NCBI GenBank assembly: GCA_937943575.1
Contig: CALEAV010000008.1
Location: 1 to 64,000 of the forward strand
Origin: an uncultured bacterium
Lineage (GTDB): Bacteria; Desulfobacterota; Desulfobaccia; Desulfobaccales; 0-14-0-80-60-11
Direction: 5' to 3'
Length of the DNA: 64,000 nt
Numbering within the stretch: the stretch's first letter is position 1; every line of letters begins with the position of its first letter. The notes below the pieces were generated by a model. It saw nothing but the letters and a program-made list of their open reading frames with translations, was not told the origin of the DNA and searched no databases. Shown in pieces: positions 1 to 64,000 of this stretch. Made by a program: the position numbers and the translations under genes.

Positions 1-70
1 ACCCACCCCTCCCTGCAAGCAGGCCCCGGGCAGGACCCCCCGGAACGGTGATCCCCCTCCAACCTGCCCC

Positions 71-2053
71 TCAGGAGCGCCTGACCACGTCTTTGTCTTT
101 CTGGGAGCGGGCATACAGGGCGGTGTATTCCTCCTGGATCAGGCGGGCCTCTTCCTGGGCCTTGCGGGCCTCCTCCTGCCATTGGCCGGCCAGCCGGGCT
201 TTTTCCTGGATCGCCTGAGACTGGGCCTCCAGTTCCTGCCGCAGGCTGTCGTTCTCCCGGGCGAGGTGGGCCAGCGCCTGCTCCAGCTCTTCCAGCCGGG
301 CGGCCAGCCGTGCCCGCTCCTGCAACATTGTCTGGAGCTGTTCGCTGGCCAGGAGGCTGGCGCCGGCCACCGGTTCCTCTGCCTCGGTTTCGGGGGCCCG
401 CCGCATTATGAGGGCCAGGGTCAGAAGCAGGGCCACGCCTCCCAAAAGGCCCGCCCACGCCAGGCCTTGGGCCAGACGCCGGGCGGGGGAGGTCGCCGGG
501 GTGGACGGCCGGGAGGCCAGCAGCCGGGAGACCCTGGCCCTAAGACCTGACGACGCCTTTGGGCTCATCCCCGGGGCAGCCCCCACCGCGGAGAGAGAGA
601 AGGTTATGGGAGCGGGACGCACCACCGGGGGGAGTCCGGGCATCCCTAGGCCCCGGAACTCCGCAGCGAGGGTGTAGGCCCCTGGAGCCGGTCCGGTGAG
701 CTTCCGCACCACCTCACCCTGGGAGGCAAGGTGCACAAAGCGGCCCGCCCAGCCGTGGCCGGGGGAGTGCAGGCCGAGCCAGCCCTGCCAGCCCTCCGGG
801 TGGCCCTCGTCCTCCACCGCCAGACGCAGACGGCCGTCCCCTTCAGGGATCAGGCGGGCCCGGGCCGGCAGCACGGGAAGCTCCAGCAGCCTGGTTCGTT
901 TCAGCTCCGGGCCGGCGGCGGTCACCTGGAGTTTCCAGTTCCCGGCGGGGAGCGTCTCCGGAAGGAGCCCCAGGCGGCTCCCGGCCGGCAGCCCGGCAAG
1001 GAGGGCAGGCGGAGGGTCGGTGAGTTCAAGCTTTTGCCAGGTGCCATCGGGCCTTTGCCACCTGAGGAGGAAAGTCACCGGCCCCGGCCCCTCCCAGCCG
1101 GCAGCCAGCCAAGGCCTGAGGTGGGCTCTCAATGGTCCCGCAGGCAGCCACACCCGCACGGGGGCCGTGGACTCCACCCAGCAGCGCGCCCGCTCCACCG
1201 CCGCGCCCCCCACCCGCCACCAGCCGGGGGCCGGGTCCGTCAGCTCCGCCAGGAACCAGTCCTCTCCGGCCTGCCATCTCAGCCCCGGGGCCGGCCGCCC
1301 GGCGGGCAGGACCCTGCCGTCCGGGGCGATGAGCGCCGGCCGCCCCCCAGGGACCTGCACCGGCAGCCACCACCTTGCCCGGACCACCGTGGCGTCCAGG
1401 AAGAACCCCCGTTCCTGGCGGGGCACAAGCTCCGAGGCCTTGAGATGGCCCAAGAGCTCCAGACAGGCCTCCGCCCAGAGCTCCGGGGAGTCCGCGGCAA
1501 AAACCCGCAGGCCGGGAGGAGGGGATCCGGCCTTCCCTCCGGCGCCCAGGCTCAGCCACAGGGGCGTCAGGCCCGCCTGGCGGGCCCCTTGTGCCGCCTC
1601 TTCCTGATCCTTCTCCGGAGAGGCCCGGGCGGTGAGGAACAGCAGCACCCCCCGTTCCTCCGGGGCCTCGCTCCCCCCTGCGGAGAGAGGTTCGGGAGCG
1701 GGGGCAGGCAGGCCTGGGCGGAGGGCCCGGGAGAGCTTCTGGATGATGGCGCGGCGGTGGGCGGCCGTGAGGGGTCTTGCCGGCAGGATCCGGCGAAGCC
1801 CATCGGACACCGCCATCACCCCCAGCCGGTCTTCCTCCGCCAGCAGGGCCGCCAGCAGGCGCGCCGCCTCCAGGAGCCGGCGGGCCTCCGGGTCCGAGGC
1901 TTCAGGGCTCATGGCCAGCCACAGGGTCAGCGGCTCCCGGGGCAAAGCCTCCTGCCAGAGGGGGGTCATGCCCCCCCCGGCGGTGCCCCATGCGAGCCCG
2001 AGATAGACGACAAAAGCTCCCGCCACAAGCCGCCAGCGCCGGCCCCGACTCAT
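71..2053 (-). CDS. VWA-like membrane protein with C-terminal coiled coil
   Basis: About 660 residues. An N-terminal hydrophobic segment (about residues 7-25) would export or anchor it. It is followed by an alpha/beta stretch resembling a von Willebrand A domain but without a recognisable DxSxS metal site. The middle is Pro/Trp-rich and probably beta-sandwich. A transmembrane helix lies near residues 530-550, followed by an Ala/Glu/Gln-rich heptad region of about 100 residues that should form a cytoplasmic coiled coil. The frame stays open far upstream, but those residues are low-complexity; I chose the ATG at 2053, and the ATG at 2080 is an alternative. It is divergent from mutM. The function is unknown; a cell-envelope or surface role is inferred from topology. 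Confidence 0.7.
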   Translation of the reverse strand: MSRGRRWRLVAGAFVVYLGLAWGTAGGGMTPLWQEALPREPLTLWLAMSPEASDPEARRLLEAARLLAALLAEEDRLGVMAVSDGLRRILPARPLTAAHRRAIIQKLSRALRPGLPAPAPEPLSAGGSEAPEERGVLLFLTARASPEKDQEEAAQGARQAGLTPLWLSLGAGGKAGSPPPGLRVFAADSPELWAEACLELLGHLKASELVPRQERGFFLDATVVRARWWLPVQVPGGRPALIAPDGRVLPAGRPAPGLRWQAGEDWFLAELTDPAPGWWRVGGAAVERARCWVESTAPVRVWLPAGPLRAHLRPWLAAGWEGPGPVTFLLRWQRPDGTWQKLELTDPPPALLAGLPAGSRLGLLPETLPAGNWKLQVTAAGPELKRTRLLELPVLPARARLIPEGDGRLRLAVEDEGHPEGWQGWLGLHSPGHGWAGRFVHLASQGEVVRKLTGPAPGAYTLAAEFRGLGMPGLPPVVRPAPITFSLSAVGAAPGMSPKASSGLRARVSRLLASRPSTPATSPARRLAQGLAWAGLLGGVALLLTLALIMRRAPETEAEEPVAGASLLASEQLQTMLQERARLAARLEELEQALAHLARENDSLRQELEAQSQAIQEKARLAGQWQEEARKAQEEARLIQEEYTALYARSQKDKDVVRRS

Positions 2054-2311
2054 CCCCGCTGCGCTCCGGCCCGCTACCATCCCGGTCACCCCGTAATCTT
2101 CCCTCCCCTCCTGTTCAGTTCCTCGTCTTTCAGGGGAATTTCTTGAGGAAATGATGCATTTTTCCTGCGCCCCTGATAGATAATTCCTGGCGGGCACCGG
2201 CAGGGGGCCGGATGGTGGGGCTGAGGCGGGGAGCGGGGAGGCTCCCTGCTGTTCTTTTTGCATAAGCCGAGTGCGGCAGGATCCCCGCATCCCGGGAGGG
2301 AACGCTCTTTC

Positions 2312-3163
2312 ATGCCTGAACTCCCCGAAGTGGAGGTGATCCGGCGGGCTTTGGCCCCGCATCTCACGGGGCGGCGCATTGTGGCCCTGGCCTGCGGGGA
2401 AAAGAGACTGCGGGCCCACTCACCCCCGGAGGTGCTCCGGCGGTGGCTCCCGGGCCGGCGCATCGTGCGCCTGACCCGCCGGGGCAAGTACCTCCTTCTC
2501 ACCCTTGAGGGCGGGGTGACGCTGCTCCTTCACCTGGGGATGACCGGCCGCCTGCTCCTGGGGCACCCGGGCGAGGACAAGGCCCTGCCCCATGTGCACC
2601 TGACCCTCACCCTGGAGGACGGGAACCGTCTCCTCTTCCAGGATGTGCGGCGCTTCGGCCAGGTGCTGGTCTCTCCCCCCGGAGAGGTCCCGGAGCCCCT
2701 CCACCGGGTGGGCCGGGAACCCCTCTCCCGCCGGGTCACCCCGGCCTGGCTTGAGGGGCAGGCCCGCCACCGCCGCCGCCCGGTGAAGAACTTCCTCCTG
2801 GATGGCCGCATCCTGGCGGGCATCGGCAATATCTACGCCGCCGAGATCCTCTTTGCCGCCGGCCTCCACCCCGAAACCCCGGTGGGGGACCTGACCCTGA
2901 CGGAATGGGAGGCCGTGCTCGCCGCCGCCCGCCGCCTCCTCAGGCGGGCCATTGCCCGGGGGGGCACCACGGTGAACGACTACCTGCAGCCCGGCGGCGC
3001 CACCGGCCTCTTTCAGGTGGAGCTGGCGGTTTACGGCCGGGAGGGGGAGCCCTGCCCCCGCTGCGCCACCCTCATCCGGCGTCTGGTGCAGGCGGGGCGG
3101 AGCACTTTTTATTGCCCCCGGTGCCAGCCGGCGCCCTGCGGCCGGGTGCCTCAGGCCGGCTGA
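2312..3163 (+). CDS. mutM: Formamidopyrimidine-DNA glycosylase (Fpg/MutM)
   Basis: Removes oxidised purines such as 8-oxoguanine and nicks the abasic site during base excision repair. The protein (283 aa, normal length) begins MPELPEVE, which gives the catalytic Pro immediately after the initiator Met and the conserved Glu next to it. The C-terminus carries the four-cysteine zinc finger (CPRC...CPRC) that binds the lesion strand, and the helix-two-turn-helix motif with IGNIYAAEILF is present. The start is fixed by the obligatory N-terminal Pro, and a GGGAGGGAA ribosome site lies just upstream. The frame is open for 18 more codons upstream, but those are not part of the protein. rpmE follows about 100 bases later. 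Confidence 0.97.
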   Translation: MPELPEVEVIRRALAPHLTGRRIVALACGEKRLRAHSPPEVLRRWLPGRRIVRLTRRGKYLLLTLEGGVTLLLHLGMTGRLLLGHPGEDKALPHVHLTLTLEDGNRLLFQDVRRFGQVLVSPPGEVPEPLHRVGREPLSRRVTPAWLEGQARHRRRPVKNFLLDGRILAGIGNIYAAEILFAAGLHPETPVGDLTLTEWEAVLAAARRLLRRAIARGGTTVNDYLQPGGATGLFQVELAVYGREGEPCPRCATLIRRLVQAGRSTFYCPRCQPAPCGRVPQAG

Positions 3164-3263
3164 GGCCTCCCGCCCCGCCCGGGAGAGGACATTTTAGAAT
3201 GGCACTTTTTGCGGGAGGCGGATAAAATGATCTTTTTGAATATCTGCTAAGGGCAGGGACGCA

Positions 3264-3497
3264 ATGAAAAAGGATATTCACCCGACTTTTTATGTCGCCA
3301 AGGTGCGTTGCGCCTGCGGCAATGAGTTTGAGACCGGCTCCACCAAGGAGAGCATCCGGGTGGAGATCTGCTCCAAGTGCCACCCCTTCTTCACCGGCAA
3401 GCAGAAGCTGGTGGACACCGCCGGCCGGGTGGAGCGCTTCCGGCGCAAGTACGCCCATCTGGAAGAGAAGACCCCGGCGGAGACCCCCACTGAGTAA
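3264..3497 (+). CDS. rpmE: 50S ribosomal protein L31, zinc-binding form
   Basis: A 77-residue L31 of the large subunit. It begins [10 protein letters not shown] and has the CAC and CSKC pairs that bind zinc in the C+ form, followed by the usual [17 protein letters not shown] block. The C-terminal extension is acidic and Pro/Thr-rich. The stop overlaps the next start by one base (TAATG), so it is translationally coupled to the DUF1385 gene. In many bacteria rpmE-DUF1385 leads into prfA and prmC; those genes do not follow here. Confidence 0.97.
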
Positions 3498-4432
3498 TGT
3501 CCCCGCCGCCGCTGACGGTGGGGGGCCAGGCGGTGCTGGAGGGGGTGATGATGCGCTCCCCCCGGGCGGTGGCCATCGCCGTGCGCCTCCCCGACGGCTC
3601 CCTCCTCCTCAAGGAGGAGCCCTACATCGCTTGGGGTGAGCGCTGCCCGCTGTTGCAGAAGCCCTTCGTGAGGGGCCCGGTGGTGCTGCTGGAGGCTCTC
3701 CTCACCGGCATCCGGGCCCTCACCTTTTCGGCCCAGGCGGCCCTGGGGGAGGAGGAGGAGCAGCTGGGCTGGGCCGGCCTGGCCCTCACCCTCGCCGCCG
3801 CCTTTGTGGTGGCCTTTGTGGTCTTCGGCTTTCTCCCCCACTATCTCAGCGGCCTGGCCGGCCATCTCTGGGGGCGGGCGCTCTCTCCCGCGGATGTCAC
3901 CTTTCACCTCATTGACGGCCTGCTCAAGGCCCTCTTCCTTGTGGCCTACATCTGGGGGATCTCCTTCATCCGGGACATCCGCCGGGTCTTCCAGTATCAC
4001 GGGGCGGAGCACAAATCCATCTGCGCCTACGAGGCGGGCCAGCCTCTGGACCTGGAGCACGTGCGGCAGCACTGCACCTGCCACCCCCGCTGCGGCACCA
4101 CCTTCATTTTGGTGGTGCTCCTCGTGAGCCTGGTGGTCTTTGCGGTCTTCTTCCCCTGGGTGCCGGCCCTGAGCCAGAAGGGCCTGCTGCAGAATCTCCT
4201 CCAGGTGCTGGTGAAGGTGGGGCTCATGGTTCCGGTGGCCGCGGTGGCCTATGAGATCATCCGCTGGGGGGGCACCCACCCCCATCACCCCGTGGCCGCG
4301 GTGCTCCTCTGGCCCGGGCTGGTCATCCAGCGCCTCACGGCCCTGGAACCCGACGACGGCATGCTGGAGGTGGCCCTGGCCGCCCTCACGGCGGTGCTGA
4401 AGCGGGAAGGGGTTCTCCATCCGGCCCCCTGA
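3497..4432 (+). CDS. DUF1385 family membrane protein (YqhQ-like)
   Basis: A 311-residue polytopic membrane protein. The N-terminus (VGGQAVLEGVMMRSP) and the central AEHKSICAYE block are hallmarks of DUF1385. Conserved Cys/His residues (HCTCHPRCGTTF) lie between hydrophobic segments, and about four or five transmembrane helices are predicted by eye. The biochemical role of the family is not settled. The family is commonly linked to the translation-termination genes, and its one-base overlap with rpmE preserves half of that context. Confidence 0.9.
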   Translation: MSPPPLTVGGQAVLEGVMMRSPRAVAIAVRLPDGSLLLKEEPYIAWGERCPLLQKPFVRGPVVLLEALLTGIRALTFSAQAALGEEEEQLGWAGLALTLAAAFVVAFVVFGFLPHYLSGLAGHLWGRALSPADVTFHLIDGLLKALFLVAYIWGISFIRDIRRVFQYHGAEHKSICAYEAGQPLDLEHVRQHCTCHPRCGTTFILVVLLVSLVVFAVFFPWVPALSQKGLLQNLLQVLVKVGLMVPVAAVAYEIIRWGGTHPHHPVAAVLLWPGLVIQRLTALEPDDGMLEVALAALTAVLKREGVLHPAP

Positions 4433-4535
4433 GGCCGCCGGGACTGAAGCGCCGCCGCTGCCGACCGCCCTGACCGTGACCCGCCTCCCCTGAAACCGGA
4501 AAGGGGACCGGGCGCCGCTTTCTCTTGGGGGTCTG

Positions 4536-5387
4536 ATGCTCAGGATCGGCACCGCCGGCTGGGACTATCGGGATTGGGACGGGGTGGTCTATCCCCCGGG
4601 TCTCAGGGGGACCGACCGCCTGCGCTTCCTGGCGGGACTCCTGGATGCGGTGGAGATCAATGTCACCTTTTATCGTCCCATCACCCCCCGCCTGGCCGAG
4701 CGCTGGCTTCAGGCGGTGGCCGACCTCCCCGACTTCCGCTTCACCGCCAAGCTCCTGAACGTCTTCACCCACGAACGCCGCCTGCCGGAGAAGGAGGTGG
4801 GGGAGTTTCAGGCGGGGCTTATGCCTCTTTTCTCTGCCGGCCGGCTGGGGGTACTCCTCGCGCAATTCCCCTACTCCTTTCACAACGACGAAGAGAACCG
4901 GGCCTACCTGCTGCGGCTCAGGGACCTCTTCGCCGCCTTTCCAATGGCGGTGGAGGTGCGCCACCGCTCCTGGCAGCGCCGGGAGGTGCGGGAATTCCTC
5001 GCCCGGGTGGGGCTGGAATTCGTCAACCTGGACCAGCCGATGGTGTCCTATTCCTTGGGCCGCACCGCCTGGGTCACCGGCCGGGTGGGGTATTTAAGGG
5101 CCCATGGCCGGCGCCGGGACGTCTGGTTTGAGTTCGGGGAGGACCGCCAGGTCCGCTATGACTATCTCTACCCGCCGGAGGAGCTGGCCGAGCTGGCGGA
5201 CCGCACCCGGGAGCTCCTCACCAAGGCCCCGGAGGTGTATGTGATTTTCAACAACCACCCCTCCGGTCAGGCCGCAGCCAACGCCCTGGAGCTGAGCCGC
5301 CTGCTCCTGGGCCGCCAGCCCTCCCTTCCCCTTGGCCTCCTGGCCGCCTTCCCCCGCCTGGCCCCCTCGGCAGACTCCACCAACTGA
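4536..5387 (+). CDS. DUF72 family protein (YecE-like TIM-barrel fold)
   Basis: A 283-residue protein with the DUF72 opening RIGTAGWDYRDW, the internal NVTFYRP and FRFTAKL blocks, the VEVRHRSW segment and a late YVIFNNHPSGQAAANA motif. These form the conserved pocket of this TIM-barrel-like family. No reaction is established for the family, though the pocket resembles those of sugar or phosphate enzymes. It starts at ATG about 100 bases after the DUF1385 stop and is probably co-transcribed. The last 30 residues are Leu/Pro-rich and variable. Confidence 0.9.
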   Translation: MLRIGTAGWDYRDWDGVVYPPGLRGTDRLRFLAGLLDAVEINVTFYRPITPRLAERWLQAVADLPDFRFTAKLLNVFTHERRLPEKEVGEFQAGLMPLFSAGRLGVLLAQFPYSFHNDEENRAYLLRLRDLFAAFPMAVEVRHRSWQRREVREFLARVGLEFVNLDQPMVSYSLGRTAWVTGRVGYLRAHGRRRDVWFEFGEDRQVRYDYLYPPEELAELADRTRELLTKAPEVYVIFNNHPSGQAAANALELSRLLLGRQPSLPLGLLAAFPRLAPSADSTN

Positions 5388-6681
5388 TTTCCCTCCCGAT
5401 TTAATGCCCGGATGAGGCCCAAACCGATGCCGAAGCCGACCTGGAACCCTTCAGCATGTTGTCTCCCCTTGCCTGATGGCTTCGGAGATGTTTGCCACAT
5501 TTCACCTCGCCGCACCCCAGGCCTTGTCATTGAACTCACTGGCGCAGGGCTGAAAGTCCTCAATCCATTCCGTTTTGCATTTCGCAATATTTTCCCCTGC
5601 GCCATGGTGCGGGGTGAGATACAGCAAGGGCTTTCCCAGGGCCAACTCCGCCGCCCGGCCGAAATTTGCCCCAAACTTTTTTGCAGGGCCACAAAGCAGA
5701 CCCCTTGCTCAAATCGGACATAAGTCTGCCGGAAGGATCCCGCCACATCCTTGAACTGGGTCTGCTCTTTCCTTTCGCAAGCGTCCCAGAGCTTTTGGCG
5801 GAAAGGGGCTCTCGATGCCATTGCCGCCGGTCGCCGCCGTGATATGTGCTTCCTGTCGGGGTTTGTCCGTATCATCCCTGGGCGGTCCACAACCCAGCCG
5901 ATTGGGGTTTCAACCTCGGGGAAGGGGAGGGGTCGGCGGAGGGCGCAGCCGATCCATTGACCACCCCCTCTTCAGGGAAGGTAACTTTAGGAGTCCGAAG
6001 CCCCGGAGTCAGGAGGTTTTGGCACTGACTCGGCCCGGACGGGGAAGTGTCCTGGCATTTGAAGGCACCCTGTCCTGGCGCCGGCAATTCCGAAGCACTT
6101 TCACGACCATGCGGTGTTTGGTGCTTGGCGAAATTCAGAATGTTAACGAGGTTCCGACTGTTGGCGGCATGGCGGACAAGGAAACCTCGTTCCTGGGGTT
6201 GATAAATGAGGGTGTCCGTGTCAGAAGCCGGCCCGTAATAAGGAAAATTTCAGCTGTTATCTGCTTCGGTCTGTCTTCGGGTTTCCATCTCTGTCAGCGA
6301 GACACCAAAGCCCCTTGAGAAGGAGCTGGGCAGGGTCAACGTTCTGCCAAATCTTCGTTCTTAAAAAATCCCGTCCTTTACCTCCCTGCCCTCACGAATT
6401 CTCCCCCAATCAGTGATGGTCAGTTACAAAAGAACACCCGGGGGAGAAAATTCTCCTGGAGTTTCCACAGGTAAAGAAGCAAGGATCCCGAACGCCCCGG
6501 CCACCGGACCGGATTGGCAGCCAAAGACCGGCTTCGGGTTGCCGGCCTGTTGTTCCCCCGGGTTCGCATTTGGGAGATTGGGGTGGCCTGAGTGTCGTCG
6601 GCCCGGGGTCGCTCAGGTGAAAACGGGCTGCTTTAACGGGGGGCTCCCTCTGCGTGGGAGGCCTGGGCAGGGTGAAAAGAC
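5388..6681. other. Long intergenic tract without a supportable gene
   Basis: Nearly 1.3 kb that is visibly less GC-rich than its surroundings. Several short open frames cross it on both strands (for example 5815-6318 plus and 5267-5890 minus), but none has a good ribosome site, recognisable motif or consistent codon bias, and they overlap one another. The composition could mean a decayed mobile element or an old insertion beside the tRNA gene, but I recognise no transposase motif or terminal repeats. I saw no tRNA-end duplication that would mark an integration site. Confidence 0.5.
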
Positions 6682-6718
6682 TTGTCCCCCAAACGCCTCG
6701 GGGGCACTTGGGGGACAA
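6682..6718 (-). terminator. Rho-independent terminator downstream of tRNA-Glu
   Basis: Perfect 11-base inverted repeat (TTGTCCCCCAA / TTGGGGGACAA) with a 15-base loop. Read on the minus strand, the hairpin is followed by GTCTTTT. It lies about 50 bases beyond the 3' end of the minus-strand tRNA gene, where a terminator is expected. Confidence 0.65.
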
Positions 6719-6769
6719 AATCTGAATCGCCTTCGGTTGTTATTTCTGCAATGATTTAAACCAATTGCA

Positions 6770-6845
6770 TGGTAGTCCCAACGGGACTCGAACCCGTGTC
6801 TCTGCCGTGAGAGGGCAGTATCCTAGACCGCTAGACGATGGGACC
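6770..6845 (-). tRNA. tRNA-Glu (anticodon CTC)
   Basis: A 76-base gene with an encoded CCA end. The acceptor stem pairs GGTCCCA with TGGGACT, allowing one G-T wobble. The D arm contains TAGCGGTCTAGGAT. The anticodon stem CTGCC/GGCAG encloses the loop CTCTCAC, giving anticodon CTC, which reads GAG. The T arm is CGGGTTCGAGTCCCG. It stands alone rather than in a tRNA array. Confidence 0.97.
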
Positions 6846-6856
6846 GAACACTTCAT

Positions 6857-6885
6857 TTTTTAACCTGTGGGATGCCGGTTGTCAA
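6857..6885 (-). promoter_or_regulatory. Sigma-70-type promoter of tRNA-Glu
   Basis: On the minus strand a perfect TTGACA (6880-6885) is followed after 16 or 17 bases by TTAAAA/TAAAAA (6857-6863). The expected start point is only a few bases before the tRNA 5' end, as is common for stable RNA genes. Confidence 0.6.
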
Positions 6886-7031
6886 GGGGGTCCCTCAGTC
6901 CCGGAGGCATTTCCCCCTCGGACCGCCCCGCCTCTCCCGGGGGCGGCCTGCCGCACGCCATCCCCGGCCGCTGCCCCCGCCGGCCAGCCCTCTCAGATCG
7001 TTCAGTTTTCCCGGCTCTTGCGGGGAAGCTG

Positions 7032-7658
7032 TCAGACCTGAGGCTGACGGAGGCGAAGCCCCGCCGCGGCGGCCTCCTCCAGCGTGTTGACATTAAGAAA
7101 GCTTAAGCCCTCCGGGTCCAGGGTCCGGGTCTCCTCCCGGGGCAGCACCTCCGGCCGGCAGGCGGTGACGAAGGGCCGCAGGCGCCGCTCCCCCCGGGCC
7201 AGATAGTCCTCCAGACGCGGCCTGAGGCGCACATGGAAGAGCCCGGGAAGGGCCTCCAGCCCCCGGGGGCTCTCTGCCACCACCGCCGGCCGGGGTGTGG
7301 TCCCCCCCCGCCGCTGCAGCGCTTCCAGCAGGGGCGGCTGGAGGAGGGGACTGTCCACCGCCGCGGCCAGCACCCAGGGGGTGGGGCTGAAGGCGAGGGC
7401 GGTGAGCAGGCCCCCCAGGGGCCCCTGAAAGGGGTAGAGGTCGAGCATCAGGGGCAGCCCCAATCCTGCATGCAGGAGGGGCTGATTGGTGAGGAGCCAG
7501 ACCTCCTGCACCCAGGGGCGGAGGGCTGAGGCCACCTGCAGGGCCAGGGGCCTGCCCTGAAAGGGCAGGGTGGCCTTGTCCTGCCCCAGGCGCCGGCCCA
7601 AGCCCCCGGCCAGAATGGCGCCGGTCACCGGCAGCCGGGAGATCAGGAGGCCCCCCAC
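7032..7658 (-). CDS. mobA: Molybdenum cofactor guanylyltransferase (MobA-like)
   Basis: Transfers GMP from GTP to molybdopterin-Mo, making the guanine dinucleotide form used by molybdo- and tungsto-enzymes. About 208 residues. The nucleotidyltransferase signature GAILAGGLGRRLGQDKA sits near the N-terminus, and the DLYPFQGPLGGLLTAL and AAAVDSPLL blocks follow. The frame is open further upstream, but that part overlaps mobB and is low-complexity. The start is taken as GTG at 7658; GTG at 7628 is also possible. The gene overlaps the end of the mobB-like gene by a few bases, so the two form one unit. Confidence 0.85.
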   Translation of the reverse strand: MGGLLISRLPVTGAILAGGLGRRLGQDKATLPFQGRPLALQVASALRPWVQEVWLLTNQPLLHAGLGLPLMLDLYPFQGPLGGLLTALAFSPTPWVLAAAVDSPLLQPPLLEALQRRGGTTPRPAVVAESPRGLEALPGLFHVRLRPRLEDYLARGERRLRPFVTACRPEVLPREETRTLDPEGLSFLNVNTLEEAAAAGLRLRQPQV

Positions 7659-8146
7659 CTGGCCCGGAGGAGCGCCGCCACCCGGGCCACCTCCCTGTCC
7701 GGCAGCGGGCGGTGCCCGGAGAGGTCTGCCACCACCGCCCACACCTCGGCGTCCGGTGAATCAGCCCCGGCCATCGGACCCAAAAGGACCCGGGGCAGGC
7801 CGAGGGCGGCGCCGTCCACCAGGATGACGTCCGCCCAGGGGGCCAGGAGCGGGAGGATCTGGTCCAATCCTGGTGGGGAGAGGGGGTCCGGGAGGCGATA
7901 GGTGAGCACCAGCCACCCCGGGGCGGCCAGAGCCGTCAGCCAAGCCCCGGCCCGGCGGTAGCGGCCGGTGTCTTTGCCCTCATCGGCAAAGGGCGAGGCG
8001 GTCTCCAGGGACAGCAGCGCCGTCCGCAGGCCGGCCGCCTGCAGCTCCCGGGCCAGCCCGCTGAGGAAGGCGTTCTTGGCGGCGCCGGGGGGGCCCACCA
8101 CGCTCACGGTCCGCCGGGCAAGGGAAGCATCAGGCACAGGCAGCAC
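7643..8146 (-). CDS. MobB-like P-loop protein with degenerate Walker A motif
   Basis: A 167-residue protein starting at GTG. The overall plan matches MobB, the GTP-binding adaptor of molybdenum-cofactor biosynthesis: an N-terminal phosphate loop, then a GKDTGRYRRAGA block equivalent to the MobB GKDSxRxxxAGA motif, and a central DVILVDGA strand. The loop reads GPPGAAKNA, so the second Gly and the Ser/Thr after Lys of a normal GxxxxGK[ST] are both replaced. Nucleotide binding may therefore be weakened or lost. It lies between the MerR gene and mobA with tight spacing. Confidence 0.75.
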   Translation of the reverse strand: MLPVPDASLARRTVSVVGPPGAAKNAFLSGLARELQAAGLRTALLSLETASPFADEGKDTGRYRRAGAWLTALAAPGWLVLTYRLPDPLSPPGLDQILPLLAPWADVILVDGAALGLPRVLLGPMAGADSPDAEVWAVVADLSGHRPLPDREVARVAALLRARWGAS

Positions 8147-8160
8147 CGTCCCGGGCCGGC

Positions 8161-8607
8161 TTATTCAGTGCGGGGGAAAGGCTCGAGGATCCTTTCCTTT
8201 TTCACATCCCGGTTGAGGTAGATGGCGCAGCGCTCACAGGGGCCGTTGCACAGGGTATCCCGGTACTGGCGCACCTCATAGCACGGCCGCCAGGGGATCT
8301 GGTAGGCGGCGCATTTCTCTTTGTCCGGGCAGTCGAAGATATTCCAGCAGGGGGCCAGCACCATGAGGTTGCGCAGGCAGGCCAGGGTGAAGCCCCGCTC
8401 GTGGATGAGGTGGTTGATCTGCTGGATCTGGGCGACGTCGAAGGAGGAATACAGGCGGTTGTTGGTGTTGCGTTCCCGCAGCGGCTTGATGAAGCCCTCC
8501 TTCTCGTACTCCCGGATGCGCTTCTGGGACAGGTTCACCATCCGGGACACGTCATTGATGAGGAAGAGGTCCCCCACCTTCACCAGTTTGTTTTTTCCGC
8601 GGGGCAT
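8161..8607 (-). CDS. MerR-family regulator with Cys-rich C-terminal domain
   Basis: A 148-residue protein. Residues 12-80 carry the winged-helix MerR DNA-binding domain (IREYEKEGFIKPLRERNTNNRLY is disguised only by small changes). The short C-terminal part has seven closely spaced cysteines (87, 93, 99, 109, 120, 124, 127), plus C77, which suggests a metal, iron-sulfur or redox sensor. Fifteen bases separate its stop from the mobB-like gene, so it leads the mob operon and may control it. It differs from the ModE-type molybdate regulator usually found near such genes. The inducer is unknown. Confidence 0.88.
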   Translation of the reverse strand: MPRGKNKLVKVGDLFLINDVSRMVNLSQKRIREYEKEGFIKPLRERNTNNRLYSSFDVAQIQQINHLIHERGFTLACLRNLMVLAPCWNIFDCPDKEKCAAYQIPWRPCYEVRQYRDTLCNGPCERCAIYLNRDVKKERILEPFPRTE

Positions 8608-8612
8608 AAGTC

Positions 8613-8634
8613 GGTCTAAAAGAAAATTGGTCTA
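8613..8634 (-). promoter_or_regulatory. Direct repeat in the leader of the MerR gene
   Basis: GGTCTA occurs at 8613-8618 and 8629-8634 (TAGACC when read on the minus strand), 16 bases apart, immediately upstream of the MerR start and next to an AT-rich promoter-like stretch. It is a candidate operator for autoregulation, inferred from position only. Confidence 0.3.
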
Positions 8635-8860
8635 TACACATACTACTGTTTAAGAGAGAGGGAAAGCAAGAAAAAAATGTGGGAAATCTGTGAGGAAAAG
8701 ATTTTTTCCCGTGATTCCCGAGGCGGGCTCCGGCCGGTCGACAAGGCCCCCCGGGGAGGTTATATTCCAAAGACAAAGAGGCGCCCCGAGGTTGCCGGGG
8801 GCCGGCCCCGGGGCGAGGCGGCCCCTCATTTCCGAAGCCATCAACCACACGAGGTGCGGC

Positions 8861-9166
8861 ATGGAGGATTTCTTCCGCAAAGCCAAACAGTTCGGGCTGG
8901 GGGTCTGGGATTTCACCCGGGAGAAGGTGGAGGCGGTGGTGGAGGAGATGATCCGCCGGGGCGAGCTCTCCCAGCAGGACAGGTCCGGCGCTGTGGCCCA
9001 GATCCTGGAGAAGGCCCAGGCGGAGCAGGAGGCTGTGAAAGACAGGATCAATCAGGCCGTGGCCCAGGCGCTGGCCGGCCTGGGGCTGGCCCGGGCCGCC
9101 GACCTGGAGGCCCTGGAGAAGCGGGTGGCGGCCTTGGAGGAGCGCCTCCGGGAACGGCGGGAGTGA
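8861..9166 (+). CDS. Phasin-like / PhaF-type coiled-coil protein
   Basis: A 101-residue amphipathic helical protein. It begins MEDFFRKAKQFGLGVWDFT, continues with a long Ala/Glu/Gln helix and ends in a Leu-heptad region (LEALEKRVAALEERL) that should form a coiled coil. This layout is typical of small phasin-family or polyhydroxyalkanoate-granule-associated proteins, some of which act as general chaperones or membrane-surface proteins. No polymer synthase is nearby, so a granule role is unproven. An upstream extension is open, but GAGGTG before the ATG at 8861 fixes the start. Confidence 0.7.
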   Translation: MEDFFRKAKQFGLGVWDFTREKVEAVVEEMIRRGELSQQDRSGAVAQILEKAQAEQEAVKDRINQAVAQALAGLGLARAADLEALEKRVAALEERLRERRE

Positions 9167-9348
9167 GACGCCGCCCCCAGGGCGCCTTCCCCCTGGGACT
9201 CATGATCCGAGACCGTGCCTCCATATCCCCGGGCAAGACCGAAAGACCGCCTCGGCTGGGGGACAAGCTCTGAAAGGCCGGGCGCGACCGTCAGCCTGCC
9301 TCTCCAAAAGGAGAGCCCCGGCCTCAATCCCGTTCAGGAGTGGAGATC

Positions 9349-9882
9349 ATGCTGCCCACCGATCTGCATATCGACGGCCGTCATGTGGAGATCCTGCCGG
9401 AGTGGCGGAAAAAGATCGAGGACGAGTTGCGGAAACTGGACCGGCATGCCTATGAGCCCCTCCTGCATGCCCGGGTGGAGATCATCGGCACCGGCCATCA
9501 CCGCCACGGGGCCTTTGAACTGCGCCTGGTGGTGGGGCTGGCCGGCCAGACCCTCACCGTCACCCGCCAGGGCGACTACGTTTTGCCCCTGATTGTGGAC
9601 GCCTTCCAGGCCATGGACCGGCAGGTGAAGGAGTATTCCCGCATCCGCCAGCAGAAGGTAAAAGTGCACGAAGAGGTCTCCCGGATGGGCACGGTGCTGC
9701 GCACCTACCCGGAGGAGGATTACGGTTTCCTGGAGGCCCCGGACGGCACCGAGGTTTATTTCCACGCCAATGCCCTCAAAAATGCCGCCATCGACACCCT
9801 GCCGGTGGGCGCCCGGGTGGAGTTCGCCGCCGAGCCCGGGGACAAGGGGCCACAGGCCACCTGGGTGAGAGTGGTGGATTGA
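9349..9882 (+). CDS. Ribosome hibernation factor-like domain fused to a cold-shock domain
   Basis: A 177-residue protein. The first roughly 105 residues resemble the S30AE/HPF/YfiA ribosome-hibernation fold (beta-alpha-beta-beta-beta-alpha, with helix DAFQAMDRQVKEYS). After a short linker, a cold-shock-type OB fold follows: GTVLRTYPEEDYGFLEAP has the RNP1-like YGFL and is followed by the RNP2-like VYFHANAL. Binding to ribosomes or structured RNA during stress is inferred. CAGGAGTGGAG precedes the ATG at 9349, so I prefer it to the in-frame GTG at 9340. Confidence 0.85.
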   Translation: MLPTDLHIDGRHVEILPEWRKKIEDELRKLDRHAYEPLLHARVEIIGTGHHRHGAFELRLVVGLAGQTLTVTRQGDYVLPLIVDAFQAMDRQVKEYSRIRQQKVKVHEEVSRMGTVLRTYPEEDYGFLEAPDGTEVYFHANALKNAAIDTLPVGARVEFAAEPGDKGPQATWVRVVD

Positions 9883-9981
9883 CCGGATTTCCCCGGGGAG
9901 GGGGGCGGGGGCTTCCCTCCCCGGCGGCCCATGGTTCTTCCCTCACGTTTCCCAGGCCTTCCAGGACAGCCCGGGAGGTGC

Positions 9982-11004
9982 TCATCCTCCCAGCCAGCGC
10001 TCCCGGATGCGCTGCAGGCAGGCCTCCCGCTGGCCGGCAGGCACACAGCGCCGGGTCAGGCCCTTGAGCAGGGCCGCCACCCGCCGGCGTTCCCCGGCAT
10101 CCCAAGCTGCGGGCTCCGGGGGCTCCGGGGGCCGGGGAGCAGCCAGGAGGCCGGCCAGCTCCAGGCGCTCCCGGTCTTGCAGGCCCCGCACCCTCAGGAT
10201 AAAACCCAGCAGTTGCCGGCAAATGGGAGCCGGCACGCCGCCATCCTGCCAGGTGAGGTGCAGCATCTCCCCGAGCGCCAGCCGCAGCCGGGAGGGGAGC
10301 GCCTGCCCAGGGGGACGCCGGCCGTAGATGCGCATGGCCTCCTCCCCCACCAGAGAGACGATCTGGGCCAGAAAGAGGCGGACAAAGAGCTCCCGGCTGC
10401 CGGTATACACCGCCCGGCGGCTCCAATACCAGGGATTGAGGAGGTTTTTGGCGGTCCACAGCCAGCGGGCGGCGGTGTCCAGGTGATGGCGCTTGAAAAA
10501 TTGATAGACCGGATGCCCCGTCACCTGGCAATACAATTCGTGCACCCGGAGGAGGGTTCCCACCTCCACGTCCTTGAGGGGCCTGACCGGCAGGGTGGTG
10601 AGCCAAGCCTGCAGGCGGCCACCCACCCGGTCCACCAGGCCCACCAGGTCCGCCAAGGAGGCCTTGAGTTCCGGCCGTTTCTCCTCTGGGTAATAAACCT
10701 TGGCGATGTCTTTCAGGAGACTCTGGGCCGTTTCGGTGATGAGCGCCAGACGCAGCTGCCTCGTGGGCCAGGGACGGGTGAGGAAGCGGCGGCGACAGGC
10801 GGCGATGATCTCCAGGGCTTGGCGGTCTTCGGGGCGGGCTTCCGGCAGGCCGGATGGCGGCGCCAGGGCCAGGTGCTCCTCCCGGGCCCATTCCTTCAGG
10901 AGCCGGCGCCGCGCCAGAGCCCAGGCCGCCAGGAGGGACAGGACCCAAAGGAGCAGCCCCCCTGCCACCAGCATGAGCCAGCCGGGTTCACCACCATGCG
11001 GCAT
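9982..11004 (-). CDS. Membrane-anchored protein of unknown function
   Basis: A 340-residue protein with a single N-terminal transmembrane helix (about residues 9-30, with basic residues after it) and a long helical cytoplasmic domain. Clusters of Trp/Tyr appear in the middle (LLNPWYWSRRAVYTG), followed by a region that could sit against the membrane (LFVRLFLAQIVSLVGEEAMRIYG). I recognise no catalytic motif. The start at ATG 11004 places the hydrophobic segment correctly. Flanking genes are on the same strand but separated by over 250 bases. Confidence 0.75.
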   Translation of the reverse strand: MPHGGEPGWLMLVAGGLLLWVLSLLAAWALARRRLLKEWAREEHLALAPPSGLPEARPEDRQALEIIAACRRRFLTRPWPTRQLRLALITETAQSLLKDIAKVYYPEEKRPELKASLADLVGLVDRVGGRLQAWLTTLPVRPLKDVEVGTLLRVHELYCQVTGHPVYQFFKRHHLDTAARWLWTAKNLLNPWYWSRRAVYTGSRELFVRLFLAQIVSLVGEEAMRIYGRRPPGQALPSRLRLALGEMLHLTWQDGGVPAPICRQLLGFILRVRGLQDRERLELAGLLAAPRPPEPPEPAAWDAGERRRVAALLKGLTRRCVPAGQREACLQRIRERWLGG

Positions 11005-11259
11005 GGCTCACCCAAGGAGGAGGGCTCTCCGCCTCACCCGATTGTCCCCCGATCGGGAGGCAAGGGGGAGGGCCAATGGAAGAGGGCAGGGGACACTGCC
11101 CCAGCCTGAGGCCGACAGGCCTGGCCGCGCTGAGGGGCAGATCCCTTCCCGGCGCATCGGGATTCCCGGGTGAGGCGGAGGGGAAAAACGGCGCCTGCGC
11201 CCCCTCCCGCTTCCCTTCCCATCCTTCACCATGGGGCCGGGTCGGGTCGACCGCCGGGC

Positions 11260-11592
11260 TCAGGTCTTCAGACCCAGATCCTCCACCAGGCGGTCGGCGA
11301 AGGCCAGGATGAAGTCCCGCTGCTGGCGGGTGGCGTAGTCGATGCAGGCGCAGCGCATGGTTTTCTCGCTGCGGATGAGGAACTCAAAGCGCAGGTAGTC
11401 ATCCCCCAGCTCGATGGCGAAGCGGTAGGGCTGGCAATGATGATGGTCGTACTGGGCGGGGCTCAGGAGGTCCTCCCTGAGGTCCACCCACCAGATATCC
11501 GCCAGCCCGGAGGCCGTGGCGTGGGTCTCCAGGTATTCCCGGATGCGGGGAATGTCCTTTTTGCGGATTTCGTCCAGCAGATACTGTCTCAC
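11260..11592 (-). CDS. Small conserved-looking protein of unknown function
   Basis: A 110-residue acidic/aromatic protein starting at GTG behind GGAAGGATC. The sequence is balanced and globular (IWWVDL, YRFAIELGDDYLRFEFLIRSE), with His-rich YDHHHCQPYR and a CACID pair that might bind a metal. No family is recognised. It is downstream of the ClpP-class protease-like gene on the same strand and may be the last gene of that unit. Confidence 0.75.
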   Translation of the reverse strand: MRQYLLDEIRKKDIPRIREYLETHATASGLADIWWVDLREDLLSPAQYDHHHCQPYRFAIELGDDYLRFEFLIRSEKTMRCACIDYATRQQRDFILAFADRLVEDLGLKT

Positions 11593-11652
11593 GATCCTTC
11601 CCCCACCGACACACCGGGGCGTCCAGGCGTCCCGGCAGATTCTCTTCCACCC

Positions 11653-12474
11653 TCATTCGGGCCGGATCCGGCGGGGCAAGGGGATGTATTCCACCGCCGG
11701 GCTCATGCGGGTGGGTTGTGGGAAATAACTCATCAGTTCCAGGATTTCGGTGGGCATGTCCGTGGACACGGGCAGCCCCAGCTCCCGGGCCATCTCCGAG
11801 GTGATGGCGTAGCTGTGGGTCCAGCGGCCCTCCGACAGGATGGTGGCCAGCTCCTCCGCCTTGTCGGGGGGGAAGTTGTCCACCAGGAGTTCGTAGATGC
11901 TCCGGCGCACCTCGCCAATGGCCATCTCCGCCTGATCGGCCAGAACCAGGGTCTTGTCCTCCAGGTGCTCCACCGGTTTTTTGGCCACCGCCCTGAGGAT
12001 GCTGGCCGCCGGGAGCTGGCCCAGCTGCGGGTCCACCGGCCCCAGCACCGCGTGCTGGCACATGACGATCTCATCGGCCGCCAGGGCGATGAGGGTGCCG
12101 CCGCTCATGGCATAGTGGGGCACAAACACCGTCACCTTGCCCGGATGCCGGTTGAGGGCCCGGGCGATCTGCAGGGAGGCCAGCACCAGGCCGCCGGGGG
12201 TGTGCAGAATCAGGTCGATGGGCATCTGCGGGTCGGTCAGGTGGATGGCCCGGATGACCTCCTCCGAGTCATTGATGTCGATGAACCGGAAGAGGGGAAA
12301 CCCCAAAAACCCCATGGTCTCCTGGCGGTGCACCAGGAGGATGACCCGGGAATTGCGCTGCTGCTCCAGCCGGGCGATGAGGCGCTTGCGGGAGTACTCC
12401 AGCAGGCGCTGCCTCAGCATGGGCTGCAGGGCGATGAGGATGAGAAAGAGCCAGAAGATTTCATTGGGGCTCAT
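11653..12474 (-). CDS. ClpP-class serine protease-like membrane protein (SDH/DUF114 type)
   Basis: A 273-residue protein. An N-terminal transmembrane helix (NEIFWLFLILIALQP) is followed by a basic linker and a crotonase/ClpP-like fold. The block PIDLILHTPGGLVLASLQIARAL and the nucleophile-region HYAMSGGTLIALAADEIVM match the SDH protease family (related to SppA). The Ser in AMSGG is the likely nucleophile, with an Asp or Lys downstream. It probably cleaves or processes membrane proteins at the cytoplasmic face. The ATG at 12474 is preferred over an upstream in-frame start because it begins the hydrophobic helix directly. It overlaps the end of the 114-residue membrane protein by 14 bases. Confidence 0.85.
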   Translation of the reverse strand: MSPNEIFWLFLILIALQPMLRQRLLEYSRKRLIARLEQQRNSRVILLVHRQETMGFLGFPLFRFIDINDSEEVIRAIHLTDPQMPIDLILHTPGGLVLASLQIARALNRHPGKVTVFVPHYAMSGGTLIALAADEIVMCQHAVLGPVDPQLGQLPAASILRAVAKKPVEHLEDKTLVLADQAEMAIGEVRRSIYELLVDNFPPDKAEELATILSEGRWTHSYAITSEMARELGLPVSTDMPTEILELMSYFPQPTRMSPAVEYIPLPRRIRPE

Positions 12475-12805
12475 GCCGGCCTCCAGTTTCCTGGGGGCGC
12501 AGGGCATCCACCGCGGCATACCCCCACAATGCTGCCAGGGCCAGAAAGGGCACCAGGAAAAGGGGATGGCGGAACACGGCCAGGAGGACCACCGCCAGCA
12601 CTTCCCGGGTCAGAGGTTCGGGGTAGAAGACCGCCATATACTCCCGGGAAAAGAGGACCAGTCCCACCAGGAGCAGAAGCCCCACCAGGAGGTTGGCGCC
12701 CAGCAGCAGGAGCACCCCCTTGCGGGTGTCCTGCCGGTAGAGCTGCCCCAAGCCGGGAAAGACAAAGAGGGAGAGCAGCAAGGCGATCACCGGACGGCGG
12801 CGCAT
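12461..12805 (-). CDS. Small polytopic membrane protein
   Basis: A 114-residue protein with about three transmembrane helices. The opening PVIALLLSLFVFPGLGQLY resembles the FPGLGQ[LF]Y signature of TM2/DUF5683-like small membrane proteins, in which the second helix follows a Gly-rich turn. Its 3' end overlaps the start of the protease-like gene, suggesting a two-gene operon and possibly a partner or substrate-delivery role. The function is unknown. Confidence 0.75.
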   Translation of the reverse strand: MRRRPVIALLLSLFVFPGLGQLYRQDTRKGVLLLLGANLLVGLLLLVGLVLFSREYMAVFYPEPLTREVLAVVLLAVFRHPLFLVPFLALAALWGYAAVDALRPQETGGRHEPQ

Positions 12806-12918
12806 GGCTCATCATATCCAATGCCCGGTTGCCGGTCAAGGCGCAAGGTCGCGGCGGGGCCGGCGATGAGGCCCAGGGAGAGGCGTGGGAGGGGGGCAGC
12901 GGCCGCAATGCCTGAAAA

Positions 12919-12945
12919 TCAAGCCGCTCCGGAAGTTGCCGATAG
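12919..12945 (+). promoter_or_regulatory. Sigma-28 (FliA)-like promoter before motA
   Basis: TCAA (12919-12922), 15 bases, GCCGATAG (12938-12945). The FliA consensus is TAAA-N15-GCCGATAA, so 10 of 12 positions match with exact spacing. It lies about 110 bases before motA, a classic late-flagellar gene. Only this strand has the motif. Confidence 0.55.
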
Positions 12946-13053
12946 TATAGATAGTTATGGCCTGCCGCCCCTCCCTGTGTCCTGCATCACCCTTACCTCC
13001 GCGCCGGCGGTGGGGACTGCCGTCGGTGCGGAGCCTCCCCGGGGGAGGGTGCC

Positions 13054-13911
13054 ATGGATAAGGCCACTGTGCTGGGACTGCTCCTGGGGCTGGCGGCGGT
13101 CGCCGGGGGCCATCTGCTGGAGGGCGGCTCCCTCAGCCTGATCTTCCAGGCCACCGCGGCGGTGATCGTCTTCGGAGGCACGGCGGCGGCGGTGAGTCTC
13201 AGCTTCCCGCCGGGAGCCCTCCTGACGGCCCTGCGGGCCCTGCCCCGGGTCTTCCGGACCCCCCGGGACGACAGCCAGGACCAGCTCCTGCGGCTGGTGG
13301 AGATGGCCTACCGGGCCCGGCGGGACGGCCTCCTGGCCCTGGAAAAGACCCTGGCCCAGGAGCCGGATCCCCTGGTGCGGCGGGGGGTGGAGCTCCTGGT
13401 GAGCGGCTTTTCCGCGGCGGAGGTGAGGGAGATCCTGCAGGCGGAGCTGGCCCGGGAACACGAGGCGGCGCTCACCCCCGCCCGGGTGTTTGAGGCCGCA
13501 GGCGGCTACGCCCCCACCCTGGGCATCCTGGGCGCGGTGCTGGGGCTCATCCAGGTGATGCAGCACCTCACCGAACCCGCCAAGCTGGGGACCGGCGTGG
13601 CGGTGGCCTTTGTAGCCACCATCTACGGGGTGGCCGGCGCCAACCTGGTGTTTCTGCCCCTGGCCCACAAACTCCGCCTGCAGGAGGCCCGGGAGCGCCG
13701 ACGCCGGGAGATGCTCCTGGAGGGCCTGGTGGCCTTGGGCCAGGGGGAGCACCCCCGGCTCATGGCCGAACGCCTCCAGAGCCACCTGCCTGAGGAGCTG
13801 CGCCGCTCCCTGCCGGAGCTGCTCTCCAGCAAGGTGTTCCGTCTCACCCCCAAGGCCAAGCGGAGCCTGAGCAAAAATGCCGGACCGAAAACCACCCTTT
13901 CCCGGGGCTGA
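13054..13911 (+). CDS. motA: Flagellar stator protein MotA
   Basis: Membrane component of the proton- or sodium-driven stator that powers flagellar rotation. A 285-residue protein with four hydrophobic segments: two at the N-terminus (ATVLGLLLGLAAVAGGHLL and AAVIVFGGTAAAVSLSF) and two after the cytoplasmic domain (PTLGILGAVLGLIQVM and AVAFVATIYGVAGANLVF). The MotA signature AAGGYAPTLGILGAVLGLI is intact. A strong GGGGGAGGGT ribosome site precedes it. It overlaps motB by 35 bases. The C-terminal 60 residues after the last helix are basic and longer than usual. Confidence 0.93.
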   Translation: MDKATVLGLLLGLAAVAGGHLLEGGSLSLIFQATAAVIVFGGTAAAVSLSFPPGALLTALRALPRVFRTPRDDSQDQLLRLVEMAYRARRDGLLALEKTLAQEPDPLVRRGVELLVSGFSAAEVREILQAELAREHEAALTPARVFEAAGGYAPTLGILGAVLGLIQVMQHLTEPAKLGTGVAVAFVATIYGVAGANLVFLPLAHKLRLQEARERRRREMLLEGLVALGQGEHPRLMAERLQSHLPEELRRSLPELLSSKVFRLTPKAKRSLSKNAGPKTTLSRG

Positions 13912-14641
13912 CCCCCCGCCCTCCCGGGACCGCTGGCTGGTCTCCTACGCGGATTTCATCACCCTGCTCCTGGCCTTTTTCGTCACCATGTACAGCATCA
14001 CCCGCCTGGACAGCGAGAAGCTGGCCCAGGCGCAGCTCTCCATCCAGCGGGCCCTGCACGCCCCGGTGTTTCTGGGAGGCTTTCCGGTGGAAAGCGGCGT
14101 GGGCGAGGTGCCCGCCGCCGGGATCAGCGGCGACCTGGCCGGGGCCGCCCTGCAGGAGCGCTCCCGGGCCCAGCTCCAGGAGGTGGCCCGGGAACTCCAG
14201 GAGAGCTTCCGGCGCCAGGAGCTGGAGGAGGTCCGCCTCCTCATCACCGGCCGAGGGCTGGTGATCCATCTGCCGGAGTTTCTCTTTTTCGATTCCGGGG
14301 AGGCCGTTCTCCGCCCGGAGAGCCGCCCCCTCCTGGACCGGCTGGCAGGCATTCTGAAGAAGATCCCCAACCCGGTGGCGGTGGAGGGCCACACCGACAA
14401 CCGCCCCATCCACACCCCCCAGTTTCCCTCCAATTGGGAGCTCTCCGCTCACCGGGCCACCGCCCTGGTGCGGTATTTCATCGAGCACCACGGGCTTGAG
14501 CCGGCCCGCTTCGCCGCCGCCGGCTACGGCGAGTATGCCCCCATCGCCGACAACGGGGATGAAAAGGGCCGCCGCCTCAACCGCCGGGTGGACATCATCA
14601 TCAAGCCCCTCACCGCCCTTCAGCAGGCCAAACCCCTGTAG
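13877..14641 (+). CDS. motB: Flagellar stator protein MotB
   Basis: A 254-residue partner of MotA. The single N-terminal transmembrane helix contains SYADFITLLLAFFVTMYS, where D26 is the ion-carrying aspartate. A plug/linker region follows, and then an OmpA-like peptidoglycan-binding domain (FDSGEAVLRPE, VEGHTDNRPI, NWELSAHRAT, YGEYAPIADN, NRRVDI) that anchors the stator to the wall. The order and overlap with motA are canonical. No other flagellar genes are in the window, so the rest of the regulon lies elsewhere. Confidence 0.95.
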   Translation: MPDRKPPFPGADPPPSRDRWLVSYADFITLLLAFFVTMYSITRLDSEKLAQAQLSIQRALHAPVFLGGFPVESGVGEVPAAGISGDLAGAALQERSRAQLQEVARELQESFRRQELEEVRLLITGRGLVIHLPEFLFFDSGEAVLRPESRPLLDRLAGILKKIPNPVAVEGHTDNRPIHTPQFPSNWELSAHRATALVRYFIEHHGLEPARFAAAGYGEYAPIADNGDEKGRRLNRRVDIIIKPLTALQQAKPL

Positions 14642-14872
14642 GAATCGGAAACGGGCGGAGGACCCCCTGGGAAAAGCTTAGCCACGCGAGCCGCCGGCAG
14701 CCTGGGGAACGGGCGGGGTTCCCGGGGGAGGGGGCGGAGGATCGGGTTTCCCTGTCCCCCCTTTAGCGCCCGTTGCCGGAGGCCGCGGTCAATTCCGCCG
14801 TGAAAGGGAAACCGGCAAGTCCCGCGGCCCCGGCGGAGGCGTCGATGGAACCGCCCCCTCGGGGAGGGAGGC

Positions 14873-15039
14873 GGGATAAGAGACGAGGTCCTCAAAACCC
14901 CGGCCCCCTGCGGAAGTGCAGGGCTTCTCACATAAGGAGACGCGTGGCACGGGAGACGAGGTTTGCACAGCGGGGTCTGGAGACCGGGGAGCCCGACGCT
15001 CCCCTGAGGAGGGGCGTGGGATAAGAGACGAGATCCTCA
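14873..15039. repeat. Pair of 22-base direct repeats
   Basis: GGGATAAGAGACGAGGTCCTC at 14873-14893 and the same sequence with one change (GAGGTCC to GAGATCC) at 15018-15038, 145 bases apart. A third partial copy (GGGAGACGAGG) lies near 14949. All are in the non-coding gap between motB and the tad locus, which otherwise has no supportable gene. Confidence 0.6.
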
Positions 15040-15075
15040 GGTGGGGGATGAAGCTTAAGCCTCAGCTCCCTCAAA

Positions 15076-15275
15076 GATGCCCCCTTCGCCGTGGCATCAC
15101 CCCGAGATGCCCCTTCGCCGTGGCATCACCGGCTTTGTGCCCAGGGCAGATAGCCTCTGCCGCTCAGCCCCCCGGGAGATGCCCGTTCGCCATTGCTTCC
15201 CGGGAACCCGCACGGGACGCCTTTAAGGCCCCTGCCGGCCCTCCGTGAGATGCCCTTGTCCCCATGCTTCACGGC
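15076..15275. repeat. Degenerate short hairpin repeats
   Basis: Four copies of a roughly 28-base unit beginning GAGATGCCC and containing TTCGCC/TTGTCC then TGGCATC or TGCTTC, at about 15076, 15106, 15178 and 15249. In the first two, 30 bases apart, GATGCC pairs with GGCATC to form a small hairpin; the later ones have lost part of the arm. They resemble REP-type intergenic palindromes. Spacing is irregular after the second, so this is not a CRISPR array. Confidence 0.6.
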
Positions 15276-15458
15276 GGCGGGGCATGGGGAGTGACCCATC
15301 CCTCTTCCCCTCTGCGTAACCCCGATCTCCCGGCGCAGCGGGCGGAGAGCCTCGGGCGATGAGCCACCCCACCTCTTCCCTGTGCGGGACCCTGCGCCTC
15401 CTTCAGGGATTGCAGGTCATGCCCTTCGATGGCGTCCACGGAGCTCCCCTCCCCCCAC

Positions 15459-16367
15459 TTACTTCAGGTTCTCCATGATGCGGATGGCGGCGGGACCGAT
15501 GATCACCACCATGAGGGCGGGGAAGATGAACAGCAGCAGGGGGAAGACCAGCTTCACCGGGGTCTTGGCGGCCAGCTCCTCCAGCTTCTGGCGACGGGTG
15601 GTGCGCAGGGTGTCGGACTGCACCTTCAGGGCCTGGGCCATGCTGGTGCCGAAGCGGTCGCTTTGGATGAGCATGGAGCACAGGGAGGCCACCTCCTCCA
15701 CCCCGGTGCGCTCCGCCAGGTTGCGCAGGGCCTGCTCCCGCTCCAGTCCGGCGGCGATCTCCAGGTTGACCAGGGTGAGCTCCTGGGACAGGGGCGGGCT
15801 GGAGATTTTCAGGTCGTCGGCCACCCGCTTCAGGGCGGCATTGAGGGCCTGGCCGGCCTCCACGCAGACCACCAGGAGGTCGAGGGCGTCAGGCAGGCTC
15901 TCCCGGATCTTCTTCTGCCGGGCCTCCACCATGCGGTTGAGGATGAGGTTGGGGAGAAAATAGCCGGCCGCCGCCAGCAGGAAGAAGAGGGGCAAAAGCA
16001 GGCCCTTGACCACTCCGGCCCGGTGCAGAAAGGGGAGGACCACCACCGGCAGGGCCACGGACAGACCCAGCTTCAGGCCCAAAAAGATGGACAGGGCCCT
16101 CTCGCCGTGGATCCCCGCCCGCTGCAGGGTCTTTTTCACTTCCCTGACCTGGGTGCTGCCCCGCTTGAGGCCCAGCTTCTCCTCCGCCTTATCCACCAGT
16201 TCCTTGGGGAGAAATTCCGGGGAGTGCTCCTCCCTGCCCCTGAACTCCTTTTTCCCTTCCTCGACCTGCAGCCGCTGGCGCACCCGGGAGCCGCGGGCCT
16301 GGAGGAAGCGGCCCAGGGAGATGATCACCACCGCGATGGACAGCCCGAAGAGGATGGCGATGAGCAT
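15459..16367 (-). CDS. tadC: Tad pilus inner-membrane protein TadC
   Basis: A 302-residue type II secretion GspF-like platform protein. An N-terminal helix (residues 1-20) precedes a basic cytoplasmic stretch; two further hydrophobic segments flank the T2SSF domain, where SLPDALDLLVVCVEAGQALNAAL is the family signature. A last helix (LVFPLLLFIFPALMVVIIGPAA) ends the chain. It pairs with TadB to form the base on which the TadA ATPase acts during Flp pilin assembly. It lies nine bases downstream of tadB and is the last gene of the minus-strand operon. Confidence 0.93.
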   Translation of the reverse strand: MLIAILFGLSIAVVIISLGRFLQARGSRVRQRLQVEEGKKEFRGREEHSPEFLPKELVDKAEEKLGLKRGSTQVREVKKTLQRAGIHGERALSIFLGLKLGLSVALPVVVLPFLHRAGVVKGLLLPLFFLLAAAGYFLPNLILNRMVEARQKKIRESLPDALDLLVVCVEAGQALNAALKRVADDLKISSPPLSQELTLVNLEIAAGLEREQALRNLAERTGVEEVASLCSMLIQSDRFGTSMAQALKVQSDTLRTTRRQKLEELAAKTPVKLVFPLLLFIFPALMVVIIGPAAIRIMENLK

Positions 16368-16376
16368 CGGGGGCCC

Positions 16377-17549
16377 TCAGATCTTGATATTGACAATCCG
16401 GCGGATGACCAGCATGCCCACGACCTGGAAGAAGAGGGCGGTCATGGCCATGAACCGCCCGGTGGGGTGGTGCACCAGCATCAGGGTGTAATCCGGGTTG
16501 ATCTTCAGCATCACGGTGAAAATCATGGGCGGCAGCCCGATGAGGATCCACCCCGACAGCCGGCCTTCGGCGGTGAGGGCCTTGATCTGGTTCCGGAGCT
16601 TGAAGCGCTCCCGGATGAGGCCGGCGATCTTCTCGAGGATTTCCGTGAGGTTGCCGCCTGTCTCCCGCTGGATCATCACCGCGGTGGCAAAGAGCTTGAG
16701 CTCCTTGAGGTTGACCCGCTCGCACAGGTTGAGCAGGGCGGTGTTCATGTCCATGCCGTGGTTGTATTCCTTGAAGGTCTTGAAAAACTCCATGCCGATG
16801 GGGTTTTCCATCTCCTCCCCCACCATCTGGAGCCCCGAGGCGAAGGCGTGGCCGGCCTTGAGGCCCCGGGCCATGAGGTCCAGGGCCTCCGGCAGCTGCT
16901 TTTCAAATTTCTTCAGGCGATGGGCCCGCTTCAGGGCGAGAAGCTTATAGGGCAAAAACAGCCCCAGCCCCAGCCCCAGGAGGCCCCCCAGGCCGCCCCG
17001 GTAGAAATACCCCAGGGAGAGGCCCAGGGCCCCACAGAGGGCAAAGAGGCCCAGGACCACGCCCAGGGGCCAGGTGACGTCGGCCTGCTGCAGGAGGCGC
17101 TGCAGCTGCTCCAGGGACCGCACCTTTTTCAGCAGGCGCCGCAGCCAGGCCTGGGTCTTGAGGCTGTCCACCTTGAGGAGGGATTCCTGGGTGAAGCGTT
17201 TCTCCAGGCGGTCCAGATACTTGAGACGCTTCTGCAGAAGGCGCCGGTGCCGCCGCTCGGAATCGGAGAAATAGAGGAACACCCCCTCCACCAGGCAGAG
17301 AAAGAAGAGAAAGGTGGTGAGGATGAGGAGGTGGGGAAGCCCGGCAAAAATCTGGTGCAGGCGGGCCAGCAGACCCCCGGGGGCCTCGGGATCAGGGACC
17401 GCGCCCTCGGCCGCCCACCCCCCGGCCGCCGCCAGCAGGAGGAGGAGACCGCACCCAAAAGCCGCCGCCCCGGAGCCGAGGGTCTTCCTCCCACCCCTTT
17501 CGGTCTGTCGCCCTCCCATGATCTCCCACTCAGGCTGCCGCCCTCTCAT
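16377..17549 (-). CDS. tadB: Tad pilus inner-membrane protein TadB
   Basis: About 390 residues, another GspF-like platform protein. A hydrophobic N-terminal segment resembling a signal/anchor is followed by a periplasmic stretch, a helix near LLILTTFLFFLCLVEGVFL, a basic region, a pair of helices around GVVLGLFALCGALGLSLGYF, and the T2SSF domain (QLPEALDLMARGLKAGHAFA). TadB and TadC form a heteromeric complex in known Tad systems. The start is uncertain: ATG at 17549 has a GGAG site, while GTG at 17564 and ATG at 17519 are alternatives. Confidence 0.92.
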   Translation of the reverse strand: MRGRQPEWEIMGGRQTERGGRKTLGSGAAAFGCGLLLLLAAAGGWAAEGAVPDPEAPGGLLARLHQIFAGLPHLLILTTFLFFLCLVEGVFLYFSDSERRHRRLLQKRLKYLDRLEKRFTQESLLKVDSLKTQAWLRRLLKKVRSLEQLQRLLQQADVTWPLGVVLGLFALCGALGLSLGYFYRGGLGGLLGLGLGLFLPYKLLALKRAHRLKKFEKQLPEALDLMARGLKAGHAFASGLQMVGEEMENPIGMEFFKTFKEYNHGMDMNTALLNLCERVNLKELKLFATAVMIQRETGGNLTEILEKIAGLIRERFKLRNQIKALTAEGRLSGWILIGLPPMIFTVMLKINPDYTLMLVHHPTGRFMAMTALFFQVVGMLVIRRIVNIKI

Positions 17550-17566
17550 GGTCCACTCCGGCACGG

Positions 17567-18916
17567 TTAATAATTCTCCTTGAAGACCGAAGCCGGGAGA
17601 TGGATGCCCATGGCCTCCAGGCGGTCCATGAACTTGGGCCGGATCCCGGTGGTGATGAATTTGCCCCGCACCCGTCGGTCTTCCGTGAGCCCCATCAGCT
17701 TGAAGGAGAAGATCTCCTGCATGGTGATCATGTCCCCCTCCATGCCCACGATCTCGTTGAGGCTCATCATCTTGCGGCTGCCGTCGTTGAGACGGGCCAG
17801 CTGGATGACCACGTGGATGGCGGAGGCGATCTGGTGCCGGATGGCCTTGTCCGGGATATTGAGTCCCGCCATGGAGACCATGGTCTCCAGCCGGGTGAGG
17901 GCGTCCCGGGGGGTGTTGGCGTGGATGGTGGCCAGGGAGCCGTCGTGGCCGGTGTTCATGGCCTGGAGCATGTCCAGGGCCTCCCCCTGGCGCACCTCCC
18001 CCAGGATGATGCGCTCCGGCCGCATGCGCAGGGCGTTGCGCACCAGGTCCCGCTGGGTGATCTCGCCCAGGCCCTCCAGGTTGGGCGGCCGGGTCTCCAG
18101 CCGCACCACGTGCTCCTGCTGCAGCTGCAGCTCCGCCGAGTCCTCAATGGTGATGATGCGCTCGTCGTTGGGGATGAAGCTGGAGAGTACGTTCAAGAAC
18201 GTGGTCTTGCCGGTGCCGGTGCCCCCGGAGATGAGGATGTTGAGCCGGGCCTGGACGATGCCCTCCAGCACCTGGGCGATCTCCGGCGTAATGGTGTTGA
18301 ACTCGATGAGGTGGTGCACCCGGATGGGGTCCCGGGCGAACTTGCGGATGGACAGGGCCGGGCCGTCCAGGGCCAGGGGCGGGATGATGGCGTTCACCCG
18401 GGAGCCGTCGGGCAGCCGGGCGTCCACCATGGGACAGGACTCATCGATGCGCCGCCCCACCCCGGAAGCGATCTTTTCGATGATTTTCAACAGGTGGGCA
18501 TTGTCGGTGAACCGGATATTGGAACGCACCAGCTTGCCCTTCTTTTCGACAAAGACCTGGTCATAGCCGTTCACCAGGATGTCCCCCACGGTGGGGTCCT
18601 GGAGGAGGGGTTCCAGGGGCCCGTAGCCCAGAAGTTCATCCCGGATCTCCTTGACCAGGCGCTCCTTTTGCGGCAGGGGCAGGGCCAGGTTTTCCTCCAC
18701 CAAAATGAGGTCGATGCCCCGGCGCAGGTCCTCCTGGAGGACCCCCTCCTCGGCCTCCGCCAGCCGGGCCAGATCCAGGAGATTGAGGAGGCGGAAATGC
18801 ACCTTGGCCTTCAGTTCATTGAAGGCGTTTTCCTTTTTCTGCTCCGCACTGACCGCCGCCGCAGGGGCGCCCCGCTCGGTGGGGGTGCGCTCCCGGATGC
18901 GGGCGATGATGCTCAT
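17567..18916 (-). CDS. tadA: Tad pilus assembly ATPase TadA/CpaF
   Basis: A 449-residue secretion ATPase that powers Flp pilus polymerisation. It has an N-terminal helical domain, then the CpaF block ([21 protein letters not shown]), Walker [10 protein letters not shown], the Asp box, and the Walker B-like region [20 protein letters not shown] with the His box ([14 protein letters not shown]). GGAGGTAAG precedes the ATG, so translation should be efficient. The length and motif order are normal for the family. It lies between tadZ and tadB. Confidence 0.96.
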
Positions 18917-18922
18917 CTCGGC

Positions 18923-20095
18923 TTACCTCCGAAACAAGTTCAGGAGTCCCCAGCGGCTGTCTTTGGCTTCCGGTCTCTCCCTGCCGCTGAGCTGGGCCGC
19001 CAGGCGCCGGAGGTCCCGGCTCAGGAGGTGGCCGGGTTCCAGACGCACCAGGGGCTGGCCCTCGTTGATGCTGCGGGTCACTTCCCGGGGGGCGTGGCAG
19101 ATGGTGCCCTTCACCTCCTGGCCCAGGAAGGCGGAGACGTCCTCCACCGATAAGTCGCCGTTTTTCTGCCAGGCATTGAGCCACAGCCCGAGGGCGGCCG
19201 TCTCCAGGCCTAGCAGCTCCAGAAGATCCAGGAGCTTCTTGGCGTTGGACAGGGCCGGGATGCTCTGGTTGGCCACCACGACAATGTTCTCCGCCATCTC
19301 CATCACCTTGAGGGCCGGTTCATCCAGGCTTTGGGCCAAATCCACCAGGATGTGGGAGAAGACCCGCAGCTTTTTCAGGTAGCGCAGGACCTGATCCAGC
19401 CGCTCCGCGGTCACCACCTCGGCGTCCTCCAGCCGCAGGGGGGCCGGCAGGAGCTGGAGGTTTTTGTCGTATTGGTAAAAGAGGCTCTGGAGATAGGAGC
19501 GGTCCAGGTTGTCGGCGTTTTCGATGACTTCCACCAGGGTGTACTGGGGCTTGACGTCGAAGAAATGCACCATCTGGCCGTAGCGCAGGTCCAGATCCAC
19601 CAGGAGCACCTGCCCCTGGCTCTCCTGGGAGAGGAGATAGGCGGTGTTGACGGCCACAAAGGTGGTGCCCACCCCGCCTTTGCAGCCCAAAAAGGCGGTG
19701 AGCCGGGTGGGCTCCGCCGGCCCCAGCTCGGCGGGCAAGACCGGCAGCCGGTCCAGGGCCTCCTGGAACTCCTCCGGCCGGATGGGAAAGACGAAGCACT
19801 CCTTCACCCCCAACCTCAGGGCCTTCCACAGCTGCTCGGTGGTGATCTCCTGGAAGTAGAGGAAGATGGGGGGGTTGCGGTGATCAGCGGTGGTCTTCCG
19901 GATCCAGGCGTCCAGGTCCGGATCCTCCCCCGGGTATTCCAGGAAGATGGCGTTGGCGCCGGAATTGACCCGCTCCGGAAGCTTGGCCAGCGGCAGGGCC
20001 TCCAGGAGGGTCCCCTGCCGGGAGGCCTTAACCACCCTGGTCAGGTAGTCGCGCGTCTCCGGATTGCTGTAGTACAGGCAGAATGAGATGGCCAT
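18923..20095 (-). CDS. tadZ: Tad pilus localisation ATPase TadZ/CpaE
   Basis: About 390 residues. The first 130 residues form a receiver-like (CheY-fold) domain without a normal phosphorylation site; the rest is a MinD/ParA-type ATPase. The deviant Walker A CKGGVGTTFVAVN and the LLVDLDLRYGQMVHFFDVK switch region are present. TadZ marks the position of the pilus machine at the pole. The ATG at 20095 starts directly at the conserved fold; an upstream start at 20134 would add 13 residues. Six bases separate it from tadA. Confidence 0.93.
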   Translation of the reverse strand: MAISFCLYYSNPETRDYLTRVVKASRQGTLLEALPLAKLPERVNSGANAIFLEYPGEDPDLDAWIRKTTADHRNPPIFLYFQEITTEQLWKALRLGVKECFVFPIRPEEFQEALDRLPVLPAELGPAEPTRLTAFLGCKGGVGTTFVAVNTAYLLSQESQGQVLLVDLDLRYGQMVHFFDVKPQYTLVEVIENADNLDRSYLQSLFYQYDKNLQLLPAPLRLEDAEVVTAERLDQVLRYLKKLRVFSHILVDLAQSLDEPALKVMEMAENIVVVANQSIPALSNAKKLLDLLELLGLETAALGLWLNAWQKNGDLSVEDVSAFLGQEVKGTICHAPREVTRSINEGQPLVRLEPGHLLSRDLRRLAAQLSGRERPEAKDSRWGLLNLFRR

Positions 20096-20180
20096 CTCCG
20101 ACGTCCATCCTGGCTGGGATCGGCCCTCCGGCACCCACCGCGGCGCCCTTGATGACCGGGAGAGTGAGCCTTCCTACGAC

Positions 20181-21035
20181 TCAATGAGGGGCGATGGGGG
20201 CCCCCTCCGGCCTCACCTTTTCCACTTTGGCATCCAGCCCCCGGATGATCTCCACCAGGCGGGGGGCCGGCATGGAGGTGGCCTCATTCTTCTCCCACAT
20301 GGCGGTGGCCACCGGACCCTGCATCAGATGGGTGGTCTTCACGCCGCCGGTGGAGATGACCTCCTGGTTGGCATGGTTGCGCAGGGCCAGGGAGACATAG
20401 CCCTCCCGGGCGGCCAGGGCCAGGCGTTCGCCTTCCTCCGGGGTCACCTCCAGGGTGACGGTGGGCACCACCTGGGGCTTGTCCCCGGGACGGCGCTCAA
20501 TGCTCTGGCCGGTCCCCAGGACCCGCAGATTCTGGAGCACCACCTTGGAGACCGGATCCTTGCTGAACTCCCCCTTGTCGATGGTGACCACCACATCCAC
20601 CCGGTTGCCCGGGGCCAGAAAGCCCGCCACCCCCGAGGCCTCGTCCACCTTCACCGTCATGGCCCGCTTCTCCGGGCCCAGCAGGGCGGTGAGCCCGGCC
20701 ATGGCCCCCTGGGGGGCCAGCTTCACCTCCAGGATGGGCTCCCCGGCCTTGAACTGGGAGGCCGCCACCCGGCCCGCCACCTCCTCCGGGCGCGTGAAAC
20801 TGCCCGGCGGGCAGCTCTCCTGGGGCCAGTGGCGGATGACCACCTGCTCCGGGGACAGGGCGCTGGCCGCCTCGATGTCCTTGGCCGCCACCACCACCGG
20901 CCGGAGTTTGACGGCCGGCTGCTGCCGGGCCTGCTGCTGCGACTGGCCCTTGAGCCAGCCCAGGGCCATCACCGTGGCCGTGGTGCCGAAGACCAGGGCC
21001 AGAATAAGCCAGAACCAGGGAGGCAATCTCCGCAT
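20181..21035 (-). CDS. cpaB: Flp pilus assembly protein CpaB/RcpC
   Basis: About 285 residues. An N-terminal transmembrane helix (PPWFWLILALVFGTTATVMAL) precedes a SAF-like beta-clip domain (VVVAAKDIEAASALSPEQVV) and the Flp-assembly domain (VPTVTLEVTPEEGERLALAA). In known systems CpaB sits in the periplasm and links pilus assembly to the outer-membrane secretin. I prefer ATG 21035 (GGAGTGAG upstream), though GTG 21044 overlaps the tadE stop. The secretin gene that usually follows cpaB is absent. Confidence 0.92.
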   Translation of the reverse strand: MRRLPPWFWLILALVFGTTATVMALGWLKGQSQQQARQQPAVKLRPVVVAAKDIEAASALSPEQVVIRHWPQESCPPGSFTRPEEVAGRVAASQFKAGEPILEVKLAPQGAMAGLTALLGPEKRAMTVKVDEASGVAGFLAPGNRVDVVVTIDKGEFSKDPVSKVVLQNLRVLGTGQSIERRPGDKPQVVPTVTLEVTPEEGERLALAAREGYVSLALRNHANQEVISTGGVKTTHLMQGPVATAMWEKNEATSMPAPRLVEIIRGLDAKVEKVRPEGAPIAPH

Positions 21036-21040
21036 CGCTC

Positions 21041-21463
21041 TCACTCCATGAGCATGACGGACTCCACCGTCAGGTTGAGGGGCCCCACCAGATCCTGCAC
21101 CAGCCGGGGCAGCACCTGAAAACTATAGGAGTACTCCACCCGCACACTAAGGGGTTCGCCGCTTTTCCCTGCAGGCCAGTAGGGAAAAGTGACGTCCACC
21201 GTGGCCGCCTCGGCAAACCCGGATTTGGCCAGGTACTCCCGCACCTTCCCCTCGATCTCCGCCTGGGATTTCCGTGGGGTGCTGTACACCACCCCGAAGC
21301 GGGCCCCCTCCCGGACGGCGTTGGCCAAAAGCCCCTTGGTGTACATGGCCAGGCCGAACTCCACCAGGCCGAAGAGGACTGTCACCAGGAGCGGGGCCAG
21401 GAGCCCGAACTCCACCAGCGTGGCGCCCCGCTCCGGGTGTCCGGCCTCTGCCCTTTGCTGCAT
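21041..21463 (-). CDS. tadE: TadE-like minor pseudopilin
   Basis: A 140-residue TadE-family protein. The N-terminal ERGATLVEFGLLAPLLVTVLFGLVEFG contains the Gly cleavage-region and Glu that prepilin peptidases recognise in Tad pseudopilins, followed by NAVREGARFG, a conserved TadE block. The C-terminal 80 residues form a soluble beta-rich domain. It is coupled to cpaB and is needed as a minor pilin in related systems. Confidence 0.9.
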   Translation of the reverse strand: MQQRAEAGHPERGATLVEFGLLAPLLVTVLFGLVEFGLAMYTKGLLANAVREGARFGVVYSTPRKSQAEIEGKVREYLAKSGFAEAATVDVTFPYWPAGKSGEPLSVRVEYSYSFQVLPRLVQDLVGPLNLTVESVMLME

Positions 21464-21602
21464 CGTCTGAGTTCCCCTTCCCGGTGTCTCTCAGGATAAG
21501 ACGGTCCGGAGGGCGCCTTCGCCCCCCGGACCTGCCTGGGGCGGGGTGACAGACCGCTGCTGCCGGCCCCCGCCGGGTTGCATGTTACGGAGACTGAGGC
21601 CG

Positions 21603-21773
21603 CTACAATTGGTTGGCCACTTCGTTAAACTTCGCGTCCAGTTTTTGGCCGATCAGGTAGATGGAGGCCATGACCACCACGGCGATGCCGGCCACCAGCA
21701 GGCCGTATTCCACCGCGCTGGCGCCCTCCTCTTCCCGGATGAAGTGTTTCACCTTGCCCATCAGATCCTTCAT
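21603..21773 (-). CDS. flp: Flp/Fap major pilin
   Basis: A 56-residue prepilin. A basic leader ends in EEEG17, followed by ASAVEYGLL, giving the standard G/xxxxEY Flp processing site, with Glu and Tyr at positions +5 and +6 of the mature protein. A single hydrophobic helix (VAGIAVVVMASIYLIG) follows. The ribosome site GAAGGAGA lies at good distance. It is the first gene of the tad operon, as is usual. Subunits assemble into thin adhesive pili. Confidence 0.95.
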   Translation of the reverse strand: MKDLMGKVKHFIREEEGASAVEYGLLVAGIAVVVMASIYLIGQKLDAKFNEVANQL

Positions 21774-22174
21774 GTGCCGCGTCTCCTTCTCGGGTGGAGT
21801 GGTCTGCGGGGGCCCGGCCGGCGGCCGCCGCCTGGGCTCCCGCTCACCTCCCTCCCATCTCGGGTGGCGGCGCCGGCCGGCTCGCCCGCCCCGTCCACCG
21901 AGGGCACCAAAGAGGATGTCTCTGTCCACTTCGGCAATCCCGCTGCCCTGGCCCCGCAGGGGCTGTAGGCCGGTGATTTTGCGCCCCGCCCTTTCGGACG
22001 GTTTGCCTTTCTCGGTGGCCGGTCTTTCCTGTCACTCCCTTTATCGGCATCGCCGCCGGCGACTTTAAATTGCCTCCCGGCCGCCACTCATTCCTGACGT
22101 TTCAAGTTTCCCCGCCGGCGGCCGATGCTCTCTGTGAGCCAATTGATTTTTGGGGCCACGGAGGAAACAGTCTC
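21774..22174. other. Divergent intergenic region between flp and an AAA+ ATPase
   Basis: About 400 bases that must hold the promoters for the minus-strand tad operon and the plus-strand ATPase gene. AT-rich patches (TTTAAATTG near 22063 and CAATTGATTTTTGG near 22139) are candidates, but no convincing -35/-10 pair or operator is visible. No gene is supported here. Confidence 0.45.
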
Positions 22175-23491
22175 GTGATCACCCCCCCTACCGCCCTCAA
22201 TGCCGCCCCGGCGGGGTCTTCCCTCTCCTTTCAGGCCCGGCCCCTGCCCCAGTCCATGAAGGACCTGGGGCTGCCGGAGATCTTTCTCGCCAATCTCACC
22301 CTGAAGCACTGTTTCTACCTGGACACCTTTCATTTGTCCGACCTGGTGGAGCGGCTGAAACTCTCCACCACCGTCTTGAGTCTGCTGCTGGAATATCTGA
22401 AGAAGGAAAAGTACCTGGAGGTCAGGGGCCCCGATCCCCTGAGGCCGGCGGCCAACCCCCTGAGCCTCACCAACCGCTATGCCCTCACCGAGGCCGGCAA
22501 GCGCCGGGCCTCCCTGCTGCTGGAATATGACGCCTATGTGGGGCCGGCGCCGGTGAGCCTGGAGGACTACTGGCAGCAGGTGACCCGCCAGAGCATCAAG
22601 TTGAGCGCCGTCACCCCCAGCCGCCTGCGGCAGGTCTTCCAGGGGCTGGTGCTGGCGCCGGACCTGCTGGAGCAGCTGGGACCCGCGGCGGTGAGCGGCA
22701 AGCCCCTGTTCCTCTACGGGCCGCCGGGCAACGGCAAGACCACCATCGCCCTGAGGCTGGGAGAGATCTGGGAGGACGCCATTCTGGTGCCCTATGCCCT
22801 CTATGTGGAGGGCAATGTCATCCGGGTTTACGACGAGATCAGCCACAAACCCGCCGGCGGCCAGGATCCCCAGGAGCTGGGCGACCGCCGTTGGGTGCGC
22901 TGCCGGCGGCCCACGGTCATCGTGGGGGGCGAGCTCACCTTGGCCATGCTGGATTTGGCCTTCAACCCCACCCTGAAATACTACGAGGCCCCCCTGCAGC
23001 TCAAGGCCAACAACGGCCTGTTCATCGTGGACGACTTCGGGCGCCAGCAGATCTCCCCCCAGGAGCTCCTCAACCGCTGGATCATCCCCCTGGAGAACCG
23101 CCAGGACTTTCTCTGCCTGCACACCGGGCAGAAATTCGCCATCCCCTTCGACCAGTTCCTGGTGTTTGCCACCAACCTGGATCCCCGCTCCCTGGTGGAC
23201 GACGCCTTCCTGCGGCGCATCCGCTCCAAGGTCAAGGTGAACCACGTCACCCGGGAGCAGTTCAAGGAGATCTTCCGCCTCACCTGCCAGCAGTTCCAGC
23301 TGCCGTATGACCCCGAGGCCCTGGAGTATCTCCTGGCCACCCACTATGACGCCACCGGCCGCTCCATGGACGCCTGCCACCCCCGGGACCTGATGGAGCA
23401 GATCGTGGATTACTGCACCTTTCACCAGATCCCGCCCACCCTCTCCCCGGAGCTCCTGGACCGGGCCTGCCGCATCTACTTCGTGCACTGA
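22175..23491 (+). CDS. AAA+ ATPase divergent from the tad operon
   Basis: A 438-residue protein. It starts at GTG 22175 with GGAGGAAAC eight bases upstream; the frame is open further back without a ribosome site. Residues about 30-130 look like a winged-helix domain (LSDLVERLKLSTTVLSLLLEYLKKE). The ATPase part has Walker A GPPGNGKTT, the Walker B-like LFIVDDFGRQ and the sensor-like VFATNLDP with RRIRSKV. An AAA+ protein of this type is often found beside tad/Flp genes in related anaerobes, so a role in pilus regulation is inferred. The substrate is unknown. Confidence 0.88.
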   Translation: MITPPTALNAAPAGSSLSFQARPLPQSMKDLGLPEIFLANLTLKHCFYLDTFHLSDLVERLKLSTTVLSLLLEYLKKEKYLEVRGPDPLRPAANPLSLTNRYALTEAGKRRASLLLEYDAYVGPAPVSLEDYWQQVTRQSIKLSAVTPSRLRQVFQGLVLAPDLLEQLGPAAVSGKPLFLYGPPGNGKTTIALRLGEIWEDAILVPYALYVEGNVIRVYDEISHKPAGGQDPQELGDRRWVRCRRPTVIVGGELTLAMLDLAFNPTLKYYEAPLQLKANNGLFIVDDFGRQQISPQELLNRWIIPLENRQDFLCLHTGQKFAIPFDQFLVFATNLDPRSLVDDAFLRRIRSKVKVNHVTREQFKEIFRLTCQQFQLPYDPEALEYLLATHYDATGRSMDACHPRDLMEQIVDYCTFHQIPPTLSPELLDRACRIYFVH

Positions 23492-23875
23492 GGGTTGCCT
23501 GCGGCGCACGGGAGGGGACGGGGGGAGAGGAGGGGTCCCGGGTGGGGGGCGGCTGCCTCACCGGCGGGATGAGCACCCCTCCCAGGGGGAGAGGGGGGTG
23601 GGCCCAGGGCCCCTCCTTGATTTTTTCCACCTAACGTGCGGGAAAGGGGGTCGAGCGCCCGGCGAGCTGGGTGGATCTGACCCTTTTTCACCTGGCGGGC
23701 GGGAAAGGGAGCCGGCCTTAAGGCCCCGCCCCTCCCGCACAGCCCCGCCCAGGGGGTGGGGAAGGGAGCCGGAGGGGGAGGGGAGGGGACCCAGTGCTCC
23801 CCGGCCCTCCCCCCAAAAATTCTCTCACCCATCTCCCCGGCCAAGCCCTGCCCGGCCGGCCGCGGGATTTGGTGT

Positions 23876-23944
23876 CCCCACAGGCGCACGTGAGCAAGGG
23901 CAGGGTCCAGTCTGGACGGCCCCCACAGGGGCACGCGAGCAAGG
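23876..23944. repeat. Tandem 24-base repeat in a GC-rich gap
   Basis: CCCCACAGG[CG]GCACG[TC]GAGCAAGG occurs at 23876-23899 and 23921-23944, 45 bases apart. The surrounding gap (23492-24257) is very GC-rich, with purine or pyrimidine runs and two related blocks around 23630 and 23690 (CAC CT...GCGGGAAAGGG). No gene is supported in this gap. Confidence 0.5.
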
Positions 23945-24257
23945 CGAAGACCTGGGGGAGAGGGGCCCGGCCCCTGGCCCGCCTCCCCGACTTCCTCCCC
24001 CCTGAATGCTCTTGCCGGGATCATGGCCTGGGTGTCGATTTCCCCCCGCTGAAGATCATGGGAAGGGAAGGCAGGGGGTCCACTGCCCCCGCCTCTCCCC
24101 CCGGAAATAGGGCAAGGCCCGGGGAGGCCGTGGGAAAGGCCTGGAAATCCCCAACCCCGGCCGTCCTCTCCTGCCCCCTTTCCCTGGGCTTCAGGCTTTT
24201 TCCCCCGAAGGAGCCATGATATAAGGGGGGTGCGGACAAGCCTTGGGGGGAGGGGTG

Positions 24258-25265
24258 ATGCAGACCTACGGGCAGGTGTTCATGGTGGGGCTGCCGGGGC
24301 CCCGGGTGGAGGAGGCGGCCCGGGAGCTGGTGCAGGGTCTGGGGGTGGGAGGGGTCATCCTCTTTGCCCGGAACATCGAACACCCCCTGCAGGTGTGGGA
24401 GCTCACCGGGGAGCTCCAGAGGCTGGCGGTGGCGCGCGGGGGGCGGCCCCTCTTCATCGCCGTGGACCAGGAAGGGGGGCCGGTGCAGCGCCTCCAAGGC
24501 CCCTTCACCCGCATCCCCTCCGCCCGGGAGCTGAAGGAGAGGGCCGGCCCGGACGAAGTGCAGGCCCTGTATCAGCGGGTGGCCCGGGAGTTGGCGCTGG
24601 TGGGGGTGAACCTCAACCTGGCGCCGGTGGTGGATGTGGCCCGCCGCCCCGAGTGCCCCTTGTGGGAGCGCTCCTTCGGGGCGGACCCGGAGAAGGTGGC
24701 GGCCTATGGGGTGGCCGCCGTCCGGGGGCTGCTGGCCGGCGGGGTGCTGGCCACGGCCAAGCATTTCCCGGGGCTGGGAGACACCCGGCGGGACTCCCAC
24801 CTGGTGCTGCCCACGGCCGAAAATCCTGACCCGGAGCGGGTGGCGGACCTGCAGCCCTTCGCCGCGGCGGTGGCCGCCGGGGTGCCGGTGGTGATGACCG
24901 CCCATGTCCGGGTCCCGGCCTGGGGGGAGGCGCCGGCCACCCTCTCGCCGGTGGCCATCCGCACCTGGCTTCGGGGCCGGTTGGGGTTTGCCGGGGTGGT
25001 GATGACCGACGACCTGGAGATGGGGGCCATCCGGGAGCAGGGGGAGGTGCCGGAGGCTGCCCTGCAGGCCCTGGCCGCCGGCGCCGACCTGCTGCTGATC
25101 TGTGAGCACCCCGACCTGGCCTGGGAGGCGGCCCACCGACTGGCAAAGACCCCCTCCCTGCACGAGCGCCTGGCGGAGGCCGCCGCCCGGCTGGCCCGCC
25201 TCCGGGAGGGTCTGCCCGCCCCCGCCCCCCGGGCCGAGGTGGAGGCATATGTCGGAAAAGCCTGA
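24258..25265 (+). CDS. nagZ: Beta-N-acetylhexosaminidase, NagZ-like (GH3)
   Basis: A 335-residue glycoside hydrolase family 3 enzyme that removes N-acetylglucosamine from recycled cell-wall muropeptides. The VDQEGGPVQRL block and KHFPGLGDTRRDSH are present; the DSH Asp-His pair is the catalytic dyad of NagZ enzymes. The usual PGHG is PGLG here. The late VMTDDLEMGAI block supplies the catalytic nucleophile Asp in the family. No signal peptide, so cytoplasmic. The ATG at 24258 follows GGGGGGAGGGG; the frame opens earlier at TTG 24243. Confidence 0.93.
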   Translation: MQTYGQVFMVGLPGPRVEEAARELVQGLGVGGVILFARNIEHPLQVWELTGELQRLAVARGGRPLFIAVDQEGGPVQRLQGPFTRIPSARELKERAGPDEVQALYQRVARELALVGVNLNLAPVVDVARRPECPLWERSFGADPEKVAAYGVAAVRGLLAGGVLATAKHFPGLGDTRRDSHLVLPTAENPDPERVADLQPFAAAVAAGVPVVMTAHVRVPAWGEAPATLSPVAIRTWLRGRLGFAGVVMTDDLEMGAIREQGEVPEAALQALAAGADLLLICEHPDLAWEAAHRLAKTPSLHERLAEAAARLARLREGLPAPAPRAEVEAYVGKA

Positions 25266-25579
25266 AAGCGAAGAAATTCCGGGGGGAAGCCCGGTGGGCG
25301 GGTCAGCCGCCTCCCCCGGAAACTCCTCCCTCCGGCCCCGGGGGGTGCAGCGGGCCTGGCCCCGATCTCAGGCCCTCGGCTCCCGCCTGCCGGCGCCTGG
25401 CATTTGGGTCTACAGGCCGGATTCCCTTACTTTTCCCCGACTCCTGGGATAGAATGATTGCAGGAGATCCCGGGAGGCAGCAGCGGGCCCCTTGTCCGGC
25501 GGCCCTCCATGGAAGGGGGGTGGGAGCCGCGGCGCCTGCCCGCCCAGCGCATGAAGGCTGCTGGCCAAAGTCCGACGGC

Positions 25580-26173
25580 ATGACTGACGGTTTTCTGCAG
25601 GAGCTCTCCCGGCCCCGGCCCGATCCCGGGGGCGGCGCCGCCGCGGCCTTCGGGGCCCGGGTGGGGGTGGCGCTGCTCCTCAAGGTGGCCCAGCTGGAGG
25701 AGTTCCGGGTCGCCGGGAGCCGGCAGGGGGCGGACGCCTGGCCCGCCCGGCGGCAGGCGGCCGAAGCCCTGGAGGAGGCGCTGGCGCAGCTCCAGGAAGA
25801 GGACGTGAGGGCCTACGCCGAGTTGGCGGCCCACTTTCGCCACGGCGGGGAGGCCCGGGAGGAGGCGGCCCTGCAGGCCACCCGGATTCCTTACCGCATC
25901 GCGGCGGCCGCCCGGGAAGGGCTGGGCCTGGCAGCCGAAGTGGGGCGCTGGTGCGCCCGCCACCTCGTGGCGGACGTGCAGGTGGCCACAGAGCTCCTGG
26001 CCGGGAGCGGCCGGGGGGCGGTGGCCATCGCCGGGGCCAATCTGCCTTGGCTTACGCCGGCCTCATCCCAAAAGTGGGCCCGGCGGCTGGAGGAATTGAT
26101 GGCGGCCATGGACCGGGAGCTGGCCAGAGCCCGTGACACCCTGACTGCCCGCAGGGGAGGGGGGCAGGCGTGA
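25580..26173 (+). CDS. fchA: Methenyl-tetrahydrofolate cyclohydrolase-type (FchA/FTCD_C) protein
   Basis: A 197-residue protein of the cyclodeaminase/cyclohydrolase family. The DPGGGAAAAFGARVGVALL motif near the N-terminus matches the family's PGGGS[VA]AA folate-binding loop, and the rest is all-helical as expected. In acetogens FchA of this family interconverts methenyl- and formyl-THF. Here it overlaps (GTGA) an AcsE-like pterin-binding gene, so the two form a one-carbon pair. The start at ATG 25580 is chosen at the conserved N-terminus; no strong ribosome site precedes it. Cyclohydrolase activity is inferred. Confidence 0.82.
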   Translation: MTDGFLQELSRPRPDPGGGAAAAFGARVGVALLLKVAQLEEFRVAGSRQGADAWPARRQAAEALEEALAQLQEEDVRAYAELAAHFRHGGEAREEAALQATRIPYRIAAAAREGLGLAAEVGRWCARHLVADVQVATELLAGSGRGAVAIAGANLPWLTPASSQKWARRLEELMAAMDRELARARDTLTARRGGGQA

Positions 26174-26934
26174 TCCGGCTGGCGGCGGACTGCCTCACGG
26201 TCACCCGGCCGGCGGTGGCCCAGGCCCTGGAGAGGCTGGACCCTGTTCCTCTGCAGGATCTGGCCCGGCGCTGCCAGGAGGCGGGGGCCCGGCTTCTGGA
26301 CCTCAACCCCGGGTATCTGCCTAAGCGGCGCTGGGATCGCCTGGCCTTCATGGTGGAGGCGGTGCAGGAGGCGGTGGATCTGCCCCTCATCCTGGACAGC
26401 CCCCAGGCCCCGGTGCTGGCCCGGGGGCTTCGGGCCTGCCGCCGCAAACCCATCTTGAGCGCCCTCACTCTCGAGCCGCAAAAATTGGCGGAGATTCTCC
26501 CCCTGGCGGTGGAGCACGACACCGATTTGGTGGCGCTGCTTCTGGATGAGCGCTCCTTTTCGCCGCCGGACGTGGAGGGCAAGCTGGCCCTGGCGGCGGA
26601 GCTCCGGGACCGGGCCGTGGCCGCCGGGCTGGCGCCGGAGCGCCTCATCTTCGACCCGGTGCTGCCGCACTTGAGCTGGCCCGACGCCCTGCCCCGCACC
26701 GGCGCGGTGATCCAGACGGTGCGCTGGCTGGCCGCCGGGCAGGTGCTGGGGGAGCCGGCCCGCACCATGGCGGGCATCTCCAACCTCCGGAGCGGCCTGA
26801 GGGAGCATTACGCCGTCACCCTGGACACCATGGTGATGGCGCTGCTGGCCGGGGCGGGGCTGGAGATCGCCCTGGCGGATGTGCTCCTGCCGGAGGTGGC
26901 CGCCGCAGCCCGGGTCCTCAGGCGCCTGAGGTAG
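26170..26934 (+). CDS. Pterin-binding methyltransferase (AcsE/MetH pterin-domain-like)
   Basis: A 254-residue TIM-barrel protein starting at GTG overlapping the fchA stop. It shows the pterin-binding LDLNPG block, the LILDSPQAPVLARGL strand-helix (the family's ...DS...A...G), and GISNLRSGL, equivalent to the G[LI]SN...GL motif of CH3-THF:corrinoid methyltransferases. In AcsE the methyl of methyl-THF is moved to a corrinoid iron-sulfur protein in the Wood-Ljungdahl route; no corrinoid protein is adjacent, so the partner is unknown. It could also be a MetH-like stand-alone domain. Confidence 0.78.
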   Translation: MIRLAADCLTVTRPAVAQALERLDPVPLQDLARRCQEAGARLLDLNPGYLPKRRWDRLAFMVEAVQEAVDLPLILDSPQAPVLARGLRACRRKPILSALTLEPQKLAEILPLAVEHDTDLVALLLDERSFSPPDVEGKLALAAELRDRAVAAGLAPERLIFDPVLPHLSWPDALPRTGAVIQTVRWLAAGQVLGEPARTMAGISNLRSGLREHYAVTLDTMVMALLAGAGLEIALADVLLPEVAAAARVLRRLR

Positions 26935-27149
26935 GCGAAGGCAGGCATCCCAAGGCTGAAGCGAGTCTCGTGATCGGGCCGGACCTGCAGGCGCATGTGC
27001 AGTGGGGGGAGGGGCCGGGGGACGCCGCTCCCTCCCCTGCCTCCCAGCCCCATTCCCCCCCCACTGGAAGGGGGAGGGCGGGAACGCCGGTCCCCGGCTT
27101 AATAAATTAAAGAGTCTTTAACTTTAACTTTTGGTAAGGAGAACCGTAT

Positions 27150-28829
27150 ATCAACAAGCCACTCGGCAATCTCATCGGTCTCAAGCATGAGCAGCTCAGG
27201 AGGCTGGAGCGGCTCTATCGCCGCCGGGTGCCGCCCCGGGAGCTTTTGACTCCGGAGCTGGCCCGCCAGCTCACGGAGATCTCCCACGACCTGCACCGTC
27301 AGGTGGGGCTGCTGGTGAACCGCAGCGGCCAGGTGGCCTATGTGCTGGTGGGGGATGCCAAGGGGCTGCTCATTCCGCCCCTCCCCCGGGAGCGGGGGGC
27401 CCGGGGCCGCCTCAAGGGTCTGCGCCTGCTCCACACCCACCTGGACGCCAGCCCCCTCACCCAGGACGACTTCATGGACCTGGCCCTGCTGAAGCTGGAC
27501 GCGGTGGCGGTGGTGGAGGTGACCCCTACGGGGCTGCCGGGGCGGGTGCAGGCGGCGCACCTCCTGCCCCGGGAGGTGGACGGCCGGGGCTGGGCCGTCC
27601 TGGACTACGATCATCCCGCCCGGGTGGATCTGGACTTTGCCGCCATGGTGGACTCCCTGGAGGAGGAGCTGGCCCGGGTCGGCTCCGAGGGGGGGGAGCG
27701 CCGGGCGGACCGGGCCATCCTCATCGGCGTCACCGGCAAAAACCGGCTGGAGGCGGAGGAATCCCTGGCGGAGCTGGCAGAGCTGGCCCGTTCCGCCGGC
27801 CTGGAGGTGGCCGCCTCCCTGCTCCAGAAGCGGGAGCGCTTCGACCCCCGCTTCCTCATGGGCAAGGGCAAGCTCATGGAGCTCATGCTCCAGGCCCTGC
27901 AATGGGGCTCTGACCTCCTCATCTTCGACGCCGAGCTCAGCCCCTCCCAAGTGCGCTCCATCACCGATCTCACCGACCTCCGGGTCATCGACCGCACCCA
28001 GCTGATTTTGGACCTCTTCGCCCAGCGGGCCCGGAGCCGGGAAGGCAAGCTGCAGGTGGAGATGGCCCAGGTGAAGTACCTCCTGCCGCGCCTCAGGGGC
28101 CGGGACGACTCGCTGTCCCGGCTCACCGGCGGCATCGGCGGTCGGGGGCCGGGGGAGACCAAGCTGGAGATCGACCGGCGGCGCATGCAGGAGCGGCTGC
28201 ACCGCCTGCAGCAGGAGCTGGGCCGGGTCCGGGCCGAACGCCGGGTGCGCCGGGAAGGGCGCAAGCGTCACCAGTTGCCCATCTTGTCTCTCATCGGCTA
28301 CACCAACGCCGGCAAATCCACCCTGTTCAACGCCCTCACCCATGCCCGGGTGCTGGCCGAGGACCGGCTCTTCGCCACCCTGGACCCCACCAGCCGCCGG
28401 CTGCGCTTCCCCCGGGAACGGGAGGTCATCATCACCGACACCGTGGGCTTCATCCGCAACCTGCCCCGGAACCTCCTGGAAGCCTTCAAGGCCACCCTGG
28501 AGGAGCTGGAGGAGGCCGACCTGCTCCTGCACGTCATCGACCTGGCCAACCCCCGCTTCCCGGAGCAGATCCAGGCGGTGGAGGGGATTTTGGCCGCCCT
28601 GGAGCTGGATCACAAACCGGTGCTGAAGATCTTCAACAAGATGGACCTGGTGCCGCCGGCCCTGGCGGCTTTGCAGTGCCGCATCCACGGGGGGGTGGCC
28701 GTCTCGGCCCTGGACCCGGAAACACTCCCGCCCCTCATTGCCCGGCTGGAGGAGAAAGTGGAGGAGATCCTGGCCCGGCCGCCGGAACCCCCGGAGGCGG
28801 CGGGACGCCGGGCGGCCGCGGAGGGCTGA
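27150..28829 (+). CDS. hflX: Ribosome-associated GTPase HflX, probable ATC start
   Basis: A GTPase of the Obg-HflX class that binds the large ribosomal subunit and splits stalled or heat-damaged ribosomes. About 559 residues. The HflX N-domain is followed by GGIGGRGPGETKLEIDRR, a helical hairpin, and the G domain with GYTNAGKST (G1), DTVGFI (G3) and NKMD (G4). The conserved family N-terminus (GNLIGLKHEQLRRLERLYRRR) begins before any ATG, GTG or TTG: an in-frame TAA is at 27135, AAGGAG at 27136-27141, and ATC at 27150. I therefore chose ATC; GTG 27228 would delete about 26 conserved residues. Confidence 0.93.
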   Translation: MNKPLGNLIGLKHEQLRRLERLYRRRVPPRELLTPELARQLTEISHDLHRQVGLLVNRSGQVAYVLVGDAKGLLIPPLPRERGARGRLKGLRLLHTHLDASPLTQDDFMDLALLKLDAVAVVEVTPTGLPGRVQAAHLLPREVDGRGWAVLDYDHPARVDLDFAAMVDSLEEELARVGSEGGERRADRAILIGVTGKNRLEAEESLAELAELARSAGLEVAASLLQKRERFDPRFLMGKGKLMELMLQALQWGSDLLIFDAELSPSQVRSITDLTDLRVIDRTQLILDLFAQRARSREGKLQVEMAQVKYLLPRLRGRDDSLSRLTGGIGGRGPGETKLEIDRRRMQERLHRLQQELGRVRAERRVRREGRKRHQLPILSLIGYTNAGKSTLFNALTHARVLAEDRLFATLDPTSRRLRFPREREVIITDTVGFIRNLPRNLLEAFKATLEELEEADLLLHVIDLANPRFPEQIQAVEGILAALELDHKPVLKIFNKMDLVPPALAALQCRIHGGVAVSALDPETLPPLIARLEEKVEEILARPPEPPEAAGRRAAAEG

Positions 28830-28891
28830 GAGGCGAAGCAGGCTGGGAGAGGGGGGCCAGGGGTCACCGACCTTTGCCCCCTCTCCCAGAC

Positions 28892-28925
28892 CCTCCCCCC
28901 CCACCCCATAGGGGGGGTGGGGAGG
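28892..28925. terminator. GC-rich hairpin between convergent hflX and hisB
   Basis: CCCCACCCC and GGGGTGGGG within longer C and G runs form a stable stem with a short ATAGGG loop. It lies in the 150-base gap where hflX and hisB converge, so it may stop transcription from both sides, but there is no clear T-run. Confidence 0.35.
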
Positions 28926-28982
28926 AGAGCTTGAGGAGAGGGCGGGGGCCTTCGGTCCCCCGGCCCTCCCCTTCAACTACCA

Positions 28983-29567
28983 TCAGAGCACGCCCTTGGT
29001 GGAGGGCACGCCCTGGGCCCGGGGTTCGGGCCGGGTGGCCTCGTCCAGGGCCCGGCCGGCGGCCTTGAAGACCGCCTCCATGATGTGGTGGGTGTTCTCG
29101 CCGTAGGGCACTTCGATGTGCAGGGTGATTCCCCCGTGCACGCTCACCGCCCGCCAGAATTCCTTGAGCATCTGAGGGTCCAGGCCCGCGCCGCCGGGAG
29201 GCAGTTTCACCTGGAAGTGCAAATAGGGCCGGTTGGAGAGGTCCAGGGTGACCTGGGCCAGGGCCTCGTCCATGGGCACCCGGGCGCTGCCGTAGCGGCG
29301 GATCCCCGGCCGCTGGGCCACGGCCTCCCGGAGGGCCTGCCCCAGGCAGATGCCCACATCCTCCACGGTATGGTGCTGGTCCACCTCCAGGTCGCCCTGC
29401 GCTTTGAGCCTCAGGTCGAAGTACCCGTGGGCGGCAAAGAGCGTCAGCATGTGGTCGAAGAAGGGGATGCCGGTGCTGATCTCCGCCTGCCCCTGGCCGT
29501 CCAGCTCCAGGGTGAGGTCAATGTCGGTCTCCCGGGTGGTGCGTCGGACCCGGCTTTGAGGACTCAT
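28983..29567 (-). CDS. hisB: Imidazoleglycerol-phosphate dehydratase
   Basis: A 194-residue enzyme of histidine synthesis (imidazole-glycerol phosphate to imidazole-acetol phosphate). Metal-binding repeats are intact: STGIPFFDHMLTLFAAHG, DQHHTVEDVGI, and ENTHHIMEAVFKAAGRAL. Met 29567 starts the conserved RRTTRETDI region; the upstream extension is low-complexity. It has no phosphatase domain, unlike the E. coli bifunctional enzyme. It is a lone his gene here, running toward hflX and divergent from the DUF1573 gene. Confidence 0.96.
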   Translation of the reverse strand: MSPQSRVRRTTRETDIDLTLELDGQGQAEISTGIPFFDHMLTLFAAHGYFDLRLKAQGDLEVDQHHTVEDVGICLGQALREAVAQRPGIRRYGSARVPMDEALAQVTLDLSNRPYLHFQVKLPPGGAGLDPQMLKEFWRAVSVHGGITLHIEVPYGENTHHIMEAVFKAAGRALDEATRPEPRAQGVPSTKGVL

Positions 29568-29737
29568 GGGCGCTCCTCTCCTGGCCGCCCCCTGGCGGCG
29601 CCCCTGGGGGCCCGGCAGGCCCGAGGCATGCCCCCGGGTTCTTCCCCCCAATTGGACAGACTATTCTACCACGGTGGGGCCCGTCAGAGACACCTTGGGA
29701 CCCCTTTTTCCTTTCTCCGGCCCCTCAGGTTTATGGT

Positions 29738-30493
29738 ATGATGGATGGCAAGAAAGATAAAGGTTGGCTGCCGCTGCTTATGCCAAAAACCGTTATCCGC
29801 TCCTTGTGTGTGGCCTGCCTCGCTCTGGCGCTTTCCCTGCCGGTTTGTCCCCTGAATGCCCAGGAACGGCCCCGGGCGGTCTTTCCGGAGACCAGCCGGG
29901 ATTTCGGGGAGTTCATCCAGGACCGGGAGCAGCGTCACGACTTTGTGGTGCGCAACCCCGGCACGGCGCCCCTGAAAATCCTGGAGGTGGACCCGGACTG
30001 CGCCTGCACGGTGCCCTCCTACGACAAGGAAATCCCCCCCGGGGGGGAAGGCCGCATCACCCTGGCCCTCCAGCCGTATTCGGTCCTCAAGGAATTCATC
30101 AAGAAGACCCGGATCCGCACCAATGACCCCGACACCCCCCAGGTGGTGCTGGTGCTGACGGGGGTCTCCAAGCCGGTGCTGGAGATCCTTCCCAGCCACA
30201 TTGTGCGCTTCAAGGGGCCGGTCAGCCAAGCCCATGAGGCCAGGGTCAGGGTGCTCTCCCACGGGGAGAAGCCCCTGGAGATCCGGGAGGTGCGCAACTC
30301 CCTGCCGGACAGGGTGCAGGTGGCGGTCACTGCCACGACCCCGGGGAGGGAATTTCTCGTCACGGTGAAAAACGTGGCCCAAGATCCGGGGCACTACGCC
30401 GGCCGCATTGAGCTGGCCACCAACTATGAGAACCGGCCCCGGCTGAACCTGAGGGTATTTGCGGACCTGGGCCCGCCGGCGGAAAAGCGGTAG
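29738..30493 (+). CDS. Exported DUF1573 domain protein
   Basis: A 251-residue protein. A signal peptide (VIRSLCVACLALALSLP, cleavage near NAQ) leads into a DUF1573 Ig-like domain (DFGEFIQDREQRHDFVVRNPGTAPL), where LEVDPDCACTVP carries the typical Cys pair. A second Ig-like domain follows. Such proteins are periplasmic and probably structural or binding modules; the partner is unknown. ATG 29738 is near a weak AGG site; ATG 29780 would start closer to the signal peptide. Its last 70 bases overlap the end of the convergent lipoprotein gene. Confidence 0.85.
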   Translation: MMDGKKDKGWLPLLMPKTVIRSLCVACLALALSLPVCPLNAQERPRAVFPETSRDFGEFIQDREQRHDFVVRNPGTAPLKILEVDPDCACTVPSYDKEIPPGGEGRITLALQPYSVLKEFIKKTRIRTNDPDTPQVVLVLTGVSKPVLEILPSHIVRFKGPVSQAHEARVRVLSHGEKPLEIREVRNSLPDRVQVAVTATTPGREFLVTVKNVAQDPGHYAGRIELATNYENRPRLNLRVFADLGPPAEKR

Positions 30494-31044
30494 AGGAGCA
30501 TCTGGTTCACCCACCGCCGGGCGGCCTCCCGGAAAAGCTGTCGGAGCAGGAGCTGGGTCTCCTGGGGGGCCGGGGGCCCGGGGGCCAGGGGGGAGGTGAG
30601 GGAGAGGGCATCCCGGAAGGCAAACAGCGGCCGGCCGCCCCGGGAGATGGTGCCGGAGAGGCTCAGGGAGGCGGAGATCCGGCCCCTCAGCCAGCGGAAG
30701 GCCCGGGAGACCTCCAGGCGATGGATAATCAGGCAGACCTCGTACTCGCCGGGGGCGGAGTGCACCGCCAGGCCGTTGGCCGTCAGCGCTTGGCTGACTT
30801 CCGACTCCAGAAGCCGGGCCACGCTCCCGGGCTCGGCGCCGCTGGCGGCCTCCACCCGGATGGGGGCCAAATGGTAGCGGCCAGCGGTGGGCTCAAAATC
30901 GGGGGCGGCATAAAATTCCCGCACATACCGGCCAGGGCCAAGCTCCACCCCGGGAGGCTCCGGGGGCAGGGAGGGGCGCAGGCACCCCGCAGCCAAAAAC
31001 AGACCGAGGCAGAGAGAGGACAGAAGAGATCCACGGCGCCTCAT
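30424..31044 (-). CDS. Lipoprotein of unknown function, convergent-overlapping
   Basis: A 206-residue lipoprotein. Its N-terminus MRRRGSLLSSLCLGLFLAAGC has an n-region of Arg, a hydrophobic core and a lipobox LAAG/C, so it should be a lipid-anchored envelope protein. The body has several alternating beta strands (YEVCLIIHRLEVSRAFRW, ISASLSLSGTI), somewhat like DUF4136/LptE-type small lipoproteins, but no family is certain. ATG 31044 follows CAAGG. The long open frame further upstream on this strand is a shadow of the fbp and potassium-channel genes. The 3' end overlaps the DUF1573 gene by 70 bases. Confidence 0.8.
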   Translation of the reverse strand: MRRRGSLLSSLCLGLFLAAGCLRPSLPPEPPGVELGPGRYVREFYAAPDFEPTAGRYHLAPIRVEAASGAEPGSVARLLESEVSQALTANGLAVHSAPGEYEVCLIIHRLEVSRAFRWLRGRISASLSLSGTISRGGRPLFAFRDALSLTSPLAPGPPAPQETQLLLRQLFREAARRWVNQMLLYRFSAGGPRSANTLRFSRGRFS

Positions 31045-31051
31045 GCCTTGT

Positions 31052-31064
31052 GGTGTATCACACC
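31052..31064. promoter_or_regulatory. Palindrome in the divergent lipoprotein/fbp promoter region
   Basis: GGTGT-ATC-ACACC, a perfect 5-base inverted repeat inside the 72-base gap between the minus-strand lipoprotein gene and the plus-strand fructose-bisphosphatase fusion. It could be an operator for either gene; no protein is identified. Confidence 0.3.
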
Positions 31065-31116
31065 CCGGCGCCTGGATGCCACGACAATCTTTTGAGCTCG
31101 AACCGAAGGAGGTCCC

Positions 31117-33030
31117 ATGGCGACGGAACGACTCACTCTTTCTGTGATCAAGGCGGATGTGGGCGGTTGGGTGGGACATTGCACCTCCCACCCGGACATG
31201 CTGGCGCTGGCCAGGGAGCACCTGGACAAAGCCGTGGCCCGGGGTCTTTTGGCCGACGGCCAGGTGCTGAATGTGGGCGACGACGTCGAGCTCATCATGA
31301 CCCACTACCGGGGGGAGAATGACTCCGCCGTTCATGAACTCGCCTGGAACACCTTCATGGACCTCACCCGCCTGGCCCGGCAGCTGAAGCTCTATGGCGC
31401 CGGCCAGGATATGCTGGTGGACAGCTTCTCCGGCAATGTCAAGGGCATGGGCCCCGGGGTGGCGGAGATCTCCTTCGTGGAACGCCAAAGCGAGCCCGTG
31501 GTCATCTTCATGGCGGACAAGACCTCCCCCGGCGCCTGGAACCTGCCGCTGTTTCGCATCTTCGCCGACCCCTTCAACACCGCCGGCCTGGTCATCGACC
31601 CCTCCATGCACCGGGGCTTCCGCTTCCGGGTGCTGGACATCTTTGAAAACAAGGAATGGATCCTCTCCTGCCCGGAGGACATGTACGACCTGCTGGTGCT
31701 GGTGGGGGCCTCCGGCCGCTATCTCATCGAGTGCGTGCAGCGCAAGCGGGACAACGAGGTGGCGGCGGTGGCCTCCTCCCAGAAGCTGGGCCTCATTGCC
31801 GGCCGCTACGTGGGCAAGGACGACCCGGTGCTCATCGTCCGCTGCCAGTCGGGGTTTCCGGCGGTGGGCGAGGTGCTGGAGCCCTTCGCCTTCCCGCACC
31901 TGGTGGAGGGCTGGATGCGGGGCTCCCACCACGGCCCCCTGATGCCGGTGGGCTTCGCCGACGCCCGGCCCATCCGCTTTGACGGCCCGCCCCGGGTGAT
32001 CGCCGCCGGCTACCAGATCTCCGACGGCAAGCTTCTGGGCCCGGTGGACCTGTTCAGCGACGTGGCCTACGACGAGGCCCGGCGCAAGGCCTGCGAGATC
32101 GCCACCTACATGCGGTGCCACGGGCCCTTCGAGCCGCACCGCTTGGGTCTGCATGAGATGGAATACACCACCCTGCCCCAGGTGATGGCCTTCATCTTTG
32201 AGAAATCGGCCATCCCCCGCCGGGGCGATCTGGAGGAGCAGCTCAAGGCCAAATACCCGCATCTCAGGGAGGTGCGGGTGGTGGAGCCCGGGGCCCGGGA
32301 CCTGGACGCCATCCAGAAGACCATCGCCCGGGAGGGGGCCCACTACCTGGAGGAGGTGGTGCCGCCCGGCGCCAGAATCGGGCTTTCCGGGGGCAAGACC
32401 CTGTATTATCTCATCACCTATCTGGAGCCGGGCAAGCTCACCGGTTTGCACCTCTATCCCCTGACCCTGACCCCCATCCTCACCATGCCCGGGCTCACCG
32501 CCAACGCCCTGGTGGGGATGATGAGCACCAAATACCCGGATGCCACCGCCATCAACCTGCCCTCCATCCCGGGGCTGTCCCAGGAGGAGTACGAGCAGCA
32601 GATGGCCGCCAACCCCGAGCTCCTGAAGAACTACAAGGAGATCTGGGAGGTGGACTTCATGCTCCTGGGCATCGGCTACCTCACCGGGCCGCTGCCGGGC
32701 TTCCGGGCCCTGGCCACCCAGGAGCTGGGTCTCACCGCCGAGGACCTGGCGGCCAAGGGAGTGGTGGGGGAGATCAACCACACCCCCATCAACGCCGACG
32801 GCGAGCCCCTGCTGGACTCGGAGGATCCGGACCTCCAGGCTTTGCTGCGCCGGGTCATTGCAGTCAAAGCGCCGGACCTCAGGGAGCGGGCCCAGCGGGA
32901 GGACCGCACCCTCATCGCCGTGGCCGGCGGGCTGGAGAAGGTGGCGGCCATCCGGGCCTGTCTCAAGGGGCGCTACTTCAACGTCTTCATCACCGACGCC
33001 TACACCGCCCAGGAGCTGCTGCAGAGCTGA
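31117..33030 (+). CDS. fbp: FBP aldolase/phosphatase fused to a SorC/CggR-type sugar-binding domain
   Basis: A 637-residue fusion. Residues 1-365 are an archaeal-type bifunctional fructose-1,6-bisphosphate aldolase/phosphatase: metal ligands in KADVGGWVGHCTSHP, the VGDDVELIMTH pair (D55, D56), ADKTSPGAWN, and GPFEPHRLGLHEMEYTTLP. This is a gluconeogenic enzyme. Residues about 370-637 form a complete SorC/DeoR-type sugar-phosphate sensor domain (IGLSGGKTLYYLI, VVGEINHTPINADGEPL, LIAVAGGLEKVAAI, VFITDAYTAQELL) without any HTH. In CggR this domain binds FBP, so allosteric self-regulation by FBP is a strong inference. GAAGGAGGT precedes the ATG. Confidence 0.93.
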   Translation: MATERLTLSVIKADVGGWVGHCTSHPDMLALAREHLDKAVARGLLADGQVLNVGDDVELIMTHYRGENDSAVHELAWNTFMDLTRLARQLKLYGAGQDMLVDSFSGNVKGMGPGVAEISFVERQSEPVVIFMADKTSPGAWNLPLFRIFADPFNTAGLVIDPSMHRGFRFRVLDIFENKEWILSCPEDMYDLLVLVGASGRYLIECVQRKRDNEVAAVASSQKLGLIAGRYVGKDDPVLIVRCQSGFPAVGEVLEPFAFPHLVEGWMRGSHHGPLMPVGFADARPIRFDGPPRVIAAGYQISDGKLLGPVDLFSDVAYDEARRKACEIATYMRCHGPFEPHRLGLHEMEYTTLPQVMAFIFEKSAIPRRGDLEEQLKAKYPHLREVRVVEPGARDLDAIQKTIAREGAHYLEEVVPPGARIGLSGGKTLYYLITYLEPGKLTGLHLYPLTLTPILTMPGLTANALVGMMSTKYPDATAINLPSIPGLSQEEYEQQMAANPELLKNYKEIWEVDFMLLGIGYLTGPLPGFRALATQELGLTAEDLAAKGVVGEINHTPINADGEPLLDSEDPDLQALLRRVIAVKAPDLRERAQREDRTLIAVAGGLEKVAAIRACLKGRYFNVFITDAYTAQELLQS

Positions 33031-33057
33031 GCCGGCGATGGCGGCGGTCTCCCGGGT

Positions 33058-34059
33058 ATGGCCATGGTGACTCCGCAGCAGGTGCTGTTCCTCGGCGCGG
33101 TGCTCGGTGCCACCATCCTCCTGGGCAGCCTGGGGTATGTGTGGGTGGAGGGCTGGGGCTTCTTCGACGCCCTCTACATGACGGTGATCACCCTGACCAC
33201 CGTGGGCTACGGCGAGGTGAGGCCCCTCACCCCCGCCGGCCGGGCCTATACCATGGTCCTGGCGGTCTCCGGGGTGGGGGTGATGCTCTACGTGGTGGGC
33301 GTCCTGGCCCGGGTGGTGGTGGAGGGGGAGATCCGGGAGGTCCTGGGAAAGCGCAAATTGCAGAAGCGACTGCAGCGGCTGAAGGATCATTACATCATCT
33401 GCGGCTACGGCCGCATCGGGGAGATCATCGTCCGGCAGCTGGCCCAGGCCGGGGTGCCCCTGGTGGTGGTGGAGAACCACCCCGAGGCCCTCAGCCGCCT
33501 GGAGGCCGCCGGCTTCAACTACGTGGCCGGGGATGCCACCCGGGAGGAGGTGCTCCTGGAGGCGGGCATCGAGCGGGCCAAGGGGCTGGTGGCGGTGGTG
33601 CGCTCGGACGCCGGCAATGTCTATATCGTCCTCACCGCCCGCAGCCTCAACCCCCGCCTGTATATCGTGGCCCGGGGGGAGGAGCCGGGCTCCCGCCAGA
33701 AGCTCCTGCGGGCCGGGGCCGACCGGGTGGAGTCGCCCTATGAGATGGGCGGCACCAAGATGGCCCAGTCCATCCTGCGGCCCACGGTGGTCACCTTCAT
33801 GGAGCTGGCCATGCACCAGGGGGTGGAGTGGAGCATGGAGGAGATCGCCATCGGACTCCACTCCCCCCTCATCGGCGTGCCCCTGAAGGACACCGGCATC
33901 CGCCGGGAGCTCAATCTCATCCTGGTGGCCATCAAGCGGGCCGACGGGGAGCTCATCTTCAACCCCACGCCCGACACCGCCCTGCTGGCGGGGGACACCG
34001 TCATCGCGGTGGGCATGCGGCAGAACCTGGAGGCCCTGGAGCGCATCGCCGGACAATAG
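33058..34059 (+). CDS. RCK-gated potassium channel (MthK-like)
   Basis: A 333-residue two-transmembrane K+ channel. The pore helix and selectivity filter TVGYGE (residues 48-53) lie between an N-terminal helix and a second one (AVSGVGVMLYVVGVLARV). A TrkA-N/RCK Rossmann domain follows (HYIICGYGRIGEIIVRQLAQ; GDATREEVL) and then a TrkA-C domain (LNLILVAIKRADGELIFNP). RCK domains assemble into a gating ring that opens with Ca2+ or nucleotides in relatives. It starts 28 bases after the fbp fusion stop, so the two genes are probably co-transcribed. Confidence 0.93.
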   Translation: MAMVTPQQVLFLGAVLGATILLGSLGYVWVEGWGFFDALYMTVITLTTVGYGEVRPLTPAGRAYTMVLAVSGVGVMLYVVGVLARVVVEGEIREVLGKRKLQKRLQRLKDHYIICGYGRIGEIIVRQLAQAGVPLVVVENHPEALSRLEAAGFNYVAGDATREEVLLEAGIERAKGLVAVVRSDAGNVYIVLTARSLNPRLYIVARGEEPGSRQKLLRAGADRVESPYEMGGTKMAQSILRPTVVTFMELAMHQGVEWSMEEIAIGLHSPLIGVPLKDTGIRRELNLILVAIKRADGELIFNPTPDTALLAGDTVIAVGMRQNLEALERIAGQ

Positions 34060-34129
34060 CGGGGCGGCGGGAGGAGATCCCGACAAAAAAGAACAAGGCG
34101 CCATCCTGATTTCCGACGAGGAGGACACT

Positions 34130-34843
34130 ATGGCGGCGACGATCGGACGCAAGGTTGCCATCACCTATTACGGCCATGCGGCCTTCAAGCTTTCCGGCCA
34201 GGGGGTGAGCCTGGCCATCGACCCCTGGCTCAGCAATCCCCAGCGCACCACCCCCATCAGCGAGGTGGGCCCGCTGCACTACATCCTGGTGACCCACGGC
34301 CACGGCGACCATGTGGGGGAGACGGTGCCCCTGGCGCAGGCCACCGGGGCCACGGTGGTGGCCATCCACGAGCTCTCCCAGATTCTTCTGGGGATGGGGG
34401 TGGCCAAGGTGGTGGGCATGAACAAGGGCGGCTCCTTTGCCGCCGACGGCCTGACCATCACCATGACCCAGGCGGTGCACTCCTCCACCGCCGAGGTGGA
34501 GGGGCAGATGGTGGCGGCCGGCGACCCGGTGGGCTTTGTGGTGCGCTTCCCCGACGGCTTCACCGTCTACCACGCCGGGGACACCGCCGTCTTCCGGGAC
34601 ATGGAGCTCATCCGGGAGCTCTACCGGCCGGAGCTGGTGATGCTCCCCATCGGCAGCCACTACGTCATGAACCCGGCGGAGGCGGCCTATGCCTGCCGGC
34701 TGCTCACCCCCCGGTGGGTCATCCCCATGCACTACGGCACCTTCCCGGTGCTCACCGGCACCCCGGAGGAGCTGGCGCAGCACCTCAAGGACCTGCCCGG
34801 GATTCAGATCCTGTCCCTCAAGCCCGGGGAGACAGTGGAATAA
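34130..34843 (+). CDS. UPF0173 metal-dependent hydrolase (metallo-beta-lactamase fold)
   Basis: A 237-residue MBL-fold protein. The zinc motif THGHGDHVG, the later VYHAGDTAVF Asp and MNPAEAAYA/IPMHYGTFP His complete the metal site and define UPF0173 (YtkL type). The substrate is unknown in the family. GACGAGGAGGACACT precedes the ATG. It lies 70 bases after the potassium channel gene, in the same direction, and may share its transcript. Confidence 0.92.
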   Translation: MAATIGRKVAITYYGHAAFKLSGQGVSLAIDPWLSNPQRTTPISEVGPLHYILVTHGHGDHVGETVPLAQATGATVVAIHELSQILLGMGVAKVVGMNKGGSFAADGLTITMTQAVHSSTAEVEGQMVAAGDPVGFVVRFPDGFTVYHAGDTAVFRDMELIRELYRPELVMLPIGSHYVMNPAEAAYACRLLTPRWVIPMHYGTFPVLTGTPEELAQHLKDLPGIQILSLKPGETVE

Positions 34844-35130
34844 CGGGGGTGGGGTCGGATGGGTGGGGCAGCCGCCCCGGCCCCCCGGTATCGTCAGACT
34901 GTGGGAAAGGGCGTGAGGGAATGGGGGCGGGGACTCGCTTTTGCCCTGTCTTCCGGACCCGCTCCCCGGGCCATGACGGCCGGAGGTGACGGGGGCCGGA
35001 AGGGAAGGGCGGGGGGAGGGTGGAGGCCGCTGGCCTCCCGGCTTTCCCCTGAAGGATCACTGGCGCCCCAGCCTATTCTTAGGAGGAGGCAGGAGGGGGA
35101 GCGTTTGCCTTCCCCTTCTTGGGAGCAGGG

Positions 35131-36834
35131 ATGCGGCGCAAGGTCTGGCAACTGATCCCGGAGCGGCCGGAGCAGGTGGCCCGGGTGAGCGCCCGCCATG
35201 GCTTGCCCCGGCTGGTGGCCCGGCTGCTGGTGAACCGGGGGCTGGTGAGCGAAGAGGAGCTCCTGGCCTATCTGGAGCCCTCCCTCACCCGCCTGAGCTC
35301 GCCCTTTGACCTGTCGGACCTGGATCGGGCGGCGGCCCGGCTGGCCCGGGCGGTGCAGCGCCGGGAGCCGGTTTTGGTTTATGGCGACTACGACGCCGAC
35401 GGCCTCACCGCCACCGCCCTGGTGGCCGGCTTCCTCACCGCCTTGGGGGTGCCCGTCACCACCTACGTGCCGGACCGCCTCACCGAGGGCTACGGCCTCA
35501 ACCTCGGCGCCCTGGCGCGGCTCGCCCCCCGGGGCCGGCTGCTGGTGACGGTGGACTGCGGCATCAGCGACCGGGAGGAAGTGGCCTGGGCGCAACGGCG
35601 GGGCCTGGAGGTGATCGTCACCGACCACCACGAGGTGCCCGAAGAATTGCCCCCGGCCCTGGCCGTGGTCAACCCCAAGCGGGTGCCCGGCCATCCCTTC
35701 GGCCTTTTGGCCGGCGTGGGGGTGGCCCTGCTTTTGACCCTGGGAGTGCGGGCAGAGCTGCGTCGCCGGGGCTGGTTTGAGCGCCGGCCCGAACCCAATC
35801 TGAGAAATTACCTGGACCTGGTGGCCCTGGGCACCGCCGCCGACGTGGTGCCGGTGGTGGGGGAAAACCGCATCCTGGTGCGCCAGGGCCTCCGGGTGAT
35901 GGAGGAGACCCGGCGCCCGGGACTCCTGGCCTTGAAGGAGGTGGCGGGGCTGAACGGCCGCCACGTCTCCTTCCGGGATCTGGCCTTCCGGCTGGCCCCC
36001 CGCCTCAACGCTGCCGGCCGCCTGGGGCAGGCCTTGGGCGCCCTGGCCCTCCTCACCGCCCCGGAGATAGGTCAGGCCCGCCTCCAGGCCCGGGAGCTCA
36101 ATCTCCTGAACCGCCGGCGGCAGAACCTGGAGGATCAGGTTCTCCAGGAGGCCTGGGAGGTGATCCGCACCCAGGGGCTGATTCGGCGGCCGCTGATAGT
36201 GGCCGCCGGCGCCGGCTGGCACCCGGGGGTGCTGGGCATCGCCGCCGCCCGCCTGACGGAGGATTTGGGACGGCCGGTGGCCCTGGTGAGCCTGGCGGGC
36301 GGCCAGGGCCGGGGGTCAGCCCGCTCCATCCCCGCCTTCCATCTCTTTGCCGCCCTGTCCACCTGCCGCCATCTGCTGGTGAAGTATGGCGGGCACGCCG
36401 CCGCCGCCGGTTTTCTGGTGCCGGCGGAGCATCTCCCCGCCTTGCAGGCGGGCCTGGAGGCGGCCTTTGAGGCGCAGGTGGGCCGGGAGCCGCCGCCCCC
36501 CACCCTGGAGGTGGATGCCGAGGTGAACCTGGAGGAGCTGGATGAAGAATTTTTTGCCCACCTGGAGCTTCTCCGGCCCTTCGGGCCCGGCAACCCGGAG
36601 CCGGTGCTGGTGAGCCGCCGGGTGCGCTGCCTGGATCTCCGGGTGGTGAACGACCGGCATCTGAAGCTGAAGCTGGCGCAGGGGGATTGTCTGAAGGAGG
36701 TCATATTCTTTGACGGGGCCGGCCAGGCCCTGGGGGGAGGGGAGCTGGAGGTGGCCTTCAGCCCCCGGGTGAGCTATTTCCAGGGAAGACTGGTGCCCGA
36801 ATATCACCTGGTGGACTGGAGCCGGGTGGCCTGA
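35131..36834 (+). CDS. recJ: Single-strand DNA exonuclease RecJ
   Basis: A 567-residue DHH-family 5'-3' exonuclease used in recombination and mismatch repair. The motifs run VYGDYDADGLTATALV, VDCGISD, VTDHHEVPE, and AARLTEDLGRPVALVS, followed by RSARSIPAFHL-type substrate block (GSARSIPAFHLF) and KYGGHAAAAGF in DHHA1, then an OB fold. The length is normal. GGGAGCAGGG lies before ATG 35131. ssb follows directly in the same direction, fitting the known RecJ-SSB interaction. Confidence 0.96.
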   Translation: MRRKVWQLIPERPEQVARVSARHGLPRLVARLLVNRGLVSEEELLAYLEPSLTRLSSPFDLSDLDRAAARLARAVQRREPVLVYGDYDADGLTATALVAGFLTALGVPVTTYVPDRLTEGYGLNLGALARLAPRGRLLVTVDCGISDREEVAWAQRRGLEVIVTDHHEVPEELPPALAVVNPKRVPGHPFGLLAGVGVALLLTLGVRAELRRRGWFERRPEPNLRNYLDLVALGTAADVVPVVGENRILVRQGLRVMEETRRPGLLALKEVAGLNGRHVSFRDLAFRLAPRLNAAGRLGQALGALALLTAPEIGQARLQARELNLLNRRRQNLEDQVLQEAWEVIRTQGLIRRPLIVAAGAGWHPGVLGIAAARLTEDLGRPVALVSLAGGQGRGSARSIPAFHLFAALSTCRHLLVKYGGHAAAAGFLVPAEHLPALQAGLEAAFEAQVGREPPPPTLEVDAEVNLEELDEEFFAHLELLRPFGPGNPEPVLVSRRVRCLDLRVVNDRHLKLKLAQGDCLKEVIFFDGAGQALGGGELEVAFSPRVSYFQGRLVPEYHLVDWSRVA

Positions 36835-36933
36835 CCGGCCGCCCGCCGGTGAGGTTTGTGAGAAATCGCACTTGCTCCCGGCTCGTTTCTGTGATATGCA
36901 CAGGGGCAGTCTTCAGGCCCCATGGGAGGGGAC

Positions 36934-37338
36934 ATGGCAGGCGTCAACCGCGTCATCCTGGTGGGCCATTTGGGCGCCGATCCGGAGTTACGGTACACCG
37001 CCGGCGGCACCGCGGTGGCCAAATTCCGCCTCGCCACCACCGAGACCTTCACCGACCGCAACGGCCAGAAGCAGGAACGCACCGAGTGGCACCGCGTCAC
37101 CGCCTGGGGCAAGCTGGCGGAGATCTGCGGCCAGTATCTGGCCAAAGGCCGGCTGGTCTATATTGAGGGCCGCATCCGCTCCGACACCTGGGAGCAGGAG
37201 GGGGTCAAACGCTACTCCTACGAGATTGTGGCCGATAATATGAAGATGCTGGGCGGCGGCCGGGGCGCCGAACCCCGGGAGGCCGAACCGGAGTGGCGCC
37301 AACCGGAGACGCCGTCGGAGGACGACATCCCCTTTTAG
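36934..37338 (+). CDS. ssb: Single-stranded DNA-binding protein
   Basis: A 134-residue SSB. The OB fold opens GVNRVILVGHLGADPELRYT and contains TEWHRVTAWGKLAEICGQYL. After a Gly/Glu/Pro linker the protein ends EDDIPF, the acidic tip with terminal Phe that recruits RecJ, PriA and other partners. GGGAGGGGAC is upstream of ATG 36934. The adjacent recJ suggests co-expression of enzyme and loading platform. Confidence 0.97.
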   Translation: MAGVNRVILVGHLGADPELRYTAGGTAVAKFRLATTETFTDRNGQKQERTEWHRVTAWGKLAEICGQYLAKGRLVYIEGRIRSDTWEQEGVKRYSYEIVADNMKMLGGGRGAEPREAEPEWRQPETPSEDDIPF

Positions 37339-37448
37339 CCGGGAGGAAACGGAGCGTTCCGGGAAGGGGGGCCATGAGTGCCCCGAAAGGCGCAGACCCG
37401 CTGCCAACCGGTGAACGTCCGCTTTGCTCCAGCCGATGAGCAACCCAG

Positions 37449-38102
37449 ATGAGACCGATGCCCGCACCTGAGCTCCGGGAGCGCCTCAGCGCCCTGCTGG
37501 AGGAAGCCGACTATGCCGGAGTGATCCGGCTGGCCGCCCGGGAAAAGGCGGTGGTGCGCCTGCTGCTGCAATATCTCTATGACCCGGAGGACCTGCTGCA
37601 TTGGCGCGCCCTGGAGGGCTTGGGGCATGTGGCCGCGGCCCATCCCGACCAGGTCAAGAAGGTCATCGGCCGCCTCCTGTGGCTCCTCAATGAAGATTCC
37701 GCCAGCGTGGGCTGGGGGGCCGCCGCGGCCTTGGGGGAGATCGGCCGGCACAACCTGGCGGTGGTCCAGGACATCATCCCCATGTTCTGCGGCTTCCTGG
37801 AGGAGGAGTTCTCCCGGGCCCCCATGCTCTGGGGGGTGGGGCGGCTGGCGGCGGTGCACCCCGAGGCGCTGGCGGAAGTGGGGCCCTATGTGGTGCCCTG
37901 TCTTCAGGATGCCGACCCCCAGGTGCGGGCCCTGGCGGCTTGGTGCGCCGGGAGGCTGCATCTGGACTCAGCCCGGGAGGCCCTGGCGGCCCTCACCGGG
38001 GATGCCAGCCATTTCCGCCTCTACGATGGGGGGAATTTCCGCCGGACCACCGTGGGGGATTTGGCCCGGGAGGCTTTGGAGTTGCTGACCACCAGGTCCT
38101 GA
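37449..38102 (+). CDS. HEAT-repeat protein
   Basis: A 217-residue protein made of alpha-alpha repeats: LHWRALEGLGHVAAAHPDQV, GWGAAAALGEIGRHNL, APMLWGVGRLAAVHPEAL and VRALAAWCAGRLHLDSA are successive HEAT/PBS-lyase-like repeats, each of about 38 residues. Such proteins are scaffolds rather than enzymes. It resembles short HEAT proteins widespread in sulfate reducers, though I cannot name the family for certain. The start could be ATG 37449 or 37458; no strong ribosome site is visible. Confidence 0.8.
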   Translation: MRPMPAPELRERLSALLEEADYAGVIRLAAREKAVVRLLLQYLYDPEDLLHWRALEGLGHVAAAHPDQVKKVIGRLLWLLNEDSASVGWGAAAALGEIGRHNLAVVQDIIPMFCGFLEEEFSRAPMLWGVGRLAAVHPEALAEVGPYVVPCLQDADPQVRALAAWCAGRLHLDSAREALAALTGDASHFRLYDGGNFRRTTVGDLAREALELLTTRS

Positions 38103-38156
38103 GCACAGGGCCGGAGACCGACGGACACGATTTCACTTCTGAGAGAGGGTGACAGC

Positions 38157-38315
38157 ATGGGAACGGTTCTTTTCGGGCTGGTATGTTTCATCGCCGGAGC
38201 ACTGGTGGGGGTGAAGTATCCTGATCAGGTCAACAGCGCCGTGGACAAAAGCAAAAAGCTCTACTGCGACCTGAAAGACAAACTGATGAAAAAGCAGGCC
38301 CCCCCGGAGGCTTGA
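38157..38315 (+). CDS. 52-residue membrane-anchored small protein
   Basis: MGTVLFGLVCFIAGALVGVK is an N-terminal transmembrane helix, followed by a Lys-rich amphipathic tail (DKSKKLYCDLKDKLMKKQ). GAGAGAGGGTGA provides a strong ribosome site, and a terminator-like hairpin follows the stop, so this short frame is very likely a real gene. It resembles YtxH-like single-helix proteins. Function unknown. Confidence 0.75.
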   Translation: MGTVLFGLVCFIAGALVGVKYPDQVNSAVDKSKKLYCDLKDKLMKKQAPPEA

Positions 38316-38336
38316 GGATCCGCAGGCATCAGCTCA

Positions 38337-38369
38337 GGGGCGATGGGCCGGATTGCCTGTCGCCCTTTT
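38337..38369 (+). terminator. Terminator-like hairpin after the 52-residue protein gene
   Basis: GGGCGA (38338-38343) pairs with TCGCCC (38360-38365), followed by TTTT. It lies 22 bases beyond the stop of the small membrane protein gene. Confidence 0.5.
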
Positions 38370-38549
38370 GCCTTCCCCCCGCCCCGGGAGAGGGGCCAGA
38401 GTGCGGCCATGACCACTGCGTGGGGGAGGGTGGTCCGGGGAGGGGCGCCCTGAGCCTCCCCCCGTTTGCCATATGACGGAAAATTACAGGCGGGAATTGT
38501 GAGGGCGGCCGGGAGAGGGCCGGCCTCTTCTCCACCCGGGGCCTGCATC

Positions 38550-39323
38550 TCAGGGGCGGGGGGCGCCGCTTAAGGCAATGACCGCCCCGTGGCGGCCGGT
38601 CGTGCGTTCCCGGCGGTAGGAGTAAAAATCCTCCGGGAGGCAGCGGGTACAGAGCCGGGCGCACTCAATCCGGCCAGGAGGAACGCCGGCGGCGGCCAAC
38701 TGGTCGGTGCTCAGCCGCCAGAGGTCGAAATACCCGGGGCGCACCTGATAGTCCCACAGCTCCCGGGGGAATTCCCGCCGATAATTGACAAATTCGGCGC
38801 AGCAGGGCCCCAGCCCCGGACCGATGGCGGCATGGAGGTCCTCCGGCCGGCAGCCGAATTCGACCTTCAGAAGCCGCACCGCCCGCCCCAGGACGTCCTG
38901 CACCTGGCCCCGCCAGCCGCAGTGCACATTGGCCGCCACCTGCCGCCCGGGATCATAGAGCATCACCGCCTGGCAGTCCGCCCCGGCGATGAGCAGCCCC
39001 AGCCCGGGACGGGTGGTGAGGAGGATGTCCGCGGTCTCCGGAGGCTGGCCGGCGGGGAGGGGCCCCTCGATGACTGCCGCCCCCAGCCCGTGCACCTGGC
39101 GAGCGCTCCTCAGCGTTGTCAGCCCCAGGGCGGCGGCCAGGCGGCGGCGGTTTTCTCGCACCGCCCCGGGGTCGTCCCCCACCCCGAAGCTGATGTTCAG
39201 GGAGGCAAAAGCCCCCCGGCTGACGCCGCCCTGCCGGGTGAACACCGCATGGCGCACCCCGGGCAGCGCCGCCAGCCGGGGAAAGAGGTAGTATTTCACC
39301 CCATGGGAATGGCCCACCTGCAT
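38550..39323 (-). CDS. pgeF: Peptidoglycan editing factor / multicopper polyphenol oxidase-like (PgeF, YfiH)
   Basis: A 257-residue member of the YfiH/PgeF family, which removes wrongly incorporated amino acids from peptidoglycan precursors in E. coli; some relatives have laccase-like or purine nucleoside activity. The family block GVRHAVFTRQGGVSRGAFASLN leads the fold, and metal ligands are in VHGLG, AGADCQAVM and NVHCGWRG. GGAGGGTGAGG precedes ATG 39323, which I prefer over GTG 39347. It stands alone on the minus strand. Confidence 0.92.
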   Translation of the reverse strand: MQVGHSHGVKYYLFPRLAALPGVRHAVFTRQGGVSRGAFASLNISFGVGDDPGAVRENRRRLAAALGLTTLRSARQVHGLGAAVIEGPLPAGQPPETADILLTTRPGLGLLIAGADCQAVMLYDPGRQVAANVHCGWRGQVQDVLGRAVRLLKVEFGCRPEDLHAAIGPGLGPCCAEFVNYRREFPRELWDYQVRPGYFDLWRLSTDQLAAAGVPPGRIECARLCTRCLPEDFYSYRRERTTGRHGAVIALSGAPRP

Positions 39324-40137
39324 CTGCCTCACCCTCCGGGCCAGCACTGTATCACAGCCTCAAGGCTCCGGAAAGACCGCCGGCGGCCCTGACCCTTCCC
39401 CGGCCGAGGCGGCACTCCGGCCCTCCGAAGGATGAACCGGATGCGTCACTTCTCCCTGTTCCCCTCATCCAGCCCCTGGGCTGGGAAGGGCCGGGCGGGC
39501 AACTGCCGGCCGCCTCTGCCGTGGCCGGCCTCATCGTGACAGGCGGCTGCCCCACGTGGGCGGGAGGGCCGCCGCCCCTCTCCTCGGCCGGTCATGGCCC
39601 TGATCCGGACTGCCCGGCCCGGGGGTCCCCCATCCGGGCTGCAGTCTGGGAGCCCGGCTCCCGGCCCGCCTGCCGGGGTGCTGGGTGGGGCCTCTGCCCC
39701 GCCAGGCCGTCGGCTGCCGGGAAGCTGAGCCCACCCCGGCCGGCCCGGCTCATCCGGCCTTCGCGGGTCTTTCGGGGCGTTCTCCGGTGTTCGGGCGGCG
39801 TGGCCGGGGGGGGCCCCCCCTGCCGCCAGGCCTTCAGGCTCCGGCCGCCCGGAGGCGCCGGTTGAGGCCCCCGGGATTGGTGGGCCTGCGGTTCGACAAC
39901 CATGCCGGGCCCGGCGATGCGGCCCGCCGGCTCCGGGCCGATGCCGTGAGGGCCTTGGGGACTGCGGGGCGGAGGCCGCTGGCCTCCTCGCTGACGCCCG
40001 GCGCCGGGTCCCGGAAGTGGGCCGGTGGTGCCGACATTTTTGGGCAATTTTTGCCGCCCCACCGGCGGCAGCGCCCCCTGCACCGGGCTGTCCCCCGGTG
40101 GAAGGGCCTTCACCGAAGTGGCATTAAAATTGAATGT
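39324..40137. other. GC-rich intergenic region without a supportable gene
   Basis: About 800 bases of very GC-rich, simple-composition DNA between pgeF and a small plus-strand gene. Several open frames cross it (for example part of 39685-40368 plus), but they are Gly/Pro/Arg-rich, lack ribosome sites and overlap on both strands. A TAAAAT box at 40125-40130 may be the -10 of the following gene. Nothing else recognised. Confidence 0.5.
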
Positions 40138-40161
40138 CCCCCGAAAAAAATCTCTCGGGGG
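40138..40161 (+). promoter_or_regulatory. Hairpin that includes the ribosome site of the next gene
   Basis: CCCCCGA (40138-40144) and TCGGGGG (40155-40161) form a 7-base stem with an A-rich loop. The right arm is the start of the GGGGGAAG ribosome site for the ATG at 40168. In the folded mRNA the site would be hidden, so translation could be gated by temperature, a protein or another RNA. Confidence 0.45.
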
Positions 40162-40167
40162 AAGACG

Positions 40168-40368
40168 ATGAAACGCAACAAACGCACGGTGGTTTTGGCC
40201 CATGAGGACCTGAACCCGCTCACTGAGCACATCCTGGCCACCATGGGCCGGGAAGGCAGTGTCATCCGTCGCCGCCTGAAGAATTTTTACCGGGAGCGGG
40301 CCCGCAACCGCGATCTCAGCCTCAGCTCCGAGACAGAGGCGCCAGCCCTGGAAACCTCTGCCGCCTGA
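40168..40368 (+). CDS. 66-residue basic protein of unknown function
   Basis: MKRNKRTVVLAHEDLNPLTE begins a small, basic, soluble protein with an Arg-rich helix (RRRLKNFYRERARNRD) and an acidic Ser/Thr/Ala tail. GGGGGAAG is six bases upstream of the ATG. It might bind nucleic acid, judged only from charge. No family recognised. The longer frame upstream of this ATG is low-complexity and not believed. Confidence 0.7.
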   Translation: MKRNKRTVVLAHEDLNPLTEHILATMGREGSVIRRRLKNFYRERARNRDLSLSSETEAPALETSAA

Positions 40369-40697
40369 CGCCGGCTGCAGGAGGAAATCCCCAGGCTCAT
40401 GCCCCCGGCCTGGGCCTTCGGGCGCCCCTCAGGGGAAGCTCGTCATTCGGGCTATTTGCCTGCCGGTGTGGTTGACCCCGTCCTCCGCGGGCATTATAGT
40501 GCAGGTAGCGGGTGTAGAGAGGCGCTAGGGCGGGGGTGCAGAGGGCAGTCTGGCCGGCCCGGACCAGCGGCGGGACAGGCCCCGAGGGGTCCGGCCCCCT
40601 GGCTCCCCGGGGCACGGCGGCCACAGGCACCTCAATTCAGGACGGCCACATCAGTTCAGGGCGGCGGATCCTTTCCCCCTCCCGCCGGAAGGAGATT

Positions 40698-41117
40698 ATG
40701 GGGCATTTCGGGATTCTGGTCATGGTTCTGTGCCTGCTGGCGGGTTGTGGGGAGACGGTGCTCACCCAGTGGCCCCGGGAACGCATCTTCCAGGCCTACT
40801 TCCGCCTGCAGGAGGTCCGTCCGGGGATGAGCCGGGCGGAGGTGGAGGGCCTCATGGGGCCCCCCCAGGTCATGGAAGAGGGTGACTACCGGGGCGGACA
40901 TTTCGTCTTCCTCTTTTACCGCACCCACAACATGGATTATGAGGGCAGCAACACCGTCCGGGGTGGGTTTACGCCCCTCATCTTCCAGGACAACCGCCTG
41001 GTGGGGCTGGGGAGGCGGGATTATTTCCGGGCCACGGATCGCCCCTGGATCGAGGATGCCCCGGCCCCGTCCGGGGGGCAGCAGGGCCTGCCCGGCCCCT
41101 GGCAGCGCTCCTGGTGA
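40698..41117 (+). CDS. Small lipoprotein (DUF3192/SmpA-like fold)
   Basis: A 139-residue lipoprotein. The signal ILVMVLCLLAGC ends in a lipobox LLAG/C. The mature domain contains FRLQEVRPGMSRAEVEGLMGPPQVME, which is the two-helix start of a BLIP/SmpA-like fold, and a FVFLFYRTHNMDYEG strand. Small lipoproteins of this fold often support envelope assembly; no partner is nearby. GGAAGGAGATT precedes ATG 40698, a strong ribosome site. The 330 bases upstream (40369-40697) hold no supported gene. Confidence 0.85.
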   Translation: MGHFGILVMVLCLLAGCGETVLTQWPRERIFQAYFRLQEVRPGMSRAEVEGLMGPPQVMEEGDYRGGHFVFLFYRTHNMDYEGSNTVRGGFTPLIFQDNRLVGLGRRDYFRATDRPWIEDAPAPSGGQQGLPGPWQRSW

Positions 41118-41522
41118 GGGGGCCTGCGACTCCGGTGGCCGCCCGGCGGTCGAGGGAGGACCGGGCCTCTACCCGGGTGAACTTCACCTTGCGGTTCAGC
41201 CGCAGGCTCCTCCGGCCGGGGGGCCGGCCCGCTTCCGGCTGAATGCCTGAAGCAGCTGACGGCGCCCCCGGTGGAAACGTGCGCCCAGAAGTGTTCGGGC
41301 GGTCCCCCGGACCTGATGGAGGTTCCGGCTGCCGGGCTGGCCCCCGTGCCCGGGGACCCTGAGGCCGGACCGGCAATCCCTCGCCCCGGAGAGGGCCGGC
41401 GGTCACCTGTCCCCGTCAGCACCGCCATGGGGTCGCGGCCGGCGTTCGGCAGCTGGTGCCGGAAAGGAGCGGCAGTCCCTGTTTACCCCAGCACCCCTCC
41501 GGTCAACCGGCTGGAAAAGTTT

Positions 41523-41540
41523 TGTTTCAGGAATGAAACA
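41523..41540. promoter_or_regulatory. Perfect palindrome upstream of a sigma-54 site
   Basis: TGTTTCA-GGAA-TGAAACA, a 7-base perfect inverted repeat about 190 bases upstream of the sigma-54 site at 41729. The form fits a dimeric activator-binding site, though no protein is identified. Confidence 0.35.
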
Positions 41541-41641
41541 CTTGTTCTCCGGCGTGGCCCGGACCCGGATCAGATCCACCGCCCTCCCCCTGCCGGCCTG
41601 CTTCCAAGCCTAGACTTTCGCCCCTCCCCTTAGGCCCTGTG

Positions 41642-41665
41642 CCTGCAAGTATGGGTCTTTGCAGG
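41642..41665. promoter_or_regulatory. Candidate upstream activator site
   Basis: CCTGCAA (41642-41648) and TTGCAGG (41659-41665) form an inverted repeat centred about 77 bases before the -24 element of the sigma-54 site, a usual distance for an enhancer-binding protein. Confidence 0.4.
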
Positions 41666-41728
41666 ATTTTCACATCCATTTGCAGCAGGTCGCATAGGCT
41701 TGGCCTTCCCCCTCCCCTTGTTCTTCTC

Positions 41729-41744
41729 TGGCACAAAAGATGCA
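41729..41744 (+). promoter_or_regulatory. Sigma-54 (RpoN) promoter
   Basis: TGGCAC-AAAAG-ATGCA matches the consensus TGGCAC-N5-TTGCA at all but one position, with the required ten bases between the GG (-24) and GC (-12). Transcription would begin near 41755 and reach a 34-residue peptide gene at 41837. Confidence 0.65.
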
Positions 41745-41836
41745 AAAATCCTGGCTGACATACGGGACGCATCAGTCACGGGAAGTCTTTAAGGACCGTG
41801 CGGGGCTGAGATTATGGCCCGGGAAGGGAAAGAGCC

Positions 41837-41941
41837 ATGCTGACCTTCGGCTTCTATGGATTTCTGCTGCTGTGCGAGGGGGCGGCGGTGATCCTGCTCA
41901 CCCTGGCCCTGATCCATAAACTTCGGAGCCTCAGGGAATAG
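41837..41941 (+). CDS. 34-residue single-helix membrane peptide
   Basis: MLTFGFYGFLLLCEGAAVIL and LTLALIHKL form one transmembrane helix with a charged C-terminal tail (HKLRSLRE). GGGAAGGGAAAGAG lies just upstream of the ATG, and the sigma-54 site is about 90 bases before. Its size would exclude it from most annotations. A Cys-Glu pair in the helix centre is unusual. Function unknown; partners could include a transporter or sensor kinase. Confidence 0.55.
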   Translation: MLTFGFYGFLLLCEGAAVILLTLALIHKLRSLRE

Positions 41942-41971
41942 AAACCCTGGTGGTTTCGGGAGATGCACAAA

Positions 41972-42074
41972 GGCGGCCGCGCCTCTTGGGCGGCTAAAAG
42001 CAAAAGACTCTACGCCCTGGTCACCCGGGAGAAGTGGGCACGCAGGGGGCCGCGGCCCCTGGGCGGCTTAAAGG
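41972..42074. repeat. Two related 29-30 base GC-rich repeats
   Basis: GGCCGCG[CG]C...TGGGCGGCT[AT]AAAG occurs at 41972-42000 and 42045-42074, 73 bases apart with several differences. Both lie in the 430-base non-coding gap between the membrane peptide gene and the minus-strand E1-like operon. Confidence 0.4.
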
Positions 42075-42371
42075 CCTGCCCGGGCCGGCCTTTGAAGTTT
42101 CCTGGGAGTCCGGGGGGTTTGGGTTCAAAAACGGGGCCAGCCGCAGGGAGGACCCAGCCAGACGGCTGAAGATACCCCCCCGCCGGCTGATGGAGACCGG
42201 CCACCCCCGGCTCGTCGAGGCACGGATCCAACCCGATGGCCGAAGAGGACCTATCCCAGGCCAAGGCTGGCATACCCGGGGAAATCCCGGGTCGGGGCCG
42301 GCTGAGTTCCTCGGGACTAAGGGGGTGTCTCATCCCAACCTGAGGGGAAGTGGAGGGGGCTGTCGGCGGGC

Positions 42372-43655
42372 TCACGCCGCCAGACGCCCCCGCTCATAGA
42401 AGACCGGAGGTGGGGGCAGCCCCGCCAGGGCCTGGCGGCCGGCCCGCACCATCAGCCCGCCGATGATGAGGTTGGTCATGATCACCGCCGGGTCCGGCTG
42501 ATAGACGCAGGCTTCCCGGGTCCGCCGGGCCTCCTGCCGCTCCCGGGCGGCCACGATCTCCTGAAGCCCCAGGAGTTCTGCCGGCGTGGGGCCGCCTTCA
42601 GCCGGATGGTAGACCACCACCTGGCCCGCCTCCACCCCGGCGCCGCCGCTCACCAGGATCGTCCCCTGGCGCCGGCAGGCCTCGCTTAAGATCACCCGGG
42701 TCTCGAAATTGTCCACGCAGTCGAACACCGCGGCGTAAGGGGCGAGATCGGTGGCCGCGGTGTACGCCTCCACCCGGCCTTCGGCCTCGGCCCCGTAAAG
42801 CTCCTGGAGGCGCCGGGCCAGAGTCAGGGCCTTGCTCTGCCCCACGGCGTCATAAAAGAGGATCTGCCGGTTGAGGTTGGTGGTCTCAATGGCGTCCGGG
42901 TCCATCACCACCAAGCGGTCGAGGCCGGACCACACCAGCCCCAGGGCCACCATGTTGCCCAGCGCCCCGGCTCCGATGATCAGGAGGGGTTTCCCAGGGG
43001 CGGCGGCACGGTTCGCCGCCGGCAGCACCACAAGGGGGCCCGGCGCCGCCCGGCCCATGAGCCGGTTTTTCACCTCCTCCAGGGCCAGTCCCGCCAGGAT
43101 GAGGGCCAGGGCCGCATCTTCCGGGGCGGGACGGGGGAAGCTGAAGCCGGGCACCACCTCGGCAAGCTCCCGGGTCTCCCGGCCAGGCACACAGGTGAGA
43201 AAGCGGGCCTCCAGGGCTTCAGGCGATCCGGTTATCAGGGCCCGCACCACCGGCACCCCTGCCCGGCGCCCCGCCTCCACCAGAATCTTGGTGGCCAGAC
43301 CGTAGCGGCTTAAGTCCACCAGCACCTGGCAGCCGGCAAAGACCCGGGCCACGGCGGGGTGGGTGCACCAGCCCTCCAGATGGGCCAGGGAAAAATCCGG
43401 GTTGAGGCGGCGGGCCGCAGTAAGGAGGCGGGGTTCCAGGGCCGGCGCCACCACGGTGAGGCGGTTAAGCCCCAAGGCCGCCGCCCCCGTCACCACCAAG
43501 GCAGTCAGGAGGTCCCCCTCCCCCACCACCCCCACCCGGGCCTGAGAGAGGAGCTCCTGGCGCCAGCCGGGGATGCGCAGCTGCCGGTCCAGGCGTTCAG
43601 AGAAGCGGGTCGCTCTCCCCCCCACGGCCTGCTCATCCGGAACCGGTGCCCTCAT
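42372..43655 (-). CDS. Tandem ThiF/E1-like protein (ubiquitin-activating-enzyme-like)
   Basis: A 427-residue protein with two Rossmann ThiF-like domains. The C-terminal one (about 220-427) appears active: nucleotide loop GAGALG (228-233), Asp pair in MDPD, NLNRQ (260-264), K275, and D315 in FDCVDNFETR; C383 in EACVYQPDPAVIMTNLIIGG is the likely catalytic Cys. The two zinc CxxC pairs of MoeB are missing. The N-terminal domain (about 35-145) keeps the fold but has a degenerate loop (GEGDLL). E1 enzymes adenylate the C-terminal Gly of ubiquitin-like proteins; here the JAB, ClpX-like and Gly-Gly-ending neighbours support that. Start ATG 43655 with GGGGGGAGC. Last gene of the operon. Confidence 0.9.
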   Translation of the reverse strand: MRAPVPDEQAVGGRATRFSERLDRQLRIPGWRQELLSQARVGVVGEGDLLTALVVTGAAALGLNRLTVVAPALEPRLLTAARRLNPDFSLAHLEGWCTHPAVARVFAGCQVLVDLSRYGLATKILVEAGRRAGVPVVRALITGSPEALEARFLTCVPGRETRELAEVVPGFSFPRPAPEDAALALILAGLALEEVKNRLMGRAAPGPLVVLPAANRAAAPGKPLLIIGAGALGNMVALGLVWSGLDRLVVMDPDAIETTNLNRQILFYDAVGQSKALTLARRLQELYGAEAEGRVEAYTAATDLAPYAAVFDCVDNFETRVILSEACRRQGTILVSGGAGVEAGQVVVYHPAEGGPTPAELLGLQEIVAARERQEARRTREACVYQPDPAVIMTNLIIGGLMVRAGRQALAGLPPPPVFYERGRLAA

Positions 43656-43746
43656 TGGCTCCCCCCCCGGAGACCATGCGGCCGCGGTGTGCTTTCCACC
43701 GGTGACGTCACGGGCCAACGGCACTGTCCTCCCCGGGCCTCCCTGC

Positions 43747-44541
43747 TCACACCCGCTCCAGTTTTTCCAGGCGGTAGCGCACGGGGCTGAGCTTCTCCCG
43801 CACTTCCTCCAGGAGGGCACCTTCCTCCAGGCACTCCCCCGGGGCCCACTCCAGGATCTCCAGCTCCGCCTCCCGGTGGCTCACCTCCCGGCGGCCGGTG
43901 AGCAGGCCCTGCCTGAGGTAGTGAATCTCCTGCCGGTGCCAGCCGTCGTCCCCCACCACCAGGGCGTAGCAGAAACCGCCCAGCACCGTCTCCCACAGCC
44001 GGGCCCGGCCCACCGCCACATCGGTGACCAGGGTGACGCTGCCCCGGGAGAGGGCATTGTGGTTCAGTCCCTCCTCGGTGAGGAGGACCAGGTCCTGGAT
44101 GACCACCTCCCGCTTGGCCACCGGCCGCTTCAGGAGACTGGTGACATAATCCAGCACCACCGCCTGGTTGGCGGCGTCAATGCCGGAGAAGGCCTGCAAC
44201 TCCAGGCTGCCGTGGGAGTGCACCCAGCCGTTGACCACCAGGTGGGGCGGCAGGGCCTCCTGAAAGGCGGCGATGCGCTCCGCCCCCACCCGGGTGAACT
44301 CCGCCAGGTTGTCGTCATTGCGGGGGAGGCCGATGTCCACCACGATCTCCGGCTCCTCCCGGCGGCCCAGGGTGAAGCCGTACCACTCAAAGCTCTCCTG
44401 AAAGAGCTTTCTCACCGCCCGGTTGAGGGCAAAGGCCTTCTCCAGGGCCAGGCGGCGGATCTTCATCTCCCGGGGCAGGGGAGCGAGGGCCACCTCCTGG
44501 CTCGGCGGCCGCCGCAGCTCCTTCAGGGATTTCAGCTTCAT
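43747..44541 (-). CDS. JAB/MPN (JAMM) metalloprotease-like protein
   Basis: A 264-residue JAB-domain protein. A possible metal-site Glu (E52, in FEWYGFTLG), then H108-S-H110, and S119-x-x-D122 form a JAMM zinc site, with eight rather than seven residues between the second His and Ser. In eukaryotes and in bacterial CBASS or Bil systems such proteins cleave ubiquitin-like modifiers from targets or trim precursors. The start overlaps the upstream ClpX-like stop (ATGA), so translation is coupled. The C-terminal 100 residues are a separate domain of unknown type. It probably deconjugates or matures the modifier encoded in the same operon. Confidence 0.88.
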
Positions 44542-45641
44542 GCGAGGCGCTCCCGCACAAAGGCCTCGTCCACCACCAGGGGCCCGGTGTAGGTGCCGGG
44601 GAGGCGGAACATCTCCTCAAAAAGGATGCGGTGCAGCACGCTCACCAGCCCCCGGGCGCCGGCGCCCTCCTGTTTGGCCCGCTCCGCCACCAGGGTGAGG
44701 GCTTCATCGGTGAAGGAGAGGTCGATGTCCCAGGCCTTGAGGTCATTGATGTAGGCGAGCAGGGGGCTGTCGGCACTCTGGGTGAGGATGTTCTTCAGAT
44801 CCTCGGTGGTGAGCCCATGGAACACCACCTTCACCGGAAAGCGGGCCACCAGCTGCCGCTCCATGCCGAACTCCACCAGGTCATCCGCGGCCACCAGGTC
44901 CCGCCACTCGCCGGTGATTCTCTGCTTGGCCAGCCGCTTCTTGACGATGCTCCCCAGGGTCTCAAACACCCCCCCGGCGATGAAAAGCACATGCTTGGTG
45001 GACAGGCTCAGGCGCTCCTTCCCCATCTCGATGGTGTTGGTCACCCCCTCCACCAGCCGGAGGAGCCCCTTCTGCACCCCCTTGCCGGAGACGTCCCGGG
45101 TGGTGGTGGCCTCCGCGGCGATCTTGTCCAGCTCATCCAGATAGACGATGCCCATCTGGGCCACCAGGGGGTCCCCGCCGGCGGCGATGAGGAGGTCCAC
45201 CAGGATGTCCTGGGTGTTCTGGCCCACATAACCGGTTTCGCTGAATTTGGTGAGGTCCTCCACCACAAAGGGCACCCCCACCAACTGGGAGACGATCTCC
45301 CCGGAGTAGGTCTTGCCCACCCCGGTGGGGCCGATGATCAAGATATTGGCCTTGGGGGTGCGGGTCTGCTTCAGGGCGGTCTCCCAGTCCAGGACTCCGG
45401 CGGCCCGGGCCCCTTTGAGGGCCGCGGCCAGACGCCGGTAGTGGAAGGCGATGGCGGTGGCCAGCACCTTTTTCCCCTGCTCCTGGCCGATGACATGGCG
45501 GTCCATCCGGGCCTTGAGGCTGGCCGGGGTGTGGGTGAACTCCAGGATATGCGCCAGGGTGGCTTCGGTCTGGCGCTCCCGGAAGTCCGCCAGTTTGGCT
45601 TCCAGGCGCCGCCGCCGGGCGTCGCCGAGATGATCAATCAT
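44538..45641 (-). CDS. ClpX-like AAA+ unfoldase without zinc domain or IGF loop
   Basis: A 367-residue AAA+ protein close to ClpX: Walker A GPTGVGKT (104-111), pore loop GYVG (137-140), Walker B GIVYLDEL (164-171), Arg-finger-region [10 protein letters not shown] and sensor-2 GARGL. The N-terminal zinc-binding domain is replaced by about 35 basic/acidic residues. The region that in ClpX carries the RKH and IGF loops is shortened (between about 200-216 and 228-256), so docking to ClpP is unlikely. I therefore infer a protease-independent remodeller, perhaps acting on modified targets. ATG 45641 has AGGAG upstream; it overlaps the JAB gene by four bases. Confidence 0.92.
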
Positions 45642-45652
45642 GTGATGCACTC

Positions 45653-46072
45653 CTATATTGCTGGCTCTTCGGTCGCCTGAGCCACATATGCCTCCAGAAG
45701 GCGGCGCAGGCCGTGTCGGTCCCCGCCCTCCCCGGCGGCCCGCAGGAGCTCCAGCGCCAGCAGGGTGGCGACATGCACCCGGCTGAGCACCCTCCCGGGG
45801 AGATCAGGCCGCCGCTCATACAGCACCCGGGAGAGACGGAGCTCCTCCACCTCCCGGGCAAAGGGCAGATAGGGGTTGTCCCAGCGGGCGAGGACACTTT
45901 GGGTCTGCTCCAAGACCGGGCGGGGGAGCAGGGGAAACAGGGGCGGCTCCCAGGAGGACTTGGCCCGGGGCCGCCCCCCGGGGAGCAGCCGCTCCAGCAT
46001 CAGCTCCTCGGGCTCCAGGGGCTTCAGCAGGTCCTCCCCCGTTCGGCTTGCCAAGAGCAACCCCGCCACCAC
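45653..46072 (-). CDS. Small protein of unknown function in the Ub-like operon
   Basis: About 139 residues, with a hydrophobic N-terminal stretch ([18 protein letters not shown]), a Pro-rich middle and an acidic/basic C-terminal helix pair ([21 protein letters not shown]). I recognise no family. It lies between the E2-like gene and the ClpX-like gene, ending 11 bases before the latter's ATG. The start is uncertain: GTG 46072 has no ribosome site; GGAGGGG near 46130 would fit a CTG at 46123. It could be an adaptor for the unfoldase. Confidence 0.6.
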
Positions 46073-46136
46073 CGCAAAGGCGCCGGGCTGCCAGGGCCCG
46101 GGGCCCCGCCGGGCGGGCCGCAGGCGTCCCCTCCGA

Positions 46137-47318
46137 TCAGAAATAGCGATTTTTCACCTCCACCCGCCCGGAAAGGACCCGGGGATCCTCCGGCGGCAGG
46201 CGGTAATCGTCAAAGCTCACCAGCTGCTCCCCCCGATGGCGGTCCAGGCTGTGGTAGCCGTTGCGCCGCCGGGGGTTGTAGCCGTAATACAAGGCGGTGA
46301 GGCCCGCCTCCAGGGCCGCGATGATCTCCCGGGGGCCAGCCGCCTGGGGCACCTGATACTCCCGGGGCAGGCAGATCTCCTGCCGGGGGGCGTGGCGGCG
46401 CAGGAACGGATGTTTATACTTCTCCCACACCACCGGCCGCAGGCGCTCCCGGGTGGAGACCGCCACCCGGCAGTCCGGAAAGAGATACGGACGTCCGAAG
46501 TAATCCTGGAGGAAATATTCCCCCGTGCGTTTATAGACCCAGTAATCCCCGGCGCTGCGGGAGTCCGGGAAGAATCCGAAGCCGTCCAGCTCCAGCTCCC
46601 CCCGTTCCCGGAGATAGAGCAGCAGGGCGGTGCGGGCCAGCCGGCTCTCCTCCGGCAGGTGCCGGCACTGCGCCAGGCGCCGGGCCAGGGCGTGGCGCTC
46701 CCGCTGGAGGATGAGGGCTCTCAGGGCCTGATGCAGCCAGCGGTCCAGCTCCGTCCCCTCCACCCGGCCGCAGGGAGGCGGCGGGGCCGGCCCGGCCATA
46801 GCCTCCAGGGCCGCCAGCCCCCGGGCCAGCTCCTCGGGGCCTGCGGTCCGGCGGGCCTGCTCGTAGTAGCGGGCGGGAATCTGCAGGCGCCGGGCCAGAG
46901 AGGTGATGACCGCCTCCGGGCTCAGGCGCCCCCGGGCGGCGGCGGGGCTCAGGCGCACAAAATGGGGCAACACCTCCAGGACCAGGGGCGCCAGCCAGCC
47001 CCCGAGGACATAAGGCTCCTCCGGAGGGGCCCCTGCCTCGGCAAGCACCGCCTGCCGCACCGCCTGATATGCCTCGGGCCACAGGAGGTGGTAGCAGGCC
47101 GCCAGGGAAGGGAGGCGCACCGTGGGGACGACCTGCCCGTCATCGCCGGGTGGCAGGGTGAAGGGGAAGGCGGCGGAGTCAGCTGCAGGGGGGTGAGGGT
47201 TCAGGTCCCGGGCCACCTCAGGGTCGTAGAGCAGGGGCAGGCAGAGAAAACCGTCCGGCGTCACCACGTGGGGGCCCGGGTCCCACAGGGTCGGGAGTGA
47301 CGGGACGGCGGCCGTAAT
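46137..47318 (-). CDS. E2-like candidate of the Ub-like operon (probable ATT start)
   Basis: About 393 residues. The C-terminal domain has a beta-meander (EYFLQDYFGRPYLFPDCRVAVS), then KYKHPFLRRHAPRQEICLP, which matches the HP...ICL pattern around the catalytic Cys of ubiquitin E2 enzymes (C316), followed by a helix (REIIAALEAGLTALYYGY). A second HxxxxxGFLCLP motif occurs near the N-terminus. The middle is helical with Cys and His. An E2-like conjugating role is inferred only from motif and context. No ATG, GTG or TTG is near the N-terminus; ATT at 47318 has AGGAGG upstream and one base separates it from the preceding stop. Confidence 0.65.
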   Translation of the reverse strand: MTAAVPSLPTLWDPGPHVVTPDGFLCLPLLYDPEVARDLNPHPPAADSAAFPFTLPPGDDGQVVPTVRLPSLAACYHLLWPEAYQAVRQAVLAEAGAPPEEPYVLGGWLAPLVLEVLPHFVRLSPAAARGRLSPEAVITSLARRLQIPARYYEQARRTAGPEELARGLAALEAMAGPAPPPPCGRVEGTELDRWLHQALRALILQRERHALARRLAQCRHLPEESRLARTALLLYLRERGELELDGFGFFPDSRSAGDYWVYKRTGEYFLQDYFGRPYLFPDCRVAVSTRERLRPVVWEKYKHPFLRRHAPRQEICLPREYQVPQAAGPREIIAALEAGLTALYYGYNPRRRNGYHSLDRHRGEQLVSFDDYRLPPEDPRVLSGRVEVKNRYF

Positions 47319-47319
47319 G

Positions 47320-47685
47320 CTACCCCCCCTCCTGGGGCCGGATGGCCCGCACGGCCACATAGAAATAGCGCTCCCCGGCCTCGGTCTCCTCCAGGCTGGC
47401 GCAGGCCAGAGGCGGGCCGGACACCTCCCGGCCCCGGCAGAGCAGCTTGCCGCCCTGGAGCTGGCGGCGGATGTCCTCCAGCACCAGCTGCTCCTCGATA
47501 CTGAGATCCCGGCGCTCCAGGGCCTGCTGGCAGAGCTCCGCCAGATCGGCATGCTCATACTCCCCGGCCTCGAAGATCGCCACCAGCCCCTCGGCCGCCT
47601 GGCCGGGCAGGATTTCCAGCACCAGAGGCAGCCGCTCGGGAAGCGGCGCCTCAATCCTTTCTTCCTTGAGTTCCTGTGTGCTCAT
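47320..47685 (-). CDS. Gly-Gly-ending small protein, candidate ubiquitin-like modifier
   Basis: A 121-residue protein whose last residues are AIRPQEGG. The order of secondary elements (strand LPLVLEILPG, strand EGLVAIFEAG, long helix, strand GKLLCRGREV, strand ERYFYVAVRAIR, Gly-Gly) parallels a beta-grasp ubiquitin fold, and the segment before the Gly-Gly recalls ubiquitin's RLIFAGKQ...LHLVLRLRGG. Sequence identity is low. As first gene of an operon with E1-, JAB- and E2-like products it is the best modifier candidate. However, the Gly-Gly comes from a run of six G just before the stop, so an indel could create or destroy it. ATG 47685 has CCGGAGG-like site upstream. Confidence 0.7.
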   Translation of the reverse strand: MSTQELKEERIEAPLPERLPLVLEILPGQAAEGLVAIFEAGEYEHADLAELCQQALERRDLSIEEQLVLEDIRRQLQGGKLLCRGREVSGPPLACASLEETEAGERYFYVAVRAIRPQEGG

Positions 47686-47762
47686 GCCAGCCTCCGGGCG
47701 CCGGGCCCCCATCCCGGTTTCCCCCGGGATGATGGCTTATCTCCTGATTTTACACCTAATTT

Positions 47763-47791
47763 AGTTTAAAAGACCCCGGAGGAGCTGTCAA
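47763..47791 (-). promoter_or_regulatory. Sigma-70 promoter of the Ub-like operon
   Basis: On the minus strand a perfect TTGACA (47786-47791), 17 bases, then TAAACT (47763-47768). The predicted start is about 70 bases before the first ATG at 47685. The strong -35 and exact spacing suggest constitutive or moderate housekeeping expression. Confidence 0.65.
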
Positions 47792-47817
47792 GGCATCCCG
47801 GTGCGGGGAAAGACCCT

Positions 47818-49428
47818 TCAGGGGAGGGAGGACAGAAAGGTCAGCACCCGGGCCGCCGCGGCGCTCCCCTGGGAGACGCTCTCGGTGATGTCCTTGGGAC
47901 CCAGGCAGGTCCCGGCGAAAAAGACCCCCGGGGTGCAAGCGTCCAGGGGGGCCAGCACCGGGTCGGCCGCCTGGTAAAAGCCGGAGGGGTCCCGGGGTCC
48001 GGCCAGCTCGTCCAGCACCGGGTGCGGCGGGGGAGGGGCCAGCCCCACCGCCAGGACCGCCACATCCACCCTGAGGCGCCGGGGCCCGCCGCCGGCCAGG
48101 GGAGCCGAGATGATGGTCACCCCGGCCCCGGGGTCGGGCTCGACAGCCCCCGGCAGCCCCTGGACCAGGCGGATGCCCGCCTCCCGGACCCGGCGCAGCA
48201 GGTCTTCGCCCCCTTTGCCGGTAAGCCGCAGGTCATTGAAAAAGATGGTGATCTCCACCCCGGGGTCGTGCTCCTTGGCGATGAGGGCCTGCTTCAGGGA
48301 GGCGGCGCAGCAGATGCCGGAGCAATAGGGGAGGAAGCGCCGGTCCCGGGAGCCGGCGCACTGAATGAAGGCCAGTCGGGTCAGGGGGCGGCCGTCAGGG
48401 CCCAGCAGGGCCCCGCCGGTGGGGCCGGTGGCGCACACCAGCCGCTCGAATTCCAGGCCGGTGAGCACCCGCCGGTGGTCGCCGTAGTGCAATTCCCCCT
48501 TGAGGCGGGGGCTGAAGGGCACGGCGCCGGTGGCGATCACCACGGCCCCCACCTTCAGGCGCCGGGTGCGGGGGCGGGCCGCCAGGTCCACGGCCTGCCG
48601 CTCACAGGCCTTTTCGCACAGCCGGCAGTCAATGCAATAGTCCCGCTCCAAGGTGGCCCGCAGCGGCACCGCCTGGGCAAAGACGATGCGGATGCATTTG
48701 CGGGGGGAGAGCCCCAGGTTCCAGCGGCTGGGCAGGATGACGGGGCAGACGGCGGCGCAGGCGCCGCAGCCCACGCAGCGGCTCATGTCCACATAACGGG
48801 GCTTTTCGGTAATCTCCACCTGGAAATCCCCGGCGCGGCCGCTGATCCGTTCCAGGTCCGCCCAGGTGATGAGGTTGATGAGGGGGTGGGAGGCGGCCTC
48901 CACCAGCCGCGGCCCCAGGATGCAGATGGAGCAGTCCAGGGTGGGGAAGGTCTTGTCCAGCCGGGCCATGGTGCCGCCGATGGACAGGGCGGTATCGAAG
49001 AGGTGGACCCTGATCCCGGCCTCCGCCAGATCCAGGGCGGCCTGCACCCCGGCGATGCCGCCGCCGACCACCAGGACCTCCCGGGAGCCGACGGGGGACG
49101 GCGCCGCCGGGGGGAGGGGACGGGCCAGGGCCGCCAGCACCCGGCCCACGGCCTCCTCCAGGTCCGCGGCGCTGAGGAGATCCACCACCGGCCAGGTGGC
49201 GGCGCCGCCGATGACGGGGAGGACCTCCTGCGCCAAGGGGTGGCAGGCGCCCACCAGCACCCTCCCGGCAGCGGCGGCCTGGGATGCCAGCTCCCTCAGC
49301 CCCGCCGGGCTGCACAGAGGTGCGGAAACGGTCACCGCCGCCCCCGCCTTCTCCAGGCGCCGGGCCACGGCCGCCGCCCCGGCGGGCAGGTCCGGACAGG
49401 GGCAGAGGATGACTCCCACGGTGCCCAT
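47818..49428 (-). CDS. HdrA-like iron-sulfur flavoprotein
   Basis: A 536-residue member of the heterodisulfide reductase A/QmoA family. An N-terminal Cys/Gly segment (CPCPDLPAG...VGACHPLAQE) precedes the FAD-binding VVGGGIAGVQAALDLAE fold and the Cys-rich LDCSICILGPRL. Two [4Fe-4S] ferredoxin motifs follow: CVGCGACAAVCP and CIDCRLCEKACE. Such subunits split or combine electron pairs between ferredoxin, NADH, H2 or disulfide/sulfur partners at the cytoplasm. No HdrB, HdrC or hydrogenase gene is adjacent. CCGGAGGTGAATTT precedes ATG 49428. It is the gene upstream of the Ub-like operon on the same strand, separated by its own promoter. Confidence 0.92.
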   Translation of the reverse strand: MGTVGVILCPCPDLPAGAAAVARRLEKAGAAVTVSAPLCSPAGLRELASQAAAAGRVLVGACHPLAQEVLPVIGGAATWPVVDLLSAADLEEAVGRVLAALARPLPPAAPSPVGSREVLVVGGGIAGVQAALDLAEAGIRVHLFDTALSIGGTMARLDKTFPTLDCSICILGPRLVEAASHPLINLITWADLERISGRAGDFQVEITEKPRYVDMSRCVGCGACAAVCPVILPSRWNLGLSPRKCIRIVFAQAVPLRATLERDYCIDCRLCEKACERQAVDLAARPRTRRLKVGAVVIATGAVPFSPRLKGELHYGDHRRVLTGLEFERLVCATGPTGGALLGPDGRPLTRLAFIQCAGSRDRRFLPYCSGICCAASLKQALIAKEHDPGVEITIFFNDLRLTGKGGEDLLRRVREAGIRLVQGLPGAVEPDPGAGVTIISAPLAGGGPRRLRVDVAVLAVGLAPPPPHPVLDELAGPRDPSGFYQAADPVLAPLDACTPGVFFAGTCLGPKDITESVSQGSAAAARVLTFLSSLP

Positions 49429-49515
49429 AAATTCACCTCCGGGGCCCGGGCTCACGGGCCGCCGACATCTCACCGCCCTCCAGGCTTCCCTCCCCCGCCC
49501 CGGGGAAAAGCCCGG

Positions 49516-49957
49516 TCAGCCTAGATGCTCCAGGGCCTGGAACTCCTCCCGGCTGAGAAACCCGTCGCCGTTGCGGTCCAACCGGGGGAAATCCTGATCC
49601 CGGTGGCGGCAGCGGAACTCCTTCCGGCTGAGGCGGCCGTCCCGGTTGACATCCAGGGCCCGGAACCCATCCTCCGGCCGGAGCGGCGCCAGGTGCTCCT
49701 CCCAGGAAATGGCGCCGTCCCCGTTGCGGTCATAGAGGCGGAACTCATAGTCGAAGTCCTGCCGGCGCACCCCGGAGTCTGCCCCCAAAGAAGCTGAGAT
49801 CTTCCGCCTGGCTCACCTTCCTGTCCCGGTTGCGGTCCAGCTCCTGGAAGTGCCGCTGTCAGCTCTGGCGCACCTGCTCCTTTGTGGGGGTCAGGGCCTC
49901 AACCGGGGCGGCCGCCGTGAATATGGCCGTCAGGCCCGCCAAGACCAGCCTCCCCAT
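49516..49957 (-). pseudogene. Broken secreted EF-hand protein gene
   Basis: ATG 49957 begins a signal-peptide-like segment (MGRLVLAGLTAIFTAAAP), then an EF-hand (FQELDRNRDRKVSQAED) interrupted by an in-frame TGA at 49859-49861. A shift by one base in the C-run at 49782-49786 leads to a second frame carrying three more EF-hand loops (YDRNGDGAISWEEH, LDVNRDGRLSRKEF, LDRNGDGFLSREEF). Restoring one base and the stop codon gives a normal exported four-EF-hand calcium-binding protein. Two lesions suggest a pseudogene; sequencing error is possible, so expression of only the last 90 residues (start near 49788) is an alternative. Confidence 0.7.
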
Positions 49958-50051
49958 CTTCCCCGGCCGGGAGAGGGCCGCTGGCCATCGCCTCCCCCGC
50001 CCCCTTGTCGGACAGCCGCATCGCCTCACCTCGCCGGCCCTCCCTTGCCCT

Positions 50052-51164
50052 TTAAAGTCCCAATGGCGCCAGAAACCGCCGGGAGAGCTCCTGCTCCAGG
50101 CGGGCCGGGGTATCCGCCAGGGCCAGGGCGAGTTGCCGCACCCGGGCCGCTTCGGCCGCCAGCCGGTCCCGGGCGGCCTGGCGGGCCTCCGCCAGGGCCT
50201 GCCAGTCCCCCGCCAGCAGCCGGCAGGACACGGCGTTCACCTCCGGCAGGAGCAAAGGGTACAGGCCCGGCTGAAAGGCGAAAAACAGGGCCGCCGAGGC
50301 CAGGAGGCGCCGGTCGATAATGTAGGCCAGCCGGCCGGCATCGTGGACATCCGCCAGGGCATCCTTGAGACCCCGCAGCCACAGTTCAATGCGGGTCTGG
50401 GGAAAGAGTTCCAGCAAAAGGGGAAACGCCTCCAGGAGTTCCGTGTCCCGGGCTTCCCCGATTTCGTGGCGGATACAGGTCTCCAGTTCCAGGGCGGCCA
50501 GCTCCCGGAACTCCCGCCGGTAGCGGTCGGGATCAGCCGCCAGGCGTCCCGGATCCATCCGGAAGGCCGCCAAGGCCGCCCCCACCCGGGCATCGCCCTG
50601 CTGGGCCGGGTCCGAGAGGCGGTCCCAGAGATAGTATTCCAGAGCCTGGCGGCGGGCGAAGATCAGGGAGCCCTGGCGCAGGGCCGGGGTGCCGTCCAGG
50701 TCCCTGGCCAGCTCCTCCCCCAGGATCAGGATGGTGAGGCCGTCTTCCTGCCTGATCTCCAGCAACTCCCCCAGAAAGAACGTGGGGGCCAGACCCCGGG
50801 TATAGCCGGCGCCGTAGGCCAGACCCAGGGGCCTGAGGCGGCCGTTCAGCTCCTCCACCTGAAAGGGCCCGAAGGTGGCTCCCCGCAGCTCAAGCTCGGC
50901 CAGGGGCGCACCCTCCAGGGCCTCCCAGGTGCCCTCCACCTCCGCCACCCAGGCGAGGACCGCCTCGGGCTCCGGCTCCCGCCACGGCGGCAGGCCCTGC
51001 TCCCACTTGTACAGGACCCTCAGCCGCAGGAGCAGCCCGCACAGGGAGTAAAACCCCGCCTGGGCGCTGCTGGCCAGGTGGCAGTTGTGGCGGAGCCGCT
51101 CCAGCAGGGCGGACAACGTCTTCGGCCCCCTTTCAGCCGGCGGCGCCCATCTGTCCTCACTCAT
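50052..51164 (-). CDS. Helical protein of unknown function downstream of the hopanoid cluster
   Basis: A 370-residue soluble protein. The start overlaps the TPR gene stop (ATGA). The N-terminal half alternates Leu-rich helices with short strands (LGLAYGAGYTRGLAPTFFLGELLEI; LTILILGEELARDL); the C-terminal half is almost all helix, with conserved-looking charged pairs. The sequence ends in a Leu/Ala helix and LAPLGL. I recognise no enzyme motif. Its coupling to TPR, rhomboid and hopanoid genes suggests it works in the same process, perhaps envelope-related. Confidence 0.75.
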   Translation of the reverse strand: MSEDRWAPPAERGPKTLSALLERLRHNCHLASSAQAGFYSLCGLLLRLRVLYKWEQGLPPWREPEPEAVLAWVAEVEGTWEALEGAPLAELELRGATFGPFQVEELNGRLRPLGLAYGAGYTRGLAPTFFLGELLEIRQEDGLTILILGEELARDLDGTPALRQGSLIFARRQALEYYLWDRLSDPAQQGDARVGAALAAFRMDPGRLAADPDRYRREFRELAALELETCIRHEIGEARDTELLEAFPLLLELFPQTRIELWLRGLKDALADVHDAGRLAYIIDRRLLASAALFFAFQPGLYPLLLPEVNAVSCRLLAGDWQALAEARQAARDRLAAEAARVRQLALALADTPARLEQELSRRFLAPLGL

Positions 51165-51904
51165 TCCGGCACCGCCCCCTGCCACTTCCGGGCCAGCTCG
51201 GGGTCCAGGAGTTTCAGGGTCTGGAATTCCCGCTCGGCCTTGTCCATCTCCCCGCTGCGCACATAGGCGGCCCACAGCCCCAGGCGGGCTTCCGCATCCC
51301 TGGGGCTGAGGCGCACCGCCTGCCGGAAGGCCTCGACGGCCTCCGGGAAGCGCTTAAGCTTGAGGAGGGCCAGCCCCAGGTTCTTTTGTGCCGGGGCAAA
51401 CTCCGGCTTCAGGGCCAGGGCCTGCTCGAAAGCCTCCCGGGCCTCCGCATGCCGCCCCTGGCGGCCCTGCACCAGCCCCAGGTAATAGAGGGCCTCATGG
51501 CTGTCCGGCTCCAGGGACCTGGCCTTCTCCAGGGCCTCCTGTGCGGCCCGCCACTCCCCCAGTTTGTAGTGGGCCAGGCCCAGGGAGAGGAAGGCCTGCC
51601 CCCAGGCGGGCGACAGCCGCACCGCCTGCTGAAAGGCCCCGGCGGCCTCCCGGTAGTCCTTCAGCCCCGCCAGGGCCAGGCCCAGGCCGTGGAAGGCGGC
51701 GGCGGAGTCCGGCTCCTCCGTGAGGGCCGCCTGGAAATGGCGCCGGGCCGCCGCAAAGCGCCGCTCCTTCAGGGCCGCCTCGCCCTGCTTAAGCTTCACT
51801 TCACTGAGGCTGGGCTGGGATTCCCGGGCCGCCGCCGGCCAAGGGGCCAAAGCCAGCCACACTATCAGGAGAAATGCACTGCCACCCGGATGCCACCTCA
51901 CCAT
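51161..51904 (-). CDS. Exported TPR protein
   Basis: A 247-residue protein with a signal peptide (FLLIVWLALAPWPAAARE) and at least five tetratricopeptide repeats; typical helices are EAALKERRFAAARRHFQAAL, DSAAAFHGLGLALAGL, GQAFLSLGLAHYKLGEW and HEALYYLGLVQGRQGRHAEA. TPR arrays bind other proteins, so it may be a periplasmic scaffold. GGGAGGTCA precedes ATG 51904. It lies 30 bases downstream of the rhomboid gene and overlaps the next gene by four bases. Confidence 0.88.
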   Translation of the reverse strand: MVRWHPGGSAFLLIVWLALAPWPAAARESQPSLSEVKLKQGEAALKERRFAAARRHFQAALTEEPDSAAAFHGLGLALAGLKDYREAAGAFQQAVRLSPAWGQAFLSLGLAHYKLGEWRAAQEALEKARSLEPDSHEALYYLGLVQGRQGRHAEAREAFEQALALKPEFAPAQKNLGLALLKLKRFPEAVEAFRQAVRLSPRDAEARLGLWAAYVRSGEMDKAEREFQTLKLLDPELARKWQGAVPE

Positions 51905-51933
51905 TGACCTCCCTTTGCCACCCGGAAGACGCC

Positions 51934-52629
51934 TCACCACCCGCGCCGGAAGAGATCCCGGGAGGCGACACGCCCCACCAGCAGGCGGATGAGGCCGTAG
52001 CCGGCGGCAAAGCCCCCCACGTGGGCCCAGAAGGCCACGCCCCCCTGGGTCCCGGGCCCCAGGATGGCCAGGGCGCCCGCCAGGAACTGCATCACAAACC
52101 AGACTCCCAGAAAGATATAAGCCGGCACCTCGATGATAAGAAACATAAAGACGGGGACCAGGGTCAGGATGCGGGCCCGGGGGAACAGGGCGAAATAGGC
52201 GCCCATCACCCCGCCGATGGCGCCGCTGGCCCCGATCATGGGCACCGGCGAGAAAGGCCCCGCGGCCATCTGGGCCAAGGCCGCCACCACCCCGCAGGCC
52301 AGGTAAAAGAGGAGGTACAGACCCGCTCCCAGGGTGTCCTCCACATTGTCGCCGAAGATGAACAGGGACCAGACATTGCTGATGAGATGCAGCCACCCCC
52401 CATGCAGGAACATGGAGGCCAACACCGGCGTGAAGAGCGCCGTGAGGGGCGCCTCCCCCAGCTGGGCCACGAAGCGTCCCGGAATAAAACCGTAGGTGAA
52501 GATGAGCCGCTCCAACTCCCCGCGGGTCAGGCTGAGCTGGAAGAGAAACACCAGGACATTGGCCCCGATGAGGAGATAGGTGATGAGGGGCGGATGGCGG
52601 GAGGGAATATTGTCGCGCAGGGGAATCAT
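51934..52629 (-). CDS. Rhomboid family intramembrane serine protease
   Basis: A 231-residue six- or seven-helix membrane protein. The catalytic dyad is S135 in MIGASGAIGG and H203 in WAHVGGFAAGY; HGGWLHLISN (76-85) supplies the oxyanion-side motif. Such proteases cleave transmembrane segments of membrane proteins. Its ATG overlaps the stop of the glycosyltransferase gene (ATGA). Rhomboids with this length act without extra soluble domains. A substrate in the same operon, such as the PMT-type enzyme or the TPR protein, is possible but unproven. Confidence 0.93.
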   Translation of the reverse strand: MIPLRDNIPSRHPPLITYLLIGANVLVFLFQLSLTRGELERLIFTYGFIPGRFVAQLGEAPLTALFTPVLASMFLHGGWLHLISNVWSLFIFGDNVEDTLGAGLYLLFYLACGVVAALAQMAAGPFSPVPMIGASGAIGGVMGAYFALFPRARILTLVPVFMFLIIEVPAYIFLGVWFVMQFLAGALAILGPGTQGGVAFWAHVGGFAAGYGLIRLLVGRVASRDLFRRGW

Positions 52630-54476
52630 GGATCAGGCTCATCCCGAAGGCGGCTGCCTCTGACGCGGTCACGGTGAGACCCCGCTTCCCGGCTCTCCTC
52701 TGGCCGCTTCAGACCCGAAAAATTGCCTAAATGATAGTCTTTTTCCCTCCCTTCGGCAACCATCCCGGGAAGCCGGTTGACAAGGAGGTGCCGCCCCGGG
52801 AAGACGGCCGCCGGCACACCCGCCTGCCAGGGCTCCCGGGGGAGGGCGGGGACATCCACCAGCACCCAGACCCGCCCGGGTCCCTGCCATAATTCCTCAA
52901 GCTGCCCGGGGGTGAGAAGATAGTTTGCCCTGGGGGGCACCGGCCGGGGGAAGCGGGGCAGACCCTGCCGCACCACCAGGTGGACCCGGCGGCCGGCGTA
53001 CCAGGCCAGGGAGGCGGCGTATTCATACTCCTCCACGGTGTCCAGGACCACCAGATCCCCCGGTTCGGCGTGGGCTTGCAGCCATTCACCGGCGTGGCGG
53101 TCGCCGAGGAAGGGGGAGAGGGCCGTGACGGCGAGGAAACTGACCGTCAGCACCCCCGCCGCCAGCCCCGCCAGGGAAACCAGCGCCCACCGCGGCCGGC
53201 GGCGACCCGCCCAGGCGCCGCCCAGGGCCAGGGCCGCCAGCGGCAGCGCCGCCAGGGGGAGAAGCGGCCGCAGGGCCGCAGCCAGGCCGGCAAACTCCCG
53301 GCGGTTGGCCGTCAGCATCTCCTCCAGGACCGGCAGGGCCGCAAAGGGGAGGAAGGCCAGGCCCGCCAGAATCAGGAGCGCAATCACCAGGGTCCGGTCC
53401 CGGGGAAGGGCCAGGCCCCGCTCCAGCCGCCAGCCCACCAGGAGAGCCAGGGCCGGGAGTGCCGGCAATGAATAATACTCCACCCGGCTGCCGGAAAGGG
53501 AGTAGAACCCGAGGATCACCCCCGGCCAGAGAAGGAGGAGGGAGGCCCCCAGCTTATGGGGGCCGGAGCTGGCGGCCGCCCGCCCGGCGGCCACCGCCGC
53601 GGCGGGAAAGAGAGGCGTCCAGGGCAGCAGCCACAGGCCGGTGAGCAGCCAAAAAGCCGGGAGGGAAAAGCCCTGGACATCCAGGGGCTCCCGGGCCCCC
53701 AGAAAGCGCAGCACCTGCTCATTGACCAGGAAATGCCAGAGAAAGCCGGGATGGCGGTGCTCCACAACCACAAGCCACCCGGCCGCGGGCAGGGCCACCA
53801 CTAGCCAGCCGGGAAGGGAGTTGAGAAGCCGTAGGCCTTCCCGGCGACCGGCGGCCAGGGAAGTGAGAGCCACGATGCCCAGGGGAAAGAGCCAGCCGAT
53901 GAGGCCCTTGCTGAGAAATCCCCCGGCCAGGCAGACAAAGAAGCCGGCCTTGCCCAGGGCAATGGAAGCGGCATGCCATCTGACCCAGAAATACAGCGCC
54001 CCCAGCAGCCACAAGGTGATGAGGTGGTCCGGCAGCAACTGCAGGTGAAAGACGAAAAACCCCAGGCTGCCGGCCAGGACCCCGGCCCCCCAAAGCGCCG
54101 CCCGCGCCGGCAGCAGCTCCCGCCCCAGGCGCCAGGTGAGCCAGACAGCCAACAGGGCCAGGGGGAGGTTCACGAGGCGGCAGGTGGTTTCGCTCACCCC
54201 GGCGCTTTTGAAGATCAGGAGGTTCAGCCAGTGGAGGAGGGGCGGTTTGTCCAAATACGGCACCCCCTGGAGGGTGGGGGCGAGCCAGTCCCCGGAGGCC
54301 AGCATCTCCCGGGGGATGAGGGCATACATGGCCTCGGCCCGGGTCAGGGGCAGCCGGGTCAGGCTGCAGCCGTAGCTTGCGGCCACCGCACCCAAGAGCA
54401 GTCCCAGCGCCCGCCGGGTTGGGAAGCCCGGCCCGGACGTGGCCCTGGGGCCCCCTTCCCCCCCCGGCCCCGGCAT
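52626..54476 (-). CDS. PMT/ArnT-type lipid-linked glycosyltransferase
   Basis: A 616-residue membrane enzyme. Eleven or twelve hydrophobic helices are seen, with the periplasmic loop DWLAPTLQGVPYLDKPPLLHW near residue 60, where the DKPP motif is typical of ArnT/PMT_2 sugar transferases that use a polyprenyl-phosphate donor, and the early ...LTRAEAMYALIPREM acidic residue is the usual catalytic Asp/Glu site. The C-terminal third is a periplasmic domain. It starts two bases after the hpnH stop. It may add a sugar to lipid A, a protein or a hopanoid; the last is suggested by context only. Confidence 0.88.
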   Translation of the reverse strand: MPGPGGEGGPRATSGPGFPTRRALGLLLGAVAASYGCSLTRLPLTRAEAMYALIPREMLASGDWLAPTLQGVPYLDKPPLLHWLNLLIFKSAGVSETTCRLVNLPLALLAVWLTWRLGRELLPARAALWGAGVLAGSLGFFVFHLQLLPDHLITLWLLGALYFWVRWHAASIALGKAGFFVCLAGGFLSKGLIGWLFPLGIVALTSLAAGRREGLRLLNSLPGWLVVALPAAGWLVVVEHRHPGFLWHFLVNEQVLRFLGAREPLDVQGFSLPAFWLLTGLWLLPWTPLFPAAAVAAGRAAASSGPHKLGASLLLLWPGVILGFYSLSGSRVEYYSLPALPALALLVGWRLERGLALPRDRTLVIALLILAGLAFLPFAALPVLEEMLTANRREFAGLAAALRPLLPLAALPLAALALGGAWAGRRRPRWALVSLAGLAAGVLTVSFLAVTALSPFLGDRHAGEWLQAHAEPGDLVVLDTVEEYEYAASLAWYAGRRVHLVVRQGLPRFPRPVPPRANYLLTPGQLEELWQGPGRVWVLVDVPALPREPWQAGVPAAVFPGRHLLVNRLPGMVAEGREKDYHLGNFSGLKRPEESREAGSHRDRVRGSRLRDEPDP

Positions 54477-54478
54477 TC

Positions 54479-55489
54479 TCAGGAAAAATTCCAGCGCAGC
54501 ATGCGCCACACGTCCCTGAGGCCCATCTGACGCACCACGCTGGGCTCAAAGCCGGAGTGCATCATGCACTGGCTGCAGCGGGGATCCCGCCCGGGCCCGT
54601 ACTGTTCCCAGGGGGTCTTCTCCATGAGCTCCTGAAAGGAGGGGTAGTGGGTGTCCACAATCTGGTAGCAGGGGGAGCGCCAGCCCGAGGGGTTGCGGGT
54701 GGGATTGGCCCAGGGCGTGCACTCGTAATGGCGCTCGCCCCGGAGGAAACTCAAATACAGGGGCGTGCTGAAATAGCGCACCGGCCGGCCGTTGAGGGTG
54801 AGGGCGGCGAACTTCTCCCGGATCTCCTCCCGGGAGAGGAAGAGCTCCGGCGACACCCCGGCGAAGCTGAAGGCGGGCGACACCAGGATGCCGTCCACCC
54901 CCAGATCCGTGAGGAGCCCGAAGAGCTCCTGAATTTCCCCGATATCCGTCTCCTTGTAAATGGTGGTGTTGGTGCAGACCCTCAGGCCCGCCGCCTTGGC
55001 GGCCCGGATGGCCCGCAGGGCGAGATCAAACAGCCCCGGCCGGCCCAACAGCCGGTCGTGGGTGGGGGCCAACCCGTCCACATGCACGCTCAACGTCAGC
55101 CGCGGGGAGCGGGGCAGCCGGGGGAGGGATTTCTCCAGCAGGATGGCGTTGGTGCACAGATAGATGTGCTTCCTGCGCCGCACCAGCTCTTCCAGGAGTT
55201 CAAAGACGGGGGGATAGAGCAGGGGCTCCCCGCCGGTCACCGTCACCACCGGGGCGCCGCATTCCTCCACCGCCCCCAGGCACTCCTCCAGGCTGAGGGC
55301 CCGGGAGAGGGTCTCCCGGTATTCCTGGATGCGGCCGCACCCCTGGCAGGCCAGGTTGCACTGCAGGGTGGGCTCCAGCATGAGCACCAGGGGGAATCTC
55401 TCCTCCCCGGCCAGGCGTTTGGCCAGCAAATACCGGGTCAGCTCCAGGCTGAGGCTCAAAGGGAATCGCACCCGCCACCTCCTTGGCAT
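54479..55489 (-). CDS. hpnH: Radical SAM adenosylhopene synthase HpnH
   Basis: A 336-residue radical SAM enzyme. The cluster-binding CNLACQGC follows RFPLVLMLEPTLQ, and TVTGGEPLL is the GGE SAM-binding motif. The late sequence SPCYQIVDTHYPSFQELMEKTPWEQYG and CSQCMMHSGFEP match HpnH. It joins the 5'-deoxyadenosyl group of SAM to diploptene, the first step toward side-chain-extended hopanoids such as bacteriohopanetetrol. hpnA and shc lie upstream on the same strand. The 400-base gap before it suggests a separate promoter. Confidence 0.95.
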   Translation of the reverse strand: MPRRWRVRFPLSLSLELTRYLLAKRLAGEERFPLVLMLEPTLQCNLACQGCGRIQEYRETLSRALSLEECLGAVEECGAPVVTVTGGEPLLYPPVFELLEELVRRRKHIYLCTNAILLEKSLPRLPRSPRLTLSVHVDGLAPTHDRLLGRPGLFDLALRAIRAAKAAGLRVCTNTTIYKETDIGEIQELFGLLTDLGVDGILVSPAFSFAGVSPELFLSREEIREKFAALTLNGRPVRYFSTPLYLSFLRGERHYECTPWANPTRNPSGWRSPCYQIVDTHYPSFQELMEKTPWEQYGPGRDPRCSQCMMHSGFEPSVVRQMGLRDVWRMLRWNFS

Positions 55490-55889
55490 CGGGCCGCGCC
55501 GTGCTTGGGCAGGATTTCGGCGACTGTTCCGTCCGGCAGGTGGGAGGGGGCCTTTGGGGAGGTGCCCTCAGCCTTCTCCGGCACAGCCCCTCCTCCGGAC
55601 CATGGGCCGCACTCCGCCCCGGGCAGCCGCCGTTTCACCAGCTTGTCTTATCTCATACTTGAACATCATCCGGCATTTTGCAAGGGAGAAAGGCGGGGCA
55701 GGAATCCCGGGTTTGGGAGGGCGGTCAATTTTGCAGGTGAACCGAAGGCCGGGGCCGGCGGGAGGAGGGCCGGGGGTGGCAGTCTGCCGACCTCCTTGCC
55801 CCGCCCTTGCAGGGAGCAGCGACGGAAGCCCAAAGGATCTCGCCCCTCCTCATACCTGGCCCCTGCACAGTTCTCCCCCACTTCCCCCT
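55490..55889. other. Gap between hpnA and hpnH
   Basis: Four hundred bases between same-strand hopanoid genes. A short minus-strand promoter-like pair (TTGCAA near 55678 and TATGAG near 55650) has poor spacing. Open frames here lack ribosome sites and motifs. No gene is supported. Confidence 0.4.
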
Positions 55890-56879
55890 TCACACATAGC
55901 CCCGCTCCTTAAACCAGGCCACCGCCTCGGCCAGGGCCTGACGGACCGGCGTCTGGGGCAGGCCCAGCTCCCGGATTGCCTTGGCGCTGTCGAAAAACAT
56001 GTATTTCCTGGCCATCTTCACCGCCGCCAGGGGCATGCGGGGCGGCTTGTGGCTGATGTGGGTGGCCCAGAATTCGTTGAGGTAGGACATGAAAAGCACA
56101 GGGGCATAAGGAAGGCGGCAGCGGGGCGCCGGCACCCCGCTCAGGGTGCTCAGGAGCCCGAAGATCTCCGACAGCCTCAGGTTCTGGCAGCCCAGGATGT
56201 ATTTCTCCCCCAGCCGGCCCTTTTCCTCCGCCAGGAGATGGCCCTGGGCCACGTCCCGGACATGCACGAGATTCAGGCCCGTCTCCACGTATGCAGGGCA
56301 GCGCCCCTTGAGGAAGTCCACGATCATCTGGCCGGTGGGGGTGGGGCGCCAGTCCCAGGGGCCCACCGGCGCGCTGGGATGCACCAGGACCACCGGGAAG
56401 CCTTGCGCGGCATACTCCAGGACCTTCTGCTCCGCCAGGAACTTGGAGCGCTTGTAGTGGCCCACCATCTCCGCCAGGGAGACGGGGGTGTCCTCGCTGC
56501 CGGGGGTGCCGTCCCCGGGATTGCCCAGGGTGCCCACGGTGCTGGTATAGACCAGGCGCTCCACCCCGGCGGCGGCCGCGGCCTGAAGGAGATTTATGGT
56601 GCCCTGGACGTTGGTGGCGTACATGTTCTCCGGGTCCGGCACCCAGAGGCGGTAATCCGCGGCCACATGGAAGACCCGGGTCACGCCCTTCAGGGCCGCC
56701 CGGAGGGAGTCCGGGTTCCGAAGGTCGCCCACCACCTCCTCCACCTCCAGGCCGGCCAAGGCCGGATGGCCCCGCCGGCGCACCAGGACCCGAATCTCCC
56801 GGCCCTGGGCCAGGAGCTCCACCACCACCGCCCGGCCCACGAAGCCGGTGCCGCCGGTCACGAGCGTTTTCATGCCCAT
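55890..56879 (-). CDS. hpnA: Hopanoid-associated sugar epimerase/reductase HpnA
   Basis: A 329-residue short-chain dehydrogenase of the extended (dihydroflavonol reductase/NAD-epimerase) type. The TGGTGFVGRAVV nucleotide loop begins directly after Met, AADYRLWVPDP is a diagnostic HpnA block, and YTSTVGTLG...YKRSKF supplies the catalytic Ser/Tyr-x3-Lys. It is part of hopanoid operons in many bacteria; its precise step is unclear and may concern head-group modification. I took ATG 56879; ATG 56873 is two codons on. The gene lies about 110 bases downstream of shc. Confidence 0.93.
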   Translation of the reverse strand: MGMKTLVTGGTGFVGRAVVVELLAQGREIRVLVRRRGHPALAGLEVEEVVGDLRNPDSLRAALKGVTRVFHVAADYRLWVPDPENMYATNVQGTINLLQAAAAAGVERLVYTSTVGTLGNPGDGTPGSEDTPVSLAEMVGHYKRSKFLAEQKVLEYAAQGFPVVLVHPSAPVGPWDWRPTPTGQMIVDFLKGRCPAYVETGLNLVHVRDVAQGHLLAEEKGRLGEKYILGCQNLRLSEIFGLLSTLSGVPAPRCRLPYAPVLFMSYLNEFWATHISHKPPRMPLAAVKMARKYMFFDSAKAIRELGLPQTPVRQALAEAVAWFKERGYV

Positions 56880-56987
56880 GGTGGGAGTTTGTGGGGGAGG
56901 GCCGGGAGAGGCTGGCTCCCCCGCCCTTCCCCACACCCCCTCCCCGCCCCCCGAGATGGAATAATGGTAAAGAGCGTTGGGGAGGAC

Positions 56988-58931
56988 TCAGCCCTCTCCC
57001 CCCGCCTTCTTTAGGTACCGTCCCAGCGCCATGGTGGGGAAAACGTCCCGGTAGAGATGATAGCGGATCATGAAGTGGGACGGGAAGCCGGTGCCGGTGA
57101 AGTGCTCCTCGTTCCAGCGGCCGTCGGGACGCTGGTTTTTCAGGAGATAGGCGATCCCGGCCCGGACCTCCGGGGCATGCACCTCCCCGGCGGCCAGCAG
57201 GCCCAAAAGGGCCCAGGCCGTCTGGGAGGGGCTGCTCACCCCCACCCCCATCATCTCCCGGTCCCGGTAGCACTCGCAGCATTCGCCCCAGCCGCCGTCC
57301 GGGTTTTGGATGCTTTTGAGCCACGCCACCGCCCGGCGGATATAGGGCTGACTCATGTCCTCGCCGATGGCCCTGAGGCCCGCCAGGACCGACCAGGTGC
57401 CGTAGATGTAGTTCACCCCCCAGCGGCCGTACCAGCAGCCCTCCGGCTGCTGGGTGCGCTTAAGGAAATCCAGGGCCCGCACCGCCGCCGGGTGGCTTTT
57501 GGGATAGCCATAGACCCCCAGCATCTCCAGCACCCGGGCAGTGATGTCCTCGGTGGGGGGGTCCACCAGAGCCTTGAGGTCGGCGAAAGGAATGAGGTTG
57601 AGCCACTCCTTGGTGTTGTCCTTGTCGAAGGAGGCAAACCCGCCGTTGGTGCACTGCAGCCCCAGACACCAGTTGATGCCCCGGGTGAGGGCCTCCCGGT
57701 GGGCCTCCGGGTCGGCCAGGGTCTCTTTGAGGGCCACCAGCACCATGGAGGTGTCGTCCACATCCGGGTACCAATGGTTGACGAACTCGAAGGCCCACCC
57801 CCCCGGCTCTACTCCGGGGCATTTCACCATCCAGTCCCCGGGCCGGCGGATCTGTTTGCCGAGGAGCCAGCGGGTGGCCTTGGCCAGGGCCGGGTGCCCC
57901 GGGGGCAGCCCCGCCGCGGCCAGGGCCCGCAGCGCCAGGGCGGTGTCCCACACCGGCGAGATGCAGGACTGCAGCCACAGGCGGTCGCCGTCCCGGAGTT
58001 CAAAGCGCTCCAGGGCTTCCAGGCCTTTCTGCATGCGCTCGTGCTGCAGGTCATAACCCCGGCACTTCAGAGCCAGCAGGGAGTTCACCATGGCCGGCTG
58101 AATGCCCGCCCAGTCCCCGGTCTCCTCCTGGTGTTCCAGGATCCATTCCTCCGCCCTTCTGAGGGCCAGCCGCCTTAAGGCATGGGAGGGCAGGCGATAG
58201 TAGAGCTTGAGGAGCCGGTCCACCAGCACAAAGAAATTTTCCAGCCAGGAGCCGCCGGGAATCCAGTTCACCCGGTGGCGCTGGAAGGGCTCCTCGGGGC
58301 TGAGGAAAAGCTCCGCCACCCCCTGTTCCGGAGGCACCGGCTGCACCGGCCGGTAGGCCATGACCACGCTCAAAGGCACGATGGTGGCCCGGGTCCAGCT
58401 GGAGAACTCGTAGATGCTCAGCCCGGACCACACCGGCAGGAGCACAAATTCCACCGGCAGCAGCGGAATTCCCTCCCAACTCACCTGGCCGAAGAGGGCG
58501 AGAAAGATACGGGTGAAGACCCGGGTCTTCAGGGCGCCGCCCCGGGAGAGGATGAACTCCCGGGCCTTGGCCAGGCGGGGGTTGGCAGCCGGGAGGCCCG
58601 CCAGCTTCAGGGCGAAGTAGGCCTCCACCGTGGTGCTGAGCTCCCCGCCGTCGCCGTACCACAGCGACCAGGCGCCGTTGGGCAGCTGCCGGGACAAGAG
58701 GTCCGCCACCATCCCCGGGAATTTCCCCTCCCCCAGCCCCAAAAGGCGGTGCAGCATGAGGTATTCCGCGGTGATGGTGACGTTGGATTCCAGCTCGGCC
58801 CACCAGTAGCCGTCTTCGTGCTGCAGCCCCAGGAGGGCCTCCGTGGCCCGAACCAGGGCGGTTTCCACCTCCGCCAGAAAAGGGTCGCGGGGTGCGGGCG
58901 GTGCCGGCACCGCCGCGGTTCTCCCCCTCAT
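56988..58931 (-). CDS. shc: Squalene-hopene cyclase
   Basis: A 647-residue cyclase, normal length for the family. The catalytic acid motif is DVDDT with D390, D392 and D393 (Ser follows, where Ala is more usual). Several QW repeats (QNPDGGWGE, QQPEGCWYGRWG, QRPDGRWNE, EDGYWWAELE) hold the barrel together. It converts squalene to hopene or diplopterol in the cytoplasmic membrane; hopanoids stiffen membranes. The enzyme has a basic Ala/Pro-rich N-terminal extension. hpnA and hpnH follow. Confidence 0.96.
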   Translation of the reverse strand: MRGRTAAVPAPPAPRDPFLAEVETALVRATEALLGLQHEDGYWWAELESNVTITAEYLMLHRLLGLGEGKFPGMVADLLSRQLPNGAWSLWYGDGGELSTTVEAYFALKLAGLPAANPRLAKAREFILSRGGALKTRVFTRIFLALFGQVSWEGIPLLPVEFVLLPVWSGLSIYEFSSWTRATIVPLSVVMAYRPVQPVPPEQGVAELFLSPEEPFQRHRVNWIPGGSWLENFFVLVDRLLKLYYRLPSHALRRLALRRAEEWILEHQEETGDWAGIQPAMVNSLLALKCRGYDLQHERMQKGLEALERFELRDGDRLWLQSCISPVWDTALALRALAAAGLPPGHPALAKATRWLLGKQIRRPGDWMVKCPGVEPGGWAFEFVNHWYPDVDDTSMVLVALKETLADPEAHREALTRGINWCLGLQCTNGGFASFDKDNTKEWLNLIPFADLKALVDPPTEDITARVLEMLGVYGYPKSHPAAVRALDFLKRTQQPEGCWYGRWGVNYIYGTWSVLAGLRAIGEDMSQPYIRRAVAWLKSIQNPDGGWGECCECYRDREMMGVGVSSPSQTAWALLGLLAAGEVHAPEVRAGIAYLLKNQRPDGRWNEEHFTGTGFPSHFMIRYHLYRDVFPTMALGRYLKKAGGEG

Positions 58932-58967
58932 AACGGCGTCACCCCCGAATCGAAGTTAAAAAGACTT

Positions 58968-58980
58968 TAAGATTATCTTA
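58968..58980. promoter_or_regulatory. Palindrome in the shc promoter region
   Basis: TAAGAT-T-ATCTTA, a perfect 6-base inverted repeat with one central base, 37 bases upstream of the shc start. It overlaps the best -10-like sequence (GATAAT on the minus strand, with TTGCCC upstream), so a bound protein could repress shc. Confidence 0.4.
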
Positions 58981-59077
58981 TTTTTTCCCCCAGGGCAAAA
59001 AGCTTTTCTTCCCCCGGGACCCGGAGGGCGGGGGGTCCGGTGGGGGGCGGCCCGGGGGGCGGCCATGCCGGTAGCGC

Positions 59078-59106
59078 TTGCCACGGCCCCACATTGATAT
59101 TACTAT
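59078..59106 (+). promoter_or_regulatory. Sigma-70 promoter of lon
   Basis: TTGCCA (59078-59083), 17 bases, TACTAT (59101-59106). Start point is expected near 59113, about 90 bases before the lon ATG. No clear heat-shock sigma-32 motif was found. Confidence 0.55.
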
Positions 59107-59121
59107 AAAATTCAGCCGACC

Positions 59122-59136
59122 AGTGTGTGGCACACT
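59122..59136. promoter_or_regulatory. Operator-like palindrome in the lon leader
   Basis: AGTGTG-TGG-CACACT, a perfect 6-base inverted repeat with a 3-base centre, about ten bases after the predicted lon transcription start. The position suits a repressor that blocks elongation, possibly controlling lon under stress. Confidence 0.45.
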
Positions 59137-59204
59137 ATGAGACAGATGAAAGCGCCGGCCGGAGCCCTCCAGGCCCGGCAGGGCGTCACCCTCAAGGAGT
59201 GTCG

Positions 59205-61628
59205 ATGACTCCCCATAAGGACGAGGAACAGAGCGAATTGATCATCCCCGCCACCCTGCCCCTTTTGGCAGTGCGGGACGTGGTGGTCTTCCCCAACATG
59301 GTGCTGCCCCTGTTTGTGGGGCGGGAATCTTCGGTGGCCGCCATCGAGGCCGCCCTGGCGGAAGACCGTTTATTGTTGTTGGCCACCCAGAAGGACCAGG
59401 CCATCGAGAACCCCAGCCCGGACGACATCTATGAGATGGGCACCGTGAGCCTCATCCTCCGGATGCTCAAGCTGCCGGACGGGCGGCTGAAGATCCTGGT
59501 GCAGGGCAAGACCAAGGCCCGCATCAGCCAGTATCTGAAGGAGCGCCCCTATTTCCGGGTGGCCCTGGAGGTGGTGCCCGAAACCCCTCTGGAGGAGGTC
59601 TCCCCCGAGGCCGAGGCCCTGATGCGCAATGCCCGGGAGATGTCCGAGAAGATCCTCACCCTCAAGGGGATCCTCTCCCCGGATCTGCTTTCCATTCTCG
59701 ATTCCATTGACGACCCCGGCCATTTGGCGGACCTGGTGGCCGCCAACCTGCGCCTGAAGATCGAGGAGGCCCAGGCGGTCCTGGAGGAGCTGGACCCCAT
59801 CCAGCGCCTCATCATCGTCAACGACTTCCTGCGCAAGGAACTGGAGGTCTCCTCCATCCAGGCCAAGATCCAGTCCCAGGCCCGGGAGGAGATGGACCGC
59901 ACCCAACGGGAGTATTTCCTCCGGGAACAGATGCGGGCCATCAAAAAGGAGCTGGGCGACACCGATGAGATCAGCAAGGAGCTGGAGGAATACCGGGAAA
60001 AGATCGCCCGGGCCCGCATGCCCAAATATGCCGAGGACGAGGCCTTAAAGCAGCTCAACCGCCTGGAGCAGATGCACCCGGACGCGGCGGAGGCCTCCAT
60101 GGTGCGCACCTACCTGGACTGGCTGGTGGAGCTCCCCTGGAGCAAGAGCACCCGGGACAAGCTGGACTTAAAAGAGGCCAAGGCCATCCTGGATGCCGAC
60201 CATTACAATCTGGAGAAGGTGAAGGAGCGCATCCTGGAGTATTTGAGCGTGCGCAAGCTCAACAAGAAGATGAAGGGGCCCATCCTCTGCCTGGTGGGGC
60301 CGCCGGGGGTGGGCAAGACCTCCCTGGGCCAGTCCATCGCCCGGGCCATGGGCCGCAAATTCACCCGCATCTCCCTGGGGGGCATGCGGGATGAGGCGGA
60401 GATCCGGGGCCACCGCCGTACCTACATCGGGGCCCTGCCCGGCCGCATCATCCAGGGCCTGAAAAACGCCGGTTCCAACAACCCGGTCTTCATCCTGGAT
60501 GAGGTGGACAAGATCGGCATGGACTTCCGGGGCGATCCCGCCGCGGCCCTGCTGGAGGTGCTGGACCCGGAGCAGAACCACTCCTTCAGCGACCATTACC
60601 TCAATCTGCCCTTCGACCTCTCCCGGGTGATGTTCATCACCACCGCCAACCTGGTGGACCCCATCCCCTCGGCCCTCAAGGACCGCATGGAGATCATCCG
60701 GCTGCCGGGCTATACCGAGGAGGAGAAGCTGAAGATCGCCCAGGGGTATCTCCTGCCCCGGCAGATCAAGGAGAACGGCCTGAGGCCCGGGGACCTGCAC
60801 CTGTCCACCGAGGTGCTGCGGGAGATCATCGTCCATTACACCCAGGAGGCGGGGCTGCGGAATCTGGAGCGGGAGATCGGGGCTCTGTGCCGCAAGATCG
60901 CCCGGCGCATCGCCGAAGGGGAGACGGGCCCCTTCACCATCACCCGGGCCAACCTGCACAAGTACCTGGGCCCGCCCCGCTACCTGCCGGAAAAGGAGCT
61001 GGAGAAAGACGAGGTGGGGGTGGCCACCGGGCTGGCCTGGACCCAGGTGGGGGGTGAGATCCTGGCGGTGGAGGCCTCCCTCCTCCGGGGCAAGGGCCAG
61101 CTCCTCCTCACCGGCCAGCTGGGGGAGGTGATGCGGGAGTCGGCCCAGGCGGCCCTGAGCTACGCCCGCTCCCGGGCCGACCGCCTGGGGCTGGAGCCGG
61201 ACTTCTATGAAAAGCTGGACATCCACCTGCACGTGCCGGCCGGCGCCACCCCCAAGGACGGCCCCTCCGCCGGCATCACCATGGCCGCCGCCCTCATCTC
61301 CGCCCTCACCGGGGTGCCGGTGAGGAGGGATGTGGCCATGACCGGGGAGATCACCCTCCGGGGCAAGGTGCTCCCCATCGGCGGCCTCAAGGAGAAGGCC
61401 ATCGCGGCGCTGAGGGCCCACATGAAGAAGGTCATCATCCCCGAGGCCAACAAAAAGGACCTGACGGAGATTCCCGCCTATGTGAAGCGGCGGCTCAAGT
61501 TTGTCCTGGTGAATGACATGGACGAGGTGCTGATGGAGGCGCTGGTGCGCTCGCCCTTCCAGGAACCCGCCCGGCCCAAGGCCTCCAGGCGGCGGCTGCC
61601 CCGGCCGACGACCCCGGCCTTGACCTGA
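59205..61628 (+). CDS. lon: ATP-dependent protease Lon (LonA)
   Basis: An 807-residue LonA. The N-terminal LON domain ([20 protein letters not shown]) precedes a coiled helical region, the AAA+ module with GPPGVGKTS and [10 protein letters not shown], and the protease domain with catalytic S688 ([10 protein letters not shown]) and K731 (GGLKEK). It degrades damaged and regulatory proteins in the cytoplasm. AAGGAG lies before ATG 59205; the frame is open 26 codons further, but without a ribosome site. It is divergent from shc. Confidence 0.97.
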
Positions 61629-61910
61629 GGCGCCGGCACCCGGGGCGGGGGATTCCTCCCTGCCGGGGGGCGCCATGCGGGTGGGTGCCGGCTATGACGC
61701 AGGCGGGCAATGTCGCCCAACGGGTGGGGAGGGCCGGGAGGCCGGGGGCTTCCTTGCCTTCCCCGTATTCCTTCGGGCCGGTTGGGCAAGGGAGCGGGGC
61801 TCCGGCGGACGGGCCCACCACCCGTCATCCCCTGCCCCGAAGGGTGTTGAGGGACATCCCGGGTCTTCACCATCCGCTTCAGTTGGCTGAGTCTCTCCGG
61901 CACTCGGTGT

Positions 61911-63182
61911 GTGGATAGCCTGACCCTGCCCCCCCATTTCTGGCGCTGGCTGGCCCTGGGCGGCCTGCTGGTGCTGTATGGTTTCTTCTCCCTGGCCGAG
62001 ACCTCCCTTTTTGCCTTAAATCCCCTGGACCGTCTGCGCCTCAAGGAGCAACGCCCCCACCTGGGCGGGCTGGTGGAGGAGCTTCTGGGCCAGTCCCAGC
62101 TCCTCCTCATCACCCTGGTGGTGGGGGTGGAGATCGTCACCATCCTGGCCTCCATTGTGGCCACCTCCCTGGCCCTCAGTCTCTGGGGGAGCCGGGGGAA
62201 ATGGGTGGCCCTGGCGGGCCTGTCTCCGCTGCTTCTGTTTCTCGGGGAGATTCTCCCCAAATCCCTGGCCTTCACCTACCCCCAGCGCCTGGCGCCTTTG
62301 GTGGCCCCGGGGGTGAAGCTGGCCATGCGCCTGCTGGCGCCGGTGCGTTTTCTCCTTTTACAGGTCAGCCGGGGGCTCCTGGTCACCCTGGGATTCCGGC
62401 CGGAGCTGCAGGTGCCGGCCTTGCGCCAGGAGGATTTCGCCCACCTGGTGGAGGAGAGCCACGAACTGGGGGGCATCGCCGCCCTGGAGCGGGACCTCAT
62501 CCACAATCTGCTGCGCCTGGGGGAGATCAGGGTGAGCCAAATCATGGTGCCGAGACCGGACATCTTCTGCCTGCCGGTGGACCTGCCCCTGCCCCGCCTC
62601 ATCCAGGAGGTGAAGCGCTCCCGCTTCTCCCGGGTGCCCATCTACAAAGACCAGCCCGGCAACGTCCTGGGCATCCTCCATGCCAAGGACCTGCTGTTGG
62701 CCGACCTCCGAAAGCTGACGGGCCCGGAATCGGTGCGCCAGTGGCTGCGCCCGGCCTACTATGTGCCGGAGAGCAAGGGGGCCTACGACCTCCTCACCGA
62801 ACTCCAGAGCCGGCACCTGCGCCTGGCTTTGGTGGTGGATGAATACGGCACCCTCATGGGCCTGGTGACCGTGGAGGACCTGCTGGAGGAGCTCTGCGGC
62901 GAGATTGCCCAGGAATTCGCCGAGGAGGAGAAACCCGTCGAGGAAGTGGCTCCCGGCCGCTGGCGGCTCAAGGCCTCCCTGGCGCTGGAGGACGCCAACG
63001 AGGTCCTGGGCACCGATTTTTCCACGGCGGAATTCGATACCATCGGCGGCTTGGTGCTGCACCACTTCGGGGAGCTGCCCCGGGAGGGGGATGTGGTGGC
63101 CATTGACGGGCTCACTTTCCGGGTGCTGAAGATGAAAGGCACCCGCCTCCTGGAGATGGAGGTCACCCGGGAGGCGGCATGA
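61911..63182 (+). CDS. CNNM/CorC-type membrane protein with CBS pair (first of two)
   Basis: A 423-residue HlyC/CorC (UPF0053) family protein starting at GTG. The N-terminal CNNM domain has three or four helices and the SLAETSLFALNPLDRLRL block; a CBS pair follows (ISQIMVPRPDIF, VDEYGTLMGLVTVEDLLEE), then a CorC_HlyC transporter-associated domain (DANEVLGTDFSTAEFDTIGGLV). Related proteins export Mg2+/Co2+ or protect against divalent ions. No toxin activity should be inferred from the old hemolysin name. It overlaps the next gene by four bases (ATGA). Confidence 0.92.
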   Translation: MDSLTLPPHFWRWLALGGLLVLYGFFSLAETSLFALNPLDRLRLKEQRPHLGGLVEELLGQSQLLLITLVVGVEIVTILASIVATSLALSLWGSRGKWVALAGLSPLLLFLGEILPKSLAFTYPQRLAPLVAPGVKLAMRLLAPVRFLLLQVSRGLLVTLGFRPELQVPALRQEDFAHLVEESHELGGIAALERDLIHNLLRLGEIRVSQIMVPRPDIFCLPVDLPLPRLIQEVKRSRFSRVPIYKDQPGNVLGILHAKDLLLADLRKLTGPESVRQWLRPAYYVPESKGAYDLLTELQSRHLRLALVVDEYGTLMGLVTVEDLLEELCGEIAQEFAEEEKPVEEVAPGRWRLKASLALEDANEVLGTDFSTAEFDTIGGLVLHHFGELPREGDVVAIDGLTFRVLKMKGTRLLEMEVTREAA

Positions 63183-64000
63183 TGTGGGTGGTGCTCCTCA
63201 TTTTTCTGCCCCTGCTGCTGACGGAGGCCTTCTTCGCCCTGTCGGAAATCGCCCTGGTGTCGGCCAATCCCAGGCGGCTGCAGCGGCGGGCGGCGGAGGG
63301 GCACCGGGGGGCCGCCTTTGCCCTGCGGCTTCTCAAGACCCCGGAGCGGCTGGTGGCCACCTGCCTTTTGGGGGCCAATCTGGCGGAGATCTCCAACACC
63401 GTCCTGGTGACCGCCCTGCTCCTCCTCTGGCTGGGGCCCACGGGGGAAGTGGTGGCCGCGGTGGCCCTGCCGCCCCTCATCCTGCTTTTGGCCGAGATCA
63501 CCCCCAAATCCATCGGCCGGCAGCACCCCAACCGCCTGGCCCAGCGGCTGGGCTTCCCCTTGTGGCTGGCCTCCTGGGTCCTGGCGCCCCTGACCCTGGT
63601 CTTTGCCGGGGCCAGCCGGCTCTCCCTGCGCCTGCTGGGGGTGAGGCGCCGGCAGGGCCTCCCCTTCATCACCCGGGAGGACCTGCGCCTGGTGGTGGCC
63701 AGGGGCGGGCCGGAGGTGGACCTGGAGCGGGGCGAGCGGCGCATCATTTACCGCATCCTGCGCTTCAGCCAGCGCCGGGCCCGGGAGGTCATGGTGCCCC
63801 TGGTGAAGGTGGCGGCCATCCCCGACACCCTCACCGTCGCCCAGGCCCTGGAGGAATTCCGCACCTCGCCTTTTTCCCGGCTGCCGGTATATCATCGCCG
63901 CATCGACAATCTTATCGGGGTGCTGCACGGCTTCGACCTCCTGGGGGAGCCCCCCACGGACCGGCCCATCCGGCCGCTGGTCCGGCCGGTGCCCTATGTC
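63179..64000 (+). CDS. CNNM/CorC-type membrane protein (second), truncated by window end
   Basis: Open to the window edge; 274 residues seen. ATG 63179 overlaps the stop of the first copy. The CNNM core (FALSEIALVSANPRRLQRRA), helices, LLAEITPKSIGRQHPNRLA block and the first CBS motif (AREVMVPLVKVAAIP; FSRLPVYHRRIDNLIGVLHGFDLL) are present. The two proteins share plan but are clearly diverged, so they are old paralogues and may form a heteromeric transporter. Confidence 0.9.
   Translation, partial: MMWVVLLIFLPLLLTEAFFALSEIALVSANPRRLQRRAAEGHRGAAFALRLLKTPERLVATCLLGANLAEISNTVLVTALLLLWLGPTGEVVAAVALPPLILLLAEITPKSIGRQHPNRLAQRLGFPLWLASWVLAPLTLVFAGASRLSLRLLGVRRRQGLPFITREDLRLVVARGGPEVDLERGERRIIYRILRFSQRRAREVMVPLVKVAAIPDTLTVAQALEEFRTSPFSRLPVYHRRIDNLIGVLHGFDLLGEPPTDRPIRPLVRPVPYV

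Follow-up and report, generated by a model that had tools for sequence, protein, structure and literature searches.

Six adjacent genes of an uncultured bacterium, located in the window analysed here (the whole stretch of 64,000 nucleotides), probably form a self-contained pathway that attaches and removes a bacterial ubiquitin-like modifier and brings along an AAA+ motor of its own. An earlier note on this DNA had described them as a six-gene minus-strand operon behind its own TTGACA-N17-TAAACT promoter, and we recovered this arrangement. All six co-directional open reading frames (ORFs) were confirmed on the minus strand at 42372-47685, ordered from the promoter as ubiquitin-like modifier (Ubl) candidate, E2-like protein, small protein, ClpX-like protein, JAB protease and E1. 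Among sigma-70-like sites, the promoter (47763-47791, minus strand) is the sole match within 42000-48300 (0.3 expected), and its footprint is kept in sister species: two of them retain TTGACA...TAAACTAAAT ahead of the corresponding gene, with an altered spacer. A regulon sharing this promoter was rejected, since the 18-bp element TTTAAACTAAATTAGGTG occurs a single time in the genome in a search allowing up to three mismatches. The gene coupling claimed before was seen as well: the ClpX-like stop and the JAB start overlap by four bases (ATGA, 44538-44541, minus strand), and most relatives retain this overlap. In genes 2 and 3, the conserved start position carries no ATG, GTG or TTG. Compared with three relatives, dN/dS was below 1 for six of six genes, a sequence signature indicating that purifying selection acts on all of them.

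The earlier note had asked whether the six genes recur together in other genomes, and they do. The set, carried by anaerobic bacteria, was detected in 42 genomes from eight families of one (deltaproteobacterial) phylum. As the scan of genome contigs reaches close relatives only, we do not take the set to be confined to this phylum. In 32 of the 42 genomes the six genes are clustered together, usually in identical order, and this synteny rules out a chance cluster. The E1 gene is absent from the cluster in three genomes of one genus, where it is encoded elsewhere in the genome, and one genome carries a cluster without recognisable E2 and small genes. Apart from an HdrA-like gene in close relatives, the survey revealed no conserved neighbours beyond the six genes (most neighbour clusters were antisense or out-of-frame ORFs within the operon and were discounted), so that the six genes are the unit. 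No defence genes were found among the conserved neighbours. A phage origin was dismissed, with viral contigs yielding no E2 match and a JAB match of just 33 residues, as was a plasmid origin (no match on plasmids). In a minority of clusters, an accessory gene X of about 90-110 aa comes as a seventh member, often just before E1; none was found in the window.

The first gene encodes the Ubl candidate (47320-47685, minus strand). Its best start is the ATG at 47685, and the resulting product of 121 aa terminates exactly at Gly-Gly (C-terminus RAIRPQEGG). Conservation of this end, which the note had left to be checked, turned out to be complete: PQEGG closes the conserved part of the protein in 43 of 43 homologues, and the Gly-Gly codons (47323-47328, minus strand) mark the predicted activation or processing site. 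Five of the homologues stop at Gly-Gly, while 38 have unconserved tails beyond it; in three species, an entire GNAT acetyltransferase makes up the tail (E 9e-19). Variable tails and the GNAT fusion are, at the level of sequence, the signature of a putative precursor that is cut after Gly-Gly. Eukaryotic ubiquitin precursors are likewise made as fusions. Ahead of Gly-Gly, about 100 conserved residues form a single stretch, and dN/dS of the gene is about 0.17-0.23. The sequence profile matched no known family, a PDB profile search gave nothing useful, and an hhalign comparison with ubiquitin sequences was weak. A structural model (pLDDT 62; like the E2-like model below, built from a 5-sequence alignment) gave no Foldseek match under E 0.001. 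Its VIA matches are almost all ubiquitin-fold proteins (Z at most 4.2), mostly ISG15, ubiquitin, NEDD8, SUMO and MoaD, with aligned C-termini. A ubiquitin (beta-grasp) fold is thus supported by the model, but not settled.

The product of gene 2 (46137-47318, minus strand; first GTG at 47267) is E2 (UBC)-like and carries a helical extension at its N-terminus. The motif HP[FL]L..Q.IC is invariant in 41 of 41 proteins. It belongs to the predicted active site HPFLRRHAPRQEIC (46371-46412, minus strand), which runs from His303 to Cys316 (numbered from 47318) and includes the likewise invariant Pro304, Gln313 and Ile315. The sequence profile matched no known family, and the PDB profile search gave nothing useful. 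In an hhalign comparison with eukaryotic E2 sequences, HPN...ICL came into register, at a weak score that 8 of 150 column-shuffled profiles reached as well. The AF2 model (pLDDT 71) gave no Foldseek match under E 0.001; with VIA, Ube2w was the best match (Z 6.0, 106 residues, 3.8 A) and most top rows were E2 enzymes. Moderate models thus support a putative UBC fold. Both roles that had previously been inferred gained ground: that of the modifier through Gly-Gly with disposable tails, the Ubl-GNAT fusion and the ubiquitin-fold matches, and that of the E2 through the invariant HP..IC site and the structural matches to E2 enzymes. Gene 3 encodes a small conserved protein (45653-46138, minus strand) whose position is the same at nearly every locus; it shows 30-68% identity and matched no Pfam family. 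Possibly, it acts as an adaptor or E3-like factor. Together, the Ubl, E2-like and small proteins define three protein families unmatched in Pfam or NCBIfam.

The identities proposed for the remaining three products were borne out. The JAB/JAMM metalloprotease (43747-44541, minus strand), predicted to process and deconjugate the Ubl, retains an intact and invariant zinc and catalytic set (Glu52, His108, His110, Ser119 and Asp122). Its spacing, HxHx8SxxD, is one residue over the usual seven between HxH and Ser, and 7 of 19 JAB members matched Prok-JAB (best E 2.5e-4). The tandem E1-like enzyme (42372-43655, minus strand) starts at the ATG at 43655 rather than at the GTG further upstream in the long ORF, and combines a degenerate N-terminal half with an active ThiF-type adenylation half. 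It matches ThiF at E 4e-31, its halves are homologous to each other (hhalign P 1.4e-5), and yeast Uba1 is its best PDB match (E 5e-21). The Gly-rich loop, NLNRQ, Asp315 and Cys383 are conserved; the latter (42507-42509, minus strand; numbered from ATG 43655) is invariant in 19 of 19 aligned E1s and is the candidate catalytic cysteine.

The ClpX-like AAA+ protein (44538-45641, minus strand) matched the NCBIfam ClpX model at E 8e-77, yet 100 bits below the model cut-off, and a solved ClpX in the PDB at E 1e-68. Using strict patterns, the motor motifs were found to be kept (Walker A in 41 of 41 proteins, Walker B and the pore loop GYVG[QR] each in 37 of 41). In a tree, the ClpX-like proteins group apart from canonical ClpX and HslU. 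In contrast to ClpX, with which it shares the AAA+ core, the protein of this locus has no N-terminal C4 zinc-binding domain, and neither do its aligned relatives; the CS[FY]C pattern is missing in 40 of the 41 ClpX-like proteins, with one match. The IGF loop ([ILMV]GFG) was found in none of the 41, with about 15 residues missing compared to E. coli ClpX, whereas it is present in both E. coli ClpX and the host's own ClpX. This loop is the ClpP docking element (PMC9035409). Judged from its sequence, the ClpX-like protein probably unfolds proteins independently of a protease, and the four-base overlap of its gene with that of the JAB suggests that the two are partners. The earlier note had proposed a distinct type of system that modifies proteins and remodels them. 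Remodelling is favoured, since without the docking loop it is more likely than degradation, but an AAA+ partner as such is not unprecedented, given the FtsH-ternary systems (PMC7159879).

Gene content, synteny, catalytic residues, Gly-Gly with its disposable tails and the missing IGF loop are read from the sequences, and the ubiquitin and UBC folds from moderate models; each reaction step, what the small protein does, which substrates are tagged and to what physiological end are our inference. The JAB would trim the Ubl precursor to ...PQEGG, and the tandem E1 would adenylate the trimmed end and accept the Ubl on Cys383. The E2-like protein would then receive it on Cys316 and pass it to targets, perhaps assisted by the small protein. 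A ClpX-like hexamer would grip the tagged protein and pull it apart, while the gene-coupled JAB would cleave the Ubl from the target during unfolding and recycle it. Since no ClpP or HslV docking element is recognisable, tagged proteins would probably be unfolded or complexes disassembled, in Cdc48-like action with Rpn11-like tag removal, and not degraded in ClpP. An AAA+ motor is paired with a JAMM deubiquitinase also in the 26S proteasome (Rpn11 with the Rpt ring) and in Cdc48/p97. These assemblies are not homologous to the present one, which shows no proteolytic chamber, and the likeness is one of presumed working, drawn from gene coupling and not from structure. Tentatively, a ClpX-derived ring that has given up ClpP docking may serve solely to pull on Ubl-conjugated proteins as the gene-coupled JAMM protease takes the Ubl off. 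Such a 'tag, unfold, untag' machine, independent of any protease partner such as ClpP, would make the six-gene operon a minimal and convergent equivalent of Cdc48 together with Rpn11-type activities.

Alternatively, the Ubl tag might send proteins to a ClpX-like ring that feeds ClpP or HslV in the fashion of a bacterial proteasome. Clear ClpX homology with ATPase and pore motifs fits such a route, and the host retains its own HslU and ClpX genes, so that partner proteases are probably present. We nevertheless consider degradation unlikely: the docking loop is missing throughout although the host's own ClpX has it, the ClpX-like C-terminus lacks an HslU-type tail, and the JAB gene is the only peptidase gene in the cluster. 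Even less probable is a sulfur-carrier pathway. Here the Gly-Gly protein would undergo adenylation and thiocarboxylation in the manner of ThiS, MoaD, CysO or Urm1, with a sulfur-containing product freed by the JAB. An E2-like protein with an invariant cysteine site and a dedicated unfoldase nearly always stand alongside, profile searches found no rhodanese domain on the E1, and no sulfur-metabolism gene occurs among the conserved neighbours. While the E1 is of the ThiF/MoeB type, it is a tandem two-half enzyme as in Uba1. What speaks for a carrier beyond the E1 type are JAB, Ubl and E1 operons known in sulfur metabolism (PMC1779556, rows 4b-4e) and hosts that appear related to sulfate reducers.

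Less easily set aside, though still doubtful, is a reversible Ubl switch within a fixed complex. The parts would conjugate the Ubl to one cognate target, for example the ring of ClpX-like subunits or the small protein, and regulate it, while cell proteins in general would stay untagged. CBASS provides the precedent, as Cap2 and Cap3 act on the CD-NTase (PMC10097602). The cluster is self-contained in varied surroundings, and the close overlap of the ClpX-like and JAB genes may hint at a complex; however, the cluster has neither a nucleotidyltransferase nor any other obvious effector, and a Ubl that is separate and free speaks for a transferable tag. Such a switch is a narrower version of the full pathway, and the two may overlap.

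In a comparison with the Bil, CBASS, FtsH-ternary and Iyer 2006 systems, no counterpart was found to this ubiquitin-type set with its own ClpX-like motor. To our knowledge, bacteria have few full E1-E2-Ubl-DUB cassettes, and those that have been studied are mainly linked to immunity and have no dedicated unfoldase. Antiphage Bil systems (BilABCD) comprise a separate Ubl, E2 and JAMM, and an E1 with an inactive and an active adenylation half, and their Ubl precursor is trimmed by the JAMM (PMC11354881). The present locus shares the separate Ubl, E2 and JAB/JAMM and the two-half E1, whereas BilA is ISG15-like and has two Ubl domains instead of a single Ubl stretch, Bil has no AAA+ unfoldase, and nothing in Bil corresponds to gene 3. 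With PADLOC, the E1 matched only generic E1-E2 models and the ClpX-like protein only weak AAA+ models. FtsH-ternary systems combine Ubl, E1, E2, RING and JAB with MoxR and FtsH, and their JAB was proposed to cut the Ubl out of a longer polypeptide (Kaur et al. 2020, PMC7159879). There, too, Ubl, E1, E2 and JAB are encoded with AAA+ proteins, but the RING E3, the Ubl-E2 fusion with EAD1, MoxR, vWA, FtsH and effectors were not seen here, and the AAA+ protein is ClpX-like. E1, E2 and JAB clusters of types 6a-6e, CBASS-related types included, were described by Iyer et al. 2006 (PMC1779556). They share E1-like, E2-like and JAB proteins with our locus, in 6d and 6e also a small beta-grasp protein and in 6d an extra helical protein; in contrast, none holds an AAA+ gene, their E1 is often fused with JAB or E2, and none of the E2, Ubl and small proteins of our locus could be assigned to a Pfam family. 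Type II CBASS Cap2/Cap3 has an E2-E1 fusion and a CD-NTase in the operon, whereas the E2-like protein and the E1 are separate genes here, and there is no conserved nucleotidyltransferase.

A cassette with its own ClpX-derived motor would give a simple, reconstitutable system to study the coupling of tagging to AAA+ unfolding and how it arose, which was a central step for ubiquitin in eukaryotes. The Ubl-GNAT fusion, a precursor that occurs naturally, would be a ready substrate with which to follow processing.

Six co-directional genes occupy positions 42372-47685 on the minus strand. They encode a 121-residue protein ending in Gly-Gly (the ubiquitin-like modifier candidate, Ubl; 47320-47685), an E2 candidate of roughly 380 residues (46137-47318), a small protein (45653-46138), a ClpX-like AAA+ protein (44538-45641), a JAB/JAMM protein (43747-44541) and a tandem E1-like protein (42372-43655). 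Purifying selection acts on all six genes. The promoter claimed ahead of the operon by an earlier note (TTGACA-N17-TAAACT, 47791-47763, minus strand) has no counterpart elsewhere in the region, where 0.3 such sites are expected, and it gained support from sister species, in which both hexamers and an AAAT are conserved but the spacer differs. No ATG, GTG or TTG was found at the conserved start positions of genes 2 and 3 (window 47265-47318 and 46071-46138). Since reading frame and conservation run upstream of the first standard start codon in both, these genes could possibly begin at ATT, CTG or other rare start codons. An HdrA-like gene (FAD and 4Fe-4S domains) lies upstream on the same strand (window 47818-49473) and adjoins the operon only in close relatives.

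With the JAB protein as query, a single search across 84,980 species genomes returned four loci, each in a MAG assigned to Syntrophobacterales or related deltaproteobacteria. All six genes are present in three of them; on the fourth (L008), a short contig, five were detected but no E1. Whole-genome searches, confined to the phylum of the host, detected the gene set in 17 of 29 genomes of the class, in 20 of 395 genomes sampled across the phylum (three weak hits were set aside) and in 2/26 and 22/56 genomes of two further classes. In total, 42 genomes from 8 families possess it, and in 32 of these all six genes form one cluster, so the set does recur; most of the remaining clusters are truncated where their contig stops. 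The genes run in the order Ubl-E2-small-ClpX-JAB-E1, although E1 comes first in three genomes and, in one genus, is unlinked to the cluster yet present elsewhere in the genome. Outside the closest relatives the E2-like protein is only 33-42% identical to the window's copy, and beyond the six genes no surroundings are shared across the genomes compared. This persistence of gene order despite wide divergence of the proteins between families, and in unshared surroundings, marks the six genes as the functional unit. The patchy distribution suggests loss and transfer.

A minority of clusters contain a small seventh gene, the accessory X, beside E1 or between the E2 and small genes (L010:3132-3398, L069:7160-7483, L057 about 5592-5858, L141, L144 and L139). 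Its product ends near ..LW[AG].PHG and had no match in Pfam. In one genome, a GxxExxY-type-looking gene is inserted between the E2-like and small genes (L071:7204-7698). Locus L134 (G421:C1:87000-104000) holds a second Ubl copy next to a mere remnant of E2; the pair may represent a duplicated cluster that has since decayed.

The Gly-Gly end proved to be conserved: the conserved part of Ubl ends R.[IL][KR]PQEGG in 43/43 homologues. The chain stops there in only five; in the other 38 a poorly conserved tail of 1 to 151 residues follows. In three related species Gly-Gly is followed in frame by a GNAT acetyltransferase (PF00583, E 8.6e-19; L066:3787-4602, L067:10802-11611, L068:7818-8633). A fixed Gly-Gly with expendable sequence behind it, at times a whole enzyme, is the pattern expected from precursor processing, as known from eukaryotic ubiquitin fusions. 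On this reading, Ubl would be a precursor cut after Gly-Gly. Its AlphaFold model has the element order beta-beta-alpha-alpha then strands, but with a pLDDT of 62 the fold is not secured. In a structural second look this model retrieved ISG15, HOIL-1L, ubiquitin, SUMO, NEDD8 and MoaD (best Z 4.2), and the C-terminus of ubiquitin lined up with that of Ubl. A GNAT relative with 42% identity (L095:509-946, another genome) neighbours a different ThiF-family gene.

The gene 2 product matched no known family. Its best conserved stretch, YLFPDCRVAVST...YKHPFLrrhapgQeICL, resembles the E2 signature HPN...ICL; the pattern was found in 41/41 proteins, and His303, Pro304 and Cys316 (counted from 47318) are invariant. 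A model built on five sequences (pLDDT 71) matched Ube2w best (Z 6.0, 106 residues, 3.8 A), and most top rows were E2 or UEV domains. Foldseek alone gave no significant match for the model, and profile comparison with E2 was in register with a weak score. We regard an E2-like identity as probable.

Motif content supports both the claimed tandem E1-like protein and the JAMM protease. The active ThiF-type half of E1 carries GAGALG, NLNRQ, Asp315 and an invariant Cys383 (from ATG 43655), and the two halves are homologous although the first is degenerate (hhalign P 1.4e-5); yeast Uba1 is the best solved relative. Aligned JAB members hold the full JAMM set (E52, H108, H110, S119, D122), its spacing longer by one residue, and 7 of 19 matched Prok-JAB.

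ClpX is the nearest relative of the AAA+ protein, as claimed, and the latter retains the nucleotide motifs and the pore loop GYVG. We found neither a zinc finger nor an HslU-like end in this protein. The IGF loop, which docks ClpX onto ClpP (PMC9035409), is missing in 41/41 members but present in the ClpX of E. coli and in that of the host itself. Lack of both the loop and the HslU-like end points to a dedicated unfoldase, probably acting without ClpP. The stop of its gene overlaps the JAB start as ATGA, and conservation of this overlap suggests joint action of the motor and JAB. The host also encodes a second ClpX-like paralogue (L002, G000:C12:15425-16519), separate from its canonical ClpX (L003) and HslU (L004). 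The open frame of this paralogue spans 584 codons; it carries an IGFG loop and a long C-terminal extension and shows no clear zinc finger.

The reactions, partners and purpose that we infer for the operon start from the observed genes, motifs, conservation, tails and missing IGF loop. Most likely is a cycle in which JAB would trim the Ubl precursor, E1 would activate it and E2 would conjugate it to a target; the ClpX-like ring would then unfold or dismantle the tagged protein and JAB would take the tag off. Rival explanations, which we rank below this cycle, are that the genes might serve a sulfur-carrier pathway, a degradation pathway or a switch dedicated to a single target.

None of the five bacterial E1/E2/JAB operon types of Iyer et al. 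2006 includes an AAA+ gene, unlike the operon here (PMC1779556). Bil resembles it in having Ubl, E2, JAMM and a two-half E1, yet its Ubl is tandem and it has no unfoldase (review PMC11354881), and CBASS relies on a cGAS-like enzyme and a protein that carries both E1 and E2 domains (PMC10097602). Our literature search, whose reach stopped short of the Bub papers and later Aravind-group surveys, found no description of a ClpX-like member. Within the literature covered, the earlier view that known systems lack a dedicated ClpX-like unfoldase holds for ClpX-like members but not for AAA+ partners in general: FtsH-ternary systems couple Ubl conjugation to AAA+ proteins, with RING, MoxR, vWA and FtsH components that are absent from the present operon (PMC7159879).
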